64,000 nt of DNA from positions 1-64,000 of the forward strand of contig NZ_JAJQYA010000011.1 of assembly GCF_021729155.1 (NCBI RefSeq), given 5' to 3'. Source of the stretch: Membranihabitans marinus (lineage in GTDB: Bacteria; Bacteroidota; Bacteroidia; Chitinophagales; Saprospiraceae). This document shows positions 1 to 64,000 of this stretch, piece after piece; positions within the stretch are counted from its first letter, which is position 1; every line of letters begins with the position of its first letter. The notes beneath the pieces were generated by a model. That model did not search any database. It was given only the letters and a program-made list of their open reading frames with translations, and was not told the DNA's origin. The position numbers and the translations under genes are program-made.

Positions 1-134
1 TGCGGCTCTACAATAAATCGAAAGATAACCGAGTAAAGTACGAAGTACTGAAGGTAGTAAATCTACCTTCAACGAGGGCACCACGACCCCCGTGTCGTGG
101 GTGGGTAAGCTTATAAATTATAAATGTAATTCGT
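1..134 (+). mobile_element. Right arm of MITE-like element carrying one hairpin unit (cut by window edge)
   Basis: The stretch starts with an AATAAATCGAAAGAT-type arm (13-27) and ends with TAAATGTAATTCGT (121-134). Both halves match the terminal inverted repeat of the simple element at 53780-53936. Between the halves sits one triple-hairpin unit (30-109), so the unit looks inserted into the arm. ATTAT follows directly (135-139), the same 5-mer that flanks the 53780 element. The left end lies outside the window. Confidence 0.6.
30..109 (+). repeat. Triple-hairpin modular repeat, unit A
   Basis: Hairpin 0 pairs AGTAC (37-41) with GTACT (45-49) around loop GAA. Hairpin 1 pairs TGAAGGTAG (49-57) with its exact complement (63-71) around loop TAAAT. 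Linker ACGAGGGCA (72-80) follows. Hairpin 2 pairs CCACGAC (81-87) with GTCGTGG (94-100) around loop CCCCGT. The tail is GTGGGTAAG. Loops, linker and tail match the units near 28.3 kb and 52.4 kb, while the stem sequences do not. Confidence 0.8.
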
Positions 135-135
135 A

Positions 136-2562
136 TTATTCCTTGATCAACCAGATCTCCGATACCTGTGACCCCCGCTGACCTTCACTACAAGTCCATT
201 TGAACCTTACCTTGCCATCGCGTACAGCTTCCATAGGCAGATCAAATTCATATATAGGTTGACTGCCAGTTTTAAGATAATCGTGAACCAAAATACCATC
301 CGCCTCCAATTTCATGATCGCTCTAAATCTACCAGTATATGCAATCCGAATACTGTATTTACTCTTTGAATCAAGATGGTCATACTCTATTTCTAAAGGC
401 TGTTGGTATAGAGTAGTCACATGATTCATCCAAGCCAAAGGCCATGGATTTCCCTCAAAACCCATACTTTTTACTTTTCTCTTCCATTTTTCTCCGTTAA
501 GACCTACTCCAAAACTAACCCTAGGAGAAATCAAAGTTCCCGGATCCTCTTCCCAAGAAACTTCAGATATGACCTTGGACAAACTGCGTGGAGATCCAAA
601 GTTGTCGTAAAAACCACCTGGACCAGGATCGGTGCGATGAAGAATTGTATGAATGGCCGCCAATCGGTCTTCTTCGCTATTGAGTTTTTTTATTTCTAAA
701 AATTGATCCAATAAATAGAGAACGTCGTTTAGGGGAATATCTATATTGTCGATAAAAGTACCCCTGCCTTTAACTCCTCCGTGACTTTCTACAGTTAGCT
801 GTGCACCAATATTGTTAAATAGAGAATCGGCAAGTGCATAACATCGCTGTTTCCATTCTGGTTGTATCGGGGTCTTCCTAGATTTCGCCAAAGTCTCACT
901 GGCCATTTCTATAGCTTTTATTGAACCAATCTTTGGAGCTGAAAGCAAAATATCCCTTGCCGCTTGTTCCAATTCTGTTTCATACATCAATCTACGGTAT
1001 TGGTAAGCATCAAAATAAGCCCTGATTAAAGCCAGCTGGAAACGATAATTACTTAATACCTCTGCTGTAGCAGTTGCTTCAATGGATTGCCACTGTTGTA
1101 AGGTTCTCAATACACCATCGTTACCGAGTAATGAACCTTTCATGTTGGCTTCCAATCCCAAAAGCCCTTGTGCAATTTCCTCATCTAAATCCGGACTAAT
1201 GAAGTACCGACCATATTCAGTTAATGTCTCACTTACCGGAGTCTCTGGATCCCAATCTTGATCACTCCAAATCATTTTATTGACATCATCATTGATACCC
1301 TCCGAATAGCTAATGCTGCCGTCTGCATATTTGGCCAGTGAATTGTGTATGATCTTTTGATCGATGGGGCTTGGATTGATGGGCTCCCGATCTAAAGTGT
1401 TGGCTAGGGATAAATCCCAATTGGGGATTGGATACTGACATTTGACAGTATGGGTGATATCTGGATACCTTCTGATCGCTACATCAGGGCCTATGATTTT
1501 CTTGATTTCGGACAATGGGGTTTTGACCCATGGACCAAAAACAACTCCCCCAAACCAATCATACTTTTTGTTGACATGAGAATAAAAATCCTCAAACCAT
1601 TGCTTTGTAGGTTTAGAAGATTGAGGAGATACCCATATCTTAGCCTTGGGATGGGATTTGTGAAGGACTTCTGCTTCTTTTTTAAGAAAATCAAATAATT
1701 CATTTGGTTCCAAATGTCCTGGGTCACCTCCAGGTACAAAAAGAGCATCGAGTCGAGGAAGAGATTGGAATATCTTGTGCCGTTCTTCCAATTCTTTTTG
1801 TACGGCTACTGGATCTTCATAGTCTGATCCCAAGTTGGGGAACCACATCCAAACATCCAATCCGTATGAATCACAGATTTCTGATTGCTTTACGATCATG
1901 TCCATAGATGGTAACTTCATATGAACACTTTGAAAATCATCGTCAGTCTGTGGAGGCATGATCTCAATACTATTGGCACCAAAAATGGCCAAGTCTCTGA
2001 TATAATCATCATATTGTTCAGGGCTCCAAGCATCATAGGCATTGGTCTTAGGACGATAACCTAATTGATGTCCCCTTATCGGGTAAGTAGGAGAAGAGGA
2101 AATACTAAAATCATCAGCTATCAGTATTTCCCCTTTTCTCATTTCTAGGTTTCTCAATAATTTTCCTATACCATATAGAATACCCCTAGCATCTGCCCCA
2201 ATGACGGCAACACTTTGGGTAGTAGCATCAACGGCAATTTTGTACCCTTCTTTATCTATGGAGGGTAGACTGGCAACCATTTGTTGTAGATTTTTCGGAA
2301 GGTTTTTTACATCTTCTTCTAATCCAATAATAATAGTCTCATCCATAGAGTTTGACCATTTATCAAGGATGGGATACTGAATTGAACTTCGTTTTTCAAT
2401 CTCTTCACTTAAGACGGCAATGGATTTCAATACCACTTTATCATTCGTATGAGAGCTTACCACCGAAGCCCCAGTTAAGTTGACCATTTGTGTATAGGCC
2501 ATAGATGTATAGAGAAATAAAGAGAATAATAAAAATGGTATTCGTTTCGCTGTCTTATTCAT
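136..2562 (-). CDS. alpha-glucuronidase (GH67)-like secreted glycoside hydrolase
   Basis: The 808-residue protein has an N-terminal signal peptide (about residues 1-24, ending near AYTQ). Residues ~30-150 resemble the GH67 N-terminal domain (IIGLEEDV, ARGILYGIGKLLR). From ~160 a TIM-barrel-like region begins with SPTYPIRGHQLGYRPKTNAY, a pattern common in Bacteroidota proteins annotated as alpha-glucuronidase or beta-hexosaminidase-like. A beta-sandwich-like C-terminus follows. It probably cleaves a terminal sugar or uronic acid from a glycan outside the cytoplasm. The substrate and catalytic acids were not assigned, and a GH20- or GH84-type activity is possible. The TAA stop lies in the ATTAT that borders the repeat element at 1-134. 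The gene is co-oriented with the propeller gene upstream (131-nt gap). Confidence 0.75.
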   Translation of the reverse strand: MNKTAKRIPFLLFSLFLYTSMAYTQMVNLTGASVVSSHTNDKVVLKSIAVLSEEIEKRSSIQYPILDKWSNSMDETIIIGLEEDVKNLPKNLQQMVASLPSIDKEGYKIAVDATTQSVAVIGADARGILYGIGKLLRNLEMRKGEILIADDFSISSSPTYPIRGHQLGYRPKTNAYDAWSPEQYDDYIRDLAIFGANSIEIMPPQTDDDFQSVHMKLPSMDMIVKQSEICDSYGLDVWMWFPNLGSDYEDPVAVQKELEERHKIFQSLPRLDALFVPGGDPGHLEPNELFDFLKKEAEVLHKSHPKAKIWVSPQSSKPTKQWFEDFYSHVNKKYDWFGGVVFGPWVKTPLSEIKKIIGPDVAIRRYPDITHTVKCQYPIPNWDLSLANTLDREPINPSPIDQKIIHNSLAKYADGSISYSEGINDDVNKMIWSDQDWDPETPVSETLTEYGRYFISPDLDEEIAQGLLGLEANMKGSLLGNDGVLRTLQQWQSIEATATAEVLSNYRFQLALIRAYFDAYQYRRLMYETELEQAARDILLSAPKIGSIKAIEMASETLAKSRKTPIQPEWKQRCYALADSLFNNIGAQLTVESHGGVKGRGTFIDNIDIPLNDVLYLLDQFLEIKKLNSEEDRLAAIHTILHRTDPGPGGFYDNFGSPRSLSKVISEVSWEEDPGTLISPRVSFGVGLNGEKWKRKVKSMGFEGNPWPLAWMNHVTTLYQQPLEIEYDHLDSKSKYSIRIAYTGRFRAIMKLEADGILVHDYLKTGSQPIYEFDLPMEAVRDGKVRFKWTCSEGQRGSQVSEIWLIKE

Positions 2563-2693
2563 GTATGTGATTTATGTGTAAAGATTAATATTTGCCTTAG
2601 CCACTTACGTCTATCCTTCTATGTTATAAGATGAATAGATAATTTGAATTAAAAATGTTGTTCGCTCTACCTCTGTAATTTATACTAAATGCA

Positions 2694-4913
2694 TTAGTCG
2701 TTTACAGGCTCTCCAATTACCTCTAGATATCGCCCTATCCAATAGGGTAACAACCATAAATCTCCAGCACTGTATTCTCGTGTCCCATTTTGGCCTCCAT
2801 CTAGTTCAAATCGATTGGCATTGTGTTGGCGGATTTTTAATTCATCTGGTGGTAAAACTTCTTTGGTAGCTTGATCTCTAAAATTGGCTGGCAAAACTTC
2901 AATATCTTTACGATGGCTGTTGTTTACCGTCCATGTGATTAAATCCAATGGAAATTCTTGTAAAAACCAGATGGCATTTTCGAAATCAAAATCTTCATCT
3001 CCTACCAAAGCCGTCATGATGTTCCAAAGTCCATCTTTCTCCGGTCGTTCGGCTTCCCAGTGATCTATAATGGCTTGTCGGTAATTAGATTTTAATTCGT
3101 CGTTGAAAGCATATCGGTAAAGTCCCCAATACCCCATATAATACATTTCATCATCAGAGTGATTCCATCTGCTGGATAGCATTTTACTCCAATCATCAGC
3201 TTGGTTCGGAGCCCTTCCTATTTCTTCCATCGGTCTCATAAGGTTTTCGAGATACCCGTAATCATCGATGAGTTCAAAAGCTTTTTCTTTGTACACTTCC
3301 TTTTTTGTAAAATAATAGGCCGATTGTAGCATGGCTATGATATTTGAACTATTGAGTTTACGGTCTCCTACAGAGGTAGGGAAATTGTTGACATAGTCGG
3401 GATGCCATCGCCCCCAAGTGGTTGGCTTGCCGTCGAAGTCTACAAGGTAAAGGTCATTATCCACTATATGTTGCATTAGTAAATCTAACAATTCAATGGC
3501 CTTTTCCCTTACTGGTTTTACATCAACCAATTCGGCAATAACTCCAAAAACAAAAACATGTCCGATTGCTTCATCACTGCTGGTTGTAGATTTCCAATCC
3601 CACTCAGGATCTTCTGTCGCTCGCCACGGTTTACTGCTTGCATTGTATCCCGCTCTCTGAAATGATCGGGAAGGGAATCCAGAGTTCATAGGATTGATAG
3701 TGTAGAGCCGCTCCATTGCATCTAATGATTCTTTGACATTCTGCAATGCTTCTTCTGAATGAGTAACTGCATATCTGAAGGCCTCCCCACCGAGATACAT
3801 CGATGTCCATAGACCATCATTGTCTGAATTTTTCATCGTCCCCGTGGTCAAATCTCCATTTTTCATATTAGATAAAATGGCATTAAACCCTGTTCTGATG
3901 TGGCGTTCTCTGACTTGTTTGTCAAAAAACTCCGCTTTGTCGGCCAAGGTCATTTCTTTGAAAACTATTTGTCCTAATCCGCCAGAAGTAAGGATCAATA
4001 CAGAATTTTCAGGACCTTTCGCAATATCAATAACACTATCTGAAGGGAGCCATCTTTTGGAAGCATAGTAATTAAATCGGCCATCTTCCTTTAATGACAT
4101 GGCACCTCTAGTGGATCCAAACCAGATTTTTCCGTCAATATTTTGGATGCTAGTCAATTCTGTCCATGGCATTTTTTGTTGGATTTCGCCGACTTGTCGT
4201 TTGGCCTTTGTGTCAAACTCAAAATACCCGTTGGTTGTACCGACAAGGATTTTCCCTGGTAACCATTCCATACAGGTTAAATTCGAACCTTTGAAAACTT
4301 GCTTTAATACTTTTTGGGTTGGAGAAAAAGTATTGAGGGTAGATTTACCCAAAATCCAGAATATGTTATTTTCATTATCGTATTCTATGCTGATCACTTC
4401 ATCTTGCGACAAAGTACCACTCCACAAGGTTTTGGAATCGAGTAATAGATTCAAATTTTTTCCGTCGGAGATTAAGAATTCAAAATCTTTACCTGCAGAA
4501 AAAATATTGGCATTGGCCATCTTGTGTTTGGAATAAAGTTTGCCCGCCCAAGCATTGCTGAATACGGCCTTGTCGTCCAGATAGATCAATTGATTTTCAT
4601 AGATCGATATAGATGAAATGTTTTTATCGGAGGTTGGTTTGTCTTGTACGTCGGTCACCAAAGTTCCCGGATATAAAAATTGTCCTGGTCTAGGTCGCAA
4701 TAGGCCTTGAGATGACAACAATTGGATATAACCATTTCTGTCTGATACTACACGGTATAATTGAATATCCTTGTCTTCAAGATCGTATTTGATGCTACAG
4801 TCTTGTAAAAAAGCCTTGTCGGGAATTCCATGGGGGTGGTTTCGTGTGTTGTCTTGAGCAAAGCTAATCGTTGCCAAAGTCATTAATAGCAATAACAATA
4901 AAGGGTTCTTCAT
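2694..4913 (-). CDS. secreted beta-propeller plus (alpha/alpha) barrel protein
   Basis: The 739-residue protein has a clear signal peptide (about 1-19, ending SFA). Residues ~40-320 look like a beta-propeller of the two-component-regulator-propeller type, with repeated short strands (IWFGSTRGAMSL, ILVGTTNGYFEF). Residues ~330-739 are rich in Trp, Tyr and helix, with repeating segments (WTSMYLGGEAFRYAV, YYMGYWGLYRYAF) typical of (alpha/alpha)6 barrels found in lyases and unsaturated glucuronyl hydrolases. No membrane helix follows the propeller, so it is not a hybrid sensor kinase. Its position beside a glycoside hydrolase suggests a glycan-active enzyme or binder, but no catalytic motif was recognised and the function is unknown. 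Confidence 0.6.
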   Translation of the reverse strand: MKNPLLLLLLMTLATISFAQDNTRNHPHGIPDKAFLQDCSIKYDLEDKDIQLYRVVSDRNGYIQLLSSQGLLRPRPGQFLYPGTLVTDVQDKPTSDKNISSISIYENQLIYLDDKAVFSNAWAGKLYSKHKMANANIFSAGKDFEFLISDGKNLNLLLDSKTLWSGTLSQDEVISIEYDNENNIFWILGKSTLNTFSPTQKVLKQVFKGSNLTCMEWLPGKILVGTTNGYFEFDTKAKRQVGEIQQKMPWTELTSIQNIDGKIWFGSTRGAMSLKEDGRFNYYASKRWLPSDSVIDIAKGPENSVLILTSGGLGQIVFKEMTLADKAEFFDKQVRERHIRTGFNAILSNMKNGDLTTGTMKNSDNDGLWTSMYLGGEAFRYAVTHSEEALQNVKESLDAMERLYTINPMNSGFPSRSFQRAGYNASSKPWRATEDPEWDWKSTTSSDEAIGHVFVFGVIAELVDVKPVREKAIELLDLLMQHIVDNDLYLVDFDGKPTTWGRWHPDYVNNFPTSVGDRKLNSSNIIAMLQSAYYFTKKEVYKEKAFELIDDYGYLENLMRPMEEIGRAPNQADDWSKMLSSRWNHSDDEMYYMGYWGLYRYAFNDELKSNYRQAIIDHWEAERPEKDGLWNIMTALVGDEDFDFENAIWFLQEFPLDLITWTVNNSHRKDIEVLPANFRDQATKEVLPPDELKIRQHNANRFELDGGQNGTREYSAGDLWLLPYWIGRYLEVIGEPVND

Positions 4914-5355
4914 AACGTATTTTTAAATTAAAAGATATTGTATTCCTAATTCCAATAAAGTATTTATACAATTATCTGTTATATTAAATCATTTCAATTG
5001 TGACTATATCACAGCTCTAACTCTTATCTTTCAGTTTTCCAATTAGGTTAATTGGGATTAGATCTTAATTTTCGAAATTCAATGATTTCTAAGGAATTCG
5101 TATAATAATTTTTTACTTAGAGGTTTCACAATCCGCATCGCAAAATTACTAATACCTCGAGAAATATACTCTCCAACTTGTTGTCTATTCCCGATACAAT
5201 CTTATCTTGTTAAATTATTCTGAGAGTGAACAAAATATAATATGGTATATTTAGTACTTGTATCTGTTTATGATTCAAGCCATTGTTGTTGCCTCTAAAG
5301 GAGGAAGTTTACTTAAAGTAAGATATGTATTGCGTCATCCATTAAACATCTAATT
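4914..5355. other. 442-bp divergent intergenic region
   Basis: The region separates a minus-strand gene (start 4913) from a plus-strand gene (start 5356), so it must carry both promoters. It is AT-rich. No convincing TAnnTTTG/TTTG pair, operator or RNA gene was found. Confidence 0.5.
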
Positions 5356-6450
5356 ATGTTAAGAGTCTTTGTTTGTCTAAGTTTTATTTTTATTGTGGTT
5401 GAAGCATCGTTAGCTCAAAAGATGGATTTTGAGGATTACGATCCCCCTTCTACTCTAGTGGTTCCAGGTAAAATATACACTCAAGCCAAATACCCATTTA
5501 TCGATGTACACAATCATCAGTTTAGAATGCCTGATATGGATTTGAGTACTTTAGTGTCAGATATGGACGATCTCAATATGAAGGTCATGGTCAATCTTTC
5601 TGGTCGGGGACGTGGCAGTCAAGACCATTTGAAAAAAGGATTGGAAAATGTTAATGAGAATTATCCCAATCGCTTTATTGTGTTTACCAATATCGATTTC
5701 AATAATGTTGATGTAGAAGGGTGGACTGAAAATGCAGTTCGGCAGTTGGAAGAAGATGTTCGCATGGGAGCCAATGGATTAAAAGTGTACAAGAGTTTTG
5801 GAATGGATAATAAGGATAGCCAGGGCAATAGAGTGCGTATCGATGATGAAAGAATAGCTCCCGTTTGGGAAAAGTGTGGAGAATTGGGAATCCCCGTTCT
5901 TATTCATTCGGCAGATCCAAAGCCATTTTGGTCGCCCCATGACAATCAAAACGAAAGATGGTTGGAGTTGAAACTGAGGTCGGGGCGTAAGCGTGAGGAT
6001 GCGACCACTGCTCCATGGCAGACCATTATCGATGAACAACACAATATCTTTCGGAAACACAAAAACACCAAGTTTATCAATGCACATTTGGGCTGGTATG
6101 GTAACGATCTTGCCCAATTGGGTAAGTTGATGGATGAATTTCCCAATATGTATTCGGAAATCGGAGCCGTCATTGCTGAATTGGGTCGACAACCGCGTTT
6201 TGCCAAAGCATTTTTAACGAAGTATCAAGATCGGATTATGTTTGGAAAAGATTCGTGGAACCCAGAAGAATACTACACATATTTTAGGGTGTTGGAGTCC
6301 GAAGATGAATATTTCCCCTATTACAAGAGATATCATGCCTTTTGGAAAATGTACGGTCTGGGATTGGATGATGAAGTGTTGAAAAAACTGTATTACAAAA
6401 ATGCCCTAAAGGTTATTCCTAATATAGATAAGTCTTTGTTCCCGGAATAG
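5356..6450 (+). CDS. secreted amidohydrolase-family metal-dependent hydrolase
   Basis: The 364-residue protein has a signal peptide (about 1-20, ending SLAQ) and a TIM-barrel amidohydrolase domain (amidohydrolase-2 type). Visible metal and catalytic positions are HxH (H52, H54 in FIDVHNHQF), H184 (VLIHSADP), H244 (INAHLGWYG) and D299 (MFGKDSW). The order H-x-H, H, H, D is that of the superfamily. Members hydrolyse C-N, C-O or C-C bonds, including lactones and decarboxylation substrates, so the substrate cannot be read from sequence. The presumed export and the neighbouring glycan genes suggest action on a periplasmic sugar derivative. A strong hairpin follows 37 nt after the stop. Confidence 0.8.
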   Translation: MLRVFVCLSFIFIVVEASLAQKMDFEDYDPPSTLVVPGKIYTQAKYPFIDVHNHQFRMPDMDLSTLVSDMDDLNMKVMVNLSGRGRGSQDHLKKGLENVNENYPNRFIVFTNIDFNNVDVEGWTENAVRQLEEDVRMGANGLKVYKSFGMDNKDSQGNRVRIDDERIAPVWEKCGELGIPVLIHSADPKPFWSPHDNQNERWLELKLRSGRKREDATTAPWQTIIDEQHNIFRKHKNTKFINAHLGWYGNDLAQLGKLMDEFPNMYSEIGAVIAELGRQPRFAKAFLTKYQDRIMFGKDSWNPEEYYTYFRVLESEDEYFPYYKRYHAFWKMYGLGLDDEVLKKLYYKNALKVIPNIDKSLFPE

Positions 6451-6487
6451 GGAAGAAAATCTTAGACCAAAATCATTTGGAATAAGG

Positions 6488-6521
6488 CATCCGGACGAAT
6501 AGTTTGTTATTCGTCCGGATG
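6488..6521 (+). terminator. 14-bp perfect hairpin downstream of the amidohydrolase gene
   Basis: CATCCGGACGAATA (6488-6501) pairs perfectly with TATTCGTCCGGATG (6508-6521) around loop GTTTGT. No T-run follows, so it may act as a transcription barrier or mRNA-stabilising structure rather than a classic intrinsic terminator. Confidence 0.6.
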
Positions 6522-6673
6522 GTAATGTTGACTTATTCTTGGGATAATAACCGTTGTGGTTTTAATGCTCGGTGAATCAGCGTTCTAGGAAGTTTATGCT
6601 GTTTTTTTAACTAGTCAACTTGCCTTTCCTAAGCTTGATTGATTATTCAATTTTTGATAAAAATAAGCTGCTA

Positions 6674-7150
6674 TCAAATATGAAGATAGAAAGTGCGGAA
6701 TTGAGGAGCGTAAATAAGTTGATGTTTTAAAAGACTGGTTTCGCCACCTTCTTTAAAACATTTTTCAAAAACTTCAGCGCATGAAGCTTTGTCTTCACAG
6801 CCTTGTTCCCATTCGTAAGTATCCCCTGAACATGATACTATGTAGGTTTTTGGAGACAATTTCATTTGATTTTTTCTCTCGTCGGCAGTTTCCAATATCA
6901 TTGTTTCTGCTGGTTTTTCCTCTGAACCTAAATAGGTGATGGTTCGGTCTGTTTGATTCCACAGATAGTTGATATGGATAACATTGTCTGATTTTGATTT
7001 CAGTGAAAGCTTGCTCATTTTATTAAAAAAAGCATCTACAGAATAAGCATGGCCTTCAAGAACATCGGGTTGACTTTTATTTTTCTGACAAGAGATTATA
7101 ATAAGGCTGGCGAACAGCATGCCGATAGAAAAAACAATTAGATTTTTCAT
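6674..7150 (-). CDS. small hypothetical lipoprotein
   Basis: An ATG at 7150 gives a 158-residue protein that begins with a type II signal peptide and lipobox (LIIIS followed by C21). The longer in-frame start at 7222 adds 24 residues ahead of the signal peptide and is less likely. The mature part is rich in Lys, Glu and Ser and has Cys pairs near the C-terminus (VSCSGD, EQGCEDKASCAEVFEKC) that could form disulfides. The family was not recognised. It lies alone between the amidohydrolase and the VCBS lipoprotein genes and would be anchored in a membrane facing the periplasm or surface. Confidence 0.6.
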   Translation of the reverse strand: MKNLIVFSIGMLFASLIIISCQKNKSQPDVLEGHAYSVDAFFNKMSKLSLKSKSDNVIHINYLWNQTDRTITYLGSEEKPAETMILETADERKNQMKLSPKTYIVSCSGDTYEWEQGCEDKASCAEVFEKCFKEGGETSLLKHQLIYAPQFRTFYLHI

Positions 7151-7531
7151 AAACCAAGATTTTGAAGTGATCAATATTGGTGGTTTAGCATGTATAATAG
7201 TAAAGTACAAAAATTTATGCACTTTATTGTAATTAATAAACGATTTTTCTACTTAAAAAATATAGGTAGAAGCGAATTTTTTAATAGAAGGATGGATTGT
7301 TAATTCCCAAGTATAGGGATAAGTGGAATGAAGGGAATATCTAGCATTGTATATCTTATCTGATTGTTTTGAGGTGGTTGATAATTAAGAGTAATATATT
7401 CTATTTGCTTTGTTTGATAGAATATTGTCCTTTGTATGCATCTATTTGAATAAAATTATTTTAAATCGAATGAATTTTTAATATTGCAATTACTCTAATC
7501 CTTTTTACCTTAATCTTTTATTGGATTCGAT
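7151..7531. other. 381-bp divergent intergenic region
   Basis: AT-rich DNA between the small lipoprotein gene (minus) and the first VCBS lipoprotein gene (plus). Several TTTG tetramers occur at 7400-7460, but none is placed to make a full -33/-7 pair. No RNA gene was seen. Confidence 0.4.
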
Positions 7532-9550
7532 ATGTTTCAAAAATCTCATTTTCTATTTTCTCTCAGTGCTATTGCCATAGCCTTGGCCTTGTTGAATGGT
7601 TGTTCCTCCACAAAGGATATTTACACTCAGCTTTCACCCTATCGCGATGGAGTTGAAAAATTGCGTTATTATCATCCTGATTTACTGGTAGATCTAGATG
7701 TGGGATTTAAATCTGTGCCCATGCCCATGGATTTTGATGGCGATGGGGATATCGATTTGTTGGTGTCTGCTTCTGGAGCGTATATGGAATGTGGAGTTTT
7801 TTATTTTGAAAATATAAGCGGCAATGTGGATATGCCGATTTATCGCGCTGGGGAAAAACTGTCTTTTGATCGTTTTAGGTTGGGATACGAAGGAGTTTGT
7901 TTTGTGGTCTCTGAGGTGGAAGGACGTACACATGTCTTGACCCCGGATCGAGTAAAAGATAAGCTCTTAATCTATGAAGATGTGCCACAAAATGTTTTTT
8001 GGAAGAAAAGGGATATGCCCAATTCTATCCAAAATGTTATGCCCGATGAAAAAAGTACCTGGAAAATGTTGGACTGGGATGGCGATGGCCTTTATGATTT
8101 GATGTCGGCTCAATCCATTGATAAAGGAGAAGCCCTGTTTTTTCATAAAAATATAGGTACAAATGCTGAACCAGATTATCAATCACCCATTAAAGTTAAA
8201 ATGCAGACCTCAGAGCTGCCCGCTGATGAGTTGTATCTCGACATGGATGTCCCTTTGGCAGATTATGACCATGATGGCGATGTAGATTATATGGGAACGA
8301 CCCGATATTCTCATATAATTTACTACGAAAACAAGGATGCCGGTACTCGAAATGAATTGGAGCCCGGACGTATGTTGAAATACCAAGGCCAACCTATACA
8401 GTTTGAATGCAGAGGAACCATCAGAATGCGCAGTGTAGATCTAAATCAAGATGGTTATATGGACATTGTTGCTGGGGATGAAGATGGCAAGGTATCTTGG
8501 TTAAAGAATACAGGCCGGATGGTCGATGGCATGCCTGAATTTTTGCCCCCGAGATTTTTACAGCAGGAGGCTAAGTTTGTGGATTTGGGATCTATTGTTG
8601 CTCCGCGTGTATATGATTGGGATGGAGATGGTCTCGAAGATATTGTCGCGGGAAATGGGGTAGGAAATATTGTGTTTGTAAAAAACTTAGGTGGACTGAT
8701 ACCTTCTTGGGATGCACCCAAACTACTGGAAGTAAATGGTCAACCGATTCGAATCATTCCGACAGAATCCAACCCTCGAACTTCGAGACCCCATTGGGGC
8801 TATGTGACCATTGATGTGGGATTATGGGACGAAGATAAGCTTCCCGATATTTTGGCCAATGATCATAATGGCAATGTCGTTTTATTTAAAAATATAGGGA
8901 GTAAAAAATCACCTAAATTGGCTCCAGCCCAAGCCGTGGAGGTGGAATGGGAGGGACATCCGTTAAGACCTACTTGGTCACCGGGAAATGCTACCGGGAA
9001 TGAATTGTTGGCACCGTGGAGGACTTCACCCTTTATTATGGATTTTAACCAAGATGGTTTGAATGATCTAGTTATGTTGGATCACGAAGGTTATTTGGCT
9101 GTTTATCCTCGATCCCAAAAGGACGGACAATTACTGCTTCATCATCCTCAGCGCAATATCGTATTCCCTGATGGAAGCCCAATTTTATTGAATCAATTGA
9201 AAAACAAAAGTAGTGGTCGATTAAAAATAACCTTTGCCGATTGGGACGGAGATGGCCTTGAGGATTTGGTTTTTTCTTCGAAGCCAGCTGTGGATTGGAT
9301 GAAAAATATGGGAATGGAAAATGGTAAAATGGTCCTACAATATATGGGGAGAGTGGTGTCCAAAACCATGATGGGACATACCGATGGTCCTGTGGTTTCG
9401 GATTTCAACAAGGACGGTATCCCCGATTTGTTGGTGGGCACCGAGACAGGGGTTTTGTATTATTGGGAGAGATCCAATATCAATGGCACAACGACGATGA
9501 CTACTTCTGATAAACAGCAACCAGCTAGCTATCCCTACTTTAAACGCTAA
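7532..9550 (+). CDS. VCBS/FG-GAP repeat lipoprotein, first of a tandem pair
   Basis: The 672-residue lipoprotein has lipobox LLNGC (C24). At least eight calcium-loop motifs of the DxDxDGxxD type are spread along the chain (for example DFDGDGDIDLL, DYDHDGDVDYM, DLNQDGYMDIV, DWDGDGLEDLV, DFNKDGIPDLL) plus one degenerate copy, as expected for a seven- or eight-bladed propeller. The next gene is a close paralog along its full length. The two precede a GH32 gene with short gaps (52 and 45 nt), so the three are likely one operon. A surface propeller could bind glycan or act as a propeller-type carbohydrate-active enzyme. No catalytic residues were identified. Confidence 0.75.
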   Translation: MFQKSHFLFSLSAIAIALALLNGCSSTKDIYTQLSPYRDGVEKLRYYHPDLLVDLDVGFKSVPMPMDFDGDGDIDLLVSASGAYMECGVFYFENISGNVDMPIYRAGEKLSFDRFRLGYEGVCFVVSEVEGRTHVLTPDRVKDKLLIYEDVPQNVFWKKRDMPNSIQNVMPDEKSTWKMLDWDGDGLYDLMSAQSIDKGEALFFHKNIGTNAEPDYQSPIKVKMQTSELPADELYLDMDVPLADYDHDGDVDYMGTTRYSHIIYYENKDAGTRNELEPGRMLKYQGQPIQFECRGTIRMRSVDLNQDGYMDIVAGDEDGKVSWLKNTGRMVDGMPEFLPPRFLQQEAKFVDLGSIVAPRVYDWDGDGLEDIVAGNGVGNIVFVKNLGGLIPSWDAPKLLEVNGQPIRIIPTESNPRTSRPHWGYVTIDVGLWDEDKLPDILANDHNGNVVLFKNIGSKKSPKLAPAQAVEVEWEGHPLRPTWSPGNATGNELLAPWRTSPFIMDFNQDGLNDLVMLDHEGYLAVYPRSQKDGQLLLHHPQRNIVFPDGSPILLNQLKNKSSGRLKITFADWDGDGLEDLVFSSKPAVDWMKNMGMENGKMVLQYMGRVVSKTMMGHTDGPVVSDFNKDGIPDLLVGTETGVLYYWERSNINGTTTMTTSDKQQPASYPYFKR

Positions 9551-9602
9551 TCAAGAAAAGAAGAAATTAAGTATATTAATCAACTATAATGTTAATGTTT
9601 TA

Positions 9603-11609
9603 ATGAGACTATTTTATTTGTTTACACTGGTTATGTCCACTACTTTATTTACCCAATGCAGTCAGACGGTAGAACAAGGGCCTGGTGACCATAGATATCG
9701 TGAGGGAGTAGAGAAAATGCGATACAATAATCCAGATTTATTGGTCGATCTAGATGTGGGATTTAAATCTGTGCCCATGCCTATGGATTTTGATGGTGAT
9801 GGCGATCTCGATTTATTGGTATCTGCTTCCGGTAGTTATGTGGAGTCTGGAGTCCATTATTTTGAAAACATCAGTGGCAATGTGGATATGCCTGTTTACC
9901 GACAGGGTGACCGCATGTCCAGTGATCGATTTAGATTGGGACATGATGGCAAATATTTTGCAGTGTCTGAAGTGGAAGGTAAAATCCATGTATTGACTCC
10001 CGATCGGGTAAATGAATCACTTAAAATGTATGAGAGCGTTCCGGAAAATGTATTTTGGAAAAATACGACCTTGTCCATTCCACCAAGAGGGTATGTAGAA
10101 GGAACGGGGAACAATACCTGGAAAATGATAGATTTTGATGGGGATGATCTTTACGATCTGGTCTGTGGATTGTCTGCGAATACTGGGAACTATTTATTGT
10201 TTTTTAAAAATGTAGGAAGTAATGAAGATCCTAAATACAATGATCCAGAAACCATATTGATGGAAAATGGAGAAATCCTGGGCAAGGAATTGTATCTAGA
10301 AGTTCCTTTAGCAGACTATGACAATGACGGCGATCTCGATTATGTAGCCATTATGCCATTTGCTCAGATAATGTATTTTCAGAATAAGGGAAATCGTCAA
10401 CAACACCGATTTACTACTGGTCGGAAATTGACTTATGAGGGTGAAGATATTCAGATGTATACGCGGTATGGAAATGCTACCAAATTGCGCGCTGTTGATT
10501 TGGATGGAGATGGTTATATAGATATTATTGCTGGAGATGAAGAAGGAAAAGTTTCCTTTATTAAAAACACAGGGAAGGTCATCGATGGAATGCCCCAATT
10601 TATGCAACCACGGTTTTTGCAACAAAAAGCTAAATATTTGGATTTAGGCGCATTAGTAGCACCTAGAGTGTTTGACTGGGACAATGACGGATACGATGAT
10701 ATCGTGACGGGAAATGGAGCGGGAGATATTCTATTTGTCAAAAATCTGGGAGGCGCTATTCCGAGATGGGATCGGCCCCAAATGTTAGAAGTCGATGGTC
10801 AACCATTGCGTATAATTCCCACAGAGGCTTTGCCCAATACAGAAGATCCTCACTGGGGATACACTACTCTAGATGTAGGGGATTGGGATGGTGATGATGT
10901 ACCAGATCTATTGGTCAATGAACACAATGGCAATATTGTATTTGTCAAAAATAATGGCAGCCGCAGTCAAGCTGATTTGGTAGCTCCAGTGCCCATTGAA
11001 GTAGAATGGGAGGGACAACCTCAAAAACCTGCTTGGACGCCAGGAGTTTCTCAAGGCAATGAGTTGTTGGCGCCGTGGCGGACTTCCCCCTATATGATGG
11101 ATTTTAACGGTGATGATTTAATGGACTTGGTGATGTTGGATTATCAGGGATATCTTGTAGTCTATCCCCGATTTAAAGAGGATGGGATGTTGAAGTTGGG
11201 CCACCCTCAGCGAGATTTTGTAGATCCTTCTGGCCAACCTATTTTACTCAATCAACGGATTAATTCCAGTCATGGTCGATTGAAGATTACCTTCGCGGAT
11301 TGGGATGGTGATGGACTAGAAGATTTAGTGTTTTCTTCTAAGCCGGCTGTGGACTGGATGAAAAATGTGGGACGGAAAGATGGTAAAATCGTCCTCCAGT
11401 ATATGGGTAGAGTGGTATCTCGTACCATGATGGGCCATACCGATGGTCCAGTGGTTTCGGATTTTAATAGAGATGGTATCCTCGATTTGTTGGTGGGTAC
11501 GGAAACCGGAGTAGTCTATTATTGGGAGCGAAGTAGTGAAGCGCAAACCACGACCATGACCACTGTAGGCAAGCAAGAAGCAGCTAAGTATCCATATTTT
11601 AAACGATAG
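9603..11609 (+). CDS. VCBS/FG-GAP repeat lipoprotein, second of a tandem pair
   Basis: The 668-residue paralog of the preceding protein has lipobox LFTQC (C19) and nine DxDxDG-type loops. Similarity runs end to end and is strongest near the N-terminus (LLVDLDVGFKSVPMPMDF) and the C-terminus (MGHTDGPVVSDFN, LLVGTETGV). Signal peptides and the ~140-190 region differ. This points to tandem duplication followed by divergence, perhaps giving two binding specificities. It is probably outer-membrane anchored and co-transcribed with the GH32 gene 45 nt downstream. The function is inferred only from fold and context. Confidence 0.75.
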   Translation: MRLFYLFTLVMSTTLFTQCSQTVEQGPGDHRYREGVEKMRYNNPDLLVDLDVGFKSVPMPMDFDGDGDLDLLVSASGSYVESGVHYFENISGNVDMPVYRQGDRMSSDRFRLGHDGKYFAVSEVEGKIHVLTPDRVNESLKMYESVPENVFWKNTTLSIPPRGYVEGTGNNTWKMIDFDGDDLYDLVCGLSANTGNYLLFFKNVGSNEDPKYNDPETILMENGEILGKELYLEVPLADYDNDGDLDYVAIMPFAQIMYFQNKGNRQQHRFTTGRKLTYEGEDIQMYTRYGNATKLRAVDLDGDGYIDIIAGDEEGKVSFIKNTGKVIDGMPQFMQPRFLQQKAKYLDLGALVAPRVFDWDNDGYDDIVTGNGAGDILFVKNLGGAIPRWDRPQMLEVDGQPLRIIPTEALPNTEDPHWGYTTLDVGDWDGDDVPDLLVNEHNGNIVFVKNNGSRSQADLVAPVPIEVEWEGQPQKPAWTPGVSQGNELLAPWRTSPYMMDFNGDDLMDLVMLDYQGYLVVYPRFKEDGMLKLGHPQRDFVDPSGQPILLNQRINSSHGRLKITFADWDGDGLEDLVFSSKPAVDWMKNVGRKDGKIVLQYMGRVVSRTMMGHTDGPVVSDFNRDGILDLLVGTETGVVYYWERSSEAQTTTMTTVGKQEAAKYPYFKR

Positions 11610-11654
11610 GATTTACTGGATCTCTAGTGAGATCATGAATTTAGACCCTTTCTA

Positions 11655-13310
11655 ATGTTGAATAAATACAAAATGAGAATTCTGATTGTTTTAAGTGCGC
11701 TTGTTCTATGCGCTTCGTTTATAGTGGCTCAAGAAGTGGATAACAGATCAAAGGTGCCATATTTTGTTTTTCCTGACGAAGCGACTGCCCAGGAAGAAAT
11801 GTTGAAAACCAATCCTCTGGTATTGCGTTTTGCAAAATCGAGAGCTCAATTGGCCAATGATGTCCATCTTCCAACCTATCATTTTGTCAGTCCCGAGAAT
11901 AGATTGAACGATCCCAACGGTTTGTGCTATTGGAGAGGTAATTGGCATTTGTTTTATCAAGGTTATCCGCCGGAGGATAAACGACAACACTGGGGCCATG
12001 CTGTAAGCAAAGATCTATTGCATTGGCGAGATTTGCCTTATGCCATTTATCCCGGTCCTGAACACGCTTGTTTTTCGGGATCTACTTTGGTCGAAAAGGA
12101 TCGGGTCATCGCTATGTATCACGGTACTGAAGTAGGTAATATGGTGGCTATCTCTGATGATGATTTGTTATTGAATTGGGATAAACTGACCAATCAAGCC
12201 GTTATTCCTATCCCCGATACTAGTGAAAAAGAGTATAAGATATTTGATCCATTTATATGGAAAAAAGGAGAGTATTATTACTCCTTATCGGGGAGTCAAT
12301 CCTATTTGCAGCCTATGGATCAACCGGTAAGAGCTCATTATTTATTTCGATCAAAGAATTTGATCGATTGGGAATATATGCATGAATTTGTGGAGGGAGA
12401 TCGATTTACTCAAATAGGGGACGATGGGGCTTGTCCATATTTTTGGCCTATTGGAGATCGACATATGTTGTTGTTTTTTAGTCACAATTCAGGAGGTCAA
12501 TATCTATTGGGTGATTACGATACGGATAATGATGTTTTTAAAGCTACATCACATGGTAAGTTTAATTTTGGAGCCTCTAGGCCTTCTGGATTGCATGCCC
12601 CTTCGGCCAGTCCAGATGGGAAAGGTGGTATTATTGTCATTTTTAATGTAAATAAGGGAAAAGAAAACAGGGGTTGGGATCAGATTATGTCTTTGCCGCG
12701 AAGACTTACATTAAAAGGATACGATGAAGTGGTTATTGAGCCCGCTGGTGACATCGAAAGTCTGCGAAAATTCAAAAAGAATATTTCATCTCGAATGATT
12801 CCGGCCAATCGGGAAATATTGCTAGAGGGAATATCGGGCAATGCCATAGAAATAGAGACAGAGATCGACGTCAAGGATGCAGAATCATTTGAACTTAAGG
12901 TCTTGAGATCTGCCGATCAATCTGAATATACTAAAATTTCATTTTACAAAGAGAAGGGGCTGTACAAAGGATTTGAATATAAAAGGGGAAGTCCAAAGTT
13001 TGAACAATACAGAAAAATGCGGTATAGTTTGATTAGTTTAGATACCGATCATTCTTCCGTATTGTCGGATATTAATCATCGACCGCCAGAGGTCGCTCCA
13101 GTTTTGTTGGGAAGTGACGAAAATTTGAAATTGAGAATTTTTATTGATAAAAGTATTGTTGAGGTATTTGTCAATGGGAAACAATGTGTGTCGGCACGTG
13201 TATTTCCTGGGCTCAATGATAGTCTCGGTGTATCGGTAGAATCCAGGGGCGGAGATAGTGAAATAAAATCTCTGAATTTATATGAAATGAATAATATTTA
13301 TAAAAAATAA
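11655..13310 (+). CDS. GH32-family beta-fructosidase-like secreted protein with altered acid/base motif
   Basis: The 551-residue protein has a signal peptide (start at residue 1 or at Met7; cleavage near IVAQ). It carries the GH32 five-bladed propeller motifs: NDPNG (85-89, nucleophile D86), FSGS (140-143), and FDP at 197-199 in place of RDP, keeping the stabilising D198. A C-terminal beta-sandwich ends with a typical IFIDKSIVEVFVNG segment. The family's ECP acid/base motif reads GACP at 258-261, so the usual Glu is not there; D256/D257 lie just upstream. It may hydrolyse fructans such as levan or inulin with an unusual acid/base, have another substrate, or be weakly active. Two VCBS lipoproteins precede it in the same apparent operon. 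Confidence 0.85.
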   Translation: MLNKYKMRILIVLSALVLCASFIVAQEVDNRSKVPYFVFPDEATAQEEMLKTNPLVLRFAKSRAQLANDVHLPTYHFVSPENRLNDPNGLCYWRGNWHLFYQGYPPEDKRQHWGHAVSKDLLHWRDLPYAIYPGPEHACFSGSTLVEKDRVIAMYHGTEVGNMVAISDDDLLLNWDKLTNQAVIPIPDTSEKEYKIFDPFIWKKGEYYYSLSGSQSYLQPMDQPVRAHYLFRSKNLIDWEYMHEFVEGDRFTQIGDDGACPYFWPIGDRHMLLFFSHNSGGQYLLGDYDTDNDVFKATSHGKFNFGASRPSGLHAPSASPDGKGGIIVIFNVNKGKENRGWDQIMSLPRRLTLKGYDEVVIEPAGDIESLRKFKKNISSRMIPANREILLEGISGNAIEIETEIDVKDAESFELKVLRSADQSEYTKISFYKEKGLYKGFEYKRGSPKFEQYRKMRYSLISLDTDHSSVLSDINHRPPEVAPVLLGSDENLKLRIFIDKSIVEVFVNGKQCVSARVFPGLNDSLGVSVESRGGDSEIKSLNLYEMNNIYKK

Positions 13311-13505
13311 TATAACAGTATAGGCATAGATTTATTTGATTCTGATCAAGCATTTATATGAGATCAAGTATTTGGGATTACTCGTGATGATATAGAATAA
13401 ATTGAGGATAGAATTGATTGTAGTTCTGCTAATAATGATGGTGATTGTGGTTTTGAACCCTCGGTGAAGATAAGTCCACAAGCTAATAGAATTCTCAAAA
13501 ATCCT

Positions 13506-16500
13506 TTAATGATGACCTGTTGTGTCATTAGCAATGGCTAGTATTTTTAAACTGTCGTTATTCATAGCGACTGCATAATAAGGTTTTCCCTTGATGGTGA
13601 TGGCTTTTATTTTGCGACCTTGTCCCTTGAGGATGGGCTGAGAAAGTTTCATTTTTTCGAATTTACTCCCTTGGGGATTCCAAATCATTAGACTTCCATA
13701 ATCTGCGTCGTATCTCCCCATTTGAACACTGTTGCCAAAATAATTACCCACCATAAAAAAGTCATTATTCCCGTCGCTATTGAAGTCGGCGACTACAGCA
13801 TCGTGATAGGGAGTCCATTGACAAAGTGGGGGTAAATCTTGAAGCCGATAGTGGCCATCCTCGTTGATCAAAACGGCATTACTCAGATAATTGGCTTCAA
13901 ATATTTTACTGTTATTGATCTCATTCTTTCCCAAGAGGTCAACAATGGAGGCTTGAGCAAAATCTTTGGCGAGTGGAAATTTGTCTTTTATGCTGGGTAT
14001 TTGTTTGATGATGTCCATGACGGTATAAAAGGGGATTTCCTTCCCACCTATATAGTAGGTAAGGATGGGCAGTTTTTTTGCACTATTCCCAAAATTTCCA
14101 TAATACATTCGAATGGGTTGGTCTGCACTGGCCTTAAGTCGACTATTGAGTCCGAGGTTGCCGAGTAAAATATCAGAATCGCCATCGTTATCGTAGTCGA
14201 AAACTTTTATAAAATTCCACCATCCTTTTTTATCGGTTATCATCGATTGAGAAAATGATCCATTGTTATTGGTAAATAGATATATTCCATCCCATTCTAC
14301 GGCAACGAGTAAATCCTGATCGCCATCTTTATCAATATCATGCCAAATGCTGGCTTTGACCATTCCAATGGAATCCAAATCTGTTGAAGTAGCAACCGCA
14401 GAAAATAGACCGTTTCCGTCGTTGTTCAATAAATATGAAGTGGGTATTTCGCCGTAATAGTAAGGAATGGCTCGGCCTCCGATAAACACATCTAAATCAT
14501 TGTCATTGTCGTAGTCAGCTACTGCTAGATTGGAAGCGGTTATCCTAATATCCTGGAAGGCTAGGGGACTTTCTATTAATTTTCCATGGCCATCATTGAT
14601 GAGTAATTGTGGGGTATTGACTGGAGAATCGAGGTAAAATTCATTGCCGCCATTTCCTATTAGTAAATCGTTGTGACCATCATTATTAAAGTCTGCGATG
14701 ACGGCATCCACTTGTTCACAACGAACATCTAGGTGTAGAGATTCTTCTGTCATGTTTTTAAAACTGCCATCGGGCTGTTGAATCATAAGGCTGGGACTTT
14801 CGTGTTTGGCCGACCCAAGAAAGAGATCGTCTAGTCCATCACCATTTATATCTCCAACTGCTAATCCAGGTCCTAAGTCAGAAGTAGAATGAGGTATCAA
14901 TGGTTGTCGATTGAATTCAATAAATGGATTTTCATGGTGGATGAGGTCGAGATTGAAGCGATGGCTAACTTCTTGAACTTCGAGATTGGAAGTGGATTTG
15001 GGATGTGATGATTTATACGGCAGGGATTCTCTATATCGAAAAAGCAATTCTCCACCTTCTACATTTTCCATTTTCTCATATTGTCCCCCTGGCCAAACGA
15101 CAATTACAGAATCTATATTTCCTTTTTTAGCGAAGAGAAGGGGAGTCATCATGGAGGATTGAAAGGCCTTGGTATTGTAGTGTTCGAGGTATTGTAAGTC
15201 TCCATTACTGTAGCAATAGATTTTAGCTCCAATACCGAAGTGGTTCATTTTGCTTCCCTCTAATCGAATGGAGATAGATTCGCCGGCGAATGTGTTTTCA
15301 TAGAGAAATGCCAATTGATTGATGTTATTGGTGACTATGTCATAGTCACCATCATTGTCAAAATCGGCCATTACTGCACTGTTGGAATAACTGTTTTGAT
15401 CGTTGTCAATAGTTGGGGCGAGATCGATGAATCTAAGGTCGGCTTGGTTGGCATAAAATTTATTCTTGATTTTAATTTCCGGAATGGACTCTATCATAGT
15501 TAAATCTTCCATTCTTACTCGGTGAATGTCTAGGTCTTTGCGCAGTTCTAAATTGGAAATGTAGTTTAGAAAATCGAGATCGTTCATTCGTTTGGGAATG
15601 CCATTGGAAATAAAGAGGTCTTTGTATCCATCCATATCCCAGTCTCCAATAATGGGTGACCACGACCAATCCGAGGCATTGACCCCACTATATCTTGCGA
15701 TTTCACTGTATGAATTATTGCCTTGATTGATCTGTAAACTATTCATGGGATATTGATGAAAATACCCATAATCCAACCTAAATTTATAGGTGTGGTAGGA
15801 CTCTTCTGCTTCTGATCTTTTGAGAATGTCGGCATTCTCAGGCAACATATCTAAGGTGAAAATATCTGGCCATCCGTCGTTGTTGAGATCACCTATGTCA
15901 GTACCCATGCTATATCGACTGCTGTGCATCAATTGTCTGGTTAATTCTTCCGTAAACTGACCGTTTTGTTGATTGATATACAGATAGTCGTTTTCATGAA
16001 AGTCGTTGGCGACATAAATATCTGGATATCCATCTGCATTTACATCGCTGAAGGACAATCCCAGACCATAGCCTATGCCGTGGCTCAGTATGCCGGCTGA
16101 TTGGGTGACATCGGTAAAGGTGTGGCCGTCGTTTCGGTACAGGCGATCGCCAGACAATGAATGTTGCTGATTCAAAAATTTTTCCCTTCGATCGAATTTT
16201 CCATCGTGGTGAAGGGCATGATTCATTAAAAACATATCTAAGTCCCCATCTAGGTCGTAATCAAAAAAACCTGCTTGGGTGCTAAATCCTTGAAAGTCTA
16301 ATCCGTAGGCCTGGGCTTGGTCTTCGTAATGAGGAATGTCGTTGTCGTCGATATAGGTGCAAATGAATAATTTGTTTTTTGAGTTCAAATGTCTGTATTT
16401 TCCCACTTGGCAAACGTATAGATCCAATAAACCATCTCCATTGATATCTACAATCGCTACTCCAGTACTCCAGCCATTTTCCTCAGTTCCTAAACCAGTC

Positions 16501-16826
16501 AATGAAGTGATGTCCTTAAATTTTAAATCGCCAAGGTTGAGGTATAATGCGTCTGTGCCCAAATTGGAAGTAAAGAACAAATCGGTTAGACCGTCGTTGT
16601 TGAAGTCTCCCGCTGCCAGTCCCCCTCCATTGTAGTAATACATATAATTGATAATGTTGAGAGAAGTGTCAATGGGCAAATCATTGGAGAAATCGAGGCC
16701 GGTTTTGTCCGCTTCATGTAATATGAAATGTATAGGAGGTGCTATTGATTCACTAGGTTGGCAGTTGTGAAGTGTCAAGCTAATGACTAGCAAGATTAAA
16801 ATTTTATATTGTGTCTGAAATCTCAT
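13506..16826 (-). CDS. large FG-GAP/ASPIC-UnbV lipoprotein, distal gene of the susCD operon
   Basis: The 1106-residue lipoprotein has lipobox LHNC (C22). An N-terminal set of VCBS calcium loops (DFNNDGLTDLFF, DINGDGLLDLYV, DYDLDGDLDMFL) is followed by an ASPIC/UnbV-type module around 545-620 (GIGAKIYCY, IVVWPGGQYEKM) and a second VCBS set (DINGDGLDDLFLGS, DYDNDGDSDILLGN). This is the CRTAC1-like architecture common in Bacteroidota. Its ATG overlaps the TGA of the upstream paralog by 4 nt (ATGA), so translation is probably coupled. As the last gene of susC-susD-FG-GAP-FG-GAP it may be a surface glycan-binding partner of SusD. No enzyme motif was recognised. Confidence 0.8.
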   Translation of the reverse strand: MRFQTQYKILILLVISLTLHNCQPSESIAPPIHFILHEADKTGLDFSNDLPIDTSLNIINYMYYYNGGGLAAGDFNNDGLTDLFFTSNLGTDALYLNLGDLKFKDITSLTGLGTEENGWSTGVAIVDINGDGLLDLYVCQVGKYRHLNSKNKLFICTYIDDNDIPHYEDQAQAYGLDFQGFSTQAGFFDYDLDGDLDMFLMNHALHHDGKFDRREKFLNQQHSLSGDRLYRNDGHTFTDVTQSAGILSHGIGYGLGLSFSDVNADGYPDIYVANDFHENDYLYINQQNGQFTEELTRQLMHSSRYSMGTDIGDLNNDGWPDIFTLDMLPENADILKRSEAEESYHTYKFRLDYGYFHQYPMNSLQINQGNNSYSEIARYSGVNASDWSWSPIIGDWDMDGYKDLFISNGIPKRMNDLDFLNYISNLELRKDLDIHRVRMEDLTMIESIPEIKIKNKFYANQADLRFIDLAPTIDNDQNSYSNSAVMADFDNDGDYDIVTNNINQLAFLYENTFAGESISIRLEGSKMNHFGIGAKIYCYSNGDLQYLEHYNTKAFQSSMMTPLLFAKKGNIDSVIVVWPGGQYEKMENVEGGELLFRYRESLPYKSSHPKSTSNLEVQEVSHRFNLDLIHHENPFIEFNRQPLIPHSTSDLGPGLAVGDINGDGLDDLFLGSAKHESPSLMIQQPDGSFKNMTEESLHLDVRCEQVDAVIADFNNDGHNDLLIGNGGNEFYLDSPVNTPQLLINDGHGKLIESPLAFQDIRITASNLAVADYDNDNDLDVFIGGRAIPYYYGEIPTSYLLNNDGNGLFSAVATSTDLDSIGMVKASIWHDIDKDGDQDLLVAVEWDGIYLFTNNNGSFSQSMITDKKGWWNFIKVFDYDNDGDSDILLGNLGLNSRLKASADQPIRMYYGNFGNSAKKLPILTYYIGGKEIPFYTVMDIIKQIPSIKDKFPLAKDFAQASIVDLLGKNEINNSKIFEANYLSNAVLINEDGHYRLQDLPPLCQWTPYHDAVVADFNSDGNNDFFMVGNYFGNSVQMGRYDADYGSLMIWNPQGSKFEKMKLSQPILKGQGRKIKAITIKGKPYYAVAMNNDSLKILAIANDTTGHH

Positions 16827-19800
16827 GGTCTTCGGTAGATAGCAGGACTATCGTTGTTGATAAAAAAGGCCCAATCACCATTTTCCAATTCCAGTATTTT
16901 TTTTACTTCTCCTCTTATCCGTATTCCCGTCTCACGTTCTGGTATAAATTTCCATTCATCTCTTCCTTCATTGCGCAAAATCCAACCAAAGTTGCCATCT
17001 AATCTTGATAGCTGTGGTATCATCTGGCAATCATTTCCAGCGGCTATTATATCCAAGTCGCTGTCGTCATCTATGTCTTTAATCATTATCGCGTGAATAG
17101 AAGATAGTTGTGCTTCAGTCGGCAATTCAATGACTTTAAATTGAAAGTTACCAAGGTTTTTGGCTATATATGATTTTCGGTAATTGGTATTGTATGTTTT
17201 ACTTTTGGAGAGAAGATTTTGATCCAATATTTCTGTTATATCTCGATTGGCGTAATCGATATGTTTTAGGTTTTGTTTTTTAAGAGAAATGATTTGATCG
17301 GTTAAATCTCTCTTTTGGTGCATGGGTATTTGTTTGTTGTTTTGTTCATAGGTGAAAATTTTATCGACAAAGCCATTGTTGTCAAAATCATTGATCCACA
17401 ATTGCCATAGGCCTTGGGATCGAGATTCTAAATAGGAGTTGCTGCCGTGATTTCCCAATATGAGGTCTGTATTCCCATCTCCATCTATGTCTCCTGATTC
17501 AACACAGTAATACCAACCGGACAATGAATCCAATGAATGAGGAATGTTTTGGATTAGACCATCGGAAAAAGAGTATATTTTAGGTGACATCCATTCCCCT
17601 ACAGCGATTAATTCATTTTTGCTGTCGTTGTCGAGATCTATCGATAGCGCAGAAGTTACCATTTCTAAATCTTTAAAGTTGTTGGCCTTGGTTTGTGATA
17701 CTTCTTTAAAATGACCCTGACCATCATTTTCTAACAAAAAGTGGAGCGGGGAGTAACCAAAATGCATGGGGACCGACCTTGAACCAATAAATAAATCAGG
17801 GTCTCCATCAGCATCGTAGTCCCAGCTGACGATGGTGGCTGTATTCATGCCTTCAGCAATGGGCATTCGATCGCTTTTGCTGAGGTTTCCATGACCATCA
17901 TTGAGATATATTCGATCTACAAGTAAGCTGTGATTAGGAGGGAGGTGATTGCCGCCAGATCCCACGATTAAGTCATAGTCTCCATCTAAGTCAATATCTT
18001 CAAAAATGGCATAAGTGTCTTCGTATGCTGCATCTTCGGTAAGGGCAGGTGAAGATACTGCAGTGTATGCGTCATTATGGGCTAAATACAATTGTCCAGC
18101 TTGGTGGTGACCTCCTCCAATAAATATATCCAAGAGACCATCTCCGTTGATGTCTGCCTGCGCAACAGCAGGACCTTCTTTGGAAACCATGCGATACAAT
18201 CCCCTCTCATGGTAAAAGTCGGTGTAGTCATCTTCTATATGTGGTCGGAAGTATTGATGGTCTGATACTGTGGTTATAGGTCTATTGGTTCTAGAAATCC
18301 AAGGCAGTTGGTTGGCCTGGTAAGTAATGGTAAGGTGGAAGTCTTTGATTTCAGTTACGGTTTGTTGAGTAAGATCTGGCCAAACGACGATAATTGAATC
18401 GGGTAGTCGATTGTTGATTGGGCCAAAAAGCACGGAGTAATCTACTGAAGATTGAAATCCTCGGCTCGGTTGAATTTCGTAAAACTGTATTTTATCTTTG
18501 GTATAGGCATAGACCTTAGTCCCAATCCCAAATGGATTGTCGGAATGACCCTTTATTTTTATAGATAAGGCCGGTTGTTGACTTTGATTTTGGTAGATTA
18601 GCGGATCTTGATTTATAGTATTGACTACAAGGTCGTAGTCGCCGTCATTGTCCAGATCGCCATATGCAGCCCCATTAGAAAAACTTTTTTGATTGAGACC
18701 CCAATCCTTTGTAGTTTCTACGAATGAGAGACCATCGATATTGCGAAACATCGGGTTGTTAAGGGGGATGGAAGGCATGTGGTCGATGATGATTTGCATA
18801 TCTTCTTTTTGGCCGGTAAGAGCCATTTGTTGCATGACTTCGTTGGCAAAAAAGTCCATAAAGTCCAAATCAATTACATCGTGATAGACGCCATTGCTGA
18901 CATATAGATCTGACCACCCATCGTTGTCGGCATCAAACAATAGGGCTCCCCAAGACCAATCAGTAGCCGCAGTGCCAGAGTAAAAACCGATATCTTTAAA
19001 TTTTCCTTCTCCCGTATTGATTTGGAGGGTATTGTGCATGTATTGGTGATAGAGATTTTGGGACAATTTGAGTTTTCTGAGATTGACGTCGTCAAAACTG
19101 GCAGTTGTTTTTATTCTGTATTCTTCATTAGGCATCATATCGGATACAAAAATATCTGGATAACCATCATTATTAATATCTCTGAGATCGGCCCCCATAG
19201 AACTGTGACTAATGTGTTCGAAGTAGTCTTCTAGAGATTCGACAAATCCCCCAGTTTGATTGTTGATATAGAGATAGTCTCGCTCATAAAAGTCGTTGGA
19301 TATATAAATGTCTTCATAGCCATCTTGATTGACATCACCGATGGTCACGCCTAGGCCAAATCCAATGAGGCTTTGATAGATGCCAGCTTCATTAGTGATG
19401 TCCACAAATATTCCATTGTCATTTCTTAGAAATTTGTCTCCTCCTCCTTTTAAAAATTCTTTTACCGGCCAGTCTGATGCTTTTAAATCTCTTTTGTTTG
19501 AAAAATTTAAAGTATTGACTGGAATGAAGCTATTGTTGAGGATATAGGCGTCTAGGTCGCCATCTTTGTCGTAATCAAAAAAGGCGGCGTGAGTAGTATA
19601 TCCGTTGTCGTCTAATCCGTATATAGCGGCTGATTCCGTAAAAGTTAAGTCACCATTGTTGATAAACAATGCATTTTTTTGGTCCTTTCCTTTGACATAA
19701 CCTGCATTGCATACGTAAATATCTAAATAGCCATCGGCATTGATGTCTACCATGACGACTCCAGTACTCCATTTGTCAGTGAGGCTTATACCAGCTTTTT

Positions 19801-20140
19801 GGCTAATGTCTTCAAACTGCCACTGTCCTTGGTTTAGATAAAGTTTATTGGGACCCATGTTGGCCGTAAAATAGAGGTCTGATAATCCATCGTTGTTGAT
19901 GTCTCCAATGGCTACTCCACCGCCATTGTAAAAATTTCTATATTTAAAAATGTTGAGTTCATCGGTATTGGTTATGGTGTTTTGAAAATCGATATTAAGG
20001 GCTTGTGCTTGCATTTGTCGAAACAAGGTCGATGGTGTTTCATCGGTCACAGCAGGTTGACAGCTCCATATGGAAACCAGACCTATGCAAAAAATGACAT
20101 AATGGTGGTTTTGCATTTTTTTTAAGTTGGGTTTAGACAT
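16823..20140 (-). CDS. large FG-GAP/ASPIC-UnbV lipoprotein following susD
   Basis: The 1105-residue lipoprotein has lipobox SIWSC (C27; Met9 is an alternative start). The domain plan matches its neighbour: N-terminal VCBS loops (DINNDGLSDLYF, DINADGYLDIYV, DYDKDGDLDAYI), an ASPIC/UnbV-like block around 545-610 (GIGTKVYAYTKDK, IVVWPDLTQQTV), then more VCBS loops. It starts 70 nt after the susD stop and overlaps the next gene by 4 nt. The near-equal length and architecture of the two proteins suggest duplication. The likely role is surface binding or presentation of the glycan imported by the adjacent SusC/D pair, inferred from operon context. Confidence 0.8.
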   Translation of the reverse strand: MSKPNLKKMQNHHYVIFCIGLVSIWSCQPAVTDETPSTLFRQMQAQALNIDFQNTITNTDELNIFKYRNFYNGGGVAIGDINNDGLSDLYFTANMGPNKLYLNQGQWQFEDISQKAGISLTDKWSTGVVMVDINADGYLDIYVCNAGYVKGKDQKNALFINNGDLTFTESAAIYGLDDNGYTTHAAFFDYDKDGDLDAYILNNSFIPVNTLNFSNKRDLKASDWPVKEFLKGGGDKFLRNDNGIFVDITNEAGIYQSLIGFGLGVTIGDVNQDGYEDIYISNDFYERDYLYINNQTGGFVESLEDYFEHISHSSMGADLRDINNDGYPDIFVSDMMPNEEYRIKTTASFDDVNLRKLKLSQNLYHQYMHNTLQINTGEGKFKDIGFYSGTAATDWSWGALLFDADNDGWSDLYVSNGVYHDVIDLDFMDFFANEVMQQMALTGQKEDMQIIIDHMPSIPLNNPMFRNIDGLSFVETTKDWGLNQKSFSNGAAYGDLDNDGDYDLVVNTINQDPLIYQNQSQQPALSIKIKGHSDNPFGIGTKVYAYTKDKIQFYEIQPSRGFQSSVDYSVLFGPINNRLPDSIIVVWPDLTQQTVTEIKDFHLTITYQANQLPWISRTNRPITTVSDHQYFRPHIEDDYTDFYHERGLYRMVSKEGPAVAQADINGDGLLDIFIGGGHHQAGQLYLAHNDAYTAVSSPALTEDAAYEDTYAIFEDIDLDGDYDLIVGSGGNHLPPNHSLLVDRIYLNDGHGNLSKSDRMPIAEGMNTATIVSWDYDADGDPDLFIGSRSVPMHFGYSPLHFLLENDGQGHFKEVSQTKANNFKDLEMVTSALSIDLDNDSKNELIAVGEWMSPKIYSFSDGLIQNIPHSLDSLSGWYYCVESGDIDGDGNTDLILGNHGSNSYLESRSQGLWQLWINDFDNNGFVDKIFTYEQNNKQIPMHQKRDLTDQIISLKKQNLKHIDYANRDITEILDQNLLSKSKTYNTNYRKSYIAKNLGNFQFKVIELPTEAQLSSIHAIMIKDIDDDSDLDIIAAGNDCQMIPQLSRLDGNFGWILRNEGRDEWKFIPERETGIRIRGEVKKILELENGDWAFFINNDSPAIYRRP

Positions 20141-20210
20141 TTCATCTTATGTAAAATAAATAGACATCTATGAATCGATGTCTATTTGCCATTCGTTGTT
20201 GATTAATTCA

Positions 20211-21731
20211 TCAGTATCCAGCATTTTGCACAAAATTGGGGTTGGAGTCCAATGCTTGTTGGGGTATGGGGAATAGTACTCTGTATTTGTCTTCATTAGT
20301 TTTCTCCTGCCATTGATTAGAAAAGGTTCCAAATCTGATTTGATCTGATCTTCTCCAGTTTTCCCAATAAAGTTCACGCCCTCGTTCGGCCAATATTTCT
20401 TCATCAGATAATGTAGATAATTCATCTTCGCCCCTCAATGTCCTCAATTCGTTGATTAGATCGAGGGCAGAGGCATCGCCATTGCTGGCGCCGCGATGAA
20501 TGGCTTCAACTTTCATGAGGTGTACGTCGCCATATCTCAATAATATATATTCACCAGCATCGGAAGGGTGGTATTTAATGACTCTTATACCATTGGCTGT
20601 CGTGGCTCCCAAAAGAGGAACTTCAGGAGTAAAGTTTAATTGAATCTGAGTTCTATTGTCTATTAGTACTGATCCATCTTCTTTGAATTGTGGACCGACT
20701 TGGAATCCTCTACCCACGCCTGAAAATTCACTGCCATCTTTTAAGGCAGGAGATCCGATGCGTTGATCCGCAGCATCAAATGAGTTGTAAAAATCTGAAA
20801 GTGTGGTAAATCCATTCCAACCAGACGGATTTTGGCCGTAGTGTAAGGTCATATTCCAACGATTGGAAGGAGTACCATTCTGTTGAGTGGTTAATATAAT
20901 TTCTTCATTATTGAGTGCAGAGAATACATCAAAATAATTATCGGAAAGGCTGTATCCCATATCTCGAATTAAGTCGCAATATTCTACTACCTTATTCATA
21001 TCGCTGGCTTCAAATGTATAAGGTCCTTCTGGATTGCTTGCCTTGTAAACGGCTTTGTTGAGATAGAGTTTGGCCAGCAAAGCATAGGCCGCTGCCTTTG
21101 TGGCTTTGGGCCTCATAGACCCGGGAATGCCATTGGGCAGATTGGGGATGGCTTCCAAAAGATCAGCTTCGATTAAGTCGAAGGCGTCGGAACGATTGTA
21201 TACTATGGGATTGACATCTACTCCATCAGTGATTTCTCTGTTGGGTAATTGGCCCCATAAGTCGATTACGTGATATCGAAGCCAAGATCTCAAGAAAAGG
21301 GTTTCACTTTTTTCTTGAGCGCTGGGATTAAATGCCAAGATTTGATTGCAATTGTATACCTGGCTATTGATTTCGTTCCAGGTTTCTCTATTGTATTGAT
21401 GGGTAGCATCCCATGAGTGTGCGTGTAGAACCCGCCATATACCGTTGTCACCCCAGTCGGTACCTCTGGTTGGTGCGATCAATTCGTCTGAGGTATGCTC
21501 TTGGAGGCAGAAAACTCTGGTGTGTTCTTGAAATATATGATAAAGTCGTCCGTATACACTGCTGAGTAGGGCAGTAGGGTCGCCTGTAACGGAACCGCCT
21601 CCTAATTCTTCCAAAACAATTGAGTCTTCTTCTGAGACATTGAGGTCGGTACAGGAATAAATGCCGGCAGAAAAGCTGAATATCCCTGCCACTATGACTA
21701 TGTTGAATATTATATGTTTCATCGTTTTCAT
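20211..21731 (-). CDS. susD: SusD/RagB-family outer-membrane glycan-binding lipoprotein
   Basis: The 506-residue lipoprotein has lipobox GIYSC (C27). It shows the SusD N-terminal TPR-like region (YNRETWNEINSQVYNCNQIL, ALLAKLYLNKAVY) and the conserved C-terminal region (YILLRYGDVHLMKVEA, LINELRTLRG, ERGRELYWENWRRSDQIRFG). SusD proteins cap the partner SusC and hand over oligosaccharides. The start lies 2 nt after the susC stop, so the two are translated together. The symbol is used in the family sense only. The ligand is unknown, although the GH32 and GH2 neighbours make a plant- or algal-type polysaccharide plausible. Confidence 0.93.
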   Translation of the reverse strand: MKTMKHIIFNIVIVAGIFSFSAGIYSCTDLNVSEEDSIVLEELGGGSVTGDPTALLSSVYGRLYHIFQEHTRVFCLQEHTSDELIAPTRGTDWGDNGIWRVLHAHSWDATHQYNRETWNEINSQVYNCNQILAFNPSAQEKSETLFLRSWLRYHVIDLWGQLPNREITDGVDVNPIVYNRSDAFDLIEADLLEAIPNLPNGIPGSMRPKATKAAAYALLAKLYLNKAVYKASNPEGPYTFEASDMNKVVEYCDLIRDMGYSLSDNYFDVFSALNNEEIILTTQQNGTPSNRWNMTLHYGQNPSGWNGFTTLSDFYNSFDAADQRIGSPALKDGSEFSGVGRGFQVGPQFKEDGSVLIDNRTQIQLNFTPEVPLLGATTANGIRVIKYHPSDAGEYILLRYGDVHLMKVEAIHRGASNGDASALDLINELRTLRGEDELSTLSDEEILAERGRELYWENWRRSDQIRFGTFSNQWQEKTNEDKYRVLFPIPQQALDSNPNFVQNAGY

Positions 21732-21733
21732 AT

Positions 21734-24703
21734 TTAGAATGAGATATTTACGCCAATTGAGTAAGTGGTAGCTCTAGGGTAAGAAGTGTAGTCGATTCCT
21801 GCCGAAGGAATTCCTTCTAGGGCTTTATTGGTGTCAACTTCTGGGTCTAGCCCTGTGTACTTCGTGATTACAAATAGGTTTTGCCCTGTGGCGTATAAAT
21901 TAATTCGTTCTATGTAGTCGGTCTTAGGTTGCCATAAATAGGATAAGGTTAGGTTTTGGAGTCTAACGAAGTCTCCTTTTTCCAAGAATCGTGTAGATAC
22001 ATCAGGTGCATTGGTTTTGGACTCTCCATTGGTAACTACATCGGTAGTACTGTTTCTTCCTCCTGCAAGGGAACCTGCAGTAAATAAGGCATTGGCTGTG
22101 TTGTTGTATATATAATGCCCGAATTGTCCTGTAAATCCCAATTTTAAAGATAGGTTTTTATACCTCCAGGTATTGCTAAGTCCAGCCAAGTATTTGGGTA
22201 GCGGTCTTTTACCGACAAATTCTTGAACGTCACCATTGGGGTAAATGGATTGCCCTTCGTTGTCGAAACCGTCAAATACCCTTAGGAAATAGGAATACAG
22301 GGGTTGATCGTTGGCGATCCGTTGGGCAAAGGCACCAGTAAGTCCTTGTCCACTTATTTCTCCAGTATTGAGAATGCCGTTGTAATTTTTCACAAGATTG
22401 TCATTGTAGGCAACGTTGGCATTGATGTCCCATTCAAAATCTGGTTGATCGATAATGATGTAATTTATGGCAAACTCAACTCCTGAGTTGATAATGTCGC
22501 CATCGATATTTCGCCATACAAATTCTGATGCTGCCGGTTGTGCTGCAATTACTTTTATTAATAAATCATTGGTCTGTTTGTAGTAATAATCTATAGATCC
22601 AAAAATTCTATTGTTTTGGAATCCATAGTCTATTCCCAGGTTGTATTGCAGGGTGGATTCCCATTTTAGATCGGGATTGCTGAATGAGATGTTTACGAGT
22701 TCGCCCTCTGAAACATCACCAGCCGCATTGATTTCGTAATCTTCATAGCGCTGTCGTACTTGATATATGTTGTGAGGGATGGACTGATTGCCCGTTAATC
22801 CATAGCCCAATCTCAGAGATAGATCTGAAAAAGCATTGGGTAGAAATCCCTCTTCGAGGAGTCTCCATTTAAATGCTATAGAAGGAAAATATCCATATCT
22901 ATTGGCTTTTGCAAACCTTGTGGACCCATCTGCTCTAAGTGTTGCAGTAAATAAATATTTGCCATCAAAACTTAGATTGGCTCTCCCGAAAAAGGATTGT
23001 AATTGATCGGTTTCATTGGATGAATTTACATTGACTACATTGCCATCGACATTGTCCCAAGCAGCGGCGTTGTTGATCATCAAATCTGGATCTGATGTAC
23101 GAAATCCTTTTGAGAGGTGTTGTTTCGTTATATAATTGTATTCTTGAAATGAGTATCCCAATAGTCCATTGAAAGTGATTTTTGATGTAAAGTCTTTATT
23201 GTAGGTGAAGTAGGATTCAAATAACTTATTATTTTCTTCTATTTCTCCGGTAAATAGCGCACCCTGATCTTGTAATCCCAAAATGAATAGATCTTTAGAA
23301 TAGGCTTGTTTTCTGGTAGAAATACTTCTGTCAATGCCACCGACAATTTTAAAGTTTAAATCATCTGTTATTTTTAGGTCGGCTGAAAAATTTCCAATTA
23401 CTTTTAGGGTATTGGTGTAGTCATTGCTGAGGTTTAAAAGGGCTACTGGATTAATTTGGTCGGTGCCGAGTTGATTGTAGGTGTCGTCCTCTTTTTTGAT
23501 TGGCAAGGTGGGGTTGAGGATGTAGGCTGCAGCTAGAAGATCTCCATTGGCTCCAGAATTGTCTGTGATTGGAACGTTGTCATCGAGTATGCTTGCCAAG
23601 GCAATTTGAGACGAAAAGATAAGTCGCTCTTCCCAGATTTTTCTATTGCCATTAAAACGAACAGTATATCGTTCCAATCCACTTTCTTTTACTACGCCCT
23701 GTTGATCGAGGTATCCGAATGAAAATCTATAATTGCCTTTTTCGTCGGAATTGCCATAGGCGAGGTAGTGGTTTTGTGAATAAGCCGTTCTCAGTAATTC
23801 ATTTTGCCAATCCGTATCCGCTCCTCCATCAGAGAATTGGGTATTGTATGTTGCAGCTGCAGATAGATATCCTTCTCGGTCTAGGAGGTCATAGGTCGAT
23901 GAAGCTTGACTAATCCCTAATGAGTAACCATATTCAAAGCCTCCATATCCGCTACCAGCCCCAGTTTTGGTTTTGATTATAACAACTCCATTGGCTCCAC
24001 GTGATCCGTATATAGCAGTAGCTGAAGCGTCTTTTAAGATGTCAATACTTTCTATATCTGCAGGATTGAAGAAATTGAGAGGGTTTCTCGATCCAGCTTC
24101 TCCCAGTTCTGTTTTACTGGTACCGGAGCTAGCATCATTGCCGGAAAGTGGAAATCCATCGATAACATATAGGGGGCGATTGCTGCTGGAAACAGAAGAA
24201 GTTCCTCTAATTCTTATGTTGGTGGCAGCACCTGGTTCTCCACTTGATGTAGTGATTTGTACTCCTGCAGCACGGCCCTGCATCAATTCATCTGACGAGG
24301 TGACCATGCCGGTATTGAAGTCATCGGATTTGAGTGCTGTGACGGCTCCAGTTAAATCCGATTTTTTAACCGATCCATATCCAACAATTACAATTTCTTC
24401 CAATTCTGATCCTGAAGCCAATTGGATATCGATAACATTGCCATCGACGGCTATTTCTTGGGACGTATATCCAGTGTAGGAAAAGATCAGGATGTCGCCT
24501 GGTTGAGCATCAATACTATACCTTCCGTCAAAATCCGTTACCGTCCCCGTGCTACTTCCCTTGATAAGGATGTTGGCTCCTATGAGTATTTCCCCTGTTT
24601 CGGCATCTGTAATGGTCCCACTTACCTGTGCTTGAACATAGGTGTAGGTAAGCATTGAGGCCAGAATGAGGAAAATTTTTAAAATTTTACCATTCATGAT
24701 CAA
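21734..24703 (-). CDS. susC: SusC/RagA-family TonB-dependent outer-membrane transporter
   Basis: The 989-residue protein has a signal peptide (about 1-25, ending VQAQ), a carboxypeptidase-regulatory-like domain (~27-105, VSGTITDAETGEILIGANI), a SusC signature before the plug (EEIVIVGYGSVKKSDLTGAV), a plug with LYVIDGFPLSG and ASATAIYGSRGANGVVIIKT, and a long beta-barrel ending in an aromatic residue (YSIGVNISF). It lacks the N-terminal STN domain seen in the SusC at 60189, so FecR-type signalling is not expected. It heads the susC-susD-FG-GAP-FG-GAP operon and would import glycan fragments using TonB energy. Start choice is between Met1 and Met3. Confidence 0.94.
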   Translation of the reverse strand: MIMNGKILKIFLILASMLTYTYVQAQVSGTITDAETGEILIGANILIKGSSTGTVTDFDGRYSIDAQPGDILIFSYTGYTSQEIAVDGNVIDIQLASGSELEEIVIVGYGSVKKSDLTGAVTALKSDDFNTGMVTSSDELMQGRAAGVQITTSSGEPGAATNIRIRGTSSVSSSNRPLYVIDGFPLSGNDASSGTSKTELGEAGSRNPLNFFNPADIESIDILKDASATAIYGSRGANGVVIIKTKTGAGSGYGGFEYGYSLGISQASSTYDLLDREGYLSAAATYNTQFSDGGADTDWQNELLRTAYSQNHYLAYGNSDEKGNYRFSFGYLDQQGVVKESGLERYTVRFNGNRKIWEERLIFSSQIALASILDDNVPITDNSGANGDLLAAAYILNPTLPIKKEDDTYNQLGTDQINPVALLNLSNDYTNTLKVIGNFSADLKITDDLNFKIVGGIDRSISTRKQAYSKDLFILGLQDQGALFTGEIEENNKLFESYFTYNKDFTSKITFNGLLGYSFQEYNYITKQHLSKGFRTSDPDLMINNAAAWDNVDGNVVNVNSSNETDQLQSFFGRANLSFDGKYLFTATLRADGSTRFAKANRYGYFPSIAFKWRLLEEGFLPNAFSDLSLRLGYGLTGNQSIPHNIYQVRQRYEDYEINAAGDVSEGELVNISFSNPDLKWESTLQYNLGIDYGFQNNRIFGSIDYYYKQTNDLLIKVIAAQPAASEFVWRNIDGDIINSGVEFAINYIIIDQPDFEWDINANVAYNDNLVKNYNGILNTGEISGQGLTGAFAQRIANDQPLYSYFLRVFDGFDNEGQSIYPNGDVQEFVGKRPLPKYLAGLSNTWRYKNLSLKLGFTGQFGHYIYNNTANALFTAGSLAGGRNSTTDVVTNGESKTNAPDVSTRFLEKGDFVRLQNLTLSYLWQPKTDYIERINLYATGQNLFVITKYTGLDPEVDTNKALEGIPSAGIDYTSYPRATTYSIGVNISF

Positions 24704-25351
24704 TTTCTTTAATGAGTAGATGTAGCTGGTGAGTTTTTTAGAGAGTTATAGAATAAATATACTTATAATTTGGGTAAATCTAAAAATAATGGTAAAAATA
24801 TATTTAAAATCTAATAAGCATCACGTTTTAGTTTTGATGGTGTTGAAAATAAACTTGAATTGTATTTGTGTTTTTAGTAAGTTGGTTTAGTTAATTTGTT
24901 TTCTTGCTGTTGTTGTATTTTTATTTATTATAAATGTTTAATTGTTAATTATTGTTTTTGTTTTGATAGTTTTGTTCTATTTAATTAATTATGAATACGT
25001 TTGTATTTAATATTTTAAAGACACATGGTTGATTTTGGGGATTAGTGTGTTGCAATGAAAACAATAGTTTGTAATATTTTCTTCTTGAAATAATCTTATG
25101 TGCTGGGGCTTATTTTGTTTATTGAACAATTTCATTTTGTCGGTATAGACTAATACGTCTTAGGTGATCTTGAGTTAGGTAGGAGGTGTCACGGGATTGG
25201 GTGGTTATTATGGTGTCTGCAAAAGATTAGTGGCAATCTCAGTGATATAAAATAACCCTATTTGCCTATTATTTGATCTTTACTTCTCATTTTGTTAAAA
25301 TGCTGTTATATTTTGTCTCTGAATGTGAATTCTTATTAAAATATTGATCTC
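24704..25351. other. 648-bp divergent intergenic region between susC and the GH2 gene
   Basis: Very AT-rich DNA with many T-runs. It must hold the susC operon promoter (minus) and the GH2 promoter (plus). A TATATTTTG segment near 25307-25315 resembles the -7 box TAnnTTTG but has the wrong internal spacing and no -33 partner. No repeat or RNA gene was found. Confidence 0.4.
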
Positions 25352-28168
25352 ATGTGGAATACTAGGGCTTTTATTTTTTGTATTGCTTTGTTGCAAACTT
25401 TGCAAGCGCTTTCTCAAGATACTGAAATAGTGTATCTCTCCGGTGTAGATGCCGATCATACAAAAACTTGGGACTTTTACTGTACCGATGGACGCAACAG
25501 TGGGAAGTGGTCGACTATTGAGGTGCCCTCTAATTGGGAATTACAGGGTTTTGGGACCTATAATTATGGCCATGATTGGAAAGATGAAAACAAAAAATTG
25601 GGTCAAGAGCACGGCTTGTATAAAACCAGTTTCGAGGTTCCTGAGGATTGGAGGGGTAAAACCATCAATATAGTATTCGACGGTGCCATGACGGACACTA
25701 AAGTGGAAATCAATGGCGTTCAAGCAGGGCCCATACATCAAGGGGGATTTTATCGATTTAAATATGATATTACAGATTTGGTCAAGTATGGTAGTTCTAA
25801 TCTCTTGGAGGTTGATGTAGCCAAGCATTCCGAAAATGAATCGGTGAATGAAGCAGAGCGACGGGCTGACTTTTGGATTTTTGGCGGTATTTTTAGACCG
25901 GTTTTCTTGGAGGTTTTGCCCGGAATTCATATGAATAGAGCGGCCATTCATGCCAAGGCTGAAGGAGAATTTGAGGCCTTGATTTCTCTCAATCAACCTG
26001 CAGGTTCTTACGATGTAGAGGTCGACCTCTATGATGTCAATGGAAAGGAGAAATTGGGACAGGGTCTGGTGTTTTCTTTAAAACAAGGAGAGGATAGCCA
26101 TACTATTGAAGGGAAGTTTGATAATGTTGAATCTTGGAATCCCGAACACCCTCACCTCTATACCATGGAGATTACTTTGAAGGATGGAGATCGCGTGTTA
26201 CATGTTGTTCGAGAGCGAATTGGATTTAGAACGGTCGAACTTAGGAAACACGATGGTTTTTATGTCAATGGCCAAAAAGTTGTTTTTAAGGGAGTTTGTA
26301 GGCATTCATTTTGGCCAGAAACAGGTCGATGTTTAAGTGATGAGAATAATAGAATGGATGTTGAATTGATGAAGGATATGAATATGAATGCGGTCCGTAT
26401 GTCTCACTATGTTCCCGATGAAAGATTTTTGGAACTTTGTGATTCGCTTGGATTATTTGTATTGGATGAGGTTACAGGTTGGCAAGATGGTTACGATACG
26501 GTAGTTGGGCCTCAATTGATTGCGGAAACGATATTGAAGGACGAGAACCATCCCAGTGTTGTGGTGTGGAATCACGGTAATGAAGGTGGCTGGGATATGG
26601 CCAATGAAAAGTGGTTTAATTATTACGATATTCAGAAGCGCCCTGTAATATATCCGTGGTTATTGAGAAATGGAGTAGATAGTCATCATTATCCCGAATA
26701 TAGGTATGGAATTAGTCGAAAGGTGGCAGGTAATGATCCATTTATGGCGACGGAGTTGTTGCATGGTCTCTATGATGGAGGTATTGGTGCCGGCTTGGAA
26801 GAATACTGGAGGAATTACGAGTCCAGTCCTTTGCTGGCAGGGGGATTTCTTTGGGTGTTTTCTGATGAGGCGGTATTGCGAACAGATTTACCGGGCAAGG
26901 TCTATGATGCCGATGGCAATCATGCACCAGATGGTATACTGGGACCTCATCGGGAAAAAGAAGCTAGTTTTTATACGGTAAAGGAGATTTGGTCTCCTGT
27001 GCAAATAGATCCAGTAACGATAAATACTAAGTGGAACGGTCAACTTATTCTAAAAAATAAATTTTTCTATACCAATTTAAATCAATGTAGTTTTACTTGG
27101 AGGGCATTGCGTTCAGATGTTGGAAGTGTGAAGAAAGAAGTGGTTGGAAAAGGACTGATAAAGTCGCCTAATGCCGAACCGGGTGAAGCAGTAAAGGTGA
27201 GCTTAAACCTCGGAAATGCACTTCAAAAGGCTGATGTCTTTGAATTTACAGCCGTTGATCATGAAGGTCGTGAATTGTATACATGGTCATGGCCGGTATT
27301 GCAACCTGAAGAAAAAGCGGCTCAATGGATTCAGGGTAGTAAAGCTGTGGAAAGTGCTATTTCGAAAGTTCATGTGACCGAATCTCAAAATACCCTTTTG
27401 GCGAAAGCCAATAATGTAGAGATATTACTGGATAAGAATTCGGGTAAGTTATTGACTGTGACAAATAAGGGGAAGGAGATTTCTTTTAATGGAGGCCCTG
27501 TGTCGGCTGGTATCAGTTCGGAAATAATTGGTCATCAATGGTCCTTTGATGAAACGGGTTCTTTTGTATTTCAAATAGATAGGGAAGGTTATCCAGACCG
27601 AGTGATATGGAAGCTCGATGTGGATGGATTGTTGTATATGGAGGCCAGTGGGCTACAGCAGAAGGTCATCGATGTTGAGTTTTTGGGATTGTCGTTTAAT
27701 TATCCTGAAGAAAAATGCACAGGAGTTCGATGGATGGGTAAGGGCCCATATCGAGTTTGGAAAAATAGAAACAGTAGCTATAATATGGGGATTTTTCAAA
27801 AGGCTTATAACAATACCATTACAGGGGAGAGTTTCAACGATTTATTGTATCCCGAATTTAAAGGCTACCATGGAGATTTGTATTGGATGACTTTAGAAAA
27901 TACAGAATCTGAATTTACTATTGTTTCTGGCACGCCTAATCTGTTTTTTCAATTGTTTACACCGGCTGCTCCGAAATTGGCCAATCGCAATATTCATCCT
28001 CCATTTCCAGAGGGAGATATTTCCTTTTTGTATGAAATCCCGGCAATAGGTACTAAGTTTAAAAATCCAGAAAAATTGGGACCATTAGGACATAAAGGAT
28101 TTTATTCTAAACATGGAGGAGATGAATTTTATCCTATAAAACTGTGGTTTGATTTCCGAAATGACTGA
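25352..28168 (+). CDS. GH2-family beta-galactosidase-like secreted enzyme
   Basis: The 938-residue protein has a signal peptide (about 1-21, ending ALSQ). It has the GH2 order: sugar-binding jelly-roll (~30-190, VPSNWELQGFGTYNYGHDWK), immunoglobulin-like domain (~195-295), TIM barrel (~300-560) and a C-terminal Bgal_small-like sandwich (WMGKGPYRVWKNR). The acid/base is E411 in WNHGNEGG, and the probable nucleophile is E468 in FMATELLHG. It likely removes beta-galactosyl or another beta-glycosyl residue in the periplasm or at the surface. It is divergent from susC and so belongs to the same glycan locus. The stop codon abuts a GACTGAGCGAAG sequence resembling the leader of the nearby repeat units. 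Confidence 0.88.
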   Translation: MWNTRAFIFCIALLQTLQALSQDTEIVYLSGVDADHTKTWDFYCTDGRNSGKWSTIEVPSNWELQGFGTYNYGHDWKDENKKLGQEHGLYKTSFEVPEDWRGKTINIVFDGAMTDTKVEINGVQAGPIHQGGFYRFKYDITDLVKYGSSNLLEVDVAKHSENESVNEAERRADFWIFGGIFRPVFLEVLPGIHMNRAAIHAKAEGEFEALISLNQPAGSYDVEVDLYDVNGKEKLGQGLVFSLKQGEDSHTIEGKFDNVESWNPEHPHLYTMEITLKDGDRVLHVVRERIGFRTVELRKHDGFYVNGQKVVFKGVCRHSFWPETGRCLSDENNRMDVELMKDMNMNAVRMSHYVPDERFLELCDSLGLFVLDEVTGWQDGYDTVVGPQLIAETILKDENHPSVVVWNHGNEGGWDMANEKWFNYYDIQKRPVIYPWLLRNGVDSHHYPEYRYGISRKVAGNDPFMATELLHGLYDGGIGAGLEEYWRNYESSPLLAGGFLWVFSDEAVLRTDLPGKVYDADGNHAPDGILGPHREKEASFYTVKEIWSPVQIDPVTINTKWNGQLILKNKFFYTNLNQCSFTWRALRSDVGSVKKEVVGKGLIKSPNAEPGEAVKVSLNLGNALQKADVFEFTAVDHEGRELYTWSWPVLQPEEKAAQWIQGSKAVESAISKVHVTESQNTLLAKANNVEILLDKNSGKLLTVTNKGKEISFNGGPVSAGISSEIIGHQWSFDETGSFVFQIDREGYPDRVIWKLDVDGLLYMEASGLQQKVIDVEFLGLSFNYPEEKCTGVRWMGKGPYRVWKNRNSSYNMGIFQKAYNNTITGESFNDLLYPEFKGYHGDLYWMTLENTESEFTIVSGTPNLFFQLFTPAAPKLANRNIHPPFPEGDISFLYEIPAIGTKFKNPEKLGPLGHKGFYSKHGGDEFYPIKLWFDFRND

Positions 28169-28235
28169 GCGAAGTTGCCTTTTATACGAATTATATTTTA
28201 TAATGACGGAAAAGATTTCGAGACAACTGAGCAGG

Positions 28236-28306
28236 ATGCGTAGCATTGAAAGTCGTAAATCGACTTTCAGCGAGGGAGCCGTGAGCTCAGTCTCACGGGA
28301 GGGTTG
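28236..28306 (+). repeat. Triple-hairpin modular repeat, unit B
   Basis: Hairpin 0: ATGC (28236-28239) with GCAT (28243-28246), loop GTA. Hairpin 1: TGAAAGTCG (28247-28255) with its complement (28261-28269), loop TAAAT. Linker GCGAGGGAG. Hairpin 2: CCGTGAG (28279-28285) with CTCACGG (28292-28298), loop CTCAGT. Tail GAGGGTTG. All three stems are perfect and differ in sequence from unit A. Confidence 0.8.
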
Positions 28307-28345
28307 GCCGTTTGACGAGGCTACGACTGAATATAACTGAATGAA

Positions 28346-28419
28346 GTCACATAGTGACCAAATACCCTCAATAGGTATTTGATGAGGGCACCAATGCCAC
28401 CGCGCATTGGGTGGGAGAG
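28346..28419 (+). repeat. Triple-hairpin modular repeat, unit C
   Basis: Hairpin 0: GTCAC (28346-28350) with GTGAC (28354-28358), loop ATA. Hairpin 1: CAAATACC (28359-28366) with GGTATTTG (28374-28381), loop CTCAATA. Linker ATGAGGGCA. Hairpin 2: CCAATGC (28391-28397) with GCATTGG (28404-28410), loop CACCGC. Tail GTGGGAGAG. The leader GAATATAACTGAATGAAG recurs at 52303-52320 ahead of unit F. Confidence 0.8.
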
Positions 28420-28427
28420 GAAAGAAC

Positions 28428-28488
28428 CATTGACCGTAAATCGGTCAATGATGAAGGAGCCAAAACCTCCGTGTTCCGGGTGGGTGAG
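28428..28488 (+). repeat. Modular hairpin repeat, unit D
   Basis: Hairpin 1: CATTGACCG (28428-28436) with CGGTCAATG (28442-28450), loop TAAAT. Linker ATGAAGGAG. Hairpin 2: CCAAAAC (28460-28466) with GTTCCGG (28473-28479), loop CTCCGT, with two mismatched pairs. Tail GTGGGTGAG. Hairpin 0 is not evident. GGTCACTATGT just after (28491-28501) is the reverse complement of the hairpin 0 region of unit C. Confidence 0.75.
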
Positions 28489-28532
28489 GAGGTCACTATG
28501 TCGTGGCGTAATTTCTATTAAATTTTTAGGGT

Positions 28533-28560
28533 GTAGAGACGCAAAATCTTGCGTCTCTAC
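28533..28560. repeat. 12-bp perfect palindromic hairpin
   Basis: GTAGAGACGCAA (28533-28544) pairs with TTGCGTCTCTAC (28549-28560), loop AATC. It sits directly before the right arm of the composite element. Similar GTAGAGACGC palindromes are, from memory, common dispersed repeats in Bacteroidota and cyanobacteria. Its role here is unknown. Confidence 0.75.
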
Positions 28561-28624
28561 CGCAATAAATCCGAATATTCCCGCCAATTATAAATGTATT
28601 TCGTATTAATTAATAAACCACCCC

Positions 28625-28656
28625 GTCAGTAAACTGACACCCCTCCAGAGGAGGGG
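28625..28656 (-). terminator. Double hairpin downstream of the efflux operon (possible terminator or dispersed repeat)
   Basis: GTCAGT (28625-28630) pairs with ACTGAC (28633-28638), and CCCCTCC (28640-28646) pairs with GGAGGGG (28650-28656). The pair lies just past the last gene of the minus-strand efflux operon (stop at 28719) and could end its transcript. No T-run follows, so it may simply be an interspersed repeat. Confidence 0.45.
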
Positions 28657-28667
28657 AATTGTCTCTA

Positions 28668-28710
28668 CAATAAATTACTATATTACCGTCAATTATAAAT
28701 GTATTGGGGT
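28668..28710 (+). repeat. Solo arm of the MITE-like element
   Basis: CAATAAATTACTATATTACC through AATTATAAATGTATTGGGGT matches the right arm of the 53780 element and the arms at 13-134 and 28564-28604. It is preceded by CTCTA, as in those two copies. No partner arm or internal core lies next to it, so it appears to be a relic. Confidence 0.6.
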
Positions 28711-28718
28711 ATTAAAAT

Positions 28719-30110
28719 CTACCATCCACCACCTAAAGCCTTGTACAGGGATATGACGGCCGACCATTTGTTGAGCTGAGACGATACAATATTTAATTCA
28801 GCTGAAAGTTCTTGATTTTGAGCTGTTAAGACTTCCAAGTAATTGGCAAGACCATAGTTTAATAATTCAGTAGAATATTCACTAGCCTCCGATAGAGCTT
28901 GGAGTTCCATGGCTTGGTAGTTGCGTTTTTCATCTGCGGCATCTGCATTGGTTAGGGCGTCTAAAACTTCCTTAACGGCATAAATGTATTGGTTCTCGTA
29001 ATCCAATATAGCCTGTTGATATTGAAGTTCTGAGACTTCTAATCTGGTTTTATTCACTCTTTTATTGGCCAAAGGTTGGGTCAATCCTGCGGCTAAATTG
29101 GCAAAAATTGAATTGGGACTCAGTAATTTAGCTATATCTAAACTTTCAAAACCCGTACTGGCCGTAAGATTGAGGCTGGGGTAAAAATAACTCCGAGCCA
29201 CATTGGTCAATTCAAAGGTCGATCGAATATTATACTCTGACATTTTAAGGTCAGGTCTGTTTTCTAACAGTTGAGCAGGAATTCCTATGGTCAAAGCAAT
29301 GGGAAGGTCAATCTGGTCGATTTCACTTCTTTCAATGACTTGGTATGGTCTACTCAATAAGGCATTTAACGTATTTTCATTTAATTGGATCTCCTTGTTG
29401 AGATCTACTAAGATGGCTTGTGATTGATAGAGTTGCGCCTCAGTTTGTTTTACTGCTACTTCGGTAACCAATCCAGCATCCTTCAAGGCTTGAATGGTCT
29501 CAATACTCTTTTTCCTATTTTGAATGGTGCGCTCAGTAATTTTCTTTTGCTCGTCAAGGGCTATTAGTTGAAAATACAGGGATGCAATATTGGAAATCAA
29601 GGTGGTTTGAGCCCATTTAACAGAAGCTTCAACCCCGAGATAGTCGGCTAAGTAACTGCTTTCTTGTGCCTTTAATTTGCCCCATATATCAGCTTCCCAA
29701 GAGGCTGATACGCCGAGTTGGTATGATTGAACAATTTTATTTCCTCCTAAGAAGGATCCAAACTGAGAGTTGTTTGAATTCTTTAAAAAACTCGGTTGAA
29801 GAGTGGCATCAACATTGGGTAAATAAGCGGCCTTTCCTTGAAGATAATAGGCGTTGGCGATGTCCATGGCTTGCATAGCCATGGCTAGACTGTAATTGTT
29901 TTCTAGTCCTGTTTCAATAAGGTTTAGAAGAAGGCTGTCCTTAAAAAATTCATCGATGGTCATATTGGCCATGGTTGAAGTATCGATATTGTACTCAGAC
30001 CATGGGAAGGTCTCCGTTAATGGTTCGGGACGATGTTCTGAGAAATCTTCTGTGATTTTACAGCTATATAAAAAGGACAATAAGGTTAATAGTACGAAAT
30101 AGTTTCGCAT
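28719..30110 (-). CDS. TolC/OprM-type outer-membrane efflux lipoprotein (NodT family)
   Basis: The 463-residue protein has lipobox FLYSC (C17). Two outer-membrane efflux protein repeats with long heptad helices are visible (QIALDEQ-like helices near 185-240; YAVKEVLDALTNADAADEKR near 385-405). The order and 5-nt gap after the RND pump gene make this the third gene of a tripartite efflux operon (fusion protein, pump, channel). It would form the trimeric outer-membrane duct. The length is normal for the family. It lies next to the repeat patch at its 3' end. Confidence 0.92.
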   Translation of the reverse strand: MRNYFVLLTLLSFLYSCKITEDFSEHRPEPLTETFPWSEYNIDTSTMANMTIDEFFKDSLLLNLIETGLENNYSLAMAMQAMDIANAYYLQGKAAYLPNVDATLQPSFLKNSNNSQFGSFLGGNKIVQSYQLGVSASWEADIWGKLKAQESSYLADYLGVEASVKWAQTTLISNIASLYFQLIALDEQKKITERTIQNRKKSIETIQALKDAGLVTEVAVKQTEAQLYQSQAILVDLNKEIQLNENTLNALLSRPYQVIERSEIDQIDLPIALTIGIPAQLLENRPDLKMSEYNIRSTFELTNVARSYFYPSLNLTASTGFESLDIAKLLSPNSIFANLAAGLTQPLANKRVNKTRLEVSELQYQQAILDYENQYIYAVKEVLDALTNADAADEKRNYQAMELQALSEASEYSTELLNYGLANYLEVLTAQNQELSAELNIVSSQLNKWSAVISLYKALGGGW

Positions 30111-30115
30111 GAATA

Positions 30116-33100
30116 TTAATTTTCTTGTTGACTAAGTTGTTTAAGGGATTCTACTGCTTTGGGCTTACCTGAAATTTTTTCATGCAACCATTGAAAGACG
30201 ACAAATAAAACGGGAATGACAAAGACACCGAGGACGGTTCCTATCAATAATCCTCCTGCAGCTCCAGTTCCAATGGATCGATTGCCCACGGCACCTACTC
30301 CATTGGCAAAAACCAATGGCGACAGCCCCAGAATAAAGGCAAATGAAGTCATTAGGATGGGGCGTAATCTCGATTTGGCACCTTCTAATGCGGCCTCAGT
30401 TAATGACAATCCCTGCAATCTCCGTTGTCTGGCAAATTCCACTATCAGTATGGCATTTTTCGCCAATAATCCGATTAGCATTATTAGGGCTATCTGAAAA
30501 TATATATTGTTTTCAAGATCCATAACCCATGTAGAGAAGAATGCCCCCATAATACCAACTGGTAAAGAAAATAATACCGAAAAAGGTAATAAGTAACTCT
30601 CGTATTGGGCTGCTAAAAAGAAGAAAACAAATACGATACAGAGTCCAAAAATGATGGAAGACTGACCTGCTGATGCTATTTCTTCACGAGTAATACCGGA
30701 AAAAGAGAAATCGTATCCCTGAGGTAATGTTTTGGCCGCAGTTTCTTCAATTATTCGGATAGCATCTCCAGAACTAAATCCCGGTCCTGCTTGACCTGAT
30801 ATAGCTACAGAATTGAAAAGATTAAATCGATTCACTGATTGTGGACCATAAATCCTTTCGAGATCGATAAACTCTGTAATGGGCGCCATCTGATTTTCAT
30901 CGTTTTTAACCATCATTTTGTTTAAATCATCCATCTTGGCTCTATCTGATGGTGGAGCTTGCACATAGACCCGGTATTGCTTCCCGAATCGACTAAAATC
31001 GGCTGCGTAATATCCCCCAATAAATCCTTGAAGGGTAGTCAGTATAGAATTGATACTTACACCGGCTTCTTTGGCCTTAGGAACATTGACATCAATTTGA
31101 TATTGAGGAAATTTGGTACTAAATGGATTGGAGGCAAAAGCAATTTCCGGATTTTGCATGAGTTCACCTACAAACTGACTAGCTGTTGCGTCTAGGTCTG
31201 TAAAACTACCACCAGTTCTATCCAGCAACTGAACTTCAAAACCGTCAGCAGATCCAAAACCTCGAACACTAGGAGGAGTAAAGAAAATAACTTTAGCATC
31301 GGAAATTTTGCTACTCAATTGATTCAATTGTTTGATAATACCATTCACAGATGATGATTCATCTTGTCGCTCAGACCAATCTTTAAGCAGTATGAAGCCC
31401 ATGGCATATGAACCTCCTCCTCCAGAGAAAAAGTTTCGACCAGCAATAACGGTTTTCCCTTTGACATCTTTCAATTCGTTGATATAGCCATTGAGTTCTT
31501 CGATAACTTCATATGAGCGATCAAATGTAGCCCCTTCTGGCAATTCGATATTGACGAATATTACCCCTCTGTCTTCTGAGGGAATAAAACCAGATGGAGT
31601 GTTTTCGTTGAACCATAGAGTGGAAGCAACGGCAAGTAAAATAAAAACGCCGGTGATCCATTTGAATTTAATAAGGACTCCAAGTATTCTCACATATTTA
31701 TCCCGCATTGCATTGAAGGCCATATTGAAAGCGTCGTAAAACCGTTGGAAAAAACTTCGATGTCCATTTTTCTTTTTCTCTGCATGTTTGCGTAAAAATA
31801 TAGCACAAAGTGCAGGACTCAAGGTCAATGCATTGACGGCTGAAATTAGAATGGCGATAATAAGGGTAACCCCAAATTGCTGATAGAATACTCCAGCCGA
31901 TCCCTTCATAAAGGTTACGGGAACAAATACCGCAGCCATTACCAAGGTTATGGAAATAATGGCGGTAGCTATTTCACTCATAGCAGTTTGGGTCGCTTCT
32001 TTGGCATCTTCAACACCGTCTTCCATCTTGGCGTGAACCGCCTCCACCACTACAATTGCATCATCCACAACAATCCCAATAGCGAGGAGGAGGGCAAATA
32101 AGGTTAATAGGTTAATGGAAAATCCTAAAATATTGAGAAAGAAAAAAGTACCAATGATGGAGACAGGGACTGCAATGGCCGGGATTAAAGTGGATCTAAA
32201 ATCTTGTAAAAAGATAAATACCACTAAAAACACCAACAAAAAGGCCTCTATTAAGGTGTGTATAACATTGTCAATGGACGCACTTAGAAAGTCGTTGACA
32301 TTGAAATTGATTAGATATTTCACTCCTGGTGGAAATTCCTTTTGCAATTCTTCCAATCGGTTTTCAACTTCTAGAATGATTTCCTGGGCATTTGAACCAG
32401 GAGTTTGAAACACTCCAAAATTAACTCCAGGGTGATTGTTGGCTATGGCTTTGGTGCTATAGGATAAAGCGTCTAATTCTACATCAGCCACATCCTTTAA
32501 TCTTAGAAATTGACCGTTGTCAAGGGATTTAATAATAATGTCTTCATATTGACTGGCTTCTTTAAATCGACCGGGATAGCGCAGTACGTACTGAAAGGAT
32601 TCACCAGCATTTTCACCGAGTGATCCCGCAGCCGCTTCCAAACTTTGTTCGTTAATGGCTGCTATGACGTCGGTAGGTGCCAATTTATAGGCAGCCAAAC
32701 GATCGGGTTTAATCCACACCCTCATGGCATAGGTTTTTCCACTGAATGTATTGACTTCTCCTACTCCGTCTATTCTCTGAAGTTCCGGGATGACATTGAT
32801 GTTGATATAGTTGTCTATGTATTTTTCATCGTAATCGGGATTGGTTGAATAGATGGCTGCATACATGAGGGAACTCGTCTGTTGTTTCTGGGTGATGACC
32901 CCACTTTGAACAACTTCTCGAGGCAATAATGCATTGGCTCGAGATACGCGATTTTGTACGTTTACTGCCGCAATATCTGGATCAACATCTTGTTCAAAGA
33001 ATACATCAATAGTTGCTGTTCCTGTATTTCCAGCGCTAGAAGTCATATAGGTCATTCCTTCAACACCATTGATTTTTTCTTCGATGGGGATGATGACACT

Positions 33101-33277
33101 TTCGAGTACGGTCTGAGCATTGGCTCCAGGGTAATTAGCGGTAACTCTTACAGTTGGGGGAGCAATTTCTGGATATTGAGTAACGGGCAATGTGGACAAA
33201 CCCAAAACACCCAGGATAATTAATATAATGGATATGACTGTCGATAAGACAGGTCTATTTATAAATTGATTGAGCAT
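30116..33277 (-). CDS. RND efflux pump, HAE1/AcrB-like inner-membrane transporter
   Basis: The 1053-residue protein has the full RND plan: TM1 at 10-28, a large porter loop, TM2-6 (~335-500) with the proton-relay DD in AIGIVVDDAIVVVEAVHAKM, a second porter loop, and TM8-12 (~870-1035). Signature stretches include PEIAPPTVRVTANYPGANAQ near the start and FIPSEDRGVIFVNIELPEGA after TM7. It would export hydrophobic compounds in exchange for protons with the fusion protein and channel encoded on either side (10-nt and 5-nt gaps). The substrate range is unknown. Confidence 0.95.
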   Translation of the reverse strand: MLNQFINRPVLSTVISIILIILGVLGLSTLPVTQYPEIAPPTVRVTANYPGANAQTVLESVIIPIEEKINGVEGMTYMTSSAGNTGTATIDVFFEQDVDPDIAAVNVQNRVSRANALLPREVVQSGVITQKQQTSSLMYAAIYSTNPDYDEKYIDNYININVIPELQRIDGVGEVNTFSGKTYAMRVWIKPDRLAAYKLAPTDVIAAINEQSLEAAAGSLGENAGESFQYVLRYPGRFKEASQYEDIIIKSLDNGQFLRLKDVADVELDALSYSTKAIANNHPGVNFGVFQTPGSNAQEIILEVENRLEELQKEFPPGVKYLINFNVNDFLSASIDNVIHTLIEAFLLVFLVVFIFLQDFRSTLIPAIAVPVSIIGTFFFLNILGFSINLLTLFALLLAIGIVVDDAIVVVEAVHAKMEDGVEDAKEATQTAMSEIATAIISITLVMAAVFVPVTFMKGSAGVFYQQFGVTLIIAILISAVNALTLSPALCAIFLRKHAEKKKNGHRSFFQRFYDAFNMAFNAMRDKYVRILGVLIKFKWITGVFILLAVASTLWFNENTPSGFIPSEDRGVIFVNIELPEGATFDRSYEVIEELNGYINELKDVKGKTVIAGRNFFSGGGGSYAMGFILLKDWSERQDESSSVNGIIKQLNQLSSKISDAKVIFFTPPSVRGFGSADGFEVQLLDRTGGSFTDLDATASQFVGELMQNPEIAFASNPFSTKFPQYQIDVNVPKAKEAGVSINSILTTLQGFIGGYYAADFSRFGKQYRVYVQAPPSDRAKMDDLNKMMVKNDENQMAPITEFIDLERIYGPQSVNRFNLFNSVAISGQAGPGFSSGDAIRIIEETAAKTLPQGYDFSFSGITREEIASAGQSSIIFGLCIVFVFFFLAAQYESYLLPFSVLFSLPVGIMGAFFSTWVMDLENNIYFQIALIMLIGLLAKNAILIVEFARQRRLQGLSLTEAALEGAKSRLRPILMTSFAFILGLSPLVFANGVGAVGNRSIGTGAAGGLLIGTVLGVFVIPVLFVVFQWLHEKISGKPKAVESLKQLSQQEN

Positions 33278-33287
33278 GGATTATTAT

Positions 33288-34469
33288 TTATTTGAATATT
33301 GGATCAATGGTGTTGGCGAGGTCTTCAAATTTTGTTATTTCCGGTTTGATAACCATTCCGTTTCGTACTTTACTTACTCCTTTAGCCAATATTTTATCGC
33401 CTTTTTTAAGACCTTGTGATACGAGAACGGCTCCATCTACAATGTCTATATATTCAATTGGTGTTGAATACAGAGAGTCGTTTTGTCCCAATACAAATAC
33501 AAATTTTCGTCCTTGGTTTTCAAAAGTAGATCGTTCTGGAACCAATAGAGTAGCTGTGTAATGTTTGGGTATGGATATAATACCACTGCTCCCCGTTCGC
33601 AGTTGGTTCTCTGGATTGGGAAACTTCGCTCTAAAGTTTATGGTTCCGGTCTGTGGATCTATTTGTCCAGTTACTGTTTCTATTTTTCCACTGTGGGCAT
33701 AGGGCTTGCCATTGGCTAAGGTTAAATTTATATCCGGCATCGATTTGATTTTCTCTTCTACATTGTCACCGGGAACCGATTCGATAAAATCCAAAAAGTC
33801 CTTTTCATTCATTCCAAAATAAGCATAAACGCTGCTAATATTGGATACTGTAGTCAGTGGCATGGCTTCAGATCGGCCTACCAAGCTACCTTTTCGATAG
33901 GGCAGTGCGCCGACTATCCCATTTACTGGACTGACGATATTGGTGTATCTTATATTTTCTGATACACTTTTGTAATTGCTCTTACTTTGTTCTAATTGGG
34001 ATTGAGCAGAAGCGAGATTGGCTTCAGCTGTTTTAAGTTGTACATCACTGATAATGCCTTTGTCAACCAATGGTTTTAGCTTATCTACCTCCACTTGAGC
34101 TATATTTACTTGGGCTTCGGCAACTTTTATTGAAGATTCGGCAGCATTGGCATTTTGGGTTAGGGTTTGGGTCTCTAATTTTAATAACGGTTGTCCTCGT
34201 TTAACAACAGTACCCTCATCTACGTATATTTGCTGAATATAGCCATCTACTTTAGCTCGAATTTCAATATTTTCAACACCTTCGAGGCTGGCAGGGTATT
34301 CATCCTTGCTGCTGATGTCTCGCTGAGGAACTTCAATCACGGGATAAGTGGGGATTGATGGAGCTTGACTAGGAGTATTTATTTTTTCGTTGGACTGACA
34401 GGATAAAAGAAGAAAAACAAAGCCAAAAGTTAGTAGATGATTAAAAGGAAAATTTCCAATTCGTTTCAT
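33288..34469 (-). CDS. RND efflux membrane-fusion protein (AcrA/MexA-like)
   Basis: The 393-residue lipoprotein has lipobox LLLSC (C24). Residues ~70-100 form the first half of the lipoyl domain (AKVDGYIQQIYVDEGTVVKRGQPLLKLE). A coiled-coil hairpin covers ~105-165 (KVAEAQVNIAQVEVDKLKPL, AEANLASAQSQLEQ), then the second lipoyl half (IVSPVNGIVGALPYRKGSLV), beta-barrel and membrane-proximal domains. It is the first gene of the operon and would bridge pump and channel across the periplasm. No TetR- or MarR-type regulator gene lies beside it. Confidence 0.93.
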   Translation of the reverse strand: MKRIGNFPFNHLLTFGFVFLLLSCQSNEKINTPSQAPSIPTYPVIEVPQRDISSKDEYPASLEGVENIEIRAKVDGYIQQIYVDEGTVVKRGQPLLKLETQTLTQNANAAESSIKVAEAQVNIAQVEVDKLKPLVDKGIISDVQLKTAEANLASAQSQLEQSKSNYKSVSENIRYTNIVSPVNGIVGALPYRKGSLVGRSEAMPLTTVSNISSVYAYFGMNEKDFLDFIESVPGDNVEEKIKSMPDINLTLANGKPYAHSGKIETVTGQIDPQTGTINFRAKFPNPENQLRTGSSGIISIPKHYTATLLVPERSTFENQGRKFVFVLGQNDSLYSTPIEYIDIVDGAVLVSQGLKKGDKILAKGVSKVRNGMVIKPEITKFEDLANTIDPIFK

Positions 34470-34935
34470 GTTATATATTCTATTTTATGAAGGTCAATGA
34501 CATCATATTGGAATTCAAATTAATTTAAAAAAATTAAATTTTTTTGACACTTCCAAATGGAAAAAAATGTTTAATTTTTGCAAGATCAAAGGTAAACATT
34601 ATGGTCGTCAAAGGGTTTTATCTGTCAGCTATAATTTTTCAACATTAACACTTTGTCTTCTATTGTTAATGTTTTGTAAATGTTTCATTTTCAGCTATAT
34701 TGTAAAACGATCTTCATTTTTCCGAGATAAAAATTATATGCCCTTTTGAATTGTTTTTTTAACTTAAAAGACCGATGTTTTCCAATAATGTGTAAAATGT
34801 CCTTAGTTTGTAAATTGAGGATGTTTTTGAATAGAGAACAATCTCATTTGCCAATTGGTGAATTACTATTACTCGATTATCATAATCAAATAAAGGTTTG
34901 CTAGGTTTGTATTATGACCAATTCAGCCTTAGTAG
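34470..34935. other. 466-bp intergenic region upstream of the efflux operon
   Basis: AT-rich DNA that should hold the efflux promoter. A TTAATTTAAAAAAATTAAAT stretch near 34519-34540 is a weak A/T palindrome. No operator, RNA gene or believable ORF was found; the 60-codon frame at 34567-34749 has no homology I recognise. Confidence 0.4.
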
Positions 34936-35379
34936 TTATTTTTTCTTGAAAAAGTATTTTAAATTTCCTTTGTCATTGGGCATATGAAGTTCAAAATGAT
35001 GAGAAGTAATGTTGTAAATATATCCAGTTAATTCAGTATGTGGATTTTCTGGCAAATTTTTGAGATTGGTGATAAATTGATATTTAGCTTCTTTGTAATA
35101 TGGGCTCCATACATCTAGGTAGTGCATTTCCCAATCTCCCCATTCATCCTTGTCTGGAGTTTTGTAATGAATTCGACCATCTAGGTAAAGATCAATTTCA
35201 ATGTTACTGAGATGTGATGGGAGATTTTCTTCCTTAAGTGAACCTTTGCTGGTATAGGTGATAGTTTCTATTATCCACTGCCCAGCTAATCGATCTTCTT
35301 TAAAATAAGTGTCGGTATCGGTAATACAGGCGAGAAATAAAAGACATAATACTGGAATAATAAAGTATAATTTTAACAT
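34936..35379 (-). CDS. small lipocalin-like hypothetical lipoprotein
   Basis: The 147-residue protein has lipobox FLAC (C18). The mature part opens with DRLAGQWIIETITYTSKG and continues with alternating short strands (DLYLDGRIHYKT, KDEWGDWEMHYL, HHFELHMPN), the pattern of Bacteroidota lipocalin-like or DUF proteins that begin with a GxW motif. A small beta-barrel bound to the membrane is likely. It is 466 nt upstream of the efflux operon on the same strand, so a separate transcript is expected. No ligand can be proposed. Confidence 0.6.
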   Translation of the reverse strand: MLKLYFIIPVLCLLFLACITDTDTYFKEDRLAGQWIIETITYTSKGSLKEENLPSHLSNIEIDLYLDGRIHYKTPDKDEWGDWEMHYLDVWSPYYKEAKYQFITNLKNLPENPHTELTGYIYNITSHHFELHMPNDKGNLKYFFKKK

Positions 35380-36210
35380 ATATCCTAGACCTTTATTTTA
35401 TTAATTATTGACTTTGCCTGCTGCTGCTCATAAAAATTCGAGAAGCGCAATCCGAAGATAAAATACCTGTGTTAAATATTAAAATTTAAAAGTCGATTTT
35501 ATTAAAAATTGTTATTTCTAACATGGTGTATATTGAGGTGTATAAGTAGTTTTATTAAAGGGATAAATTATAAAATTTAGCAGGTTGGTTAAATATTTTT
35601 TACGAAATAAATGGTTTGTGGTTGTTTAAATTATTGATATATAGAGTGTAATGCCTTGATTTCACTTGTCTTTTATGATGTTTATGATTGTTTTGTTTTG
35701 AGATTTTGTTCATTTTGTGCTCTACAGAAAAAGTCGATTGAATTTTTATTCCAAAAATCATAAATAGCGACGATTTTAATATTTTAGGCTTGGGTATATG
35801 GCAATGTCAAAACAATAAATGGAGGATGGTTAAATGGTTGAAATTATTTTATATATTCAAGGCGGAATATGGATGGCGGGTAAAAGTTTTACAATTGTTC
35901 TTTTTGCCCAAATATTTAATAGGTGTTAATTGTTGGATTTTAAATTTGAAAGGTAGCATTTTGAAAGTTTGGAAATTATCTATTGAAATGTATCGACGAC
36001 CGAGAATTCAGAATTGAAATGAGGTTGAAAAAACGATTGTAAAATGTAAATTAAGATGGTTCTCTATGGAGATTTAAGACATAGGTAGAAGGATTTTTTT
36101 GTCCAGCTTTTTGTATAATCTCAGACCATTGTTGAGAGGTTTGCTAAAGCGGATTTTGAAAACTTATATAAAAAAATAAATAGTTTAATAGTATAAACGG
36201 TGTTTTAGAA
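35380..36210. other. 831-bp gene-poor intergenic region
   Basis: AT-rich DNA between two divergent genes. The only frame of note, 35790-36017 (75 codons), has a composition unlike its neighbours (many Trp, Lys and Ile) and no recognisable motif, so it is treated as chance. No repeat units, hairpin arrays or RNA genes were found. Confidence 0.4.
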
Positions 36211-37911
36211 ATGGATAAAATAGTGATGTTTAAAAAATTGATGAATTTATTTTTACTCATGGTGTTGACTGTTATGGTAAATGCTCAAAGTAATTCTTAT
36301 GATATTGTAATATATGGAGGAACTTCCGCCGGTGTTGCAGCAGCAATCCAAAGTTCGCGTATGGGCAAATCGGTATTGTTAATTGAACCTAGTAATCGCA
36401 TAGGTGGATTGACTACAGGTGGTTTGGGACAAACCGATATTGGCAATAAGATTGCGATAGGAGGAATATCGCGGGAGTTTTATGAAAATATCAAAAAATA
36501 CTATGATAGACCGAGTAGTTGGAAGTGGCAAAAAAAATCGGAGTATAAAGATGGAGGACAAACGAGAACGGAAAGTGGAGAAGCATCGATGTGGACATTT
36601 GAGCCATCGGCTGCATTAACCGTATATAAAGAAATGATGGCCAAAGAGAAGATCGATTTGGTGTACAATGAACGATTGAATCGAAGTAGTGGAGTAGATA
36701 AAATCAACGGTCGTATTCAGTCTATAGCTATGGAAAGTGGAAAAGTGTATAGAGGTAAAATGTTTATGGATGCCACATACGAAGGCGACTTAATGGCAGC
36801 AGCAGGTGTGTCTTATACCGTAGGACGAGAAAGCAATGAGGAATATGGCGAGACGCTCAATGGTGTTCAGGCCAATATGATAAATCGATCGTTGACCGGA
36901 CTGGTTTCACGCAATGCTTATAATCACAATTTTGTACAAGGTGTTGATCCCTATGTAGTCAAAGGGGATGAGAGCAGTGGACTTTTGCCCAATATCAATG
37001 AAAAGCCAGGATTGGAAGGTGCAGGTGATAAAAAAATTCAGGCTTATTGTTTTCGAATGTGTCTAACCGATCATCCAGAAAATAGGATTCCTTTTGAAAA
37101 ACCAGGAAATTATGACGAGATCAATTACGAATTATTGATTAGAAATTATGAGGCGCGTAAAGGAGATATTCGGGATATGTATAGCTATGGCAATTCCCTA
37201 TTGCCTTGGATTAACTCACCCATGCCGAATAGAAAAACAGATACCAATAACAAATTTGGTTTTTCAACCGATTATATAGGGAGAAACTACGAATATCCAG
37301 AAGCCTCTTATGAGGAGAGGGAAAAAATCGTAGAAGAGCATAGAAATTACCAAAAAGGTTTAATGTGGACCTTGGCCAATCATCCTCGAATACCTAAGGA
37401 AGTTCGCGATGAAGCATCGCGTTGGGGTACCACAAAGGACGAGTTTGAAAGTCCTGACGGATGGCAACAGCAATTGTATATACGGGAAGCTAGACGGATG
37501 ATCAGTGATTACGTAATGACTCAACGCAATTGTGAAGCTTTGGTGATATGCAATGATGCCATTGGCTTGGCTGCATATGGTATGGATTCTCACAATGTTC
37601 AACGTTATGTAGATGCCAATGGTTATGTTCAGAATGAGGGCAATGTAGAAGCTCATGGTTTTAAACCTTATCCAATTAGCTATAAATCAATTGTGCCCAA
37701 AAAACAAGAATGTGAAAATCTTTTAGTGCCGGTCTGTGTAAGTTCTACTCACATTGCATTTGGATCTATTCGAATGGAGCCGGTATTTATGGTTTTGGGT
37801 CAATCTGCTGCCACTGCGGCTGCTATGGCCATTGATGGCCATTGTGCGGTTCAAGATTTGCCATACATGGGATTGAAAAATCAATTGAAAAAGGACGGTC
37901 AACGATTTTAA
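36211..37911 (+). CDS. secreted FAD-dependent oxidoreductase (FAD_oxidored family)
   Basis: The 566-residue protein has a signal peptide (Met1 or Met7 start, cleavage near VNAQ). A dinucleotide-binding motif follows ([20 protein letters not shown], then [19 protein letters not shown]), then family blocks [35 protein letters not shown] and [19 protein letters not shown]. It belongs to the FAD-dependent oxidoreductases common in Bacteroidota and Planctomycetes glycan loci. The substrate is unknown. The stop TAA overlaps the ATG of the next gene by one base (TAATG), so the two are probably translated together. The next protein is a paralog. Confidence 0.82.
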
Positions 37912-39608
37912 TGAATACTAAAAATTTTAATATGAAAAGCAATAGGATACTTTTTAAAATTATTCCTTTTTGTCTATTTGCTATTGGTCTTATGATCAAT
38001 GCATGCAGTGATGCGAATGATGAAATCTCCGATGGGAATACGGCAGATTTAATTATTTATGGTGGGACTTCATCCGCTATTATTGCTGCAGTAGAAGCCG
38101 CGGAATCAGGAAAATCTGTGATCGTAGTGTCACCAGATCTCCATTTGGGAGGATTGACTTCTGGTGGTTTGGGGTGGACAGATACTGGGAACAAGGCCGT
38201 AATTGGTGGTTTGGCTCGACATTTTTATCATCGAGTGTACCAGCATTATAATAAGGAAGAAGCTTGGAAATGGCAGCCAAAATCTGAGTATGGCAACAAA
38301 GGTCAAGGCACGCCGGCTATTGACGGAGAAAATAGAACCATGTGGATATTTGAACCCCATGTAGCAGAGCAGATTTATGAAGATTTGATTTTGGAACATA
38401 AGATTAGAGTGGATCGCGATGAGTGGTTGGATAGAGAGAGTGGGGTGAAGGTGGACAATGGTCGAATTCAATCAATCACCACATTGAGTGGAAAGACCTA
38501 CATCGGTAAAATGTTTATCGATGCTACTTATGAAGGTGATTTAATGGCTACAGCAGGGGTGAGTTATCACGTAGGAAGAGAAGGACGCGATGTATATGGA
38601 GAAGAATGGAATGGGGTGCAGACCGGTGTATTGCATCACGATCATTGGTTTAAGTCAGATATTTCACCCTATGTAATTCCCGGTGATCCCAGTAGTGGTT
38701 TATTGCCCAAGATTTCTGCTGAAGATCCTGGGGAAAAACACAGTGGAGACAATAAGATTCAAGCATATTGTTTTAGAACTTGTATGACCAATCATGAAGC
38801 CAATAGAATGCCATTTCCCAAGCCGGACAATTACGATCCATTTCAGTATGAATTGTTGGCTAGGATGTTTGAAACGGGGAGAAAAGATTGGTTTAGAAAA
38901 TTTGATCCTCTGCCCAATTACAAAACTGATACCAATAATCACGGACCATTTAGCAGTGACAATATTGGTATGAATTACGACTATCCCGAGGCCAGTTATG
39001 AGGATCGGAAAGCGATTATCAAGGAGCATGAAGACTATCAAAAAGGCTTATTGTATTTTGTAGCCAACGATGAGAGGGTGCCTGAAGATATTCGATCGGA
39101 AATGCAAAAATGGGGCCTGTCCAAGGATGAGTTTAAAGATAATGGTCACTGGCCTCATCAAATATACGTGCGAGAAGCTAGACGTATGATCGGGGAATAT
39201 GTGATGACAGAAAACGAACTTTTGAAGAGAAAACCGACTCCGCAATCCATTGGTATGGGGTCGTATACTATGGACTCACACAATGTACAGCGTTATGTAA
39301 AGTCCGACGGTTTTGTCCAAAATGAAGGAGATATAGGTGTGAAAACAGATGGGCCCTATGAAATTGCTTTTGGTTCATTAGTGCCCAAGAAGGAGGAATG
39401 TGAAAATCTTTTGGTATCGGTATGTGTATCTTCAAGCCATATAGCTTTTGGTTCCATTCGAATGGAGCCTGTGTTTATGATATTGGGACAGTCTGCTGCT
39501 GCCGCAGCTGTAATGGCCATTGATGAAGGCATAGCGGTACAAGATGTGGAATACGATAAATTGAGGAGTGAATTGGAAGCCAAGGGACAGATTTTGACTC
39601 TAAATTAA
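37911..39608 (+). CDS. FAD-dependent oxidoreductase lipoprotein, paralog of the upstream gene
   Basis: A start at ATG 37911 (overlapping the upstream stop; 37932 is an alternative) gives 565 residues with lipobox INAC (C32 from 37911). The longer frame from 37842 runs back into the upstream gene and is rejected. It has the same motifs as its neighbour: [55 protein letters not shown] and [19 protein letters not shown]. The paralogs differ in anchoring: this one is a lipoprotein and the other has a plain signal peptide. A terminator hairpin follows 33 nt after the stop. The substrate is unknown. Confidence 0.82.
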   Translation: MNTKNFNMKSNRILFKIIPFCLFAIGLMINACSDANDEISDGNTADLIIYGGTSSAIIAAVEAAESGKSVIVVSPDLHLGGLTSGGLGWTDTGNKAVIGGLARHFYHRVYQHYNKEEAWKWQPKSEYGNKGQGTPAIDGENRTMWIFEPHVAEQIYEDLILEHKIRVDRDEWLDRESGVKVDNGRIQSITTLSGKTYIGKMFIDATYEGDLMATAGVSYHVGREGRDVYGEEWNGVQTGVLHHDHWFKSDISPYVIPGDPSSGLLPKISAEDPGEKHSGDNKIQAYCFRTCMTNHEANRMPFPKPDNYDPFQYELLARMFETGRKDWFRKFDPLPNYKTDTNNHGPFSSDNIGMNYDYPEASYEDRKAIIKEHEDYQKGLLYFVANDERVPEDIRSEMQKWGLSKDEFKDNGHWPHQIYVREARRMIGEYVMTENELLKRKPTPQSIGMGSYTMDSHNVQRYVKSDGFVQNEGDIGVKTDGPYEIAFGSLVPKKEECENLLVSVCVSSSHIAFGSIRMEPVFMILGQSAAAAAVMAIDEGIAVQDVEYDKLRSELEAKGQILTLN

Positions 39609-39641
39609 GCCCGAATTTCTAAATTCATTGAATATAATACT

Positions 39642-39674
39642 GCGCTCTACTACTCAATTAGTGGGGCGCTTTTT
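39642..39674 (+). terminator. Intrinsic terminator after the FAD oxidoreductase pair
   Basis: GCGCTCTACTA (39642-39652) pairs with TAGTGGGGCGC (39659-39669), using two G-T pairs, and TTTTT follows directly. It is well placed to end the two-gene transcript. Confidence 0.8.
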
Positions 39675-40072
39675 CATTGTAAAACCATCAATAATGATGT
39701 TTTACTACTGCTGTTGTTGAAAATATTGGAGAATTATATATTTTATTTAAAAAACTGGAACTGGATATTTGAGTTCTTTTATATTTTCACAGCTTAGTGA
39801 TTTTTAATGAGTTTTTCATCTGTTGAAACCGAATTGTTTTGATTTATATCTGTTGTATGATGTTGTAATACAATAGTTTGGAAGGATGTGTTTTTGTTAG
39901 GATTCTATTGATTCTCTCTGAAGATGAAATATGATTGATCTTTCAAATGATTAATATTCCAAAGAAAGCAGTTTTTAAATTGTTGGGTTTTATCCTAGGT
40001 AGACCAAATAATGCAATACATATAAGTTGTAATTTATTATATTGTGTATTTAAAATTAGCAACCTTAGTACA
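39675..40072. other. 398-bp intergenic region upstream of the membrane acyltransferase gene
   Basis: AT-rich DNA after the terminator. It should contain the promoter for the next two genes. AATAGTTTGG near 39869-39878 resembles the -7 box with one base missing from the spacer. Nothing else was seen. Confidence 0.35.
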
Positions 40073-41221
40073 ATGTCAAACCATCCTACAACATCTACTG
40101 CAGATGCACAACCTTCCCCAACACCGACAAAACAAAGATTAGAATCTCTCGATGCATTGCGAGGATTTGATATGTTCTTAATTATCGGAGGGACTGGTTT
40201 GATAGCTTCCTTTATTAAGGCGATGAATTTGACCTCATTGGATTGGATGGTTGCACAGTTTAAACACGTGCCATGGCATGGGTTGACGATGGAGGATCTT
40301 ATTATGCCATTATTCCTTTTTATGGTTGGAGTATCATTGACATATTCTATTGCATCTTCAAAGAAAAAAGGGAAGTCAACTAAAGAAATATATCAAAAAG
40401 CCTTTAAAAGGATGATCGTCCTCAGTATCTTGGGTATCATCTTTAAGAACAACCCACTGCATTTTGATTGGGGAGAAATTCGATATGTCAGTGTATTGGG
40501 TCGAATTGGTGTGACAGGATTTTTTGCCTGTTTAATAATGATGAATTATTCCATTCGCGGTCAAGTTACATGGATAGGTGGTTTGTTGATTTTTTATTGG
40601 ATTGCTTTATTGTTTATACCGGTTCCAGGTTATGGGCCGGGAGTATTGACTCAAGAAGGCAACATGGCTGGTTTTATTGACCGAATCATTGTTCCAGGGC
40701 GATTGAAAGATGGGAATTTTGATGAACTGGGTTATTTCGAACATATATCTTCCCTTGCCTTGGTATTGATGGGAGGAATTACGGCATATATTTTGAGGAT
40801 TAAAGAGTGGACAGATTATAAAAAATTGACTTATTTGTCTGTGATTGGCAGTGGTTGTATTGTATTGGGATTGATATGGAGTTTACATTTTCCCATTAAC
40901 AAGCACTTATGGTCTAGCTCTTTTATATTAGTAGCAGGTGGAATTAATTTTTTATTAATGTCTTTGTTTTATTTAGTTATCGATATTTGGAATTTTAAAA
41001 GATGGACCAAGTTTTTTAAAATTATTGGTATAAATTCCATCTTTATTTATTTGGCAACGGGATTAATTGATTTTAAATATACGGCCAACTATTTGTTTAA
41101 TGGTTTTATTCAAATGGGGAGTCCGGAAATGCAGTCCTTCTTATTGCAGTTTTTTGTACTGTTATTGGAGTTTGGTCTTTTGTATTTCCTGTATAAAAAG
41201 AAGATCTTTTTTAAAGTATAA
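40073..41221 (+). CDS. HGSNAT/DUF5009-like multi-pass membrane acyltransferase
   Basis: The ATG at 40073 (protein starts MSNHPTTSTADAQ) gives 382 residues. The in-frame start at 39935 adds 46 residues unlike the family and is rejected. The conserved opening is RLESLDALRGFDMFLIIGG, followed by HGLTMEDLIMPLFLFMVGVS and about ten hydrophobic segments, as in bacterial relatives of heparan-alpha-glucosaminide N-acetyltransferase. Such proteins may move acetyl groups across the inner membrane to sugars. The Gfo/Idh/MocA gene follows after 39 nt and is probably co-transcribed. Confidence 0.82.
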   Translation: MSNHPTTSTADAQPSPTPTKQRLESLDALRGFDMFLIIGGTGLIASFIKAMNLTSLDWMVAQFKHVPWHGLTMEDLIMPLFLFMVGVSLTYSIASSKKKGKSTKEIYQKAFKRMIVLSILGIIFKNNPLHFDWGEIRYVSVLGRIGVTGFFACLIMMNYSIRGQVTWIGGLLIFYWIALLFIPVPGYGPGVLTQEGNMAGFIDRIIVPGRLKDGNFDELGYFEHISSLALVLMGGITAYILRIKEWTDYKKLTYLSVIGSGCIVLGLIWSLHFPINKHLWSSSFILVAGGINFLLMSLFYLVIDIWNFKRWTKFFKIIGINSIFIYLATGLIDFKYTANYLFNGFIQMGSPEMQSFLLQFFVLLLEFGLLYFLYKKKIFFKV

Positions 41222-41260
41222 TACAGCAATAATTTATCATAATTTAAACAGTAATACAAC

Positions 41261-42715
41261 ATGAAAAATGAAAACTTAAACCCCGGTTCGGCATCAGACC
41301 GACGGAAGTTTATGAAAACGAGTGCCACTGCGCTTGCAGGATTTTATTTTGTGCCTCGTCATGTAATTGGAGGGCCAGGATTTGTGGCGCCAAGTGACAA
41401 ACTAAATATTGCCGGAATAGGAGCTGGTGGTAAAGGACATAGTGATTTAAATAGTTCTTATGATAGTGGCAAAGCCAATATAGCCTACCTATGTGATGTA
41501 GATGATCGACAAGCGAAAAGATCCATTGATAAGTATCCGAACGCAAAATATTATAAGGATTTTAGAAAAATGTTGGACAAGGAACACAAGCACATCGATG
41601 CGGTAACGGTTTCTACTCCAGATCACAACCATGCTGTTCAGGCTCTTAAGGCTATGGAAATGGGTAAGCATGTATATGTACAAAAGCCTTTGACTCACGA
41701 TATTTATGAAGCTAGAACATTGACTGAGGCTGCTGATAAATACAAGGTGGTTACTCAAATGGGAAATCAAGGTTCATCTGGAGATGGTGTTCGCAAGATG
41801 ATGGAATGGTATAATGCCGGTCTTATTGGGGAAGCCCATACGGTATATTGTTGGACCAATCGTCCAGTTTGGCCACAGGGTATTCCATGGTCAAAAGAGA
41901 CGATTAAAGTTCCTTCCGAGTTAGATTGGAATTTGTGGTTGGGTACTGCTCCATATAAAGATTATGTTGATACCTTGGTGCCATTCAACTGGCGTGGATG
42001 GTGGGATTATGGTACAGGTGCCTTAGGTGATATGGCTTGTCACATTATGGAGCCTCCATTTAGAGTTTTGGACTTGGGATATCCTACCGAGGCACAGTGT
42101 AGTATAGGAAGTGTATATGTGGGTAATTTTGGAAGAGGATATTTCCCAGAGAGTTGTCCTCCTTCTTCACATATCACCTTGAAATTTGAAGGTAAAGAGT
42201 CTGATGTTGAGTTTCATTGGATGGACGGTGGTATTCAACCATCTAGACCTGCCGAATTAGGACCCAATGAAGTAATGGGTGATGGTGGCAATGGAGTAAT
42301 TATTGAGGGTAGTAGAGGTAAGATGATGTGCGGAACTTATGGTAGAAATCCTAGATTATTGCCTACAGCATTGACAGACGCTATTAATATACCTGAGACT
42401 ATAGCCAGAGTTGAAGGTGGAGCAGGAGGTCATCAAGCGCAATGGGTAGAAGCCTGTATTGCCGGATATGGTAGTGACAAGTATGAAGCTTTGAGTTCTC
42501 CATTCTCAGTAGCTGGGCCATTGACTGAATCTGTATTAATGGGTAACTTAGCCATTAGATCATACGATTATAGAGTTCCTGTGAAGGGTAAGAAAGATGA
42601 TTATGATTATCCAGGACGAGGTATTACGCTTAAGTGGGATGGACCAAATATGAAGGTCACGAACTTTGAGCCTGCCAATATGTTTGTAAAACGAGACTAT
42701 CGTACAGGTTGGTAA
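41261..42715 (+). CDS. Gfo/Idh/MocA-family NAD(P)-dependent oxidoreductase with Tat-like leader
   Basis: The 484-residue protein opens with a twin-arginine-like leader (SDRRKFMKTSATALAGFYFV), suggesting folded export with cofactor bound. The Rossmann fold follows (LNIAGIGAGGKGHSDL; AYLCDVDDRQAKRS), with family motifs DAVTVSTPDHNHAVQALKAM and KHVYVQKPLTHDIYEARTLT; the EKP Lys appears in QKP. The C-terminal domain is long. Members oxidise or epimerise sugars and inositols, and exported Bacteroidota forms often sit in glycan loci. It is co-oriented with the HGSNAT-like gene and is followed by a terminator. Confidence 0.88.
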   Translation: MKNENLNPGSASDRRKFMKTSATALAGFYFVPRHVIGGPGFVAPSDKLNIAGIGAGGKGHSDLNSSYDSGKANIAYLCDVDDRQAKRSIDKYPNAKYYKDFRKMLDKEHKHIDAVTVSTPDHNHAVQALKAMEMGKHVYVQKPLTHDIYEARTLTEAADKYKVVTQMGNQGSSGDGVRKMMEWYNAGLIGEAHTVYCWTNRPVWPQGIPWSKETIKVPSELDWNLWLGTAPYKDYVDTLVPFNWRGWWDYGTGALGDMACHIMEPPFRVLDLGYPTEAQCSIGSVYVGNFGRGYFPESCPPSSHITLKFEGKESDVEFHWMDGGIQPSRPAELGPNEVMGDGGNGVIIEGSRGKMMCGTYGRNPRLLPTALTDAINIPETIARVEGGAGGHQAQWVEACIAGYGSDKYEALSSPFSVAGPLTESVLMGNLAIRSYDYRVPVKGKKDDYDYPGRGITLKWDGPNMKVTNFEPANMFVKRDYRTGW

Positions 42716-42739
42716 TCTGTAAGTAATAGATGATAAAAT

Positions 42740-42768
42740 AAGGCTCGGTCAATGATCGGGCCTTTTTT
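42740..42768 (+). terminator. Intrinsic terminator after the Gfo/Idh/MocA gene
   Basis: AAGGCTCG (42740-42747) pairs with CGGGCCTT (42757-42764, one G-T pair), and a run of six T ends at 42768. It lies 25 nt past the stop codon. Confidence 0.85.
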
Positions 42769-42794
42769 GTTTATGCGGTCCGAGTTGAGGGGTG

Positions 42795-42810
42795 ATAAAA
42801 TGTAATTCGT
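42795..42810 (+). repeat. Solo tip of the MITE-like element
   Basis: ATAAAATGTAATTCGT is identical to the last 16 bases of the right arm of the element at 53780-53936. Nothing upstream continues the arm, so it is a relic or chance similarity. Confidence 0.4.
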
Positions 42811-42990
42811 AATAATCTTTGAAGCTTTATATTAATCATCTCATGGTGTTTGAGATAAAGTTGTATTGTGAGTGTTGATTTAAAAAGGAAAATTCTTTAT
42901 AAGATTGTCTTTTTAGGGAATGTTATCTAGAAGATACAAGTATTATTGAAATTTCAGGGTGGTTTTTTGCGAATTAAACCTAGTTGTGGA

Positions 42991-43935
42991 TTAGGCTGAC
43001 CTAGATAAAACCTGAGGTTTTTCAGAAAACATAGCTTTAGGCTTATGCGTCACGATATCGCGATATGTCCTTGGCTCGTGCTTCATCATCCGCTCAATCA
43101 CGTGATAAAACAAGTTGCCCTCCATGTCACTTCGGTTCAGTCTAAAGAAATATTCATCCATATAATACTGTAAATGTTCAGCATGACCGTGGATTCCCCT
43201 CAGCCAATGCAATAGACCACAACCGATCCGATAAGGCATCACTAAAGGACGTTTACCTTTATTGGGTAAGACTGGCGTCATCCTAGTAAATTCATTTTGA
43301 AGAGGTCTAAACCCTACCCATCCCGTCGTTTTAATGGGAGCCACCTTGGCTACGTGATCATTGAAAATAATTCTAAGTTCCTTCGCACCTAGATTTTTTA
43401 CTCTGTGACCATAGGTATTGCCCCGTCCACTGCCTTTTTTTTCATGGGCGAGCACGGCTAGCTTCTTCTTCACTACCTTCTCCCCTTTTTCAATGACGTT
43501 ATTAACACCCAATTCACAGATTAAAATTTCGACTTCGTTAGCCATCCGATATTTCTTCCTACTGCCCATAGATTGCATGATCTTTTGCTTAAAAAGCCAG
43601 CATGTTTTTTGTCTTAAATCGAGTTTTCTGCTCAATTCAGTTGAGGCTATTCCCCGTTTATTCGTAGAAACAAAATACACGATATAAAAGGCCTTCATCA
43701 AACTAAATTTTACTTTGTGGAATAATGTGTTGGCTGTCGGCGATTCTACATAACCGCAAGCCGTACACCTGAGATTGTATTTCTTTCTTCCAGAACAGTA
43801 CTTTTTGCGTTTGCAATGGTGACATTGATAACCGTTTTCCCATTTCTTGTCAAAGAGGTACTTCAAACAACTTTCATCATCAGGAAATTGCTGCTGGAAG
43901 TCAAAAAAAGACAAGGTTTTTGATATTGCTTCCAT
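42991..43935 (-). CDS. IS1595/ISXO2-like transposase with altered catalytic positions
   Basis: The 314-residue protein opens like IS1595-family transposases (FDFQQQFPDDESCLKYLFDK). A zinc ribbon has C38-x2-C41 and C57-x2-C60, followed by the helical region GIASTELSRKLDLRQKTCWL. In the DDE part, the place expected to read VDE reads ICE (C140-E141), and the second acidic motif (TDGW-like) reads TTGW (203-206). The late Glu (EYFFRLNR, E261) is kept. Two of three catalytic acids therefore seem lost although the frame is open. No flanking inverted repeats were found. It could be a derived or domesticated clade, or a decayed copy with no other visible damage. Confidence 0.75.
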   Translation of the reverse strand: MEAISKTLSFFDFQQQFPDDESCLKYLFDKKWENGYQCHHCKRKKYCSGRKKYNLRCTACGYVESPTANTLFHKVKFSLMKAFYIVYFVSTNKRGIASTELSRKLDLRQKTCWLFKQKIMQSMGSRKKYRMANEVEILICELGVNNVIEKGEKVVKKKLAVLAHEKKGSGRGNTYGHRVKNLGAKELRIIFNDHVAKVAPIKTTGWVGFRPLQNEFTRMTPVLPNKGKRPLVMPYRIGCGLLHWLRGIHGHAEHLQYYMDEYFFRLNRSDMEGNLFYHVIERMMKHEPRTYRDIVTHKPKAMFSEKPQVLSRSA

Positions 43936-44573
43936 AATAATTATGCTTTTTCCTTAAAATACGAAAAAATATATTGTGATGTAAATGTGTGAAGCATAAT
44001 TCTTGTAAATCATCGATTTCTACCACTTACCCTTCCTCTGCCATTTCCCAAACCTTACCACATACTCAATACTTTGACTTACATTTTTACACCTCCAATT
44101 CCTCAACCTTATTCTATGACGCATACCTTGTGTCTTTTCCATTTAATAATTCGTCTTGCATCCTCCGATGTATCATCTCTGAAACCATATAGATCAGGTC
44201 TTGAAGATTTAGGATAAATAACACAGAAATAGAGAGGACCTTAACCCGCTTCTAAACCTTTACTAAAAATATCAGACTGATGAATTTACCGTCGAGATAA
44301 AACATAGATTATTTTTTTATCCTATTACCAGACTTAAATTTACACTCACCATCTTTCAATATCTCAATATCTCAATATCTCATCCGTCTTATTCTCTTTA
44401 ATCTAGGATACTATTCAATCTAAATAGCTGGATTATGCCTCCAACTTTATTTTAAAGATCCTTCGATAAGTAGTAAACCCATCATGACCATTTCCTTCTT
44501 CATTTTTTATTATTTTGTGTCAGATTTTAACCAATCACTTTGGCTGTATTCTAATTAAAAAGAGATCCTAATT
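43936..44573. other. 638-bp region without a convincing gene
   Basis: An inverted AATTATGCTT/AAGCATAATT pair (~43942 and 43992) flanks the transposase upstream region and may be promoter-related. A short tandem repeat lies at 44357-44380. The 67-codon frame at 43989-44192 is Ser- and Phe-rich, has no motif and is considered chance. The promoter of the Crp/Fnr-type gene should lie near the right end. Confidence 0.4.
44357..44380. repeat. Three tandem copies of an 8-bp repeat
   Basis: CAATATCT is repeated exactly three times (44357-44380). It could be a slippage-prone tract about 190 bp upstream of the regulator gene, too far for a simple spacer effect on its promoter. No function is proposed. 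Confidence 0.7.
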
Positions 44574-45164
44574 ATGGAAAATGAAATCTTAGATTATTTA
44601 TCAGAATTTATTACCCTAAATGAGGAAGAACGCAACGCTTTACTTCAGTGTATTTCCATAAAAACATTTCCCAAAGGAAGTATCCTCATCCGAGAAGGAG
44701 ATCTAGCTACTCATTCCTATTTTGTGATTGAAGGGTGTATTCGACAATATTATATAGAAGATGGAATAGAAAAGACAACCCATTTTTATACCGAAAATCA
44801 ATCGACTCCCTCTTATTTCGTCAAAGAAAAGAAAACAACAGCTCAACACTTCTTGGCTTGTACGGAAAAAACCAAGGCCGCAGTCTGTAATGCCCCGGAT
44901 GAAATGGCATTCTTTAAAGATAATCCAAGATTGGAATCATTAAGTAGAATGCTTACAGAACAAGACTTCGTAGATAGCCAAGAAGCTTTTGCCAAATTTG
45001 TTAAATCAACACCGGAAGAACGATATAAAGATTTATTGAAAAATAGACCTGACTTAATAAATCGAGTACCCCAATATCAACTCGCTAGTTACTTGGGAAT
45101 TAAACCAGAATCATTAAGTCGGATCCGTAAGCGGTTAGCAAAATCGGTAAATACTGAGATCTAA
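44574..45164 (+). CDS. Crp/Fnr-family transcription regulator (cyclic-nucleotide-binding fold)
   Basis: The 196-residue protein has a cNMP-binding-type beta-roll at ~20-115 (FPKGSILIREGDLATHSYFV, IEGCIRQYYIEDGIEKTTHF) and a C-terminal helix-turn-helix at ~165-190 (RVPQYQLASYLGIKPESLSRI). The length fits the short Bacteroidota Crp-like regulators. No Fe-S cysteine set is seen, so oxygen sensing of the Fnr type is unlikely. Its stop codon overlaps that of the convergent DUF4386 gene by 4 nt. It is a candidate, though distant, for binding the Crp/Fnr-like palindromes at 51176 and 57207; that link is speculative. Confidence 0.85.
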   Translation: MENEILDYLSEFITLNEEERNALLQCISIKTFPKGSILIREGDLATHSYFVIEGCIRQYYIEDGIEKTTHFYTENQSTPSYFVKEKKTTAQHFLACTEKTKAAVCNAPDEMAFFKDNPRLESLSRMLTEQDFVDSQEAFAKFVKSTPEERYKDLLKNRPDLINRVPQYQLASYLGIKPESLSRIRKRLAKSVNTEI

Positions 45165-45844
45165 TTTGCCCTTGATTTAGATTGAAATAATAGATATAAA
45201 CATAGGCCCACCTCTCCTATATCTGCCGGTAATGTAATCCATGATGTAAGAATTTGATTTAAATTCGGACTAAGAAAATAAATTGCGAAATCGATTAGAT
45301 ATCCTAAACATCCCAGCATTAAACAAATACCAAGGAATTTAGGGAAATTTTTTGATCGATAGACTAAATATCCAAGAGGCATCAACCACAACCCAAAGAA
45401 AATCTGCGCAATGTGGTATCCTTTTTCGTGCATGGTTAAATAAAATACAATTTGATTCTGAAGTGAAATAACATCGTTACCCTTAACGAGCTGGCCTTGT
45501 TCAATCAATATAATAGGAGCGTAGTGGTTGAGCATATTTATACACATGATTGCAACGGCTATCATAACAAAGAATATCATAGTGGATGCAATGTATTGGT
45601 CAATATGTTTGAACAACATAAATAGCACCATAGGCAATAAAAGATAGGCCGTTTGCATGATTAAGTCACTGATGAAACCATAGAGGTAGATTCGGTTTGA
45701 ATCGACAATGTTTTGATACGTAGAGACCGCATCATCTGCTTGGAATATACTGCCTCGAACAAATAATTCGGCGAATATTCCACATATAATTACAATGAAA
45801 TAGAGAATGCCGGCCAGACGAAAGAAGTTATGTTGTTTCTTCAT
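45161..45844 (-). CDS. DUF4386-family membrane protein
   Basis: The 227-residue protein has about six hydrophobic segments (LAGILYFIVIICGIFAELF, DLIMQTAYLLLPMVLFMLF, STMIFFVMIAVAIMCINML, AQIFFGLWLMPLGYLVY, FLGICLMLGCLGYLIDFAIY and a last one near the C-terminus). The pattern and motifs (RLAGILYF, GLWLMPLGYLVYRSKNFPK) fit DUF4386, an integral membrane family of unknown role. It converges with the Crp-like gene, overlapping by 4 nt. DUF4386 genes often neighbour small regulators, but no function is established. Confidence 0.82.
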   Translation of the reverse strand: MKKQHNFFRLAGILYFIVIICGIFAELFVRGSIFQADDAVSTYQNIVDSNRIYLYGFISDLIMQTAYLLLPMVLFMLFKHIDQYIASTMIFFVMIAVAIMCINMLNHYAPIILIEQGQLVKGNDVISLQNQIVFYLTMHEKGYHIAQIFFGLWLMPLGYLVYRSKNFPKFLGICLMLGCLGYLIDFAIYFLSPNLNQILTSWITLPADIGEVGLCLYLLFQSKSRAN

Positions 45845-46034
45845 GATTTTGTGGTTTAATGAGTGAATCTTTTGCTAATTATTCCATACTAATAAAGGAA
45901 CTGTCTCCTTTGTGAATAGGGAATAGTGGTCTGCCTCTATGAATTATTATAGAAGTCTACACATTAATGCGTAATGGGAATAGTAAGTAATCTATGACAG
46001 ATGGTGAAACATTAAATCCACCTTGATTTATCTG

Positions 46035-46664
46035 TCAAATAAGAGAGGAGAGTTCGGATACATTGTCACTCGATAGCAACTTAACATGTTGAGTGATTTT
46101 TTCGATCGGCCAATCCCACCATTTCAACTTCAATAAGATTTCAATCGATGGTTCAGAAAATCGTCGCCGAATGATCTTACCCGGATTGCCCCCTACTACG
46201 GAATAGGGAGGTACATCTTTGGTTACCACTGTGTGAGCCGCAATAATCGCCCCATCTCCTATGGTAATGCCGGGAAGTATGGTCGATTTATATCCTAACC
46301 ATACATCGTTGCCAATGATGGTATTGCCTTTGTGAGGATAGGATTTTCCATCCATACTGCTTTCCCATCCATTATTGAATATGGCAAATGGATAGGCAGA
46401 TATGGCTTCAGTTAGATGATTGCCACCGTTCATAATAAATTCTACATCCGATGCAATCATGCAAAATTTTCCAATAATGAGTTGATCCCCTAGGAAGTCA
46501 AAATGATACTTTACATTTTTCTCGAAATTATATACGTCTTCAAAATCATCATAGTAACTATAGTCCCCGACTATGATATTGGGATTCTTAACTATATTTT
46601 TGAGGAAACACAATTTTTTGTGGTGGTTTAGAGGGAAAATGGCGTCTTTGTTCGGTCCAGTCAT
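46035..46664 (-). CDS. Vat-like xenobiotic O-acetyltransferase (hexapeptide repeat)
   Basis: The 209-residue protein shows the Vat/CatB pattern: NPNIIVGDYSYYDDFEDVYN, VKYHFDFLGDQLIIGKFC, then FIMNGGNHLT with H83 in the position of the catalytic His of Vat enzymes. Left-handed beta-helix hexapeptides (IIGNDVWLGYKSTILPGITI, GDGAIIAAHTVVTKDVPPYS) follow, and a typical tail (VGGNPGKIIRRRF). The family uses acetyl-CoA to acetylate streptogramin A or other xenobiotics. Chromosomal relatives occur without proven resistance, so the substrate is open. It stands alone, with 370 nt to the gene at 45844. Confidence 0.85.
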   Translation of the reverse strand: MTGPNKDAIFPLNHHKKLCFLKNIVKNPNIIVGDYSYYDDFEDVYNFEKNVKYHFDFLGDQLIIGKFCMIASDVEFIMNGGNHLTEAISAYPFAIFNNGWESSMDGKSYPHKGNTIIGNDVWLGYKSTILPGITIGDGAIIAAHTVVTKDVPPYSVVGGNPGKIIRRRFSEPSIEILLKLKWWDWPIEKITQHVKLLSSDNVSELSSLI

Positions 46665-46946
46665 CGGTTGAATTTTTGTGTGTAAAAATGGCTAATGTCA
46701 ATATTATTAAATCTCCTCATTCCTGTCTCCACTTGTAATACATTTTTTATAAAGATCAATGTAAAATAGAATATTGTGATATAGTGTGATTAAAACCATG
46801 GGCAGAATGAATAGAACTTTCCGAAAAGTTAGTGATTTTAATGGAAATGTTCATTTTGTATTAAATCATTGTTTTTTTGTAATATAGATTCAAATAATGC
46901 CGTCGAACTATACTCTTGAATTTGGAAAAGACCGCCAGTGAATTAA

Positions 46947-48035
46947 TTAAAATTCTGCTTTGACTATTTTTTCTATCAAAGTATTTCTCAATTTTCCCGT
47001 ATCATCTTGTTGATTGGACAATGCGATTATTATTCCTTTGCTTTCTGGAGTGAATCCTATTAGGGCAGTAAACCCATCAATATCTCCTCCATGCCAATAA
47101 AAGGATTTTCCATCGATGTTGGATTTAAACCAAGACAGTCCAAATCCTGTATTCCCTTCGCTGACTTCTACATCGAAGATTTCAGCTTTCTCTGCAGGCG
47201 TAAACCAACTGTCTCCCATGACAGCGGCACAATAAAGGGCCATGTCTTCTACATTACTCGACCAATCTCCAGCTCCAAAAGCAATATTCATAGGGTAGGA
47301 CGATACATTTTTTTCTTTATTATAACCCTGTGCGTGAAGGGGATTATCTATTTCATTTTGTCCTATTTCAGTGGCCGTCATCTGTAATGGAAGTAATATA
47401 TGCTCCTCAATATATTGGTCTAATGAAGTGTTGGTTAAATGTTCAACGAGTAAACCAGCGATTAAAAAATTGGAATTGGAATATTGAGTTTTTCCCCCAG
47501 GTGAAAACAAGAGACCATTCTCTACTATATTCTCTGAGATAATGTCATAAATATCTTCAGGGCTAAAGAAACTCCCAGCTTTAGCTAGATATTCTACTCC
47601 GCCCAAGTAATCTGGAATACCGGATCGGTGGCTTAACAATTGTCTAATCGTTATCAGATGCCCTAGTGGAAAGTCGGGGTCAAAGTCACTTATAGGTTGA
47701 TCGAAATCATTAATCAGACCGTCTCTCATCAATTGGACTACAGCCATACCAGTTAGAGTTTTACTGACAGAACCAATTCTATATTGGGTTTGGATATCGT
47801 TGGCTATTCCTGTTTCTCTATTGGATTGACCATATCCCCGCTTTAGTAGGGTTTGCCCGTTTTTAGAAATAAATACCGTACCGTTAAATTTCAAGTCTAA
47901 TAACAATTCATGTGGATTGGTATATTCTATGGGGAGACTCATTATATCATCCTTACTGCAAGAGAAATAAAACGTGACCATAAATAGGATAATAGTCATT
48001 CTGATAGTTGCTAAAGATTTTATATAGGTTGACAT
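46947..48035 (-). CDS. serine hydrolase of the beta-lactamase class C/penicillin-binding family, lipoprotein
   Basis: The 362-residue lipoprotein has lipobox FYFSC (C26; start Met1 or Met13). The three active-site motifs are present: S89-V-S-K92 (RIGSVSKTLTGMA), Y185-S-N187 (TQYSNSNFLIAG) and H315-G-G317 (FYWHGGDIDGF), the last as HGG in place of KTG. This fits the esterase/D-aminopeptidase/beta-lactamase-like group that cleaves ester or amide bonds in the periplasm. True beta-lactamase activity cannot be told from sequence. The gene stands alone. Confidence 0.85.
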   Translation of the reverse strand: MSTYIKSLATIRMTIILFMVTFYFSCSKDDIMSLPIEYTNPHELLLDLKFNGTVFISKNGQTLLKRGYGQSNRETGIANDIQTQYRIGSVSKTLTGMAVVQLMRDGLINDFDQPISDFDPDFPLGHLITIRQLLSHRSGIPDYLGGVEYLAKAGSFFSPEDIYDIISENIVENGLLFSPGGKTQYSNSNFLIAGLLVEHLTNTSLDQYIEEHILLPLQMTATEIGQNEIDNPLHAQGYNKEKNVSSYPMNIAFGAGDWSSNVEDMALYCAAVMGDSWFTPAEKAEIFDVEVSEGNTGFGLSWFKSNIDGKSFYWHGGDIDGFTALIGFTPESKGIIIALSNQQDDTGKLRNTLIEKIVKAEF

Positions 48036-48289
48036 TAATACATTGTTTAATAATTGAAATTGATTTGTTAAGGCTAAGGTAATTAGAGGGTTATGAAATG
48101 GATGGCTTTAGTAAGCAGACTTTCTTGCCATATGAAGATCTCTAAAATATGGATGATAAGTCCTTGAATGAAAGGGTTCATTTGACCACTGAGAAGATTG
48201 CGCAATATGGAGATTAAAATAGATAGTAAAATCATTGAAGAGTGAATTTAAAAATGGTTGAAATCTCTTGGAATGAGATGTTTAATGAC

Positions 48290-48946
48290 TTATTTTTTAA
48301 TAAATGGATTAGTTTTCCATGGTTTAGAAACCAATAGATTGATATTGAAATATCGATTATACAATTCACCAGTTTGTACCATATTTACCAAGCCATAATA
48401 GTATCTCACATCTAAAATGATTCTAGAATTTTTAATTTTAAATTCATATCCAGCACCTAAGTGCAAAGCGGCATCCCATCTTTTGTATCCCTCAGATCCA
48501 CTGTTGAATGGCATCTTAAAAGATCTCGATGGACTTTCTTCCGTTTCAGCTGTGTGGATCTTTCCAGCCATATTAAGAGAAATAGATGGCCCAGCATTTA
48601 AGAAAAAATGACAATAGTGTAGCCGAGCCAATATGGGCAATTCTAGGACGTGGAATCTGGTTTTGGTGGTTTCAATCCCCGATGCATTGGATCCATCTAA
48701 GCGTCCTCCTTTCTCCATGTAATAAAATTCTGGCACTACAGAGAAATAAGGTGTGATACCCCCTTGGAAAGTAGCTCCTATCTGCCATCCCCATAGTTCA
48801 TCCCTAAAGTCTTTAATTTCACTGTGGTTGTTGCCATAATGGAGTTTAGTTGGAGTGTAATTGATTAAAATGTCCAAATAAGACTCTTGAGCAAATGACT
48901 GCATGGAATTTAGACAAAGGCAGATAAATAAAAATTTTCGTATCAT
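48290..48946 (-). CDS. outer-membrane beta-barrel protein
   Basis: The ATG at 48946 gives a 218-residue protein with a signal peptide (MIRKFLFICLCLNSMQSFAQ); the upstream start at 48979 adds 11 residues before it and is less likely. The mature chain is a run of amphipathic strands (YLDILINYTPTKLHYG, GWQIGATFQGGITPYFSVVP, LHVLELPILARLHY-like) typical of the porin-family OMP_b-brl_2 proteins with eight strands. The C-terminus is NPFIKK, not a terminal Phe. The role is unknown. Confidence 0.75.
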   Translation of the reverse strand: MIRKFLFICLCLNSMQSFAQESYLDILINYTPTKLHYGNNHSEIKDFRDELWGWQIGATFQGGITPYFSVVPEFYYMEKGGRLDGSNASGIETTKTRFHVLELPILARLHYCHFFLNAGPSISLNMAGKIHTAETEESPSRSFKMPFNSGSEGYKRWDAALHLGAGYEFKIKNSRIILDVRYYYGLVNMVQTGELYNRYFNINLLVSKPWKTNPFIKK

Positions 48947-48979
48947 GATTATATTATTTAATAGTTTGGTTATAAACAA

Positions 48980-49330
48980 TGATGCAAAACTAGAGTATGA
49001 AGATTTTCTATTTATTGACTTTGGTTAAGAAAACAGGGAAAATGGATATTTTACATATTTTATTTCACTTAAATTAAATTCTGTTTTTCGCAATTGACTG
49101 GCTCTATTCCATCTTTCCTTTGGTAAGTAGATTGTTCCAATTATGAATCAGGAAGGGCGTAAATGGAGTAATGATTTCATAATTATGAGGGCTAGTAAAG
49201 TCCATTTAGGACAACCTGATTCACAGTAGAAGAATACAAAGCTCTGAGTGCATTTGTTATTGGCGTAATTGTTCTCTGAAGGTTTTTCTTATTTTGGAGG
49301 AAGAATTACTTTAAATCTAAAGAATCTAAT
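48980..49330. other. 351-bp divergent intergenic region
   Basis: Promoter region between the beta-barrel gene (minus) and the UDG-family gene (plus). It is AT-rich, and no motif, repeat or RNA gene was recognised. Confidence 0.4.
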
Positions 49331-49903
49331 ATGGAAGAATTGTTGACTGACATTGGCAAATGTGTACACTGTTTGTCTTATTTGCCACATGGAGTCCGTC
49401 CAGTTTTGACGGCCAGCACTCATTCCAAGATTGTGATTATTGGTCAAGCCCCAGGACGAAAGGTACATCAATCTGGTATTCCTTGGGACGATAAAAGTGG
49501 AGATAACTTAAGGAATTGGTTGGGGATAGATAAGGAAACTTTTTACGATGCCCATAAGATAGCGCTGATTCCCATGGGATTTTGCTATCCTGGTACAGGG
49601 AAGTCTGGGGATCTACCACCTAGAAAAGAATGTGCCCCTCTATGGCATCAACGATTGTGGGATGAAATGCCCTCTGTAGAACTCACCATCCTCATCGGTC
49701 AATATGCCCTTAAATACTATTTGAAAAATAAGACCAAAAAAAACTTAACCGATACAGTTTTACACTTTGAAGAATATTTACCCCAATATTTTGTGTTGCC
49801 CCATCCTTCTCCGAGAAACAATATATGGAAGGCTAGAAATCCATGGTTTGATGAAACCGTTCTTCCCCAACTGCGAAATAGGGTGGAAACTATCCTTCGA
49901 TAA
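49331..49903 (+). CDS. uracil-DNA glycosylase superfamily protein
   Basis: The 190-residue protein has a family motif A region (IVIIGQAPGRKVHQSGIPWD) and the late motif LPHPSPRNN with its conserved His, both typical of the UDG superfamily. An N-terminal CVHC pair lies near residue 15, but there is no full Fe-S cysteine set like that of family 4. Members excise uracil or other damaged bases, but this small subgroup (DNLRNWLGIDKETFYD) is mostly uncharacterised. It is a monocistronic gene followed by the methyltransferase gene on the same strand. Confidence 0.8.
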   Translation: MEELLTDIGKCVHCLSYLPHGVRPVLTASTHSKIVIIGQAPGRKVHQSGIPWDDKSGDNLRNWLGIDKETFYDAHKIALIPMGFCYPGTGKSGDLPPRKECAPLWHQRLWDEMPSVELTILIGQYALKYYLKNKTKKNLTDTVLHFEEYLPQYFVLPHPSPRNNIWKARNPWFDETVLPQLRNRVETILR

Positions 49904-50064
49904 TTTCATAAAAATGTTACATTGATGTTGTTTTTAATTTGAGCCCATACCTAGCTTGCCGTATTAAACTATCCATAATTCATTCATTTCCTAATTCAAA
50001 AACATTGTCTACCTTGTATTTGGTATTAGATAAAATATACATTTATTTAGCGCTAAATATAATT

Positions 50065-50967
50065 ATGTCACTTTTCGAAATATTAGTTCATCCAACTTCC
50101 AAAAATCCATTGATTGTAGATGGATCAGGTCAGGGAATAGGACCTCAAGATGCAGAAAATTTTAGGATTGAAATCTTGAAAAGTATACCGGTTGTATTGC
50201 CCATTGGACAAAAACAGACTACAATGTCTAGTCCCATTCATCAGACAGAAAACACGGTCTTTGACTATAGTCATCACTATCAAAAGGATGCCGAATCATT
50301 TAACTATTTTGAGGATTTTGAAAGTCAAGTCGATCAAACTGAAAAGGATCGCCTTAATCAAACCATCCTCCATGCCATCCCCAAGGAAGCAAAGGTAGTC
50401 CTAGATGTAGGGTGTGGCAATGGCTGGCTAAGTAAAAACTTGGTTAGTGATACCGTCCAAGTCATATCCATGGATATTTCTTCCGTAAATCCGGTAAAAG
50501 CATTAGCAGACCTGCCTCATAAAAATCATTTTGGTTTAATCGCCGATGTCTTTCACCTGCCTTTGGCCCCAGAAAGTGTCGATTGTATTGTGGCCTCTGA
50601 AATCATCGAACACGTAGGTCATCCGGGGCAATTTATTGAAAAACTACTGTTTGCCTTAAAAAAGGGGGGGCGATTAATTATTACCACTCCCTATGATGAA
50701 AAAATCGCCCTTCATCTATGTGTTCATTGTAATCACCTAACCCCAGCTCACGGGCATTTACACTCTTTTAATGAAGTTTCTATTAAAAAATATCTTCCCC
50801 GTGGGATCAACCATAAGATCCACTTGTTTTCTAATAAATATGGTTCGAAATTGAGGATTTATGCATTGACTCGGAAATGGTCCTATCGAATCTGGCGGAA
50901 AATGGACCAATGGGCCCATCGAATTCTACCGTCTCCAATGAGAATGATGGTTACTATTCAAAAATAG
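50065..50967 (+). CDS. class I SAM-dependent methyltransferase
   Basis: The ATG at 50065 (MSLFEILVHPTSKNP) gives 300 residues; the longer frame begins with TTG at 49939 and adds 42 unrelated residues. The SAM-binding motif I is VVLDVGCGNGWLSK. Motif II-like VQVISMDISS and the acidic motif SVDCIVASEIIEHVGHPGQF follow, as in Methyltransf_11 proteins. A C-terminal helical tail follows (RKWSYRIWRKMDQWAHRILP). The N-terminal ~50 residues resemble a small zinc-free Trm112-like or accessory region. The substrate is unknown. Confidence 0.8.
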   Translation: MSLFEILVHPTSKNPLIVDGSGQGIGPQDAENFRIEILKSIPVVLPIGQKQTTMSSPIHQTENTVFDYSHHYQKDAESFNYFEDFESQVDQTEKDRLNQTILHAIPKEAKVVLDVGCGNGWLSKNLVSDTVQVISMDISSVNPVKALADLPHKNHFGLIADVFHLPLAPESVDCIVASEIIEHVGHPGQFIEKLLFALKKGGRLIITTPYDEKIALHLCVHCNHLTPAHGHLHSFNEVSIKKYLPRGINHKIHLFSNKYGSKLRIYALTRKWSYRIWRKMDQWAHRILPSPMRMMVTIQK

Positions 50968-51175
50968 TTTATTGTAGACTTTAGCCTTATATTTTGTGAC
51001 GATAATTGGGTTCTATAAATTGAAGGCAGTTTGGATATTCCAAATGGGGTTATAACCTGTGAAAAATGGATGCAGGGAATTGGCTTCATTATTTATGATC
51101 TCTTGTTATCAAATTTTTACTTAATTGTAATTCTTATTGCTTTAGGCTAACGATATTGGTATTAATTGCCTCTCT

Positions 51176-51189
51176 GTAACAAAAGTTAC
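51176..51189. promoter_or_regulatory. Palindromic Crp/Fnr-type operator upstream of tauE
   Basis: GTAACAAAAGTTAC is a perfect 5-4-5 palindrome, and an identical copy precedes the SQR operon (57207-57220). Its centre lies about 65 bp upstream of the tauE start codon and 22 nt ahead of a TACATTTG box. This is the geometry of an activator overlapping the -33 region. Confidence 0.7.
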
Positions 51190-51211
51190 TATCTCCCATA
51201 GTCCTACCATT

Positions 51212-51219
51212 TACATTTG
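51212..51219 (+). promoter_or_regulatory. -7 promoter box of tauE
   Basis: TACATTTG matches the Bacteroidota -7 consensus TAnnTTTG exactly. No TTTG lies at the -33 position (51189-51192 reads CTAT), consistent with activation by a protein bound at 51176-51189. Confidence 0.6.
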
Positions 51220-51247
51220 TTTACATAATCTTTAAAACACTATCGAT

Positions 51248-52054
51248 ATGGCAGCAGAAGTAATTGGATATATTTTAGCTATTTTTGTAGGAATTTCCCT
51301 TGGCCTCATTGGAAGTGGTGGCTCGATCCTTACCGTTCCTATATTAGTTTATATAATGTCAGTGGAGCCCGTGATGGCTACGGCTTACTCTCTTTTTGTA
51401 GTTGGGACTACTTCTATTGTAGGGGGAGTGGAAAATGCTTTGCAAAAAAAGGTCGATTTTAAGACGGTATTTATATTTGGACTTCCATCTATAGCGGCAG
51501 TATATCTGACCCGGGCTTTCTTAGTTCCTTTGATTCCCGATGTTGTGTTTACCATCGCTGATTTTCAAGTTACCAAATCTATAGCCTTAATGGTTCTATT
51601 TGCTGTTGTAATGATTTTTGCTTCGATTTCCATGATTCGCCCTTGTGAAAATTGTAATAATTCTGAAGATGCAAAAATTGAATATAATTATCCTTTAATA
51701 TTGTTGGAAGGCAGTCTGGTAGGTACGCTTACTGGCTTGGTAGGTGCTGGTGGTGGTTTTCTAATAATTCCTGCTTTGGTGCTCCTGGCCAAAATGCCTA
51801 TGAAATTGGCAGTGGGAACCTCCCTATTTATTATTGCGGCAAAATCTCTCTTAGGTTTTATTGGTGATTTGCAGGGCAATGAAGTGATTAATTGGACTTT
51901 GTTGTTGATTTTTACATTTTTGTCTGTATTGGGTATTTTTATCGGAATTTTTCTATCTAGAAAAATTCAAGGAAGTAAATTAAAGACTGGCTTTGGATGG
52001 TTTGTTCTGATCATGGGTATTTATATTTTGATTAAAGAGCTATTTTTGTCTTAA
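51248..52054 (+). CDS. TauE/SafE-family sulfite/organosulfonate exporter-like membrane protein
   Basis: The 268-residue protein has eight or so TM segments in two repeats, each with the family's Gly-rich start (IFVGISLGLIGSGGSILTVP near residue 14; EGSLVGTLTGLVGAGGGFLI near 155). Members export sulfite, sulfoacetate or related anions. Its promoter shares an operator with the SQR operon, so it probably removes sulfite or thiosulfate formed from sulfide oxidation. It is transcribed towards the sulfur operon, with about 1.1 kb of repeat-rich DNA between them. Confidence 0.87.
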   Translation: MAAEVIGYILAIFVGISLGLIGSGGSILTVPILVYIMSVEPVMATAYSLFVVGTTSIVGGVENALQKKVDFKTVFIFGLPSIAAVYLTRAFLVPLIPDVVFTIADFQVTKSIALMVLFAVVMIFASISMIRPCENCNNSEDAKIEYNYPLILLEGSLVGTLTGLVGAGGGFLIIPALVLLAKMPMKLAVGTSLFIIAAKSLLGFIGDLQGNEVINWTLLLIFTFLSVLGIFIGIFLSRKIQGSKLKTGFGWFVLIMGIYILIKELFLS

Positions 52055-52223
52055 TACGGTATCCTAATGATCATCTTGAATCAGGAATTAATTTTAGACC
52101 AAATTCTCTGCTTAATTCTGCACGGCTCTACCCTTCATAAACCAGAGAAATTATCATCTCTTTAAAGTCTGAACTATACTATTTTTTTTGTCATATTGCT
52201 TAATAAAGAGTTGATTTTTAAGC

Positions 52224-52260
52224 CAATAGAAGAGAATTACTTCGTCCCTTCAGGACTTTT
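52224..52260. repeat. 37-bp direct repeat, copy 1
   Basis: CAATAGAAGAGAATTACTTC continuing to GGACTTTT differs from copy 2 (52776-52812) at one base. It contains a GTCC-CTTCA-GGAC hairpin followed by a T-run, so it could act as a plus-strand terminator for tauE. Confidence 0.7.
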
Positions 52261-52299
52261 TTCTAGGGAGACATTCATTTCATAGGATGAACGACCATG

Positions 52300-52345
52300 A
52301 CTGAATATAACTGAATGAAGTCACGTAGTGACCAAATACCCTCAA
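52300..52345 (+). repeat. Modular hairpin repeat, unit F (truncated)
   Basis: Leader GAATATAACTGAATGAAG (52303-52320) and hairpin 0 (GTCAC 52320-52324 with GTGAC 52328-52332, loop GTA) copy unit C. Hairpin 1 stops after CAAATACCCTCAAT, so its right arm and all of hairpin 2 are missing. The next unit joins directly at GGATGACCGAA. Confidence 0.7.
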
Positions 52346-52349
52346 TGGA

Positions 52350-52400
52350 TGACCGAATGCAGTACGAAGTACCAAAGGTCGTAAATCGACCTTTGATGAG
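52350..52400 (+). repeat. Modular hairpin repeat, unit G (lacks hairpin 2)
   Basis: Leader GACCGAATGCA. Hairpin 0: GTAC (52362-52365) with GTAC (52369-52372), loop GAA. Hairpin 1: CAAAGGTCG (52373-52381) with CGACCTTTG (52387-52395), loop TAAAT. After ATGAGG the sequence runs straight into the next leader TGACCGAA, so hairpin 2 has been lost. Confidence 0.75.
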
Positions 52401-52403
52401 GAT

Positions 52404-52485
52404 GACCGAACAAAATGCGCAGTATCATTGATCCTTAATGGATCAATGGTGAGGGAAACGAAACCTCCGTGTTTCGGGTGGGTGA
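52404..52485 (+). repeat. Triple-hairpin modular repeat, unit H
   Basis: Hairpin 0: ATGC (52415-52418) with GTAT (52422-52425, one G-T pair), loop GCA. Hairpin 1: CATTGATCC (52426-52434) with GGATCAATG (52440-52448), loop TTAAT. Linker GTGAGGGAA. Hairpin 2: CGAAAC (52459-52464) with GTTTCG (52471-52476), loop CTCCGT. Tail GTGGGTGA merges into the leader of unit I. Confidence 0.8.
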
Positions 52486-52566
52486 CCGAGTGAAGAGCAA
52501 AGCACCATTGATCCTAAATGGATCAATGACGAGGGAACCGGAGCCACTGTGCTCCGGGTGCGTGAG
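52483..52566 (+). repeat. Triple-hairpin modular repeat, unit I
   Basis: Leader GTGACCGAGTGAA. Hairpin 0 is weak: GAGC with GCAC around AAA, one mismatch. Hairpin 1: CATTGATCC (52506-52514) with GGATCAATG (52520-52528), loop TAAAT. Linker ACGAGGGAA. Hairpin 2: CCGGAGC (52538-52544) with GCTCCGG (52551-52557), loop CACTGT. Tail GTGCGTGAG. It shares hairpin 1 with unit H, but hairpin 2 differs in both arms. Confidence 0.8.
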
Positions 52567-52775
52567 ATGTATAAGGCATCAAACAACATTGATTTGGCGG
52601 ACTTTTTGCATTTTCAATTTTCTGACACGTATAGATCATGTCTTTTCATTCCCTGTAATGATATAATAGGATAGATTGGGCAAAAAGTGTGACAAATCCA
52701 TGAGCATGAACATTCATGCATTTATACAATCCACATCATTTATAATTTCTAATAGAGGGTATGGATATTTCTTGT

Positions 52776-52812
52776 CAATAGGAGAGAATTACTTCGTCCC
52801 TTCAGGACTTTT
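52776..52812. repeat. 37-bp direct repeat, copy 2
   Basis: Matches 52224-52260 at 36 of 37 positions. The two copies bracket the hairpin array, about 550 bp apart. Confidence 0.7.
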
Positions 52813-52842
52813 CTATTGTTATATTAGATTGAGTTTGCCGAA

Positions 52843-52924
52843 AACCAGTGGCTCTGGTTCCTCGCCGTTATTTTATTAATACCAAGTCGCAGCACAATGA
52901 CTTTCCTACCCGGAGCAGAGTGGC
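52843..52924 (-). repeat. Decayed hairpin units on the opposite strand
   Basis: Read on the minus strand, 52843-52864 gives CGAGGAACCAGAGCCACTGG, close to the linker and hairpin 2 of unit I, with a stem AACCAG/CTGGTT. 52907-52924 gives GCCACTCTGCTCCGGGTA, matching the loop, right arm and tail of unit I at 16 of 18 bases but without the left arm. These look like relics. Confidence 0.45.
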
Positions 52925-53078
52925 AATTCACTGCCGAATCGAAGTGAAAGAAATGAATTAATCCTAGCTGAGATGGAATGTTATTTATTTTCAACAACAG
53001 TATTTTGCCTTTACAATTTTAGGATAATAGTCGACTGGGTTTAATGAATAGCATAATTGCAATGGGTATAGATAAAAA

Positions 53079-53116
53079 AACCCTTTCCATCAATTACGAT
53101 ATGGATAGAAAGGGTT
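53079..53116 (-). terminator. Terminator of the sulfur operon
   Basis: AACCCTTTC (53079-53087) pairs with GAAAGGGTT (53108-53116); GATATGGAT lies in the loop. Read on the minus strand it ends in a run of T from 53080 down to 53074, 66 nt past the DUF6691 stop. Confidence 0.8.
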
Positions 53117-53181
53117 GATCTCATGCATGGTCTTGCAATGGATCATGTGAATTCTATATCATATAAAAAGATTGCCGGATT

Positions 53182-53595
53182 TTAATGAGGCAATCGGTTT
53201 TTTAGGAGGCCGTAAAACCATGTACCGAGTACAGCTCCCATAATTACGATCATCATTGGAAAATAACCAGCCCCAATCAATACAAACATAGGTCCCGGAC
53301 ACGCACCTGCCAATGCCCAGCCCAAACCAAAAATTATTCCCCCAATTAAATATCTCGGAATACTTTTGGCCTTATCTGCGATCTCAATGCGTTGACCATT
53401 AATGTCTACCAGTTTTTTTCTTTTAATAAATTGTACCAATACAATTCCGACCAGTACCGCTGATCCCATCAATCCAAACATGTGGAAAGATTGAAAATGA
53501 AACATTTCATAGATTCTGAACCATGATGCTGCCTCTGATTTATACATGATGATACCGAAAGTTATTCCTATAAATAAATAGATTGTGCTCTTCAT
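53182..53595 (-). CDS. DUF6691/YeeE-YedE-like sulfur transport membrane protein
   Basis: The 137-residue protein has four hydrophobic segments and the half-YeeE motif GLGWALAGACPGPMFVLIGA, where GACPGP resembles the cysteine-containing channel motif of thiosulfate/sulfur transporters. Small proteins of this kind occur beside a YeeE/YedE gene and SQR in Bacteroidota and probably form a two-part sulfur-compound carrier. It is the last gene of the minus-strand operon and starts 11 nt after the broken porin gene. Confidence 0.85.
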   Translation of the reverse strand: MKSTIYLFIGITFGIIMYKSEAASWFRIYEMFHFQSFHMFGLMGSAVLVGIVLVQFIKRKKLVDINGQRIEIADKAKSIPRYLIGGIIFGLGWALAGACPGPMFVLIGAGYFPMMIVIMGAVLGTWFYGLLKNRLPH

Positions 53596-53779
53596 TTTTT
53601 GAGTATTTAAAAATTAAAATTTGTTTTTAAGTTAATTTGATGATAATTGCTGGATTGATCGGCCCACTGAGTTAGATCACTACCTATATTTTCTTTCCAT
53701 ACATAGAGTAACTCTACATTGAGACCTTCAAAAAAAGAAGTAAAGTCATAGTGGAGTTGGGCGTTGATTTGGAAATTAT

Positions 53780-53936
53780 ACGAATTACATTTATAATTGA
53801 CGGTAATCTTTCGATTTATTAGAAGTTTTACATCGTTTAAAATACTCGCCGTAGCTACGGCTATGCCTGTGTTTTTAGCCTCGTCAAACTTCAAATACTC
53901 TCGAAATCTTTTCCGTCATTATAAAATGTAATTCGT
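53780..53936 (+). mobile_element. 157-bp MITE-like element, copy 1 (in the porin gene)
   Basis: The left end ACGAATTACATTTATAATTG and right end (reverse complement ACGAATTACATTTTATAATG) form imperfect terminal inverted repeats of about 40 bp. They are flanked by ATTAT on both sides (53775-53779 and 53937-53941), a perfect 5-bp target duplication. The centre holds the palindrome GCCGTAGCTACGGC (53848-53861). There is no ORF. Removal of 162 bp restores the porin frame (codons GAT AAT TTC CAA). Confidence 0.85.
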
Positions 53937-54856
53937 ATTATCAGCCATTTTATATTTATTGTATTTTAGATTTTTCATATCAGTACCCAGCAATGTGGCG
54001 GCGTCTAGATTTACAATTAGATTCTTCCAGCCATGTTCTAATCCTGTTTTGAATACATGAATATCTCCTAATCCATTGAGGCGACTTCGACTCATTGAAG
54101 TATAAAATTGGTCTCGTCCTAGTTCTTTTGGAAATAAAAACCGACCGGAATTAAAAGCCCTGGAATAGGCTATCTGAATACTTGTATTGTGAACGCAGTA
54201 TTGCCCCATAAGGCTTAATACTCGCCCCTTTTCATCTGGTTGAATATATCGGTTATCATAATTCAAACCTTCTTGATAGAGTAGTGGTGATTGAAAGGTA
54301 TATATCAGACCATATTGCCATTTGTTTTTCATATATTCTAATCTGAAATAAGAGGTATTTATAGTTTTATCTAGATAAATATTCCATAAATCAATATTCC
54401 AATGATTTTCTTTCTTGCCCACATGTGCCAATCCAATACCACTACTGGAATGATGATTGGCTATTTCGGTTATGTGACCATTGGGCTGATATCCCTTGTC
54501 GATTAACCCTATGGCCTCTTTTATTGTAAACCATTCCGTCATGGATCTAGGCGACACCTTATTTATCCAAGCTCCATCAAATACCCATCCCGAAGTAGAG
54601 TGATGTAGCCAGCCCCCACTAAAGGCAAATGATATCATCCTTCCATCGCTACTGTTCAAAAAAGGAGTTTTTTTAATTGGTATTTTGCCATACGTAAGGT
54701 TGATGTTATTAAAATTGTATTCAATGTATAATTTTTCCAAACGGGAAATATCTTTATAGCGGTTGATGTGATTGATGTCGTACAATTCTCGTTCCCATTT
54801 TGAAGACTTTCCCGTAGCCGGATCGATCTCATTTAAGTCAGAAGAAAAGGCCTTAT

Positions 54857-55013
54857 ACCAAATGTATTTTGTAATGTCGGTTAAGATTTTGAGAGAATTT
54901 GAAGTTAGACGAGGCTAAAAACACAGGCATAGCCGTAGCTACGGCGAGTATTTTAAACGATGTATAACATCAAATAAATCGAAATATAGCCGACAATTAT
55001 AAATGCAATTGGT
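54857..55013 (-). mobile_element. 157-bp MITE-like element, copy 2 (in the porin gene)
   Basis: It has the same length and structure as copy 1 but opposite orientation. The tips read ACCAA/TTGGT in place of ACGAA/TTCGT. The 55-bp core (54908-54962) is the exact reverse complement of 53831-53885, including the palindrome at 54932-54945. The flanks TTAT and ATAA do not form a clear target duplication. Confidence 0.8.
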
Positions 55014-55284
55014 ATAAAAGTGAAAGATGCCGAAATTCCAAGTTGAAATCCCTTATAGGCCTTTGTTTTATAGTTGATCAACCCTCCTAAAGCATCGGTA
55101 TAATAGTTCTTACCATCGATGTGAATGGTAGTCATGAAATAATTGCGGATATGACCGCTAGTTTGCCCTCCTTTCATTAGTGAAGCTAAGGACTGACCAT
55201 GATCTACATCATAGTTATCCTGAGCCTCTAGATTTTGAAAGAGGAATAATACAGTCAAAAAAACTGTAAACCATTTCATGAGAA

Positions 55285-55842
55285 TTAAAATATTAAAGGA
55301 AGAATTAACTGGCTCATTATCAATCCACCAATGAAAAATCCAATAGTGGCTATAAGTGATGGCCATTGAAGGTTACTAATGCCTGAAATACCATGTCCAG
55401 AAGTACATCCCCCTGCATAACGAGCACCGAAACCTACCAATAATCCACCGATAAGTAGTAGGGCGAGGGTCTTTGGTGACGAAAAAGCCTGATTCCCAAA
55501 TATTTCAGTGGGTAAATAATCTGTGCCAACACTTTCAATCCCCAAGGATTGAAGTTGTTCAATGGTTTTGGGGTTCAGGTCAGGGATTTGATGTTCGGAC
55601 AAATATTGGGCGGCAATAAATCCCCCAATTACGGTACCAGTCATTACCAGTAAATTCCATCGTTGGGCTTTCCAATCAAAGCAAAAAAACTCACAGGTTT
55701 TGTCCGCCCCACAAACCGTACAAAGGGTTCTGAGGTTGGAAGACATACCAAAATTTTTACCTACATATAGCAAGGTAAACATAATAAGGGCTATTAATGG
55801 TCCGCTGATATACCACGGCCATGGTGCTAAAATCCATTCCAT
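55285..55842 (-). CDS. YeeE/YedE-family sulfur-compound transporter
   Basis: The 185-residue protein has four to five TM segments, a cytoplasmic Cys-rich loop (LCTVCGADKTCEFFCFDW) and the conserved channel motif GGCTSGHGISG near residue 144, like the thiosulfate-uptake protein YeeE. Paired with the DUF6691 protein it probably moves thiosulfate or another reduced sulfur species across the inner membrane. It lies between SQR (53 nt upstream) and the porin pseudogene (5 nt downstream) in one operon. Confidence 0.88.
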   Translation of the reverse strand: MEWILAPWPWYISGPLIALIMFTLLYVGKNFGMSSNLRTLCTVCGADKTCEFFCFDWKAQRWNLLVMTGTVIGGFIAAQYLSEHQIPDLNPKTIEQLQSLGIESVGTDYLPTEIFGNQAFSSPKTLALLLIGGLLVGFGARYAGGCTSGHGISGISNLQWPSLIATIGFFIGGLIMSQLILPLIF

Positions 55843-55895
55843 ATTAAAAATTGAATATTAAATTGTGAAGTAAATTTTTATAAATTCATAGGGTA

Positions 55896-57152
55896 TTATA
55901 CATCTTTACCCTTCATCATTTTATTCCAGTATAGGTAGGGTAGGATATACTTTTTTAGTATCCATAATCGCCAATGTTCCCGATAACTGTCTGAAATCAT
56001 CATCATTTTAAGCTTAGGATCAGGGGTGAATTCGTTTTTGTAATTAAATTCAGCGAGAACCATTTTACCATATCCGGTTACTAAGGGACATGAAGAATAT
56101 CCTTGATAGGTTCTATTGTTGGCTTCCTGGCCACGGATCATTTTAATAATATTGTCCACGACTACAGGGACCTGTTTGCGTATTGCTGCTCCTGTCTTTG
56201 CAGTGGGTAAAGCGGCAACATCACCTAATCCAAATATATTGGTGAATTTTTTGTGCTGGAGGCTATGGATATCTACATCCAACCATCCATCCTCATTTAC
56301 CAGAATAGATTCTTTGATAAATTGGGGAGCTGTTTGAGGTGGTGCCAAATGCAAGAAATCAAAGGGCATTTCAACCATGGAAACATCCTCGTGGTTTTCT
56401 TCGTCATTGCTATTGAGGGAGGGACGAATGCTTTTCTGGACAGAGGTCCTTTTAAAGTGTATTATTTTATTTTTAGAATCTATTTTCACAGGAGAATACT
56501 GCGGTCTAAAATCTACATTGTACCGTTGGATAACCTTCATCAAGGTGTCGGCAATTTGTTTGATCCCAAAAATCACAGTGCCCGGAGTGGCAAAGACAAC
56601 ATTGGCATTTTTTATTTTGTTTTTACTGAAATAATGGGCTGCTAGATACATTATCTTCTGTGGTGCACCCCCACATTTGATTGGAGTTGTTGGTTGGGTG
56701 AATACCGCATTTCCTCCCTTGAAATTTTTTATACATTGCCAGGTATATTTGGGATCTATATAATTACTGCATACTGTCCCCTTGTCTATGGCCTCTTCCA
56801 ATCCTTCTATTAGAGATAGGTCATTGACCAAACCGGGAGCCACGATGAGGTAATTGTAAGTAATGGTTCGCTCTTTGTGGGTTTTAATTTTGTTTTCATA
56901 TGGCAGAAATTCAGTTACTGCATCTTTGATCCAGTCCACTCCATGAGGGATTAGGTCTTTCATCGGTCTTGCTGTTTTATCAAAATCGTAGGTGCCAGCA
57001 CCTACTAATGTCCATGCCGGTTGATAGTAATGTGTGTCGGCTGGATCAATTATTACAATGTCTAAAGATCTATCCTTGTTCAAAAGTTGAGAAGCCGTCA
57101 TTATGCCTGCAGTTCCTCCGCCGATGATGGCTATTTGATATTGAGTCTTCAT
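55896..57152 (-). CDS. sqr: sulfide:quinone oxidoreductase, type II (SQOR-like)
   Basis: The 418-residue flavoprotein has FAD motif IAIIGGGTAGIMTASQLL. Catalytic cysteines fit the SQR pattern: C160 in TPIKCGGAPQKIMYL and C355 in YSSCPLVTGYGK, both nearly identical to mitochondrial SQOR motifs, plus C128. A second FAD block is NIFGLGDVAALPTAKTGAAI. The enzyme oxidises sulfide to sulfane sulfur and passes electrons to quinone at the inner membrane. It is the first gene of the operon SQR, YeeE, porin (broken), DUF6691, and is preceded by a Crp/Fnr-type palindrome and a -7 box. Confidence 0.9.
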   Translation of the reverse strand: MKTQYQIAIIGGGTAGIMTASQLLNKDRSLDIVIIDPADTHYYQPAWTLVGAGTYDFDKTARPMKDLIPHGVDWIKDAVTEFLPYENKIKTHKERTITYNYLIVAPGLVNDLSLIEGLEEAIDKGTVCSNYIDPKYTWQCIKNFKGGNAVFTQPTTPIKCGGAPQKIMYLAAHYFSKNKIKNANVVFATPGTVIFGIKQIADTLMKVIQRYNVDFRPQYSPVKIDSKNKIIHFKRTSVQKSIRPSLNSNDEENHEDVSMVEMPFDFLHLAPPQTAPQFIKESILVNEDGWLDVDIHSLQHKKFTNIFGLGDVAALPTAKTGAAIRKQVPVVVDNIIKMIRGQEANNRTYQGYSSCPLVTGYGKMVLAEFNYKNEFTPDPKLKMMMISDSYREHWRLWILKKYILPYLYWNKMMKGKDV

Positions 57153-57176
57153 ACTTTTACTTTTAATTACTGACGG

Positions 57177-57184
57177 TAAAAGTA
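57177..57184 (-). promoter_or_regulatory. -7 promoter box of the SQR operon
   Basis: On the minus strand this reads TACTTTTA, a 7-of-8 match to TAnnTTTG. It lies 22 nt downstream of the operator, the same distance as at tauE. Confidence 0.5.
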
Positions 57185-57206
57185 TAGCTAGCCCCTTTAT
57201 TAATTT

Positions 57207-57220
57207 GTAACAAAAGTTAC
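57207..57220. promoter_or_regulatory. Palindromic Crp/Fnr-type operator upstream of the SQR operon
   Basis: GTAACAAAAGTTAC is identical to 51176-51189. Its centre is about 61 bp upstream of the SQR start codon. Shared sequence and spacing indicate one regulator for both transcripts. Confidence 0.7.
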
Positions 57221-58081
57221 CTAAAGAAATTTTTCGAAATCCTATAATTTATCCTAGTTCTCAAAAATAGAAATTCTTGCCCAACAGATTCAGCAAGTGA
57301 AATTTTGTGTAGTAGTCAGTGGTAGTCATTGCTGTTGAGTGCTGTAGGTATTGGTTTTTTAGACCATTGATTTTTCGTATTGAACCATGTTTATTTTTTG
57401 GGTTTATGTGGTAAATTATTGAAATAGTCTAGTCATAATAGTCCTATGGATAGCCAATAAAAATGAGGATGTCAGATAAGATTATTACGAACAATTCTTT
57501 TGGGTTCCACGGATGCTTTTTGTGTTAACATAGTTGCAAATCTGCCAATAATGCTGGGGGAGCAAGAATCTATTGGATTTATTAGGGAGTAAAAATATCA
57601 ATTATCAGATGGGGAAAAACTACTCGCAAATAAAAGTACTGACTTTTCTAGAATATTGACTGGCCATTATTCCCCCAATTATATCAATCGATGCTTATAT
57701 TTGGTCAAATTTTTCGTGAAATAATCGATTAATCTATTTTTTTATAAAAATCAATTGATTGGGTATTAATCGAATGAAGATTATAGGTTGCTATTTTATC
57801 CAAAAAATTAAAAACTATTGTGCACACCTTCCACATTCTCAATCGTTTAAATCTCGATTGTTTGGAGGATCCGGTCAATGCCCATATGAATTTGTATTAA
57901 AAGGGTTGGCAAATATTATTGTGAAAAATCGATGATATGATTACTCAATATGGTAAAAGACTTAACATATAGTTTGGATTTGAAAATATATATTGTATAA
58001 ATGTGAATTAATTATTAATTTTGAATACGGAATACAAATGGAAGAGGCATAAAATTTTAATAAATAAAAGGGTAACATTGA
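57221..58081. other. 861-bp intergenic region upstream of the ECF sigma gene
   Basis: AT-rich divergent DNA. No ORF of note, hairpin unit or RNA gene was seen. The sigma gene promoter should lie in the last 100 bp, but no clear box could be assigned. Confidence 0.4.
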
Positions 58082-58675
58082 ATGTCTCTACGTAAAACAA
58101 ATATCAATACTACCACCATCAAGGCTGTTAAGCAGTCTGATGAAAGGGCATTTAGGGCTATGTTCGATGCTTATAGTAAGGATGTTTTTGCCTATAGCAT
58201 GAGCTTTGTTAAGAACAAGGCTTTGGCTGATGAGGTTGTTCAAGATGTTTTTCTAAAAGTCTGGTTACATAGAGAGCAACTCAATCCCGACGCCAATTTC
58301 ACCTCTTATTTATTTACCATTACCAAGAATACCACCCTCAATATATTGCGTAAAGCTGCGTCTGATCAAAAGCTACGTGAAGTTGTATTTTATCATAAAC
58401 CCACTTTTGAGAACTCTACAGAAATGGCCATTTTAGATAGAGATTTCGAAAAAATAAGATTGGATGCCATAGGTCAGTTGCCACCTAAGCGCAAGCGAAT
58501 ATTTGAAATGTCGCGGTATGAAGACAAAAGTTACGAAGAAATCAGCCGAGAATTGAATATTTCTTTAACTACGGTTAAAAATCAAATGAGCATGGCATTG
58601 AAAACCATTCGCGACTTTCTACGAGTCAATGGTGACATCACTTTACTCTTAATTGCTCTTCCTTTTTTGTCTTGA
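58082..58675 (+). CDS. ECF-type RNA polymerase sigma-70 factor
   Basis: The 197-residue protein has sigma region 2 (RAFRAMFDAYSKDVFAYSMS, ADEVVQDVFLKVWLHREQL) and region 4 (QLPPKRKRIFEMSRYEDKSYEEISRELNIS, TTVKNQMSMALKTIRDFL), the standard FecI-like or Bacteroides-expansion ECF form. It probably directs transcription of the downstream SusC/SusD genes when released by the FecR-type anti-sigma encoded 210 nt later. The C-terminus (NGDITLLLIALPFLS) is hydrophobic, which is common in this group. Confidence 0.92.
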   Translation: MSLRKTNINTTTIKAVKQSDERAFRAMFDAYSKDVFAYSMSFVKNKALADEVVQDVFLKVWLHREQLNPDANFTSYLFTITKNTTLNILRKAASDQKLREVVFYHKPTFENSTEMAILDRDFEKIRLDAIGQLPPKRKRIFEMSRYEDKSYEEISRELNISLTTVKNQMSMALKTIRDFLRVNGDITLLLIALPFLS

Positions 58676-58885
58676 AAAAAGATGCCGATTGACCTCTGTC
58701 CAAATTTGACATTTTTACTTTTTACCTAAAAAATTAATATTTTTTTAAAACTGCTATGGTACTTTTTCTGATTAGCTGTGTATAGTTAGTATAGACTCTG
58801 CTGAAATGAAGATAAATGCCATCGTGAAGGCAGTTTTACATTTTATATAATTCAATCGATTTTCATTGATCGATGAAAGAATTTG

Positions 58886-60076
58886 ATGATGACAGAAGAC
58901 ATTAAAACGCTATTATTAAAATATATAAACGACGAATGCAGTTCGGAAGAATTGGAAGCAGTCGTTCAATACTTTCGCCAGCACAATGGGACAGATGAAT
59001 TGCCCGAGGTTGAGGAGGTGTTGGAAATTTTAAAAAATGATCCAAGTTTGGACTTCCACGATGGCGACTCTATTTTTAAACAAATATTAAAGAAGGCCAA
59101 TCTCTCAGCCCCTAAAGCCAAAACACGACCCATCATATTTTGGCGTTATGCTGCAGCCTTTTTATTGCTGGCATCATCGATAGGCGGTTTGCTGTATTAT
59201 GTTAATTTGGAAACTAGTGTTTCTAATCAAACCATGACTCATGAGGAGGGGCAAGATCAGAACACTAAAGAAGAATTTATTACCCTAGAGTTGGACAATG
59301 GAGAGATAGAAATCATTAGACCCAATACCAACAAAAGTATTGTCGATGGTCAGGGAAGAACTTTAGGAGAGCAAAAATTGAATAGTTTGTCTTATACCGG
59401 AGGAGGGGTAGAGATGGACCAACTCATCTACAATACTTTAACCGTGCCTTATGGTCAGCGATTTAAAGTCGTTCTCTCTGATGGTACTGAAGTAGATCTC
59501 AATGCGGGAACCCAATTGAAATATCCTATTCGCTTTTTGGAAACCGAAGGGGAAAGGTCGGTTTCTGTTATTGGAGAGGCTTATTTCGATGTTGTTGAAA
59601 ACAGAGATTTACCATTTATCGTGCATTCCGGCGATTTAAATGTGCGGGTTCTGGGTACCACCTTCAATCTGTCCAACTATCCGGAGGATGATGAGTCCAA
59701 TGTAGTCTTGGTTCAGGGTTCGGTTCAACTTTTTGTTGATAGTATAGAGACTCAATCTGATTATATCCTTAAATCGGGAGAAAAGGGCAGTTTTGATAAG
59801 GAAAACAAAGATGTATTTATTCGTCCGGTATCCACCAATATATATACTTCATGGGTTCAGGGAGAACTCCTGTTTAGAAATATGACCTTTGAAGATATGC
59901 TGAAGAAAATGGAGCGGCACTTTAATGTTGAAATAGTAAATGAAAATCAAGAATTGGCCTTAGAAAAATTTAACGCCAGTTTTGGTGAAGTGACATTGGA
60001 TAAGATATTGGATTATTTGAAGATGACTTATAATGTTGAATACGAAAGACTAAATGGAAGATTAGTCATTAAATAA
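58886..60076 (+). CDS. FecR-family anti-sigma factor
   Basis: The ATG at 58886 (or 58889) is chosen over the TTG at 58883. The ~396-residue protein has a cytoplasmic N-terminus (LLLKYINDECSSEELEAVVQ), one TM helix near 90-110 (YAAAFLLLASSIGGLLYYV), the FecR domain (VPYGQRFKVVLSDGTEVDLN, GEAYFDVVENRDLPFIVHSG) and a C-terminal DUF4974/STN-interacting part (FRNMTFEDMLKKMERHFNVE). It would hold the sigma factor until the downstream SusC signals substrate. Order and strand match the classic sigma, FecR, SusC, SusD cassette. Confidence 0.93.
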   Translation: MMTEDIKTLLLKYINDECSSEELEAVVQYFRQHNGTDELPEVEEVLEILKNDPSLDFHDGDSIFKQILKKANLSAPKAKTRPIIFWRYAAAFLLLASSIGGLLYYVNLETSVSNQTMTHEEGQDQNTKEEFITLELDNGEIEIIRPNTNKSIVDGQGRTLGEQKLNSLSYTGGGVEMDQLIYNTLTVPYGQRFKVVLSDGTEVDLNAGTQLKYPIRFLETEGERSVSVIGEAYFDVVENRDLPFIVHSGDLNVRVLGTTFNLSNYPEDDESNVVLVQGSVQLFVDSIETQSDYILKSGEKGSFDKENKDVFIRPVSTNIYTSWVQGELLFRNMTFEDMLKKMERHFNVEIVNENQELALEKFNASFGEVTLDKILDYLKMTYNVEYERLNGRLVIK

Positions 60077-60103
60077 TGTGATAAAAAATATTGTAAAAAT
60101 AAA

Positions 60104-60133
60104 AATCGGAAAATGGTGACGCATTTTCCGATT
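60104..60133 (+). terminator. 11-bp perfect hairpin between fecR and susC genes
   Basis: AATCGGAAAAT (60104-60114) pairs with ATTTTCCGATT (60123-60133), loop GGTGACGC. No long T-run follows. It may end or attenuate the regulator transcript before the transporter gene. Confidence 0.65.
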
Positions 60134-60188
60134 GTAAACATGTGATTTGAAAATAAACTACTAACCACACTTTAAACACTTTAAAATT

Positions 60189-63100
60189 ATGAAAAAACTT
60201 CTTCATAGCACAAGAAGCTTGTATCTATTATTTTTAAAAATAGATTTGAGGATGAAACTAAGTATTTTGATTTTGTTTTGTACATTTTTTGGACTTCAGG
60301 CAAAGACTGGATTCTCTCAAGATAAGATCTCTTTAGATCTTAAAAATGTAAGTATTGAAAACTTACTCGATGAGATTGAGTCTAATACCGAGTACCGATT
60401 TGTTTACAAGATTAAGGATGTCGATTTATCTCGCACCATCTCATTGAATATTGAGAATGCGGAGATAGCATCGGTATTAAACACTATTTTCGAGCCTACC
60501 GATACCGAATATCGAATTATCGATCGCCAAATCTTTTTGTTTGACAAGGTCGATCGCGAATTTGAATCCATGCTCAAGGAAAAAGAAGAGGCTTGGATTC
60601 AAGCCTTGGCGGCCAATGTATTGGACTCTATCGTCGGACAAGTAAAGGACGAAGCCGGAGAGCCACTTATTGGTGTCAACGTTGTCGTTAAAGGAAAATA
60701 CAAAGGTACAGCCACTGGTAGTAACGGTGAGTTTACATTGTATGACATAGCCGATGAAGATGTATTGTTGTTTACATATATCGGTTATAGTTTCCAAGAA
60801 TTACCTGTAGATGGCAAAGCCTATATTAATGTGGTCATGCAGGAAGACACCGAAACCCTAGAAGAAGTAGTCGTTACAGGATATTATTCATTGCCCAAAG
60901 AGAGAGCAACAGGATCTTTCAGTCATACTACAGAAAAGGAATTGGAAACAACTACGAGTTTGAGTGTGAAAGATCAATTGGAAGGATTGGTGCCAGGATT
61001 GATGTTTGAACCCAATTTCAACCAGGATCAAAGCCCATCTACAGAGAGAAGTAGAAGTATTCTCATTAGAGGACAGAGTACATTGGGCGACAACTCTCCT
61101 TTAATTGTTGTCGATGGTTTCCCTATTATATCTTCTGAAGGTGTAGATCCTTGGTCGACCATTAATCCCGATGATGTGAAGAGTGTTACCGTGTTGAAGG
61201 ATGCTGCAGCGGCTTCCATCTGGGGTGCTCAGGCAGCCAATGGTGTCATCGTAGTCAAAACCAAAGATGGATCTGGTGTCAAAGGATCGTCTTTCAATGT
61301 ATCCGTAGACTATATTACTCGACCTCAACCCAACTTATACGATATCCCTTTCGCTACTGGACAAGAGTCTATCGAAATCTATAAGTCACTGTTTTTGGAA
61401 AATACCTATTTCGATGCCCTGTTGTCTTCATTCAACAGACCGCGTTACGAATTTCCAGAAGTTATTGACGTGCTTTTACAAATGAAGGCAGAAGAGATCA
61501 CAGAACAAGAAGGCAATGCTCAATTAAATGCTTTGTCCAGTATCGATGTTAGGGATGAATTTACAGATTTGTTTTATAGAAATATGGAAACGAGTAAGAA
61601 AGTCAATCTGTCTTACAACATTTCCAGCGCCAACAATACCATGAGAGCTTCCGTCATGGCACTACAAAGTGACAAAGCAGCCATCGGTGATGTCGATCAA
61701 CAAGTTTTGGGTTCCATTTCCAATAACTTTACACCGGTAGATTGGTTCTCTCTTTCTTTTGGAATCAATTTTTCTTTGATGAAAAAAGAAGAAAATGGAG
61801 TAGCCATTGGTGAAATCAATAATATTCCTCAAATGTCCAGAATATTGGATGACAATGGAGATTATTTGACGATGATTAAGCAAAATTACGACGACAGTTA
61901 TTACGATGTACCTACGCAAAAACGTAGAGATTTGGTAGAACAGTATAATTTGCCATATGATTGGGATTGGAACTTGAAGAGAGAAATCGATAATCAGGAC
62001 AATACTGAAAACATCAACAACTTGAGATTGAATACCAAAGTGGCTTTTAAACCATTTAAAGGTCTGGAAGTATCGGGATCTTATCAATTCCAAAACAATC
62101 ATTCATTGGTGAGCAATTACATGAACGAAGAGACTTGGTATGTGAGAAACTCCGTCAATGAAAATGCACGTCCAGATGGCAGTTTCCCAGTACCTGCCGG
62201 AGGTATGTTGTACGAAAGAAAATCTGATTTTATATCTCATGACGCTAGGTTTCAAGCGACCTATGATTTGATTTTCGGCGACCATGAAATCCGAGCCTTA
62301 GGGGGTATGGAGATTAAAAAAGACGAATATGAAAGTATGCCTTACGGATACTATGGATATGACCCACAAGCATTGACCCAAATTACTGGTTTGAACTTTC
62401 AAGATGATATCAATCCCAAATTGACTGGTGACAATGAATGGAGAGGTAGTATTCATCCTATACCTACAGTACCCAAAACCAGTGTGAGAATTACTGGGCG
62501 AGACGATCGATTTGTGAGTTATTATGGAAATGGAATATATACCTACTTAGGAAAATACGATATTACCGGTAGTATTAGACTCGATCAAACCAATCTTTAC
62601 GGAAGATCAGCTTCTTATCGAGAATTGCCTCAGTGGTCTGTTGGTGCCGGTTGGACCATCAGTGACGAAGCATTTTTTAACCTCCCAGTTGTCGATTATT
62701 TGAGAGCTCGTATATCTTATGGTTGGAATGGTCACGTAGACAAAAATGCCAGTCCATACATCAATGGTACTCCTTGGGTAGATCCAGTGAATCAATTGCA
62801 ATACGCTGCAGTCTTAAGTACACCAAATCCAGGATTGACTTGGGAAAAAACATCTAATTACAATCTCGGTTTTGATATGGCTTTGCTTAGAAACCGCTTG
62901 GAATTGGGAATTGAATTCTACAATAAAAAATCTAAAGACGTACTGACCAATATCAAAGTAAATCCTACTTATGGGTTTTATTACGATGCAGCGACCTTGA
63001 ATACGGGTAACATTACCAACAAAGGAGTTGAATGGGATCTATCAGCATTGGTCATCGATAGAAAAGTAAAATGGCAAACGCGTTTGAATTATTCATACAA

Positions 63101-63884
63101 CAAAAACGTAGTGGATAATGTCAAAACATCTTCTAGCAATATGGCTACCTATACAGCATTGGCATACTTCAATCCAGTGGCCGGACAACCTAGAGACTAT
63201 ATTGCCGTAGCCGAATGGGCTGGATTTAGCGATGAAGGTTTGCCACAGGTAATCTACCAAGGTGAGGTAACCAGTGTTACCGATATCAATTACAGTTCAT
63301 CAGATATCGATGACTTGTTTAAATTCGTCGGACAGAGAAGCCCTAAGCATTTTGGTTCTTGGAGCAATACAGTTTCTTTTGCCAGATTTGAACTTACTGC
63401 TAGAGTATTGTATAGTTTTGGTCACAAATTCTTTAAAGACACTCCTCCGAGAAGTCTTTTGTACAATTATCAGAGTTTTAGAAATTTCTTTACGTTTAAT
63501 ACTGATTTATTAGTGGATAGATGGCAGTCACCTGCTGACAATGAAACAGCTTCTATGTATTCTTTGGATACTAGAGTGAGCAATTATTTGACAACATTGA
63601 CCAATGATTATTTATCTGAATACAACACCAATTCTATATTGGATGCAGGTAATGTAAGACTTCAGAATGTAACCTTGGGATACAACTTGCCACGCAATTT
63701 CATTAAAGGAGTAAAAAATGTGAAGATCCAAGTTCAAGCTAGAGACTTAGGTCCTATCTTCTTGGCCAATAAAGAAGGCGTCGATCCTCAGTTTCCGAAG
63801 TATAGTTCATCCCTTTATTCTGCTTACTACAATGTGTTGAGGGACAGACCTACTTATGCGGTTAATTTAAAAATCGGACTTTAA
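60189..63884 (+). CDS. susC: SusC/RagA-family TonB-dependent transporter with STN signalling domain
   Basis: The 1231-residue protein has a long leader and signal peptide (hydrophobic stretch ~23-40, cleavage near TGFSQ). An STN domain covers ~45-115 (ISLDLKNVSIENLLDEIESN, TISLNIENAEIASVLNTIFE), then a carboxypeptidase-regulatory-like domain (~147-220, GQVKDEAGEPLIGVNVVVKG), the signature EEVVVTGYYSLPKERATGSF, plug (LIVVDGFPI, AAAASIWGAQAANGVIVVKT) and barrel. The STN domain and the upstream sigma/FecR pair indicate cell-surface signalling. The next gene is its SusD partner. The substrate is unknown. Confidence 0.95.
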   Translation: MKKLLHSTRSLYLLFLKIDLRMKLSILILFCTFFGLQAKTGFSQDKISLDLKNVSIENLLDEIESNTEYRFVYKIKDVDLSRTISLNIENAEIASVLNTIFEPTDTEYRIIDRQIFLFDKVDREFESMLKEKEEAWIQALAANVLDSIVGQVKDEAGEPLIGVNVVVKGKYKGTATGSNGEFTLYDIADEDVLLFTYIGYSFQELPVDGKAYINVVMQEDTETLEEVVVTGYYSLPKERATGSFSHTTEKELETTTSLSVKDQLEGLVPGLMFEPNFNQDQSPSTERSRSILIRGQSTLGDNSPLIVVDGFPIISSEGVDPWSTINPDDVKSVTVLKDAAAASIWGAQAANGVIVVKTKDGSGVKGSSFNVSVDYITRPQPNLYDIPFATGQESIEIYKSLFLENTYFDALLSSFNRPRYEFPEVIDVLLQMKAEEITEQEGNAQLNALSSIDVRDEFTDLFYRNMETSKKVNLSYNISSANNTMRASVMALQSDKAAIGDVDQQVLGSISNNFTPVDWFSLSFGINFSLMKKEENGVAIGEINNIPQMSRILDDNGDYLTMIKQNYDDSYYDVPTQKRRDLVEQYNLPYDWDWNLKREIDNQDNTENINNLRLNTKVAFKPFKGLEVSGSYQFQNNHSLVSNYMNEETWYVRNSVNENARPDGSFPVPAGGMLYERKSDFISHDARFQATYDLIFGDHEIRALGGMEIKKDEYESMPYGYYGYDPQALTQITGLNFQDDINPKLTGDNEWRGSIHPIPTVPKTSVRITGRDDRFVSYYGNGIYTYLGKYDITGSIRLDQTNLYGRSASYRELPQWSVGAGWTISDEAFFNLPVVDYLRARISYGWNGHVDKNASPYINGTPWVDPVNQLQYAAVLSTPNPGLTWEKTSNYNLGFDMALLRNRLELGIEFYNKKSKDVLTNIKVNPTYGFYYDAATLNTGNITNKGVEWDLSALVIDRKVKWQTRLNYSYNKNVVDNVKTSSSNMATYTALAYFNPVAGQPRDYIAVAEWAGFSDEGLPQVIYQGEVTSVTDINYSSSDIDDLFKFVGQRSPKHFGSWSNTVSFARFELTARVLYSFGHKFFKDTPPRSLLYNYQSFRNFFTFNTDLLVDRWQSPADNETASMYSLDTRVSNYLTTLTNDYLSEYNTNSILDAGNVRLQNVTLGYNLPRNFIKGVKNVKIQVQARDLGPIFLANKEGVDPQFPKYSSSLYSAYYNVLRDRPTYAVNLKIGL

Positions 63885-63918
63885 TAAGCCTATCTTATTA
63901 TATCAAAATTCTATAAAA

Positions 63919-64000
63919 ATGAAAAATTTATACAACTATATATTCGGTATCATTTTTTTAACAACCCTGTCGTGTAATGAGTTTTTGGATCCATTGCCCA
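63919..64000 (+). CDS. SusD/RagB-like lipoprotein, 5' end only
   Basis: The frame starts at ATG 63919, 34 nt after the susC stop, and is open to the window edge (27 codons). It encodes a lipoprotein leader, MKNLYNYIFGIIFLTTLSC, followed by NEFLDPLP. The NEFLDxxP motif right after the lipid Cys is typical of SusD proteins. Identity rests on this motif and on position after susC. Confidence 0.85.
   Translation, partial: MKNLYNYIFGIIFLTTLSCNEFLDPLP

Follow-up and report, generated by a model that had tools for sequence, protein, structure and literature searches.

How can the stems of a repeated hairpin change their sequence while the two arms stay complementary? The question is raised by an array of hairpin units in the window, which is the whole 64,000-nt stretch of Membranihabitans marinus DNA that we analyzed. 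The initial annotation counted eight units and considered either selection for structure or a copying mechanism that regenerates the arms. We think it somewhat probable that these units belong to a non-autonomous mobile repeat of Saprospiraceae, which acts as folded DNA and whose arms are kept complementary by DNA-level copying.

Plan of the unit and its copies in the window

The full unit is 82 nt long and was gap-free over 30 chosen copies. Read 5' to 3', it consists of the leader GACYGARYRAA, a 4-bp hairpin (HP0, loop GNA in most copies), a 9-bp hairpin (HP1, loop TAAAT in most copies), the linker RYGARGGAA, a 7-bp hairpin with a 6-nt loop (HP2), and the tail GTGGGTGA with the core GTGGGT. 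All eight units (A, B, C, D, F, G, H, and I) exist, F by reading only (Table 1). Units F to I had been described as four joined copies of one plan. The plan and the stems are as described, but only H and I are complete; the array at 52299-52565 contains these two full units, one unit without HP2 (G), and one truncated unit that is cut inside HP1 (F). In a covariance-model scan of the window's genome, short units without HP2 frequently stood just before a full unit.

The 281-nt array folded better than shuffled sequences by 4.5 SD on the plus strand and 4.9 SD on the minus strand. Together with the 230 model matches and the perfect stems of units picked by their unpaired letters, both described below, this argues that the structure of the array is not due to chance.

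Table 1. Positions of the hairpin units and of neighboring repeats in the window
Feature	Position	Strand	Description
Unit A, full	27-108	+	Covariance model; next to it, at 116-136, an inverted-repeat end of a different element
Element with inverted ends (ATACGAATTACATTTATAATT type, 5 and 1 mismatches)	28184-28606		Encloses units B, C, and D
Unit B, full	28225-28306	+	Covariance model
Unit C	28335-28418	+	HP1 CAAATACC, loop 7 nt
Unit D	28420-28487	+	Most of leader and HP0 missing; covariance model
37-nt repeat left of array	52224-52260	+	Second copy at 52776-52812; neighboring repeat family, outside the unit
Unit F, truncated	52299-52350	+	Leader, HP0 GTCAC-GTA-GTGAC at 52320, HP1 left arm at 52333, cut by following leader; read by eye, not reported by the model
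Unit G, short, 53 nt	52351-52403	+	Leader, HP0, HP1 CAAAGGTCG-TAAAT-CGACCTTTG at 52373-52395, no HP2; 47.1 bits
Unit H, full	52404-52483	+	HP1 CATTGATCC with loop TTAAT at 52426-52448; HP2 ACGAAAC-CTCCGT-GTTTCGG at 52458-52477; 83.4 bits
Unit I, full	52484-52565	+	HP1 CATTGATCC with loop TAAAT at 52506-52528; HP2 CCGGAGC with loop CACTGT at 52538-52557; 92.3 bits
Downstream module	52575-52850	+	Recurs at other arrays of the same genome; part of the mosaic, outside the unit
Empty copies of ~165-bp element (ends ATACGAATTACATTTATAATT)	53778-53938; ~54866-55015 (one end matched)		No unit inside

Pairing of the stems

Stems varied between genera, and loops, linker, and tail were retained. In the window's genome we picked units by the letters of loop, linker, and leader only. 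The HP1 stem was perfect over nine pairs in 145 of these 171 units, had one mismatch in 22, and had more in 4; the 34 mismatched cells comprised 9 G-T, 4 A-C, and 21 other combinations. In the window, unit H has one A/G mismatch at the foot of HP2. When linker and tail were the only letters used, at least five perfect interior HP2 pairs were found in 68/83 units here and 29/34 units of other genomes. A perfect HP1 arm of at least 8 accompanied 62/83 and 20/34 of them, respectively, as compared to 35 of 4000 random positions of the same loci. No perfect arm of at least 4 lay beside the linker in 17 units here and in 14 units of the other genomes.

Similar results came from two cross-genus alignments, both fitted to the model. 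In these, 96.5% and 96.7% of the cells were paired and both sides had changed in 392 and 268 cells; the covariation scores were 0.85 and 0.80 vs. 0.22 and 0.19 in shuffles. Sliding the partner by 1-3 columns lowered the pairing to 31-50%. Alignment A1 (30 units) was selected by pairing, so its 99% of paired cells is inflated, and the letter-only selections correct for that; alignment A4 holds the best 150 of the 230 matches. The claim of joint change in the two arms with fixed loops and linkers was thus borne out across many genera.

Wobble pairs were scarce. In three alignments fitted to the model, they occupied 21/2079, 16/908, and 7/662 of the HP1 and HP2 cells, and A-C occupied 6, 8, and 2 cells. 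The wobble share was 0.6-1.8% of stem cells vs. 6.7% in tRNAs (68/1010 pairs in 47 tRNAs); this control consists of the tRNAs of the loci fetched, possibly with a few from other taxa, for which ARAGORN reports standard pairs only. G-T exceeded A-C among the mismatches (9:4 in the letter-picked set; 21:6, 16:8, and 7:2 in the model-fitted alignments), which is the direction expected of RNA and counts against pairing at the DNA level.

An outer closing stem was considered as a fourth helix. The flanks of 77 units were on average no more complementary than mismatched flanks (mean 14.14 vs. 13.98), and a general fourth helix was therefore dropped. Nine flank pairs reached a score of at least 20 (4.1 expected), and several tRNA-linked cases do have a closing stem.

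How the stems change

We compared 131 distinct units pairwise. Changes in one arm only stayed at 3-4% at every level of divergence of the unpaired letters, and changes in both arms climbed with it from 2.6% to 45-48%. Across 65 nearest-neighbor pairs, 1024 pair cells showed 34 changes in one arm only and 63 in both. The per-site difference in these pairs was 0.078 for arms and 0.108 for unpaired letters; thus stems do not change faster than the rest of the unit at short range. Because wobble is scarce and one-arm changes remain at 3-4% while two-arm changes reach about 45%, the data favor pairing that is kept at the DNA level over an ordinary structured RNA.

Among the 26 perfect alleles of HP1, 18 have a neighbor exactly one compensated pair away. 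The compensated steps of HP1 (n = 14) were transition-type in 8 cases and transversion-type in 6, and the single-mismatch alleles (n = 16) were split 9 and 7. For HP2, the compensated steps were 13 and 5, and the one-arm mismatches 11 and 6. Arm copying predicts equal spectra in the two classes, whereas RNA evolution by a wobble route would favor transition-type steps; arm copying fits these small numbers better. Selection on pairing with unfit intermediates is possible as an alternative to arm copying. Between the two readings offered at the outset, copying at the DNA level is in better agreement with the scarce wobble and the equal substitution mix (small numbers), and selection on RNA structure fits less well. 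The HP2 arm CCACGAC was found with 11 HP1 arms. Alleles of HP1 and HP2 thus combine freely, and the hairpins behave as modules.

Copy number and distribution

The window's genome has 5.40 Mb in 78 contigs. A BLAST search with the array against this genome gave at least 67 matches (40 of 273 candidates scored), and the covariance model gave at least 155 (150 of 2526 candidates scored). The initial annotation had proposed a covariance-model search of the genome and its relatives. With cmsearch at E 0.01 we obtained 230 matches, partial ones included, in 244,267 bases, namely the window and 58 further stretches of its genome, which were mostly taken because they had matches. The first model matched 8/60 relatives, none of the eight being among the 23 genomes from other families of the order. 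The broader model R2 matched 100/298 genomes and 45/112 genera of the family, which we took to be Saprospiraceae, where NCBI taxonomy places Membranihabitans. Among 395 genomes drawn across the phylum three matched, all in that same family.

A scan of named genomes with one fixed pattern gave 13 stretches (5 Membranihabitans, 1 Portibacter, and 7 from scattered taxa), which is near the estimated chance number. R2 scored the Portibacter stretch at 50.1 bits; three of the seven scattered stretches gave weak matches (15.5-17.8 bits) and four gave none. A phage or a plasmid was considered as the vehicle of the units and set aside: no blastn match of the window's array was found in 50,697 phage and 72,556 plasmid records, a search which diverged units could escape. 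Four pattern matches in viral contigs included one R2 match of 15.4 bits and three without an R2 match.

Target duplications and tRNA genes in other genera

If the units are mobile, traces of insertion may be found in their flanks. For the duplication test, 61 units of other genomes were listed by hand and 60 passed the length filter; the tandem loci L164, L172, and L174 and most array members of G001 and G002 were left out. Direct repeats between left and right flank scored at least 12 in 18/60 units (0.8 expected from mismatched flanks) and at least 14 in 15/60 (0.43 expected). For 14 of these 18 units, 0-4 nt separated the end of the left copy from the leader, in most cases exactly 2 nt, which are often AT. 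The other four were L101, L184, and one unit each of L168 and L169; a longer right flank puts L184 at 2 nt as well. Weaker cases are L195 and L200, which came from the tRNA-Val query, and L163, L165, and L181, in which flank and unit are tandemly repeated. The filler behind the unit matched the target in inverted orientation with a score of at least 9 in 10/27 cases (1.4 expected) and in sense orientation in 4/27 (0.8 expected), the 27 cases having been chosen because a duplication was present or expected. In the window's genome, direct repeats abutted the leader in 2/105 arrays vs. 2.5 expected, which is no signal. Duplication of the target, a general mark of mobile elements, was thus found in other genomes and not in the window's genome, where the mode of spread may therefore differ or be obscured by repeated flanks.

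A tRNA gene was present in 9/58 unit loci of other genera, as compared to 0/30 control loci at transposase genes and 4/58 unit loci of the window's genome. At tRNA-Val(GAC), upstream units had the direction of the gene and downstream units the opposite one, so that the tails face the tRNA. The nearest unit was 27-71 nt away in the cases displayed, and 110 nt away at the tRNA-Asp of L101. In genomes known to carry units, 7/20 tRNA-Val(GAC) loci had them; three of the seven (L192, L196, and L199) had prompted the idea and four are independent of its framing. The outer side of many units adjoins a truncated tRNA copy, and the inner side frequently bears an inverted tRNA piece. A like pattern was seen at tRNA-Leu (L092), tRNA-Asp (L173), and tRNA-Glu (L159).

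Other kinds of genes are also involved. In L184:1440-1750 the start of a protein gene is doubled around the unit. The unit cuts off the upstream copy; downstream of it the first codons recur, and there the frame reads on. Long duplications may be seen mainly since insertions that break essential genes would not survive. L161 has a unit behind a gene for 5S rRNA. The target beside the unit at the contig end of L166 is presumably the 3' end of such a gene in antisense orientation, and it had no Rfam match.

A separate feature was noted at tRNA-Val in two genera (L168 / L199 and L169 / L192), where the truncated upstream copy holds an extra small hairpin between TGTAG and CT(C/A)AG.

Setting in the window's genome

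Units of the window's genome were mostly intergenic on maps of long ORFs. Of the nearest units no more than 150 nt from a long ORF, 24 faced a 3' end and 2 a 5' end. Units located 3' of genes shared the gene's direction in 21/24 cases within 150 nt, 35/49 within 400 nt, and 40/62 within 1500 nt; the gene ends in these counts are those of long ORFs, not of annotated genes. This setting agrees with the main rival explanation, in which the units are structured RNA of 3' untranslated regions and their hairpins serve to bind a protein or to protect or process the message. In such an RNA only pairing would matter, which would lead to covariation, and the strong covariation, the unpaired letters conserved over genera, and the slight excess of G-T over A-C agree with it. 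We nevertheless regard it as unlikely. The orientation bias was absent in the other four genomes scored (17/31 pooled within 400 nt), downstream units beside tRNA genes are antisense, and some arrays contain units in opposing orientations. In addition, the wobble share is about 4-11 times below that of tRNA, and the unit has no Rfam match. The suggestion of a processing signal or 3'-end RNA element thus finds limited support in the window's genome, where units lie 3' of genes in the gene's orientation, but not in the four others.

Presence and absence of units can be compared at related sites. Filled and empty versions of the same repeats were found at L046, L014, and L135, indicating that units were added into pre-existing sequence. 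For the TauE gene next to the 52.3-kb array, the best matches in the two congeners have 62% and 57% identity, and no unit was found in the flanks examined of either match, orthology being taken from best match and not from gene order. A weaker TauE-like match in G001 (38% identity) has a unit nearby (L237).

The arrays stand in mosaics with other repeats, including the ~165-bp element with inverted ends. Ends of the type ATACGAATTAC lay on both sides of 7/82 arrays of the window's genome and on one side only of 19. By reading, arrays appear to replace inner parts of this element, with 11 nt probably lost in L046. On this evidence the hairpin units could be cargo modules inside a larger inverted-repeat element (MITE), the hairpins having no role of their own. 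We find this quite improbable, because 56/82 arrays had no such end within 700 nt (some lie near the edge of the sequence examined) and because many single units in other genera, judged by eye, start and stop abruptly within unrelated flanks. The leader and tail of the unit are not inverted repeats of each other, as examined in a test for a MITE.

Search for a mobilizing enzyme

A folded mobile repeat without a gene of its own might be moved in trans. One candidate is the IS200-like Y1 transposase (RAYT), which would make the unit a REP-type element. In keeping with this idea, the units are dispersed intergenic hairpins, and Y1_Tnp genes occur in 7/8 carriers, but also in 46/60 genomes overall. 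The window's genome has three Y1 genes: one with units at 656 nt and 1.9 kb (L135), one with a unit at 2.3 kb (L137), and one with none in its stretch (L136); in L135, weak Acido-Lenti-1-like hairpins lie closer to the gene than the nearest unit. We disfavor this explanation and consider that there is little chance of its being correct. At E 0.1, no unit came closer than about 1.3 kb to any of 30 Y1_Tnp loci (8 loci from genomes with units and 22 from genomes in which none was found), and 26 further Y1 stretches from six carriers gave one weak 20-bit match only, about 1 kb from the gene. Carrier G015 had no Y1_Tnp match. Target duplications, which were observed at units, are not expected of HUH single-strand transposition.

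A link to reverse transcriptase of the group II intron or SINE-like kind is disfavored, since RVT_1 (one Pfam model, E 0.001) had no match in 9/15 carriers, the window's genome included, and a match in 8/15 non-carriers. No recurrent neighbor protein was found among 306 ORFs of at least 100 aa around units; in the best 25 clusters, the largest across genomes had 3 ORFs from 2 genomes.

Comparison with known repeats

The initial annotation recognized no described family, and our searches agreed. Rfam 15 gave no match to the unit; at curated thresholds it reported no family in the window, and no tRNA either. Lax Rfam scans of chosen loci gave only weak matches on or touching a unit, namely CRISPR-DR6 at L013:1173-1202 (26.4 bits against a threshold of 39) and, at unit edges, Acido-Lenti-1 (24.8 bits in L044 and 22.6 bits in L046, threshold 37). 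The open-access papers searched included none that describes this three-hairpin repeat.

BOX, ERIC, and similar repeats are likewise modular and intergenic, with unclear mobility; they have conserved stem sequences and belong to other lineages. Hairpin elements of Allomyces mitochondria are reportedly treated by Paquin 2000. The attC-like recombination site that had been suggested initially finds no support, because the arrays, head-to-tail units of about 50-90 nt with diverse neighbor genes, enclose no cassette genes; the long ORFs that overlap some arrays are, by reading, array read-through.

REP and REPIN elements with TnpA_REP (RAYT), as presented in the available parts of PMC3116915, PMC6006769, and PMC3733652, resemble the unit in being short, dispersed, extragenic, non-coding hairpins that form arrays and inverted pairs. 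The Saprospiraceae unit differs in its three hairpins, in stems that turn over completely, in flanking target duplications, and in having no closely flanked Y1 gene. A REP element is a single hairpin of 20-40 nt with an unpaired GTAG or CGTC tag, and CGTC-tagged palindromes without a dedicated transposase have been reported (PMC3733652, in its available part). The 82-nt unit is not a single tagged hairpin; no GTAG or CGTC tag was found at its ends, and no Y1 gene flanked by copies of it was seen. The mitochondrial double-hairpin elements of Allomyces and the hairpin elements of sponges are also mobile multi-hairpin intergenic repeats, and in sponges the stems are conserved while the loops vary, according to the accessible text of PMC2800124. 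The Saprospiraceae unit does the reverse, keeping its loops and varying its stems, and it is bacterial and family-wide, with three hairpins and with insertions beside tRNA genes. The Acido-Lenti-1 RNA (RF01687), as far as the available part of PMC2864571 describes it, is a two-hairpin repeat; it is found here beside arrays, and its sequence and plan differ from those of the unit.

Proposed mechanism

For the mobile repeat acting as folded DNA we observed dispersal, tandem arrays, presence and absence at related sites, reassortment of modules, Watson-Crick pairing of the arms during turnover, and target duplications in other genera. Counting against it are the lack of a cognate enzyme in the searches made, the lack of leader-abutting repeats and the gene-oriented units in the window's genome, and the unit at the TauE-like locus of G001.

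We suggest that the single-stranded hairpin form may be handled by an enzyme of the host or of an element, or by template switching at the replication fork. The leader, the TAAAT loop, the GARGGAA linker, and the GGGTGGG tail would be the recognition parts for that machinery. A mutation in one arm would be copied to the other by arm-to-arm templated repair, so that stems could drift freely and stay paired. An insertion would leave the target, AT, the unit, a short filler, and a repeat of the target, in that order. In many cases the filler would be the target copied in inverted orientation, a result to be expected of a new end that folds back and copies.

A bolder proposal, which we make tentatively and hold to be doubtful, is that the units represent a new class of bacterial mobile element. 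Such an element would be a three-hairpin cassette that is placed next to tRNA genes and others through DNA synthesis with fold-back and template switching and regenerates an intact target copy each time. Its stems would be rewritten by arm-to-arm copying, and its heritable identity would reside in loops and linkers only.

If the reading as a mobile folded-DNA repeat is right, the unit is a family-wide repeat of bacteria that is defined by unpaired letters and pairing rather than by stem sequence, and ordinary repeat searches would therefore miss it between genera. The few hundred copies in one genome, with their many stem alleles, would offer a natural test of what keeps palindromes perfect, selection or templated copying. 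Where units were inserted next to tRNA genes, the duplicated and inverted target pieces would record an insertion chemistry for which neither of the enzyme families tested, Y1 transposase and reverse transcriptase, accounts.

Neighboring repeats

Several observations concern the repeats around the arrays. The two empty ~165-bp copies in the window lie between or inside three ORFs without a Pfam match (53607-53894, 53919-54785, and 54953-55366), which may be one interrupted gene. At L137:660-820 and L137:1080-1100, filled and empty versions of an inverted-repeat element were seen by eye, with an apparent TTA duplication. In L068 of Membranihabitans marinus, inverted copies of a ~400-500 bp repeat (1083-1490 and 3714-4146), each with two units, surround several ORFs; one of these, of 317 aa, we take to be a sodium/calcium exchanger.

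The 37-nt repeat at 52224-52260 may, by reading, be a partial Acido-Lenti-1-like hairpin. In the Rfam scan, Acido-Lenti-1 (RF01687) scored above threshold in intergenic repeats at L145:940-984, L037:698-742, L149:1567-1611, L013:967-1011, L140:1983-2027, and L018:2183-2227. Weak matches at L135:2244-2286 and 2468-2513 lie on the 5' side of the Y1 transposase gene at L135:2560-3012, and L125, from another genus, has three weak matches on both sides of a Y1 match. Instead of a small RNA, the Acido-Lenti-1 "RNA" may be a palindrome linked to a transposase.
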